Source: JBFMHD01 sp040752395 [NCBI: Candidatus Hydrogenedentota bacterium]
Lineage (GTDB): Bacteria; JBFMHD01
Assembly (NCBI GenBank): GCA_040752395.1
Contig: JBFMHD010000047.1
Span: 1 to 16,188, forward strand
Reading direction: 5' to 3'
DNA length: 16,188 nucleotides
The notes beneath the pieces were generated by a model, which made no database searches, was not told where the DNA came from, and saw only the letters and a list, made by a program, of their open reading frames with translations. Below are positions 1 through 16,188 of this stretch, in pieces. Position numbers and translations under genes: made by a program. Within the stretch, counting starts at the first letter, position 1. The number at the start of each line of letters is the position of its first letter.

Positions 1-100
1 GAGGCAAGATAACGAAAAAGAAAGATAACGAAAGAAGCAAGAGGCAAGAAGCAAGATAACGGAAGAAGTGAGAGGTAGCAGGACAGGCTACTATAGTTTT
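1..100. repeat. Composite heptad intergenic repeat downstream of pilM
   Basis: The non-coding stretch after the pilM stop is made of words such as GAGGCAAGATAACG, AAGCAAG, GAGGCAA and GAAGTGAG, ending in AGCAGGACAGGCTAC. The same words in the same order (AAGCAAG block, ATAACG, AAGTGAG block, CAGGACAGGCTAC) recur at 2420-2500, and parts recur at 8601-8646 and 14581-14620. No ORF or clear terminator hairpin with a U-tract is visible here. The next gene of the cluster, if there is one, lies outside the window. Confidence 0.75.
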
Positions 101-1579
101 TCATCCTTCAAGTGCTCTTAACCCTATGCCAAGAGCAACAGGTAAACTACTGATTATTCCGGTATACTTATCTGAATCACCATTGTTTTTAATTAGAAAA
201 AAATCTTTTATATTCAAACGTTCCACAGGGATACCTAATCTTTGGGATAAAAATTCAAATAAACCCTCAATATTTGAAGAACCGCCAGTAATAAACATCC
301 TTGTTATTTTTCTACCCTTATTCTGTGATTCATAATAATTCATCGACCTTGTTATATCATTAATAATCTGTGGTAGCAATAAAGAAAGCACAATACCGAT
401 ATCAGCTACAATTTCTTCTTCCTTTATATTTTTAATATCTACTATTTTTCCTGAGCCACCTTCAATGGATGGTGGCTTTTTTATCCTACCTATTTTTATA
501 AATATATCATCAATGGCTTTTGGTTCGGATTTTGTTTCAGCTGCGATATCTGAAACAAGATGTTTAAAATCACCATCTATTTTTTGTGGTGGTGGCGGAG
601 GCGATGGAGTCAATATCAGTGGTTTCTTACTCTCTTGTTCCTGCACTTTTATCTCTTTAACAGGTTCGGTTTCCTTTATCACTGCTGGTTCTGGCTTTAT
701 TATAGGTTTAAGCCTTGATGAGGGGATTGGTATTTTAGGAATTATCTGGGGTTTAGGTTTGGCTGTAATGATATCGAGGTCAAGGAGACTCTTTTTTGCT
801 ATTTCAGGTTTTATTTTAGCATACTTTTTTTTGAATGTTTCAGCATTTAAAAGACCGCAGGAGAAATCGTTTTCAATTATTTTTGTTATATTATCTCCGC
901 CTAATCCTATATCACGCGAAAATACAGGCTGGTCTTTATCAAAAAGAATAAGTACTGTATTAAATGCACCGATATTAATCAACGCTACAATATCGTCTGA
1001 TTCTTTATATGGTTTTATCACTCTATAAAGATTACTTAAAGCTGAGACATCAGTATCTACGGCATACGGATTCAGCCCGGCAGATTCTATAATCTCAAGA
1101 TATTGTTGAATAACAAACTTTTTGCCCGCTGCCATTATGATATCCATTTTTGAGGAATCGTTTTTATTGCTGGCCGCGACTATATCAGCAGATATGACCA
1201 CATCATTGATATTGAATGGTATGTATTGTTCAGCTTCATTGATGATGGCCTGGTTCAGCTCTGCTCTATCCATTTTTTGAAAAGCAATAAATCTTATTAC
1301 GACAAAATCGCCGGAAATAGAAAAAATTACATTCTTAATATTCGATAATTTAGCTTCTTTTATCGTTTTTCGAATAGTTTGAACATAAATTTCCTTGTGC
1401 TTTAACGGGTTTGATTTATCTATTTCAGCAGGCGGCAGAGGCGAGATAGCTAATCTTTCAACTACATAGTGGTTGTTCTGATTAGCTAATGATAAACATT
1501 TTATAGAATTTGTACCTAAATCTAATGCAAAAACCTTTTTAGCAGCCATATACTTATCAAATAGCGACCTTTTCGACAT
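101..1579 (-). CDS. pilM: PilM-like type IV pilus assembly ATPase with a large proline-rich insertion
   Basis: Actin/FtsA-fold cytoplasmic component that, in type IV pilus systems, binds the PilN N-terminus and links the inner-membrane alignment complex to the PilB/PilC motor. Visible motifs: phosphate-1 loop FALDLGTNSIK (17-27), phosphate-2 region NIGAFNT (202-208), and adenosine motif MFITGGSSNIEGL (428-440). The 1C subdomain covers about 40-190. Family members are about 350 residues; this one is 492 because of a low-complexity segment at about 255-388, rich in Pro, Lys, Ile and Glu and including PSPPPPPQ, inserted in the 2B subdomain. The ATG at 1579 overlaps the end of the kinase gene upstream by 23 bp. 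An alternative ATG at 1549 (residue 11, MAAKKVFALDLG) removes the overlap and is closer to typical PilM starts; neither has a good ribosome binding site. PilM is well supported; the insert's function is unknown. Confidence 0.9.
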   Translation of the reverse strand: MSKRSLFDKYMAAKKVFALDLGTNSIKCLSLANQNNHYVVERLAISPLPPAEIDKSNPLKHKEIYVQTIRKTIKEAKLSNIKNVIFSISGDFVVIRFIAFQKMDRAELNQAIINEAEQYIPFNINDVVISADIVAASNKNDSSKMDIIMAAGKKFVIQQYLEIIESAGLNPYAVDTDVSALSNLYRVIKPYKESDDIVALINIGAFNTVLILFDKDQPVFSRDIGLGGDNITKIIENDFSCGLLNAETFKKKYAKIKPEIAKKSLLDLDIITAKPKPQIIPKIPIPSSRLKPIIKPEPAVIKETEPVKEIKVQEQESKKPLILTPSPPPPPQKIDGDFKHLVSDIAAETKSEPKAIDDIFIKIGRIKKPPSIEGGSGKIVDIKNIKEEEIVADIGIVLSLLLPQIINDITRSMNYYESQNKGRKITRMFITGGSSNIEGLFEFLSQRLGIPVERLNIKDFFLIKNNGDSDKYTGIISSLPVALGIGLRALEG

Positions 1580-2030
1580 TTTTTCTGTATTTATAAAAAA
1601 CTACGGTGGTCCCCTGATTGTTAAGGTACGGTTTTATCTCAAGATGGTCAGCTAATTGGGACATAAGATATAAACCGCGGCCACGTTTCTCAAGTATGGT
1701 TTTGTTAATATCAACAAGTGAAGTGATACTGTAATTTTTCAGTATCTCGTCCTTTGTTAAATGTAAATCACCCCTACCCTCGTCAATGACCTCAACCATT
1801 AATTTTTCATAATCAATAAAAATATTAACAGTAATTTTATTATCACTATATTTCGGGGAGCCATGTTCAATAGCATTTGTGCAAGCCTCATCAAGCAGGG
1901 TTTCGATAACATGTGCATCGGCTTTGTCAAATCCAACACTTTTCGAGAGTTCAGAAATGAATAATCTTATTGGTCTTATATAAATATATCTTGCTGGAAA
2001 AATAAACTGAAAATAGTCTGCTTGTGACAT
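1557..2030 (-). CDS. RsbW/SpoIIAB-like serine kinase (HATPase_c_2 anti-sigma factor)
   Basis: 157-residue single-domain GHKL ATPase. Motifs: N-box LLDEACTNAIEH (45-56, with Glu48 and Asn52), G1 box VIDEGRG (81-87) and G2 box RGRGLYLM (116-123). No phosphoacceptor His domain or membrane segment is present, which fits the RsbW/SpoIIAB/BtrW class rather than a sensor histidine kinase. Family members bind a target such as a sigma factor and phosphorylate a STAS antagonist on Ser or Thr. The STAS gene lies directly upstream with a 3 bp gap, a classical partner-switch arrangement, while the 3' end overlaps pilM. No sigma factor or PP2C phosphatase is in the window, so the target is unknown. The ATG at 2030 has only a weak ribosome binding site, which suggests translational coupling to the STAS gene. 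Confidence 0.88.
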   Translation of the reverse strand: MSQADYFQFIFPARYIYIRPIRLFISELSKSVGFDKADAHVIETLLDEACTNAIEHGSPKYSDNKITVNIFIDYEKLMVEVIDEGRGDLHLTKDEILKNYSITSLVDINKTILEKRGRGLYLMSQLADHLEIKPYLNNQGTTVVFYKYRKNVEKVAI

Positions 2031-2033
2031 AGT

Positions 2034-2372
2034 TTATTTACCAATAATATCCTCAATAGAGTTATAAATATTAAAAATCTGGGTGCCACCAAGTATGTTG
2101 AAAATCATCATATTATGTTCAGATAAAGAGCATATTTTTATGCTGCCTCCCATCCCGGAAAAAACCTGATACCTATGAACAAGAATTCCAAACCCTCTGC
2201 TGTTTATATGACCCAAATCTTTTAGATTAATTATTAAATTAATTTTACCCGAGTCCTTTAACTCATCAAGCGTTTTACCAAGCTGGGTTACATTAGACGC
2301 ATCTATATCACCTTTTATATTTAAGATTGTGAGTCCCTTTCTTTCTTCAATATCAAAAATTAAATCAGCCAC
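2034..2372 (-). CDS. STAS-domain anti-anti-sigma-like protein (RsbV/SpoIIAA family)
   Basis: 112 residues, the normal size for a free-standing STAS protein. Beta-strand TILNIKGDID (15-24) and the phosphorylation loop LGHINSRGFGIL (53-64) match the SpoIIAA loop around DSSG. The phosphoacceptor is Ser58, but the preceding conserved Asp is Asn57 and the following Ser is Arg59. In characterised pairs the unphosphorylated STAS protein sequesters the kinase and frees its target; the kinase gene follows 3 bp downstream. The start is GTG at 2372, chosen because AGAGGAGG lies 8 bases upstream, the strongest ribosome binding site in this part of the cluster. The N-terminus MADLIFDIEERKGL is then a standard first strand. 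Confidence 0.88.
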   Translation of the reverse strand: MADLIFDIEERKGLTILNIKGDIDASNVTQLGKTLDELKDSGKINLIINLKDLGHINSRGFGILVHRYQVFSGMGGSIKICSLSEHNMMIFNILGGTQIFNIYNSIEDIIGK

Positions 2373-2549
2373 CTCTTAAGCCTCCTCTGAAAAACATTGT
2401 AACTATAATAATATCAAGTAGAAGCAAGAAGCAAGATGCAAGATAACGAAAAAAGTAAGAAGTAAGAAGTGGGAAGTGAGAAGTATCAGGACAGGCTACA
2501 GGCTACGGACTACAGCCGGCTGGAGCCTGAAGCCAACATATCATCTTTA
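2373..2549. repeat. Intergenic composite repeat with inverted GC-rich core
   Basis: A 177 bp gap between the large exported gene and the STAS gene. Positions 2420-2447 hold AAGCAAG heptads and ATAACG. Positions 2448-2500 hold AAGTAAG/AAGTGGG/AAGTGAG heptads followed by TATCAGGACAGGCTACA, matching 8601-8646 except for one extra 7-bp unit here. Positions 2492-2534 are a 43 bp core centred on CAGCCGGCTG that matches the reverse complement of 8654-8696 and 10028-10070 with 2 differences. The end nearest the STAS gene carries its AGAGGAGG site and an AT-rich stretch, but I could not define a convincing promoter. Confidence 0.8.
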
Positions 2550-5500
2550 CTAACGCCTTACCTCGCGCATAGAGCCAACAAACCAGTTGGTTGTCTTGGC
2601 TAACGTACCCTGACCTATCTCAGATAATTTCAAATTCTGCGGATGATTTATAACCAGCTTTGAGCCTTGATTAATGATGAGCTTTTTGCAAACAATCGAG
2701 CCAAGACCTGTTATCTCTACATCTGCATCTGAATTAAGAATAATATTATTATTTGAAAAAATAACACCTGTGTCAATCCTAATCACACCTGAGATCGTTA
2801 TATCACCACCAAGCGCAAATAAATCAAAGATACCCGAATCAACAGATATTGCTAATGGTATGTTCACACTAATATTTCCATCACAGACAATGGCGCCATC
2901 CGGGTTGTCAGGGATATCTGTTACTGTAGCATCACCTGACACATAATAGAGTTTATCAACAGGATCAGTATTATCAAAGGTATAATTACCTGAGATGCTT
3001 TTTTCAGTTATTTCTTTGAATACATCATCATAAGTGAATTGCGGGATATTCTTATATACATCGCTACCAGTATTCCATCTTGATGTATCACTCACAGCAT
3101 AATCAAATGGATAGATGGGTCCAAAAAATGCTTTTCTGACGCCATTAACATCAGCTGTATCAGTATATATAGCGGGGTATGATTTACCAAGAAGTTTTCC
3201 TGGTTGTGGTGCGGCTGGTGTATCGTTTGGTCCAAAATATGCCGATGGATTGGCATTGGTCAATACATCGCCTGTGATGCTTACAATACCTGGTCTTAAA
3301 TCTATCGTATCTTCACTTGCTAAAGCACAGAAATCAAATACACTGAGCGGCGGTTTTTTATATTGGAATAAAGCTACTATTGAATGAGTCTTATCTTTTA
3401 TTTTTCCAGTTGAGGTAACTTTTACTCTGCTCTCAAATGGGAACTTGAAAGGTTCCGAGGCTTCACCCTCATCGCCGATTGAATTAAAATATACAGTGTC
3501 TGCATTATCAGTTATACCATTCTGAAAAATAAAGAGACTATTATCATTAAGTTTTATATAATATTCAATAGCGCCCCCGGTATAATTGAAATCATATCTG
3601 TAATAATACTTATTACTGCCGGTAAATTCTTCAATCCCTGGTGGTGCATTAAAATTTTCAGGTGGTTGCCATGCTTCACCAATTTTTCGCCACACAAGCT
3701 GAAACTGGGCATCTTTTCTACCTATAACACCTGCAAAGAATTTTACCGTACCCTGGGCTGTTGGCCAGGCAGGGCTACGCATAGTATATTTTGTAGGGCT
3801 TCCTGTAGATTCAACAGCTTCTTTGCTAACCGGGTTATGCCAGCAAGCAAGTAAATCACGCTTTTGAATAACAAATCGGAACGGGCTTTTTATCGCATCA
3901 GACCAGGCACCTATTCTATATCCTGTTATGCCATTATCATCATAAGCATAGAGGAATCGACGTTCTGCCCGGGTTAAAAGATAATTACTTCCTGGCGCTT
4001 CATAAGGATTATTTATCTCAAAAAAGTATTCGATGGTATCACCAACATTAGCATTTAAATACCTGACACCAGCTGTACCACCTGTACCTAAATTTACACC
4101 CTCGTATTTATATAACCAGGCATTACCATAATCAATGTTACCAAAAGTACGCCAATAATTGAAAGTATCAGAAGCATCAGATTGAGGAGTATACCATTTG
4201 ATACTGCCATCAACATAGTATTCATCGTCACCAACTAAAACTTTATAAGAGTTGTTCCAGTTAGCATCATAGGTAGCGTGTCCAACTCGGTTGACTCTTA
4301 TAAACAAAAGAATATTTAATATTTCATTATGAGATGTATGAACGTTGTTAGTTGCATCAACCACTTTATAGAAATGGTCTTGCGGGTCACCAGGCGGGAC
4401 ATCGTAGGCACCGACAGAAAAGTTTACGTCTGCGTTTTCTTTGGGTTCACGGTTAGCACGCATTGTTTCATTGGAGTTTTCCCAGGATTTGTAATAAAAC
4501 GTATATGGGTCGTGCCAGATAGGATAATCTATCGGTATCACGACTGTTTGCGAAGCAGCACCTAACATACCACGTCTATCACGTGCCCAGATTCTTAGAT
4601 AATATGTCTGACCTAAACTTAATATAAAATTCTCGCTGCCATCACCATTCGGGACTGTCCAGGAAGTTTGTGGTAAGTAGTTGTTATGATATACAACAGT
4701 ATTAACAGGACCTGCACCTGTTTGTGAGCTGTTAATCACCCAGTTTGATTGCCATTGTAAGAAACCGTTACCATCAGTATTTGGAGAGGTACTTATCTGG
4801 ATATAATAACCAAGTATAGAATCGCCAGAATCACCGTCAGGCGATACAGGGTTCCAGGTTATAACAGGGTTATTTGTAAGAATAGTATCACCACTACTTC
4901 GCCAGATACCAAAAACGCTGTCATAATATCTGATATTTGAAGGTGCGGATGGTAGACGCGGGTTTAGAGCATCACCATCAAAATCAAATGCGATATCAAT
5001 ATAAGAAAATATATTACCATCGCTTAGTTCATCCTTCCATTCAGTTGAGGTGCTGTATAGTCCATAACTCAGTGCATCTAAAATATCAGAGGCAGAATTT
5101 GCGATATCAGCTGTCTTGTCCACTGTTTGTGGGTCTCCACCAATACGTTTAGCAGTTGCAATGGTTAATCTAATACGGTCAGGCCGCTTTGAGAATTTTA
5201 AATCGCTCCAGGATACCCGGGCTTCCATAAAATTATCATTAACGTTTATAGCAACAGCTGAGGCAGCGGATAATACCCAGCCAGAACCAGGATTGTAATA
5301 ATCATAAATATATACGCCATCTATATCCATAATAATATTTTTCTCCGAGTACTGTTCTGTCCTACCAAGTAGGGTGCTTGGCTGGATGCCATCAGACCGC
5401 GATTCATCACCTATCCAGTCTAATCCCAGCGTACCGCCCTCGGGATTAGAATTAATGTGGGTATCCATAGCTACGTTGAACTGAAACATATTAGCACCGT

Positions 5501-6965
5501 TAACATTATCTAAATCATCTGCTCTAACAAAGAAATATAAATAATAAGTATCAGCTATTATATGGATATCCCTGATATCGTATGTAGGTCCGTCTCCGAG
5601 AACAGTCGTTTCATCGTACAACTTATCTCTCCAAACCCATTCTGTATCAATTTTATTTGTTGCAAGTATTGCTGTGTTACCGATATAAGGCAGGGTATCA
5701 AACCAATCAGATTTGTTACCATCTATGGTACGCTTGTATTGTCCAAATGTAATTATTACGGTCGAATCAGTGGCATTAAAATTAGTGCTGGTAGCCTTAA
5801 TTTCTACGGTACCACCTATAGTTGATCTAATATGAACCCTCGCAAACCCGTGTGCATCTGTCTGATCAACGCTGTCAGAAATATCACCACCAAAAAAAGA
5901 AGCTTGTCCGCTAATAATTGAGAACGTGACGTTTTCTATAGATTTCGGATAACCATTAGCATCAGCTACATAAACATAAATCGTTGAAGAGTCAGTACCA
6001 TTAGCTAAACAGCTATATTTAGATGCATCTATTCCTTCGATTACATAGCGAAAATAAAATTCGGGGGGGGCTCCTGATGGCGGTGTTCCCAATGTTCCCC
6101 AGGTGGTTGCGGTATCTGATGCGTTGTTTCTATAAACATAAACATCATTAGCATCACTATCATCACGGAAATGGATGTGATAATTAACTATCCCGGGCGT
6201 ACTGAAAGTCAATTGCGTGTACCAGATGTCATAACCGTACTGTGAGTCATCCCATACATGGGACCAGGTATTTGCAGAAGTCGACCAGCTACCACCATTA
6301 TAGTGATACCAGGTCCTATACTGATACCAGAACTCTATCTGGTCAGCGTCGTCGCGTGCCTCACGATAATATATCTTAACTGTAGAATCAGTAAATACCT
6401 GCTGGGGCTGACGCTGGAGTCCTGTAATACCCCACTGATTGTTCAGATTGGGATTATGACCGACTTTATCCCATTGGATATTATCATCAGAGCCGCCATC
6501 TTTAATAGTAAATTGTATTTTATCTGCTGGATCCATTCCTGCACCATCAGTATATTTATCATCATTACCATCAGTTCCTTCGCCATGAGCATACCATTTT
6601 ATTGTGGCATTGGGTGTAAAAGATGGTAAAACATATTGAAAATTATCATTGTTGCCAGCCTGGGAATCAAATGTCATATTTTGTTCTGAGGCCTGCCAGG
6701 AACCATTAACAGACCAGTTTATATAACAATAAGAATTTTGGCCTGCAGGGGGTGTAGTAACACTTCCCAGATCATCATAAAACTCAACCCAGACCCTGAC
6801 CCTTTCCCAGGGCATACAATAATTATCATAACTGAGTCCGGGGTTCCACCCATTTCCACCACTCCAATATATTTCCTGCCAGGTCGCTCCTATCCATGGT
6901 GCGGAATAAATCGCTTTTACATTAACTATAAAAAATAGAATCAAAATTAATTTAAAAATCTTCAT
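2550..6965 (-). CDS. Very large exported multidomain protein with PilX-type C-terminal region
   Basis: 1471 residues. A signal peptide (Lys2-Lys5, hydrophobic 6-16, cleavage likely near VKA18 or YSA22) marks it as exported. Regions read by eye: two Tyr/Trp-rich Ig-like modules (about 50-155 and 190-290); a Big-1-like domain (about 311-408, with QTDAHGFARVHI); a CBM9/DOMON-like module starting IDGNKSDW (414-421) and running to about 665; a fibronectin III-like module (about 671-813); more Tyr/Trp-rich modules (about 815-1165); and from about 1178 a segment with VKVTSTGKIK, VSITGDVLTN, YYVSGDATV and DGNISVNI that resembles the C-terminal half of PilX-like proteins, where repeated short beta motifs follow a StG turn. 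It sits directly after three pilin-like genes, the slot used by PilY1 tip adhesins, though I see no PilY1 propeller signature. A run of eight C on the coding strand (6063-6070) falls at residues 299-301. A pilus-tip or surface adhesin role is inference. Confidence 0.85.
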   Translation of the reverse strand: MKIFKLILILFFIVNVKAIYSAPWIGATWQEIYWSGGNGWNPGLSYDNYCMPWERVRVWVEFYDDLGSVTTPPAGQNSYCYINWSVNGSWQASEQNMTFDSQAGNNDNFQYVLPSFTPNATIKWYAHGEGTDGNDDKYTDGAGMDPADKIQFTIKDGGSDDNIQWDKVGHNPNLNNQWGITGLQRQPQQVFTDSTVKIYYREARDDADQIEFWYQYRTWYHYNGGSWSTSANTWSHVWDDSQYGYDIWYTQLTFSTPGIVNYHIHFRDDSDANDVYVYRNNASDTATTWGTLGTPPSGAPPEFYFRYVIEGIDASKYSCLANGTDSSTIYVYVADANGYPKSIENVTFSIISGQASFFGGDISDSVDQTDAHGFARVHIRSTIGGTVEIKATSTNFNATDSTVIITFGQYKRTIDGNKSDWFDTLPYIGNTAILATNKIDTEWVWRDKLYDETTVLGDGPTYDIRDIHIIADTYYLYFFVRADDLDNVNGANMFQFNVAMDTHINSNPEGGTLGLDWIGDESRSDGIQPSTLLGRTEQYSEKNIIMDIDGVYIYDYYNPGSGWVLSAASAVAINVNDNFMEARVSWSDLKFSKRPDRIRLTIATAKRIGGDPQTVDKTADIANSASDILDALSYGLYSTSTEWKDELSDGNIFSYIDIAFDFDGDALNPRLPSAPSNIRYYDSVFGIWRSSGDTILTNNPVITWNPVSPDGDSGDSILGYYIQISTSPNTDGNGFLQWQSNWVINSSQTGAGPVNTVVYHNNYLPQTSWTVPNGDGSENFILSLGQTYYLRIWARDRRGMLGAASQTVVIPIDYPIWHDPYTFYYKSWENSNETMRANREPKENADVNFSVGAYDVPPGDPQDHFYKVVDATNNVHTSHNEILNILLFIRVNRVGHATYDANWNNSYKVLVGDDEYYVDGSIKWYTPQSDASDTFNYWRTFGNIDYGNAWLYKYEGVNLGTGGTAGVRYLNANVGDTIEYFFEINNPYEAPGSNYLLTRAERRFLYAYDDNGITGYRIGAWSDAIKSPFRFVIQKRDLLACWHNPVSKEAVESTGSPTKYTMRSPAWPTAQGTVKFFAGVIGRKDAQFQLVWRKIGEAWQPPENFNAPPGIEEFTGSNKYYYRYDFNYTGGAIEYYIKLNDNSLFIFQNGITDNADTVYFNSIGDEGEASEPFKFPFESRVKVTSTGKIKDKTHSIVALFQYKKPPLSVFDFCALASEDTIDLRPGIVSITGDVLTNANPSAYFGPNDTPAAPQPGKLLGKSYPAIYTDTADVNGVRKAFFGPIYPFDYAVSDTSRWNTGSDVYKNIPQFTYDDVFKEITEKSISGNYTFDNTDPVDKLYYVSGDATVTDIPDNPDGAIVCDGNISVNIPLAISVDSGIFDLFALGGDITISGVIRIDTGVIFSNNNIILNSDADVEITGLGSIVCKKLIINQGSKLVINHPQNLKLSEIGQGTLAKTTNWFVGSMREVRR
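6063..6070 (-). repeat. Homopolymeric C8 tract inside the large exported gene
   Basis: Eight consecutive G on the plus strand (C on the coding strand) encode the end of SGAPPEF at about residue 300 of 1471. A one-base slip would truncate the protein after roughly its first fifth. It is the longest G/C run I noticed in the window. Confidence 0.9.
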
Positions 6966-7067
6966 AAAATATCTTCAAAGTTAAGTTTTCGGTTATCCGA
7001 CCTCAGCACTTCGGCACTGGTGTCTTTCTTGCCTCTTGCTTCTATAATACCACCTATAACTAAGTGG
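6966..7067. repeat. Gap with AAGCAAG-type repeat and TAACCACTTAGTTATA motif
   Basis: This 102 bp separates the PilX-like N-terminal gene from the large exported gene. On the minus strand it starts at the upstream stop codon with TAACCACTTAGTTATA, followed by TATTATAGAAGCAAGAGGCA, both words shared with the region after rseP and the gap at 14537-14640. The remainder (AAGACACCAGTGCCGAAGTG and on) has no recognised signal. The large gene has only a weak GAAGA ribosome binding site 6 bases before its ATG. Confidence 0.6.
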
Positions 7068-7424
7068 TTACATAAAGGGTTCAATAGTTACTGTAATCTG
7101 GCCGCCTTCGAAATTTATCGTTCCTTGTGCAGGTTGAGTATCAAAGGGGTTTCGTTGACCAGTTACAAGGTTTTCAATCTCAGTTGAGAAATTATGATCA
7201 GTATTAAGTTTTTGAAGCGTGAGCTCAAGCCCTGTTTCAGCAAGATGTCTGTCTTTAGCTATAAATCTGTAAAAGATAGTTGTGAGTGATTCCTGTTGAT
7301 GCGAAAAAGTTATAGCGAGCGCCATAATAAAAGCTATAACAAGAAGAACGATAGCAACGACAATAGCGGCGCCACCACGCATGGATCGAAGCGACAATTG
7401 GCGACTTTCTGCGAATGTCGACAT
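7068..7424 (-). CDS. PilX/GspK-like pilus protein, N-terminal part only
   Basis: 118 residues when started at the ATG at 7424. That start lies 1 base after the stop of the upstream gene and has GAGGT 9 bases upstream. A longer frame from 7475 would add 17 residues and overlap the upstream gene by 50 bp without a ribosome binding site, so I reject it. The N-terminus has MRGG followed by a hydrophobic segment AAIVVAIVLLVIAFIMALAI, then LAETGLELTLQKL, the usual PilX/GspK-type sequence after the pilin helix. It ends at GGQITVTIEPFM, just where PilX-type proteins normally continue into a StG-containing beta-rich domain. A similar domain is found at the C-terminus of the next gene. This is probably a minor pilin-like membrane protein, shortened or split. 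Confidence 0.75.
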   Translation of the reverse strand: MSTFAESRQLSLRSMRGGAAIVVAIVLLVIAFIMALAITFSHQQESLTTIFYRFIAKDRHLAETGLELTLQKLNTDHNFSTEIENLVTGQRNPFDTQPAQGTINFEGGQITVTIEPFM

Positions 7425-7425
7425 C

Positions 7426-8118
7426 TTATCTACCTCGCTTGTAATTCGTGATTGCAGTAATCCTTGTTTCTTCATAGATATCTGGCATATTTCTTCTGAA
7501 AAATCCCCGTTTCTTTTTTCTTATAGATAACGTAATGGCGATACGATCAATGGGTACATCTTTTTCAAAATTAAATAAAGTATTATCATAATCAGATGCG
7601 ACGAAAGTATTGCCGTCAACGTTATGGATAGAAAAATTCCAGGAAAAAGTATCACCGGTTTCAATAGAATCAAGGTTAAAAATTCGGGTAATTTCATAAT
7701 CTGAATTATTATATTTATCGACCTCACGAAATATTCTGCGATTCTGCAAACGATAAACAAAGGTATCAAAATCATCATCTTCAGGATGGTTTTCCCAATC
7801 ATCAGTATCCTTTGGGTCATCAGCACATATAAAGACAAATTGGGTAGCATTGCTCAGTATATCGAAATTTCGCTGGGTCTGAACAAAACCTGTGAAATCT
7901 TGTTTAAACCAATAAGTTATATTCTTCAAATCTCGCTGAATCCTCAATCTTTCTTCTGATTCCTGATATGCGATATAGATAGCGCCAAAAATTTTATTCA
8001 ATGCAAAGATTACAGCTGAGATGATAGCAACTACTACAAGAAGTTCAACAAGAGTAAACCCATACATAAAGACTTGAGACTTGTTAGGGCATCTACTCTG
8101 TCTTTGGTAAAGTTTCAT
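7426..8118 (-). CDS. PilW/GspJ-like pseudopilin
   Basis: 230 residues with a class III prepilin signal: a basic 20-residue leader ending MYG, cleavage before Phe21, then FTLVELLVVVAIISAVIFAL with Glu at mature position +5. The acidic, beta-rich remainder (about 60-230) has no catalytic motif. Size and position between a PilV/GspI-like and a PilX-like gene fit PilW/GspJ, a minor pilin that joins the initiation/tip complex after cleavage by the prepilin peptidase. The ATG at 8118 has AAGAGG 8 bases upstream, and that site lies in GAGGCAAGAT, a word of the local intergenic repeat. The gene is 16 bp from the upstream pseudopilin and 1 bp from the next start, so translation is probably coupled. 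Confidence 0.85.
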   Translation of the reverse strand: MKLYQRQSRCPNKSQVFMYGFTLVELLVVVAIISAVIFALNKIFGAIYIAYQESEERLRIQRDLKNITYWFKQDFTGFVQTQRNFDILSNATQFVFICADDPKDTDDWENHPEDDDFDTFVYRLQNRRIFREVDKYNNSDYEITRIFNLDSIETGDTFSWNFSIHNVDGNTFVASDYDNTLFNFEKDVPIDRIAITLSIRKKKRGFFRRNMPDIYEETRITAITNYKRGR

Positions 8119-8134
8119 AATCTTGCCTCTTACC

Positions 8135-8590
8135 CTATCTTTTCAATCCGTGTCTTGTAATAACACAGACCACAGTTTCTGATCTTGTATTTTTTTCTAC
8201 TGTCCAGCATACTACAGTTTCAATCTTAATAAAATCTGTTGGAATATCAGCTAATGCTGCATCTGAAAGACTACCATTAGCATTCTGTTTTTGATATCTA
8301 ATGAATGTTTTTCTTGAATAAATGCTTCCGGGCAATTTACCTTCATCAAACGAAGCAGAAAGATTATAAGCGAGCGAGTCCGCCTCAATCTTACTGAAAC
8401 CATAAGACCTTAATTCTTCAAGTTTCTCAGCAGCAAGATGGCTTGAGCAAGCAACAGTCCCGATATGAAACGTATTCATCTCGAGCCTGTTTAACGCAAG
8501 AACAATCGGTAAAAGCCCTAAAGCTAAAATAGATAATGCTATGAGAAGCTCAATTAAAGAAAAGCCGTTACGCCTATGTTCTGGATTCAT
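8135..8590 (-). CDS. PilV/GspI-like pseudopilin
   Basis: 151 residues. The leader MNPEHRRNG is followed by FSLIELLIALSILALGLLPI, a textbook type IV prepilin cleavage and methylation site (cleavage after Gly9, Glu at mature +5). The LGLLPIVLAL segment and the AAEKLEELRSYGF stretch resemble PilV/GspI proteins. It is expected to insert in the inner membrane, be processed by a prepilin peptidase (not in the window) and join the minor-pilin tip complex. The ATG at 8590 is preceded by AAGGGG, closer to the start than usual. It is the first of the pseudopilin genes and is separated from pilC by a repeat-filled 193 bp gap. Confidence 0.85.
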   Translation of the reverse strand: MNPEHRRNGFSLIELLIALSILALGLLPIVLALNRLEMNTFHIGTVACSSHLAAEKLEELRSYGFSKIEADSLAYNLSASFDEGKLPGSIYSRKTFIRYQKQNANGSLSDAALADIPTDFIKIETVVCWTVEKNTRSETVVCVITRHGLKR

Positions 8591-8783
8591 AGACCCCTTT
8601 GAAAAAAGTAAGAAGTAAGAAGTGAGAAGTATCAGGACAGGCTACAGACTCCGGGCTTCGGGCTCCAGCCGGCTGTAGTTCGTAGCCTGTAGCCTGAACC
8701 CAACTTCCTTTAAAAAATTCAGAATTCGGAAATAATCTTTGAATCTTTGTGCCTCTGTGCCTTTGGGCTTCTTGCTTCTTGCC
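8591..8783. repeat. Composite repeat between pilC and the pseudopilins
   Basis: On the plus strand: AAGTAAG/AAGTGAG heptads and TATCAGGACAGGCTACA (8601-8646), a GC-rich block centred on CAGCCGGCTG (8654-8696), then CCTTTAAAAAATTCAGAATT and AATCTTTGAATCTTT to 8748. After this come TGTGCCTCTGTGCCTTTGGG and CTTCTTG heptads up to the pilC stop. Positions 8649-8748 match 10023-10122 at 98 of 100 bases. The pilC stop TGA is directly followed on its strand by GGCAAGAAGCAAGAAG, so the repeat abuts the coding end. No promoter stands out. Confidence 0.9.
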
Positions 8784-9995
8784 TCAATGTATCAGATCAG
8801 CAAGACTAAGTATCGGTAAAAATAAAGCGATTATAACAAAACCAAGTACAATACCCAGAAAGACAATGAGTATAGGTTCAATAAGAGAAGAGAAGGCTTC
8901 TACAGCAACATCAACCTGCTCTTCATAAAAATCAGATGCTTTAATAAGCATCTCACCCAGATTCCCGGTAGATTCGCCAACAGCTACCATTTGAACTACA
9001 AGCGGCGGGAAGATACCGCTTTGTTTTAAAGGTTGAGCAAAGGTTTGACCTGAACGGATTGATTCCTGCACATTAGCAATAGTATCTTCTATGATAAGAT
9101 TAGCTGCTGTTTTAGTAACAACGTTAAGAGCCTGAATTATAGGTACACCACTTATAGTTAAAGTGCCAAGTGTTCGGCTGAATCTTGATATAGAAACTTT
9201 TAAGATAAGTTCACCAAAAACAGGCATTTTTAGTTTATATTTGTCAATAACTCTACGGATATTTTCGTTCTTTAACCCTATCCTGTAGATCACATATAAA
9301 ATTATAAACCCAAGAAATACAAAAAGGTAGTAAACTCTGATTAAATCAGAGATAAACATAAGAATTCTGGTGGGTAGCGGGAGATGAGCTCCTGCATGAG
9401 CAAAAGTATCAGCAAATTTCGGGACGACAAATGTGAGGATACCCCATACAATGAGTATCGCTATGGATGAGACTACAACAGGATAAGTCATAGCACCCTT
9501 GATTTTACGCCTTAATCGCTCTGTGTTCTCAAGATACGTAGCAAGTCTTTCAAGGATTACATCAAGGACTCCACCAGCTTCACCTGAACGTAACATATCC
9601 ACATACATAGTCGAAAATATTTTAGGGTGTTTAGATAAAGCCTCAGATAAATCTGAACCACTCTCTATATCATGAATAAGTTTACCGATAATTTCTTTAA
9701 AATATTCACCTGACATTTGTTCCTGCAGGGTTCTTAATGAAGTAACAATTGGTAGTCCAGCATTAATAAGTGTTGCAAACATTCTGGTGAATAGCACAAG
9801 TTCTGAGCTTTTGACTTTTTTCTTTGTGAAGATATTAATATAACTCAATATAGATTCTTTGATTTCTTCAACATTTAAGACGGTTAATTCCTGGGCTCTT
9901 AATCTTGTTATAATTTCTCTGGGATTGGCGCCGAGAAGAACGCCCTGAACAAGCTCGCCTGATCGGTTTTTTGCTTTATAACTGAATTCTGGCAA
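8784..9995 (-). CDS. pilC: PilC/GspF inner-membrane platform protein
   Basis: 403 residues, normal for the family. The N-terminal FSYKAKNRSGELVQG and LRAQELTVLNV are typical of PilC/GspF. Two tandem T2SSF domains follow, about 70-190 (with FATLINAGLPI and SGEAGGVLD) and 272-394 (with TISGVPIIQAL and VGESTGNLGEML). Three membrane segments lie near 171-192, 220-238 and 370-394. The protein is the platform on which the PilB hexamer turns to extract and assemble pilins. The start is TTG at 9995, supported by AGAGGAG 7 bases upstream; no ATG in frame fits the conserved N-terminus. The gene is bracketed by 100 bp direct repeats on both sides. I cannot tell PilC from GspF by sequence alone; the pilM neighbour favours the pilus name. 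Confidence 0.93.
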   Translation of the reverse strand: MPEFSYKAKNRSGELVQGVLLGANPREIITRLRAQELTVLNVEEIKESILSYINIFTKKKVKSSELVLFTRMFATLINAGLPIVTSLRTLQEQMSGEYFKEIIGKLIHDIESGSDLSEALSKHPKIFSTMYVDMLRSGEAGGVLDVILERLATYLENTERLRRKIKGAMTYPVVVSSIAILIVWGILTFVVPKFADTFAHAGAHLPLPTRILMFISDLIRVYYLFVFLGFIILYVIYRIGLKNENIRRVIDKYKLKMPVFGELILKVSISRFSRTLGTLTISGVPIIQALNVVTKTAANLIIEDTIANVQESIRSGQTFAQPLKQSGIFPPLVVQMVAVGESTGNLGEMLIKASDFYEEQVDVAVEAFSSLIEPILIVFLGIVLGFVIIALFLPILSLADLIH

Positions 9996-10136
9996 GATAA
10001 TACTCCTCTTTCGGGCTTCAGGCTCCGGGCTTCGGGCTCCAGCCGGCTGTAGTTCGTAGCCTGTAGCCTGAAACCAACTTCCTTTAAAAAATTTAGAATT
10101 CGGAAATAATCTTTGAATCTTTCAATACGACTACCT
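9996..10136. repeat. Composite repeat between pilB and pilC
   Basis: Positions 10023-10122 are a 98/100 copy of 8649-8748, including the CAGCCGGCTG-centred core (10028-10070) and the AT-rich tail with CCTTTAAAAAAT and AATCTTTGAATCTTT. It ends a few bases from the pilB stop. The side nearest pilC supplies the strong AGAGGAG ribosome binding site but lies outside the matched block. A minus-strand frame of 80 codons crosses the repeat and is rejected as a gene. Confidence 0.92.
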
Positions 10137-11843
10137 TTATATAAGCGCATCTTCAGTTGCTACTCGCCATAACTCTTCAACCGATGTGACACCACTTAAT
10201 ACTTTACGAACACCTGCCTGCCTTAAAGTCCGCATACCGTCAGCCAATGCCTGGTCTTTTAGCTCAGATGATGATGCCCGCTGAATAATTAACCGTTTCA
10301 GTTGTTCCGTTACTCTGAGGATCTCAAATATACCTATTCTGCCCCTGTAACCAGTATTACTGCAATCATCGCAACCTCTGCCGCGATAGAGTTTTATATT
10401 ATGATTTATATCTTTAATTTTTAATGCCTTGATAAATTCAGGTGAAGGTGTATATGCTTCTTTACAGGATTCACATATTTTACGAACAAGTCTTTGAGCA
10501 ACAACCATAATCAGTGATGAAGTAATAAGAAACGGCTCGACACCCATATTATCAAGCCGCACAATAGCACCTGGTGCGTCGTTTGTATGGAGCGTAGAGA
10601 AAACAAGGTGTCCGGTAAGTGCGGCATTAATAGCTATTTCAGCGGTTTCCTGGTCACGGATCTCGCCTATCATCAGGATATCCGGGTCCTGTCTTAATAT
10701 AGAACGAAGAGCTGAGGCAAAAGTTAAACCGATCTGGGGTCTTGCTGGCATCTGATTTATGCCGTGTAAAATATATTCTATCGGATCTTCAACTGTTACA
10801 ATATTATCTTCCTGAGTATTTATCATATTGAGAGCTGAATATAATGTTGTGGTTTTACCGCTACCCGTTGGTCCTGTAACAAGTATGATACCATGTGGTT
10901 CTTTTATATAATTTTTGAAAACTCTAAGTTCATCTTCATCCATCCCGAGTTTATCAAGCTCAACCATCATTCCGCTTTTATCAAGTATTCGCATAACCAC
11001 TTTTTCACCGAATGAGGTTGGTAGCGTAGAAATTCTGAAATCTACCTCTTTATCAGCAAGTCTGACCTTGAATCTACCGTCCTGTGGTAGACGTCTCTCT
11101 GCGATGTCAAGTTCTGCCATAATTTTAATACGGGAGATAATAGCGTTCTGGAACCGTTTTGGCGGCGGGGTGACTTCGTATAAGACACCATCTATTCTAT
11201 ATCTGACTCTAAAAGTATTTTCATAGGGTTCAAGATGTATATCAGTAGCTTTGGCTCGCAATGCCTCCATTATAATAAGGTTCACCATTTTGATTATAGG
11301 CGTTTCTTCGGATTGCTCTTTAAGTTCTGCAACCGAGGTTTGTGATTGCGAGAGATCAACGAGTTCAACACCATCCTCATCAATGTTTTCAAGTATCTCT
11401 TCCATAGTTCCGGCAATATCATAAAGCTGAGTTATCGCATTTTTTATGGCAGATGCAAAAGAAACCATTACTTCAATCTTAGGATAACCCGTAATCATTT
11501 TGATATCATCAATGAGATAGATATTAGTAGGGTCAGCCATAATAATCTTCAAAGTATTGCCTTCTTTTTGAAAAGGGATAACAATTTGTTCTTTGACAAT
11601 CTGCTCGGGTATAATTTTTTTCAATTTAGGTTCAATGGTATCGATTTTCGATGCATCTATATATTTAAGGTTTAACTGTTCGGCAAGTGTGCGTGCTATA
11701 TCTTCTTCATTTATTATCCCCATTCCCTTAAGGATGTCACCTAATCTGCCGCCCTTTTTCTTTTGTATCTCCAGTGCATCGTCAAGGTCTTTTTTAGTTA
11801 TTTTTTTGTTTTCAATAAGAATTTCACCGATGAGTTTTCTCAC
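10137..11843 (-). CDS. pilB: PilB/GspE assembly ATPase
   Basis: 568 residues. An N-terminal MshEN-type domain (about 1-145, with RLGDILKGMGIINEEDIA), common in PilB and able in some relatives to bind cyclic di-GMP, precedes the ATPase core. Motifs: Walker A GPTGSGKTTT (324-333), Asp box TVEDPIEY (350-357), Walker B DPDILMIGEIRD (386-397) and His box TGHLVFSTLHTN (410-421). A CESC...CDDC tetracysteine zinc site (457/460/491/494) is typical of PilB and GspE and absent from PilT. It powers pilin extraction with PilC, encoded next. The start is GTG at 11843 with GGAG 8 bases upstream. It is the first gene of the pilus cluster, behind a promoter and palindrome at 11982-12031. PilB and GspE cannot be fully separated by motifs. 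Confidence 0.95.
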   Translation of the reverse strand: MRKLIGEILIENKKITKKDLDDALEIQKKKGGRLGDILKGMGIINEEDIARTLAEQLNLKYIDASKIDTIEPKLKKIIPEQIVKEQIVIPFQKEGNTLKIIMADPTNIYLIDDIKMITGYPKIEVMVSFASAIKNAITQLYDIAGTMEEILENIDEDGVELVDLSQSQTSVAELKEQSEETPIIKMVNLIIMEALRAKATDIHLEPYENTFRVRYRIDGVLYEVTPPPKRFQNAIISRIKIMAELDIAERRLPQDGRFKVRLADKEVDFRISTLPTSFGEKVVMRILDKSGMMVELDKLGMDEDELRVFKNYIKEPHGIILVTGPTGSGKTTTLYSALNMINTQEDNIVTVEDPIEYILHGINQMPARPQIGLTFASALRSILRQDPDILMIGEIRDQETAEIAINAALTGHLVFSTLHTNDAPGAIVRLDNMGVEPFLITSSLIMVVAQRLVRKICESCKEAYTPSPEFIKALKIKDINHNIKLYRGRGCDDCSNTGYRGRIGIFEILRVTEQLKRLIIQRASSSELKDQALADGMRTLRQAGVRKVLSGVTSVEELWRVATEDALI

Positions 11844-11930
11844 TCGTTTATCTCCAGCTAAATCCTTAATCTTGCACCCCTACCAATTGTCCGTTAAACA
11901 AATTTCTATACTTCCTCTCTATAACTGAGA

Positions 11931-11966
11931 ATGTGTGAAGATGCTCACTACAATTTTTTCACACGT
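11931..11966 (-). promoter_or_regulatory. Leader hairpin upstream of pilB
   Basis: On the plus strand ATGTGTGAAG (11931-11940) pairs with TTTTCACACGT (11957-11966): seven consecutive Watson-Crick pairs (GTGTGAA/TTCACAC), extended to ten with two wobbles, around a 16-base loop. No U-tract follows on the minus strand, so it is unlikely to be an intrinsic terminator. It could be an mRNA leader element or a half-site pair for a regulator. Confidence 0.45.
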
Positions 11967-11981
11967 TCTGAGGGGTTACAA

Positions 11982-11995
11982 CTAAAACGTTTTAG
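11982..11995. promoter_or_regulatory. Perfect 14 bp palindrome CTAAAACGTTTTAG, candidate operator
   Basis: A perfect dyad with central CG. Its AACGTT core resembles LacI-family operators. It covers about +3 to +16 relative to the transcription start expected from the promoter at 12004-12031, a typical repressor position. No regulator gene is nearby to name a ligand. Confidence 0.55.
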
Positions 11996-12003
11996 CTAAT
12001 TAT

Positions 12004-12031
12004 ATTATACTTAAAAATTTATTCTTTTCAA
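12004..12031 (-). promoter_or_regulatory. Predicted sigma-70-type promoter for the pilus cluster
   Basis: On the minus strand TTGAAA (12031-12026), 16 bp, then TATAAT (12009-12004): 5/6 and 6/6 matches to consensus. The -35 box lies inside the last codons of glmM. The expected start is near 11997, leaving a leader of about 150 nt to the pilB GTG. Confidence 0.65.
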
Positions 12032-13354
12032 GAGTAATTTTAAATTTTTTTCATCACAGGATTCTGCAATGATTCGAATAATAGGCTCTGTATTGGACGG
12101 TCTGATATGAAGCCAGTATGACGAGGTATAAATTTTAATACCATCACGGGTATCTAACCTCTCGCCAGGGATAAGTTTAATGGTCTTTTTAATTCTGTTA
12201 AACTGGTTTTTTTCTTTAAGTTTTATTTTCTTTTTTAAGGTTCTGTATTTTTTCACAGATTTGAATATCTGGGATAATGGCTTATCTTCTTTTGCCATAA
12301 GTTCAAGAATTAAAGCCATAGAAATAAAAGAATCTCTACCATAATGCATAGCAGGATGTATAACACCACCATTACCCTCGCCACCTATACAGGCTCTTTT
12401 GTTCTTCATCATAGAGACAACAAAGACCTCACCTACTTTTGAATAATAAATTTTACCTTTGTATTTTAAGACCTCGTCTCTTACAATGTAAGAGGTTGAG
12501 AGATTGGTTACAACGGCTCTATTCTCATTTTCTTTACTTAGAACGTTTCTTACACATAAAGCAAGTGTCATATCTTCTTGAGGCACCTCACCCTTCTCAG
12601 ATATCAAAACCAATCTATCAGCATCAGTATCCTGTGCAAAACCGACATCATATTCTCCCTGCCGAATTATATTAGATGTAATTTTTAAATTTTCAGCTGA
12701 AGGCTCAAGAGGATGAAGGAATTCACCGTCCATATATAATCCAGAACCACTAACATCACAGCCCAATTCTTTTAATAATTTTATACCTATACAGGCGCCA
12801 GCACCACCATTAGCATCAAGAAAAACTCTGAACCTCTTTTTTTTAATATTTTTTAAATTGACTATCTTCTTTATTTTAGAGATATATTTATCAACCCACG
12901 TGTTATCTACCCTGAAGTCACCCCTGCTTTTATTATTAGCCCATTTTAAAGTATCCTTGTTTTTTAAATAATTACTTAGTTTTGCTATTAACTTTTCATC
13001 AAAAAAAGTACCATCATCTTTAATAAACTTTAGACCGTTCCACTCTGGAGGATTATGGCTCGCACTTATTACTATGCCACTGGCTGACTTGTAATATTCT
13101 ACTGCGAACTGAACACAAGGTGTCGGTGCCATACCGATGTCTATTACATCAAACCCGCATAATGAAATAACAGATGAAATAATTTTTGAAAAATTTAAGC
13201 TTGTGTTTCTGGTATCCCTGCCTATGACAATAGTTTTATTTTCTGTTATCCGGACTGTTTTTAAAAAAGCCCTGACAAGATCATTCACGATATCAGGCGT
13301 AAAACTTTCGCCAACTATGCCACGAGCTCCCGAAGGTCCGAGAATAAGACTCAT
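12011..13354 (-). CDS. glmM: Phosphoglucosamine mutase-type sugar phosphomutase
   Basis: 447 residues from the ATG at 13354, the alpha-D-phosphohexomutase family length. Catalytic phosphoserine loop SASHNPPEWNGLKF (101-114 if numbered from an upstream GTG at 13366), metal site DTDADR (246-251), sugar loop GGEGNGGVI (328-336) and phosphate-binding RPSNTEPIIRI (422-432). The GEGNGG form of the sugar loop is the one found in Bacteroidetes- and archaeal-type GlmM/phosphomutases rather than E. coli PGM. Likely reaction: glucosamine-6-phosphate to glucosamine-1-phosphate for UDP-GlcNAc, though mannose or glucose phosphates cannot be excluded. I choose the ATG at 13354 over the GTG at 13366 because the GTG lies in an AAGTGAG heptad repeat. 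It follows the BON-like gene by 26 bp and probably shares its promoter. Confidence 0.88.
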   Translation of the reverse strand: MSLILGPSGARGIVGESFTPDIVNDLVRAFLKTVRITENKTIVIGRDTRNTSLNFSKIISSVISLCGFDVIDIGMAPTPCVQFAVEYYKSASGIVISASHNPPEWNGLKFIKDDGTFFDEKLIAKLSNYLKNKDTLKWANNKSRGDFRVDNTWVDKYISKIKKIVNLKNIKKKRFRVFLDANGGAGACIGIKLLKELGCDVSGSGLYMDGEFLHPLEPSAENLKITSNIIRQGEYDVGFAQDTDADRLVLISEKGEVPQEDMTLALCVRNVLSKENENRAVVTNLSTSYIVRDEVLKYKGKIYYSKVGEVFVVSMMKNKRACIGGEGNGGVIHPAMHYGRDSFISMALILELMAKEDKPLSQIFKSVKKYRTLKKKIKLKEKNQFNRIKKTIKLIPGERLDTRDGIKIYTSSYWLHIRPSNTEPIIRIIAESCDEKNLKLLLKRINF

Positions 13355-13380
13355 ATTACTTCTCACTTCTTACTTCTATT
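13355..13380. repeat. Short AAGTRAG heptad repeat before glmM
   Basis: On the minus strand AGAAGTAAGAAGTGAGAAGT lies directly before the glmM ATG, the same heptad words as at 2451-2485 and 8605-8630. It replaces a conventional ribosome binding site. Confidence 0.7.
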
Positions 13381-13698
13381 TTATATTTCTGGTTGCTGAG
13401 GGGGTGCTTCTTTAATGAATTGATGTACAGGCTTCCACGAACTACCCTCTTTTTTCCAATTAGCTAATCTCCAGTTAATTGATTTTAGATTAGGAACCTT
13501 TCGTAACTCTTTATCAAGCATTTTCATATGTAGCGGTTTAGAGAACTTATCCTGCTCTCTGTGACTCCTTGGAAGTAATACACCAATAATCACAACATCA
13601 CCCTGAGTTGACGAAATCGTTAAGAGATTGGTATTGATCCCCCTTTTTGTGAGCATCTGCTCTATACGAATGTTTATTACTCTATCTTCAACACTCAT
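13381..13698 (-). CDS. Small BON-like protein of unknown function
   Basis: 105 residues from the ATG at 13698 (MSVEDRVINIRIEQML), preferred over a TTG six codons upstream because AGGCGGG precedes it. The pattern of an amphipathic helix (about 2-18), a strand with GDVVIIGVLLP (33-43), a second helix LDKELRKVPNL and a strand SINWRLANW resembles a BON fold (helix, then strand ending in G, then helix-V-strand). No signal peptide or membrane segment is seen, which is unusual for periplasmic BON proteins. The Pro/Gln-rich tail ends PPQQPEI. It lies directly behind a strong promoter and 26 bp before glmM. The fold assignment is tentative. Confidence 0.6.
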   Translation of the reverse strand: MSVEDRVINIRIEQMLTKRGINTNLLTISSTQGDVVIIGVLLPRSHREQDKFSKPLHMKMLDKELRKVPNLKSINWRLANWKKEGSSWKPVHQFIKEAPPQQPEI

Positions 13699-13720
13699 TT
13701 TTTCCCGCCTTTTCAACCTG

Positions 13721-13746
13721 TTATGAGCCCTTTTTACAACTCATAA
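13721..13746. promoter_or_regulatory. Inverted repeat overlapping the -10 box
   Basis: TTATGAG (13721-13727) and CTCATAA (13740-13746) form a perfect 7 bp inverted repeat with a 12 bp spacer. It covers the -10 box and the expected transcription start of the BON-like/glmM transcript, so it could be an operator or a 5' hairpin. Confidence 0.4.
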
Positions 13747-13771
13747 TGTATAAATTTAAAACAATTGTCAA
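13743..13771 (-). promoter_or_regulatory. Predicted sigma-70-type promoter for the BON-like protein and glmM
   Basis: On the minus strand a perfect TTGACA (13771-13766), a 17 bp spacer, and CATTAT (13748-13743), a 4/6 match to TATAAT. The start would be near 13736, about 38 bases before the chosen ATG. It is the best promoter I find in the window. Confidence 0.7.
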
Positions 13772-13807
13772 ATACTTTTGCTTTCTGGTTCTTTCGCTAT
13801 CTTGCTT

Positions 13808-14536
13808 CTAATATATCAACGTTGGACTAAAGTAGTTGTTAGTAAATAGGTATTTAGGATTTGAGACCTCAGTGTATATATCCTTCACATTGTTAAATAT
13901 TGTGGCGTTATCGTCAAAATATTCTGCGTATCCTTTTCGTAAATCTCTTAAAGCTGTTAATAATTCGATGCCCTCGATAGAGGGGATAAAAATATTATGA
14001 GTCAACCATTTAATAGTATTATCAATCTTCTCTACAATTTCTTTATACTTACTATTTTTATCTTTTAATAATTCTATTCTATTTTTAATTTCAGTATCAA
14101 AAGTTTTACCAATGAGGTCTGACTCATCTGTGAGCACGTTCATCATTGCTCTGATTCTGAAGAAATTTACCATTGCTATAAATTTTCCAAGATTAGATAA
14201 GCTCTTTGTCTCAGTGATAAATAAGATATTTCTGAAATAGACAAAGAACGGGGCGGCATCATTGAATATTTCTGATAAAAGAAATATGCTGTCTTTTTCA
14301 GAAATAATATCAAGTAATTTTCTCTTGCTGGATAAAATATCGAGTCCTATAGTCTTATCTTCACTTTTATTAATAAATTCATTATTTTTCCATGTGTAAA
14401 TATCATAACCTTCCTCAATAACCACTTTCTGTCCGGGATGTATTATAGGTAATATAACAGGCTGTTCAGGGAGAGTTGACTCTTTTTTTTCTTTAATTTT
14501 TTGTAGTTTCTGTAATGCTCTTTGTATCTGGCTCAT
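13808..14536 (-). CDS. Unrecognised 242-residue soluble protein
   Basis: I do not recognise this family. The N-terminus MSQIQRALQKLQKIKEKKE is a short charged amphipathic helix. A Pro-rich linker (22-35) follows, then an alpha/beta-looking part (36-135, with hydrophobic strands DSIFLLSEI and NILFITET) and a helical part (about 140-225). There is no signal peptide and no convincing membrane segment; the hydrophobic patch KFIAMVNFFRIRAMMNVL (118-135) is interrupted by Arg. No catalytic motif stands out. The ATG at 14536 has a weak ribosome binding site. It lies between rseP and the glmM promoter, separated from each by about 100 bp carrying repeat words, so operon membership is uncertain. Confidence 0.7.
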   Translation of the reverse strand: MSQIQRALQKLQKIKEKKESTLPEQPVILPIIHPGQKVVIEEGYDIYTWKNNEFINKSEDKTIGLDILSSKRKLLDIISEKDSIFLLSEIFNDAAPFFVYFRNILFITETKSLSNLGKFIAMVNFFRIRAMMNVLTDESDLIGKTFDTEIKNRIELLKDKNSKYKEIVEKIDNTIKWLTHNIFIPSIEGIELLTALRDLRKGYAEYFDDNATIFNNVKDIYTEVSNPKYLFTNNYFSPTLIY

Positions 14537-14640
14537 AATGGTGTTTCTTTAAGTAACTGGTCAGTTATAGATGATATTATAGAAGCAAGAAGCAAGATAA
14601 CGGATAAAGAAAGATAACGAATGTCTTCTGTCTTCTATAC
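14537..14640. repeat. AAGCAAG/ATAACG repeat downstream of rseP
   Basis: On the plus strand GATATTATAGAAGCAAGAAG, then CAAGATAACGG, AAAGATAACGA and TGTCTTCTGTCTTC. The ATTATAGAAGCAAG word also occurs, in the opposite orientation, at 7030-7049, and ATAACG words also occur at 1-62 and 2441-2448. On the minus strand the repeat includes a TATAAT but no matching -35 box, so a promoter for the orphan gene is not supported. Confidence 0.7.
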
Positions 14641-16110
14641 TTATTCACTACTTATAACTGAGTGGTTACTAAAATTGTTGGATATCGTTTTACTTTCTTT
14701 TAACTGTGTTCTTTCCCCCCACCATCTCTGTATGTCCCCCATTGTTACAAAGATAATCAATGATATTAGAAGTATAAAAAATACATTTTGTAATGCAGCC
14801 TGTATTTTGGGGTTTACGGGTATTCGGAATATCGATTCAAATAATAGAAACATAATCCAGCCGCCATCGAGGACAGGGATAGGTATTAAATTTATAAACC
14901 ATAATGAGATGGTAAGTAAGGCAACCATTCTAAGTAATTCTTCTATACTCACGGCAGCACGTTCACCTGTAAGATGAATTATTCCGAGCGGTCCTGCGAG
15001 CTGGTCTAATGATATTTTTCGTGTTATAAGAAGTTTTAATGCCCAGATAGTGCGGTCAACAATAAATACAATCTCATCATACGAAATCTTCAATGATTTG
15101 ATAAGACTGAACCTTAATTTTCTGTTTTCTGGATATATACCTATTTGTGAGATAAAGATGTCTTTTTTACCCTGCTCGATATATACTCTTCCGTTAAAAA
15201 TAAAAGTATCACCTGTGTATTCTTTAATCGCTTCTGTTGATATTTTTCTTTTCACTGGTTTAATCTCTACTTCAAAAATTTCTTGCTTGCGTTTTATTTT
15301 TAGTTTTACTTTATCAGTGCGGCTAAAAAATATTTCTCGCTTTACATCAGTAAATTGAGTGCAGGTGTAATCATTAACGCTTAAAACCCAATCACCTTTT
15401 AGTAGTCCTGCATTATAAGCAGGATAATTTTTTATGACTTTACCGATTACGGGCTCTTCAAATGAGGTAAAACCAACATAGAACTGCTCTGATTTTGGAT
15501 CTTTTTCAGGTTTTACTTTAAACTCTTTTATTAATCCATCACGCTTAATTTTAAAATTTAGTTCTTTTCCCTGTGAGTTTCGAATGATTCGCTGGATATC
15601 AAAAAAAGTAGTAGTTTTTTCATTATCTATCTCTAATACCTCATCACCCTCTTTTAACCCGGCAATCTTAGCTGGTACATCTTTTATTTCACCTGCTGAT
15701 GTTACGTATTCTAAAATAGTCCCGATTTTAGGAAGAAAACCCTCTGTTGCAGTACCTATAACCCAGTAAATAAACACAAATAACAAAAAACCGAAAATAA
15801 GATTGACCAACGGCCCTGCTATAACAATAATAATTCGCTGATATACAGGTTTGGATGCGAACTCATCAGGTGCACCTGTTTTCTGCTCGTTCGGGTCTTC
15901 GCCTTTCATTTTCACATAGCCACCAAATGGTACGGCGGATATTTTATACTCAGTATCATTGTATTTCAATCCAATTAATTTAGGGCCGAACCCGAGTGAA
16001 AAGACTTCTACTTTTACTTTAAAAAGTTTTGCAAAAATAAAATGACCGAACTCATGAATGAAGATTAATATACCAAGAAAAAATACAGCGATAAGATAAT
16101 TGAAAATCAT
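14641..16110 (-). CDS. rseP: RseP-type site-2 intramembrane metalloprotease
   Basis: 489 residues. Zinc site HEFGH in the first membrane segment (19-23), PFGGYVKMKGED (61-72), second membrane segment with VIAGPLVNLIFGFLLFVF (96-113), two PDZ domains (about 128-200 and 213-285), and the third catalytic segment NLIPIPVLDGGWIMF (407-421) with Asp415 as zinc ligand. A last membrane segment lies near 440-458. In bacteria such enzymes cleave membrane-bound anti-sigma factors and signal-peptide remnants. It is longer than E. coli RseP (450). The last residues NHSVISSE are encoded by the repeat-like motif AACCACTCAGTTATA, so the tail may have been extended by repeat sequence. The start is ATG 16110 with no clear ribosome binding site. 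Upstream sequence is at the window edge. Confidence 0.94.
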   Translation of the reverse strand: MIFNYLIAVFFLGILIFIHEFGHFIFAKLFKVKVEVFSLGFGPKLIGLKYNDTEYKISAVPFGGYVKMKGEDPNEQKTGAPDEFASKPVYQRIIIVIAGPLVNLIFGFLLFVFIYWVIGTATEGFLPKIGTILEYVTSAGEIKDVPAKIAGLKEGDEVLEIDNEKTTTFFDIQRIIRNSQGKELNFKIKRDGLIKEFKVKPEKDPKSEQFYVGFTSFEEPVIGKVIKNYPAYNAGLLKGDWVLSVNDYTCTQFTDVKREIFFSRTDKVKLKIKRKQEIFEVEIKPVKRKISTEAIKEYTGDTFIFNGRVYIEQGKKDIFISQIGIYPENRKLRFSLIKSLKISYDEIVFIVDRTIWALKLLITRKISLDQLAGPLGIIHLTGERAAVSIEELLRMVALLTISLWFINLIPIPVLDGGWIMFLLFESIFRIPVNPKIQAALQNVFFILLISLIIFVTMGDIQRWWGERTQLKESKTISNNFSNHSVISSE

Positions 16111-16188
16111 AATGTTGTAAAAAGTATTATGTAACGCCTAAGTCTTCGGTGTAGTTTCTTTAACTTGCTTCTTGCCTCTATTTTCTGA
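16111..16188. repeat. Partial repeat upstream of rseP
   Basis: On the minus strand GAGGCAAGAAGCAAG (about 16163-16177) matches words at 41-55 of the plus strand, followed by TTAAAGAAACTACACCGAAG and an AT-rich stretch leading to the rseP ATG. No promoter with both boxes is visible and the region is cut by the window edge. Confidence 0.6.

What the first reader, a model, noticed from the sequence alone, without database searches (positions are those of the whole stretch)
2550..7424. A PilX-type protein apparently split, with its C-terminal half fused to a giant exported protein
The 118-residue gene has the PilX/GspK-like N-terminus (hydrophobic helix, LAETGLE) and stops at GGQITVTIEPFM. PilX-like proteins of many candidate phyla continue here into a segment with StG, followed by beta-rich repeats such as GDV, YYVSGD and GNI. 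That segment is found instead at residues about 1178-1471 of the next gene (VKVTSTGKIK, VSITGDV, YYVSGDATV, DGNISVNI), after about 1150 residues of adhesin-like modules and behind its own signal peptide. One reading is insertion of a secreted multidomain ORF into a pilX gene, giving two proteins that may reassemble at the pilus tip.
Basis: partly seen in the sequence, partly recalled or inferred. Interest (0 to 1): 0.7.

Follow-up and report, generated by a model that had tools for sequence, protein, structure and literature searches.

The report
Split pilus-tip pilin on giant protein
Two neighbouring genes each hold part of one pilus-tip subunit, and the second part sits at the end of a very large exported protein, which suggests that the two proteins join to put that large protein at the tip of a bacterial pilus.

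Summary
The 118-residue gene (7068-7424, minus strand) is the N-terminal part of a PilX/GspK-type minor pilin. The last ~293 residues (from about 1179) of the next gene (2550-6965, 1471 aa) are the rest of the same pilin. Joined in a script, the parts align along intact PilX proteins: 46 bits against 28 for the short part alone. The alignment score peaks at this boundary against sliding windows and shuffles. The break lies between two adjacent strands of the pilin sheet, as read by alignment with the solved relative ComZ. It is not an assembly accident. One divergent genome (G318) has the same operon order, short PilX and a giant 47% identical with the same tail; there the two genes overlap by ATGA. 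The solenoid part of the tail also matches PilX-like proteins in 8 of 39 Riflebacteria genomes. I infer that the giant completes the beta-sheet of short PilX and so becomes a tip protein, in the operon place that PilY1 takes elsewhere. Docking, tip location and ligand are untested. Precedents: Geobacter two-gene major pilins and predicted PilX-PilY1 strand complementation. New variant of a known kind.

The parts
7068..7424 (-). Short PilX (118 aa): prepilin-type hydrophobic helix, LAETGLE, then GTINFE and GQITVTIEPF; stops where intact PilX goes on into the STG strand
   Evidence: conserved in G318 (56% over 77 aa)
2550..6965 (-). Giant exported protein (1471 aa) ending in the C-terminal part of PilX
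6900..6965 (-). Signal peptide of the giant (about residues 1-22), judged by eye; the only hydrophobic segment above the threshold used
6036..6887 (-). Residues 27-310: beta-rich-looking modules without a Pfam match; absent from the G318 giant
5745..6026 (-). Residues 314-407: bacterial Ig-like domain Big_1
   Evidence: E 4.4e-11
4896..5744 (-). Residues 408-690: 'IDGNKSDW' surface module (looks DOMON/CBM9-like, recalled; no Pfam match); recurs in other very large ORFs
3432..4895 (-). Residues 691-1178: further modules (FN3-like by eye), 52-56% identical in G318 up to residue 1172
3351..3431 (-). Residues 1179-1205: the PilX strand pair SRVKVTSTGKIKDKTHSIVALFQ that follows the break in intact PilX
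2601..3350 (-). Residues 1206-1455: PilX linker and beta-solenoid
   Evidence: (10-residue blocks at pLDDT 61-82 only within residues 1345-1444)
2550..2600 (-). Residues 1456-1471 and stop: ends WFVGSMREVRR, resembles the ...SWREE end of intact PilX
6966..7067 (-). 102-nt spacer between short PilX and giant, with a hairpin (about 7049-7068, including the last base of the stop) that lacks a T-run; the scan found no promoter-like or terminator-like site of this strand in the spacer
7426..8118 (-). PilW-like minor pilin
8135..8590 (-). PilV-like minor pilin
8784..9995 (-). GspF/PilC platform protein
   Evidence: E 3.5e-62
10137..11843 (-). PilB/GspE extension ATPase
101..1579 (-). PilM

Best explanation
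This is a minor pilin encoded in two genes. Short PilX supplies the membrane-anchored helix and the first strands of the pilin head. The giant protein has its own Sec-type signal peptide, and its C-terminus supplies the remaining strands plus the PilX beta-solenoid. Shown by sequence: the split, the position of the break, the homology of both parts to intact PilX, and the same arrangement in a second genome. Inferred: in the periplasm the giant's C-terminal strands complete the open beta-sheet of short PilX (strand complementation between chains), PilX is built into the PilV-PilW tip complex, and the ~1150-residue multi-module part is carried outward at the pilus tip as an adhesin or sensor, in the operon place that PilY1 takes elsewhere.
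For: (1) Joined parts align along 20 intact PilX: hhalign E 3.5e-11 against 8.5e-9 for the N-part alone; HMMER 45.6 against 27.6 bits, with one unbroken domain across the junction (model 11-135 of 375). (2) hhalign score of short PilX plus 299 residues is 87.0 from residue 1173; 36 other windows at 32-residue steps give 55.4-69.8, the two highest being the overlapping neighbours 1141 and 1109; 200 shuffled tails mean 57.1, sd 2.1, max 67.2. With only 45 residues added, the best four of 235 offsets are 1179, 1173, 1167 and 1161. (3) Lengths fit: 117+293 residues; 14 of the 20 intact PilX are 402-441 aa, the range being 336-493. (4) The tail matches ORFs in 8 of 39 Riflebacteria genomes; 7 of the 8 were read in full, and all 7 start with a pilin-like helix and lie beside minor pilin genes. 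(5) G318 has GspE-GspF-PilV-PilW-short PilX-giant in the same order: 57, 52, 46, 35, 56 (over 77 aa) and 47% identity (over 1084 aa), with an ATGA overlap of short PilX and giant. (6) A 15-row intact-PilX profile hits ComZ of Thermus thermophilus (PDB 6QVI, E 3.7e-4), aligned across the break region. ComZ has a GspK-like five-stranded head with the solenoid between its last two strands and was argued to be a tip pilin (PMC6561018, passages and one section). (7) PilX-PilY1 strand complementation was predicted in all four complexes modelled in PMC13190605 (passages). (8) Geobacter major pilins are two proteins (PMC10191384, PMC5174107, passages).
Against: No complex was modelled, and no ComZ coordinates were at hand; strand assignment is by alignment. 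Alone, the tail is weak against intact PilX: hhalign E 6e-4 for one sequence and 0.0025 for the window+G318 pair, whose alignment does not lay STG on STG; HMMER gives the tail 7.9 bits in all, though its best piece is the strand pair on the right model positions (99-135). The reversed tail, joined, scores 69.2, above the best shuffle, so part of the score is composition. In G318 the best 45-residue offset of 129 is 781, with 805 and 808 next. The Riflebacteria matches cover only the solenoid part (about residues 1326-1448), not the strand pair. Only one other genome shows the split. Solenoids of this kind also occur in exported ORFs that are not pilins. AlphaFold of the tail alone had mean pLDDT 45.7 and no significant PDB match (best E 0.075, an ice-binding solenoid; ComZ rank 8, E 1.6). 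phmmer of short PilX against the PDB found no pilin.
Confidence: 0.65

Rival explanations
1. The giant is a substrate of a type II secretion-like pseudopilus: its PilX-derived tail is a docking tag by which the tip lifts it out through the secretin, after which it is released or stays on the surface.
For: The ATPase passes both the PilB (686 bits, cut-off 675.65) and the GspE (665 bits, cut-off 630.25) models. I see no PilT and no major pilin gene among the window's ORFs. Interaction of T2SS effectors with the minor pilin complex is described in PMC10191384 (passages).
Against: A strand pair, the solenoid and the C-terminal end are much for a tag. PilM lies in the operon neighbourhood.
Confidence: 0.2
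2. The C-terminal domain is only a mobile beta-solenoid module of exported proteins, and its nearness to a short PilX is incidental; short PilX works alone.
For: Solenoids matching the intact-PilX model occur in four ORFs with a signal-like instead of a pilin N-terminus (L184, L185, L186, L189; four of six such loci fetched).
Against: Those four matches begin at model positions 122-132, after the strand pair (model 97-121); in the giant the pair is the best-matching piece. Order and adjacency to short PilX recur in G318, with an ATGA overlap. The C-terminal end resembles that of PilX.
Confidence: 0.1
3. The pilX gene is broken (pseudogene or assembly error) and the neighbouring giant is unrelated.
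For: Short PilX is shorter than any of the 20 intact PilX (336-493 aa).
Against: Both parts are conserved about as well as the rest of the operon in a second genome with different spacing, and the stretch between them is over 750 residues in both.
Confidence: 0.03

Closest known systems
ComZ of Thermus thermophilus (PDB 6QVI), GspK-like minor pilin with beta-solenoid
   Same: Same architecture as the joined parts: helix, pilin sheet, beta-solenoid placed before the last strand; an intact-PilX profile hits it at E 3.7e-4
   Different: One chain; no large multi-module part; shown to bind DNA (PMC6561018, passages)
Geobacter major pilin in two genes (PilA-N/PilA-C, GSU1496/GSU1497)
   Same: Helix and head on two adjacent genes, inferred gene fission (PMC5174107, PMC10191384; passages)
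   Different: Major pilin, small head protein, no giant; there the cut separates helix from head, here it appears to run through the beta-sheet
PilY1/PilC tip adhesin with PilX
   Same: Large exported multi-module protein encoded beside the minor pilin genes; predicted strand complementation with PilX (PMC13190605, passages)
   Different: The giant has no PilY1 family match and carries a PilX-derived C-terminus
Modular pilins (PilB and PilC of Streptococcus sanguinis)
   Same: Adhesive modules grafted on a minor pilin (PMC9934059, passages)
   Different: One chain with modules at its C-terminus; here the modules lie N-terminal to the second pilin part, on a separate chain
DUF7305-type PilX proteins
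   Same: Intact form of the same kind of protein; DUF7305 matches at E<=0.001 in 30 of 290 sampled genomes, pilins and non-pilins together
   Different: One chain in the 20 ORFs read here, which were chosen for having a PilX-like N-terminus

Membership tests
PilX/GspK-type minor pilin (ComZ-like, with solenoid) | N-terminal hydrophobic helix with AEAG-like motif | tested here: met
   Short PilX: RGGAAIVVAIVLLVIAF... LAETGLE; hhalign E 8.5e-9 to 20 intact PilX
PilX/GspK-type minor pilin (ComZ-like, with solenoid) | Pfam PilX_N or NCBIfam GspK above curated cut-off | tested here: not met
   No Pfam match for short PilX; GspK E 0.0011, 18.5 bits, cut-off 130
PilX/GspK-type minor pilin (ComZ-like, with solenoid) | Pilin head and solenoid in the same chain | tested here: not met
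   Divided between two genes here and in G318
PilX/GspK-type minor pilin (ComZ-like, with solenoid) | Both parts together give a complete PilX | tested here: met
   hhalign 315 columns, E 3.5e-11; boundary peak; one domain across the junction, 45.6 bits in all
PilX/GspK-type minor pilin (ComZ-like, with solenoid) | Genomic place after pilV and pilW | tested here: met
DUF7305 (PF23981) | Match to the Pfam model | tested here: not met
   No match at E<=10 for the tails of window and G318; of three Riflebacteria PilX scanned one matches below the cut-off, E 0.0047
PilY1 (PF05567) | PilY1 domain | tested here: not met
   No PF05567 match for the giant at E<=1
PilY1 (PF05567) | Large protein with signal peptide encoded after pilX | tested here: met
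   signal peptide judged by eye
PilY1 (PF05567) | No other PilY1 in the genome | tested here: inconclusive
   0 of 6 genomes (G318 included) matched, but the control search rang in none of 14 genomes; window genome not held
Two-gene pilin as in Geobacter | Helix part and head part on adjacent genes, related to a full-length pilin | tested here: met
Two-gene pilin as in Geobacter | The two proteins bind and enter the filament together | not testable with these tools
   needs complex prediction or biochemistry

The most novel reading that the evidence does not exclude
Tip proteins of type IV pili can arise, and be anchored, by dividing a modular PilX into two chains that restore the pilin sheet between them. 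PilY1, which is predicted to share a beta-sheet with PilX, may be an old product of the same route, and the window and G318 would show the step with both parts still recognisable.
Probability: 0.12. Interest if true: 0.85.

Novelty: new variant of a known kind. Interest (0 to 1): 0.66.

Why it matters
The attachment of large non-pilin proteins to pilus tips rests, in the papers seen here, largely on structure prediction. Here the attachment surface can be read from sequence: the piece missing from one protein is found at the end of the other, in two divergent genomes. That makes strand complementation at the tip directly testable with two small soluble constructs, and gives a concrete route by which a pilin can become a pilin plus a separately exported adhesin.

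Tried and rejected
Relatives of the operon by GspF in genome contigs: best 80 of 445 relatives kept, best 47% identity, no blastp match to giant or short PilX in their ORFs at E<=1e-3. Giant in 23 genomes behind those loci: 1, the Riflebacteria one. Giant in 193 genomes of the phylum of L009, an Omnitrophota MAG: 0; in 45 genomes of the L062 phylum: 0; tail in the 3 genomes of the L039 phylum: 0. Giant in 290 relatives of G012: 4, of which only G318 covers the tail; in the 2 held genomes of the G318 phylum: G318 only. Profile of residues 408-1471 in 386 relatives of G318: 9 genomes; beyond the known locus the matches lie in the first 350 of 1086 positions, not in the tail, and the tail model found nothing in the ORFs of those loci. 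Tail profile in 339 relatives of G001: G318 only. These genome sets overlap. Programmed frameshift: rejected, as the parts are over 1100 residues apart in the window and the giant has its own start and signal peptide. Terminator between the genes: the spacer hairpin has no T-run, and the two terminator-like sites of the scan (7354-7378) lie inside pilX. Repeats among giant modules: of 21 pairs the best is 160-312 with 1060-1172, E 0.0046. AlphaFold of an intact Omnitrophota PilX, to see the broken strand pair: too poor (mean pLDDT 40.4). The T4P loci of G668, G502 and G366 (GspF about 48-49%) have another gene order and no giant.

Selection of the 20 intact PilX: 18 ORFs from 14 of the 30 loci L153-L182, plus 2 of L009, kept by eye for an N-terminal hydrophobic helix and an AEAG-like motif. 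The other 16 loci were left out: partial ORFs, a signal-like or Tad-like N-terminus, or a helix without the motif (e.g. L170, L178). Six of the 16 were looked at again.

A first run of the core model missed modules in seven loci because of HMMER's filters; with filters off they are found.

Literature: six phrases for a split pilin or DUF7305 gave 0 papers; searches listed no report of a split PilX in the titles and abstract starts shown. Most subscription papers are not held.

Full report
What is there. The window carries a type IV filament operon on the minus strand: GspE/PilB (10137-11843), GspF (8784-9995), PilV-like (8135-8590), PilW-like (7426-8118), a 118-aa PilX-like gene (7068-7424), a 1471-aa ORF (2550-6965), a STAS protein, an RsbW-like ATPase and PilM (101-1579). 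No whole genome is held for the window, so its taxon is unknown; a GspE tree of 38 rows puts it on a long branch beside Omnitrophota, which is only a hint.

The observation. The short gene begins with a prepilin-type hydrophobic helix, has LAETGLE and stops after GGQITVTIEPFM. The large protein has one hydrophobic segment above the threshold used, at its N-terminus, a Big_1 domain at 314-407 and otherwise stretches without a convincing Pfam match. Curated models do not see PilX in either protein: Pfam gives nothing for the short gene or for the tail at E<=10, and NCBIfam GspK is sub-threshold.

Homology of the two parts to intact PilX. I searched DUF7305 (PF23981) in 290 genomes: 30 had a match at E<=0.001, 24 of them above the family cut-off, and G318 and G458 had none. 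From 14 of the 30 loci, and from L009, I kept 20 ORFs with a PilX-like N-terminus. In L153, for example, DPFSGIQSYGGGTYQVTIAPLAANQYKVSSTGKFGNPTIAKTLNIIM runs in one chain. In the window the same passage is NPFDTQPAQGTINFEGGQITVTIEPF at the end of the short gene, and SRVKVTSTGKIKDKTHSIVALFQ from residue 1179 of the giant (position checked). Many of the intact proteins end in a W followed by acidic or charged residues, such as ISWEEE or SWREE; the giant ends WFVGSMREVRR. By hhalign against the 20: short PilX pair (window, G318) E 8.5e-9; tail pair alone E 0.0025, with STG not on STG; joined pair E 3.5e-11 over 315 columns, with STG on STG. By HMMER with a 375-position model of the 20: short PilX 27.6 bits, tail 7.9, joined 45.6, with one domain (41.1 bits) from model position 11 to 135 running across the junction; in tail and giant alone the best piece is the strand pair on model positions 99-135 and 97-135.

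Controls. With single window sequences short PilX scores 53.1 by hhalign; with the 299 residues from 1173 it scores 87.0; with 36 other 299-residue stretches 55.4-69.8; with 200 shuffled tails mean 57.1, sd 2.1, max 67.2; with the reversed tail 69.2. The first 85 residues from 1173 give 72.2, against a best of 60.4 in 60 shuffles. With 45-residue stretches the four best of 235 offsets are 1179, 1173, 1167 and 1161. In the G318 giant, offsets 805 and 808 rank second and third of 129, behind 781, whose stretch overlaps the same passage. Six other segments of the giant, tested alone, give E of 0.094 or worse.

Riflebacteria. With the tail as query, 8 of 39 genomes of the phylum of L079 (a Riflebacteria MAG) match at E<=0.01, best 3.1e-5. 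The matches cover about residues 1326-1448, the solenoid part. Seven loci were read in full; in all seven the match is in the C-terminal part of a 645-849-aa ORF that starts with a hydrophobic pilin-like helix and lies beside minor pilin genes. The eighth (L081) is cut by the contig end and is followed by two minor pilin-like ORFs.

Conservation of the split. One genome, G318, has the whole arrangement (locus L093): GspE, GspF, PilV, PilW, a 139-aa PilX ending GGTITVVIEPYE, then a 1098-aa giant. Identities are 57, 52, 46 and 35% for the first four, 56% over 77 aa for PilX and 47% over 1084 aa for the giant. By segment the giant is 47-56% identical up to residue 1330 and 36% after it. The stop of short PilX overlaps the start of the giant (ATGA; sequence, reading). 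The G318 giant lacks about 385 residues at the start of the window giant, Big_1 included, and has its signal peptide directly before the IDGN..DW module. The two pilin parts stay together while the outer modules change.

Where the break lies. A 15-row profile of intact PilX hits ComZ of Thermus thermophilus (6QVI, E 3.7e-4), aligned from QAFYAAEAG through GRYTATLYKD and FTLVSEGTSGG to FRIS; the next hits, E 0.34 and 0.35, are not significant (the second is a Geopilin domain 1 protein). According to its paper (passages and one section read) the ComZ head has one helix and five antiparallel strands, its closest structural match is GspK, and the solenoid is inserted between the last two strands. 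Read on that order, short PilX would carry the helix and two strands, the giant the other three strands and the solenoid. This strand count is my inference from alignment. AlphaFold on the tail alone had low confidence (mean pLDDT 45.7), better in the solenoid part; its PDB matches were not significant and were led by ice-binding solenoids, ComZ at rank 8. The ComZ paper names an ice-binding protein as the closest relative of its solenoid.

Mechanism. A head lacking part of its sheet is unlikely to fold alone. The most economical reading is that the giant, exported by its own signal peptide, completes the sheet of short PilX, and that the pair enters the PilV-PilW tip complex. PilX-PilY1 strand complementation was predicted in all four tip complexes modelled in PMC13190605 (passages), and Geobacter major pilins are two proteins (PMC10191384, PMC5174107, passages). 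The giant sits where pilY1 sits in other operons but has no PilY1 match. The rival that it is a T2SS-like cargo stays open, because the ATPase passes both PilB and GspE models and I see neither pilT nor a major pilin gene in the window.

Mobile solenoids as a rival. I fetched six of the left-out DUF7305 loci. In four (L184, L185, L186, L189) an ORF with a signal-like N-terminus matches the intact-PilX model, from positions 123, 132, 127 and 122 on; the other two had no match. The strand pair lies on model positions 97-121, so these ORFs have the solenoid without it. The giant has the pair.

Limits. The window's genome is not held; the split is seen in two loci only; the direction of change is not rooted; docking, tip location and ligand are untested. 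Absence of PilY1 in G318 is not shown, because the control search rang nowhere. I found no report of a split PilX in the open-access library (listings only).

Noticed in passing
window 4896-5744; L103-L108, L110, L111: The giant's residues 408-690 are a surface module without a Pfam match that recurs seven times in a 5520-aa ORF of G279 (L104) and in other ORFs, several of them over 2000 aa.
   Followed up: partly
L184, L185, L186, L189: DUF7305-like solenoids occur in ORFs with a signal-like instead of a pilin N-terminus.
   Followed up: partly
window 1557-2372 and 101-1579: A STAS protein and an RsbW-like ATPase stand between the pilus genes and PilM, and the ATPase ORF overlaps the PilM start. 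STAS-like ORFs also lie in Fibrobacterota pilus loci L055, L056, L059 and L074.
   Followed up: no
window 12011-13366: Phosphoglucosamine mutase matches the archaeal-type GlmM model above its cut-off (451 bits against 439).
   Followed up: no
window 7049-7068: Hairpin directly after the short PilX stop, without a T-run; the 126-nt stretch folds better than shuffles (z -2.7, 1 of 200 as good). It could tune the ratio of the two proteins.
   Followed up: partly
window 13381-13716 and 13808-14536: Two ORFs without a Pfam match over a curated cut-off, between GlmM and RseP.
   Followed up: no
L174/L187: A 1442-aa ORF of G531 with a signal-like N-terminus and a DUF7305 match over the cut-off ends RIILWREQL, like a PilX end, but no minor pilin was flagged nearby and the intact-PilX model did not hit it.
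   Followed up: partly
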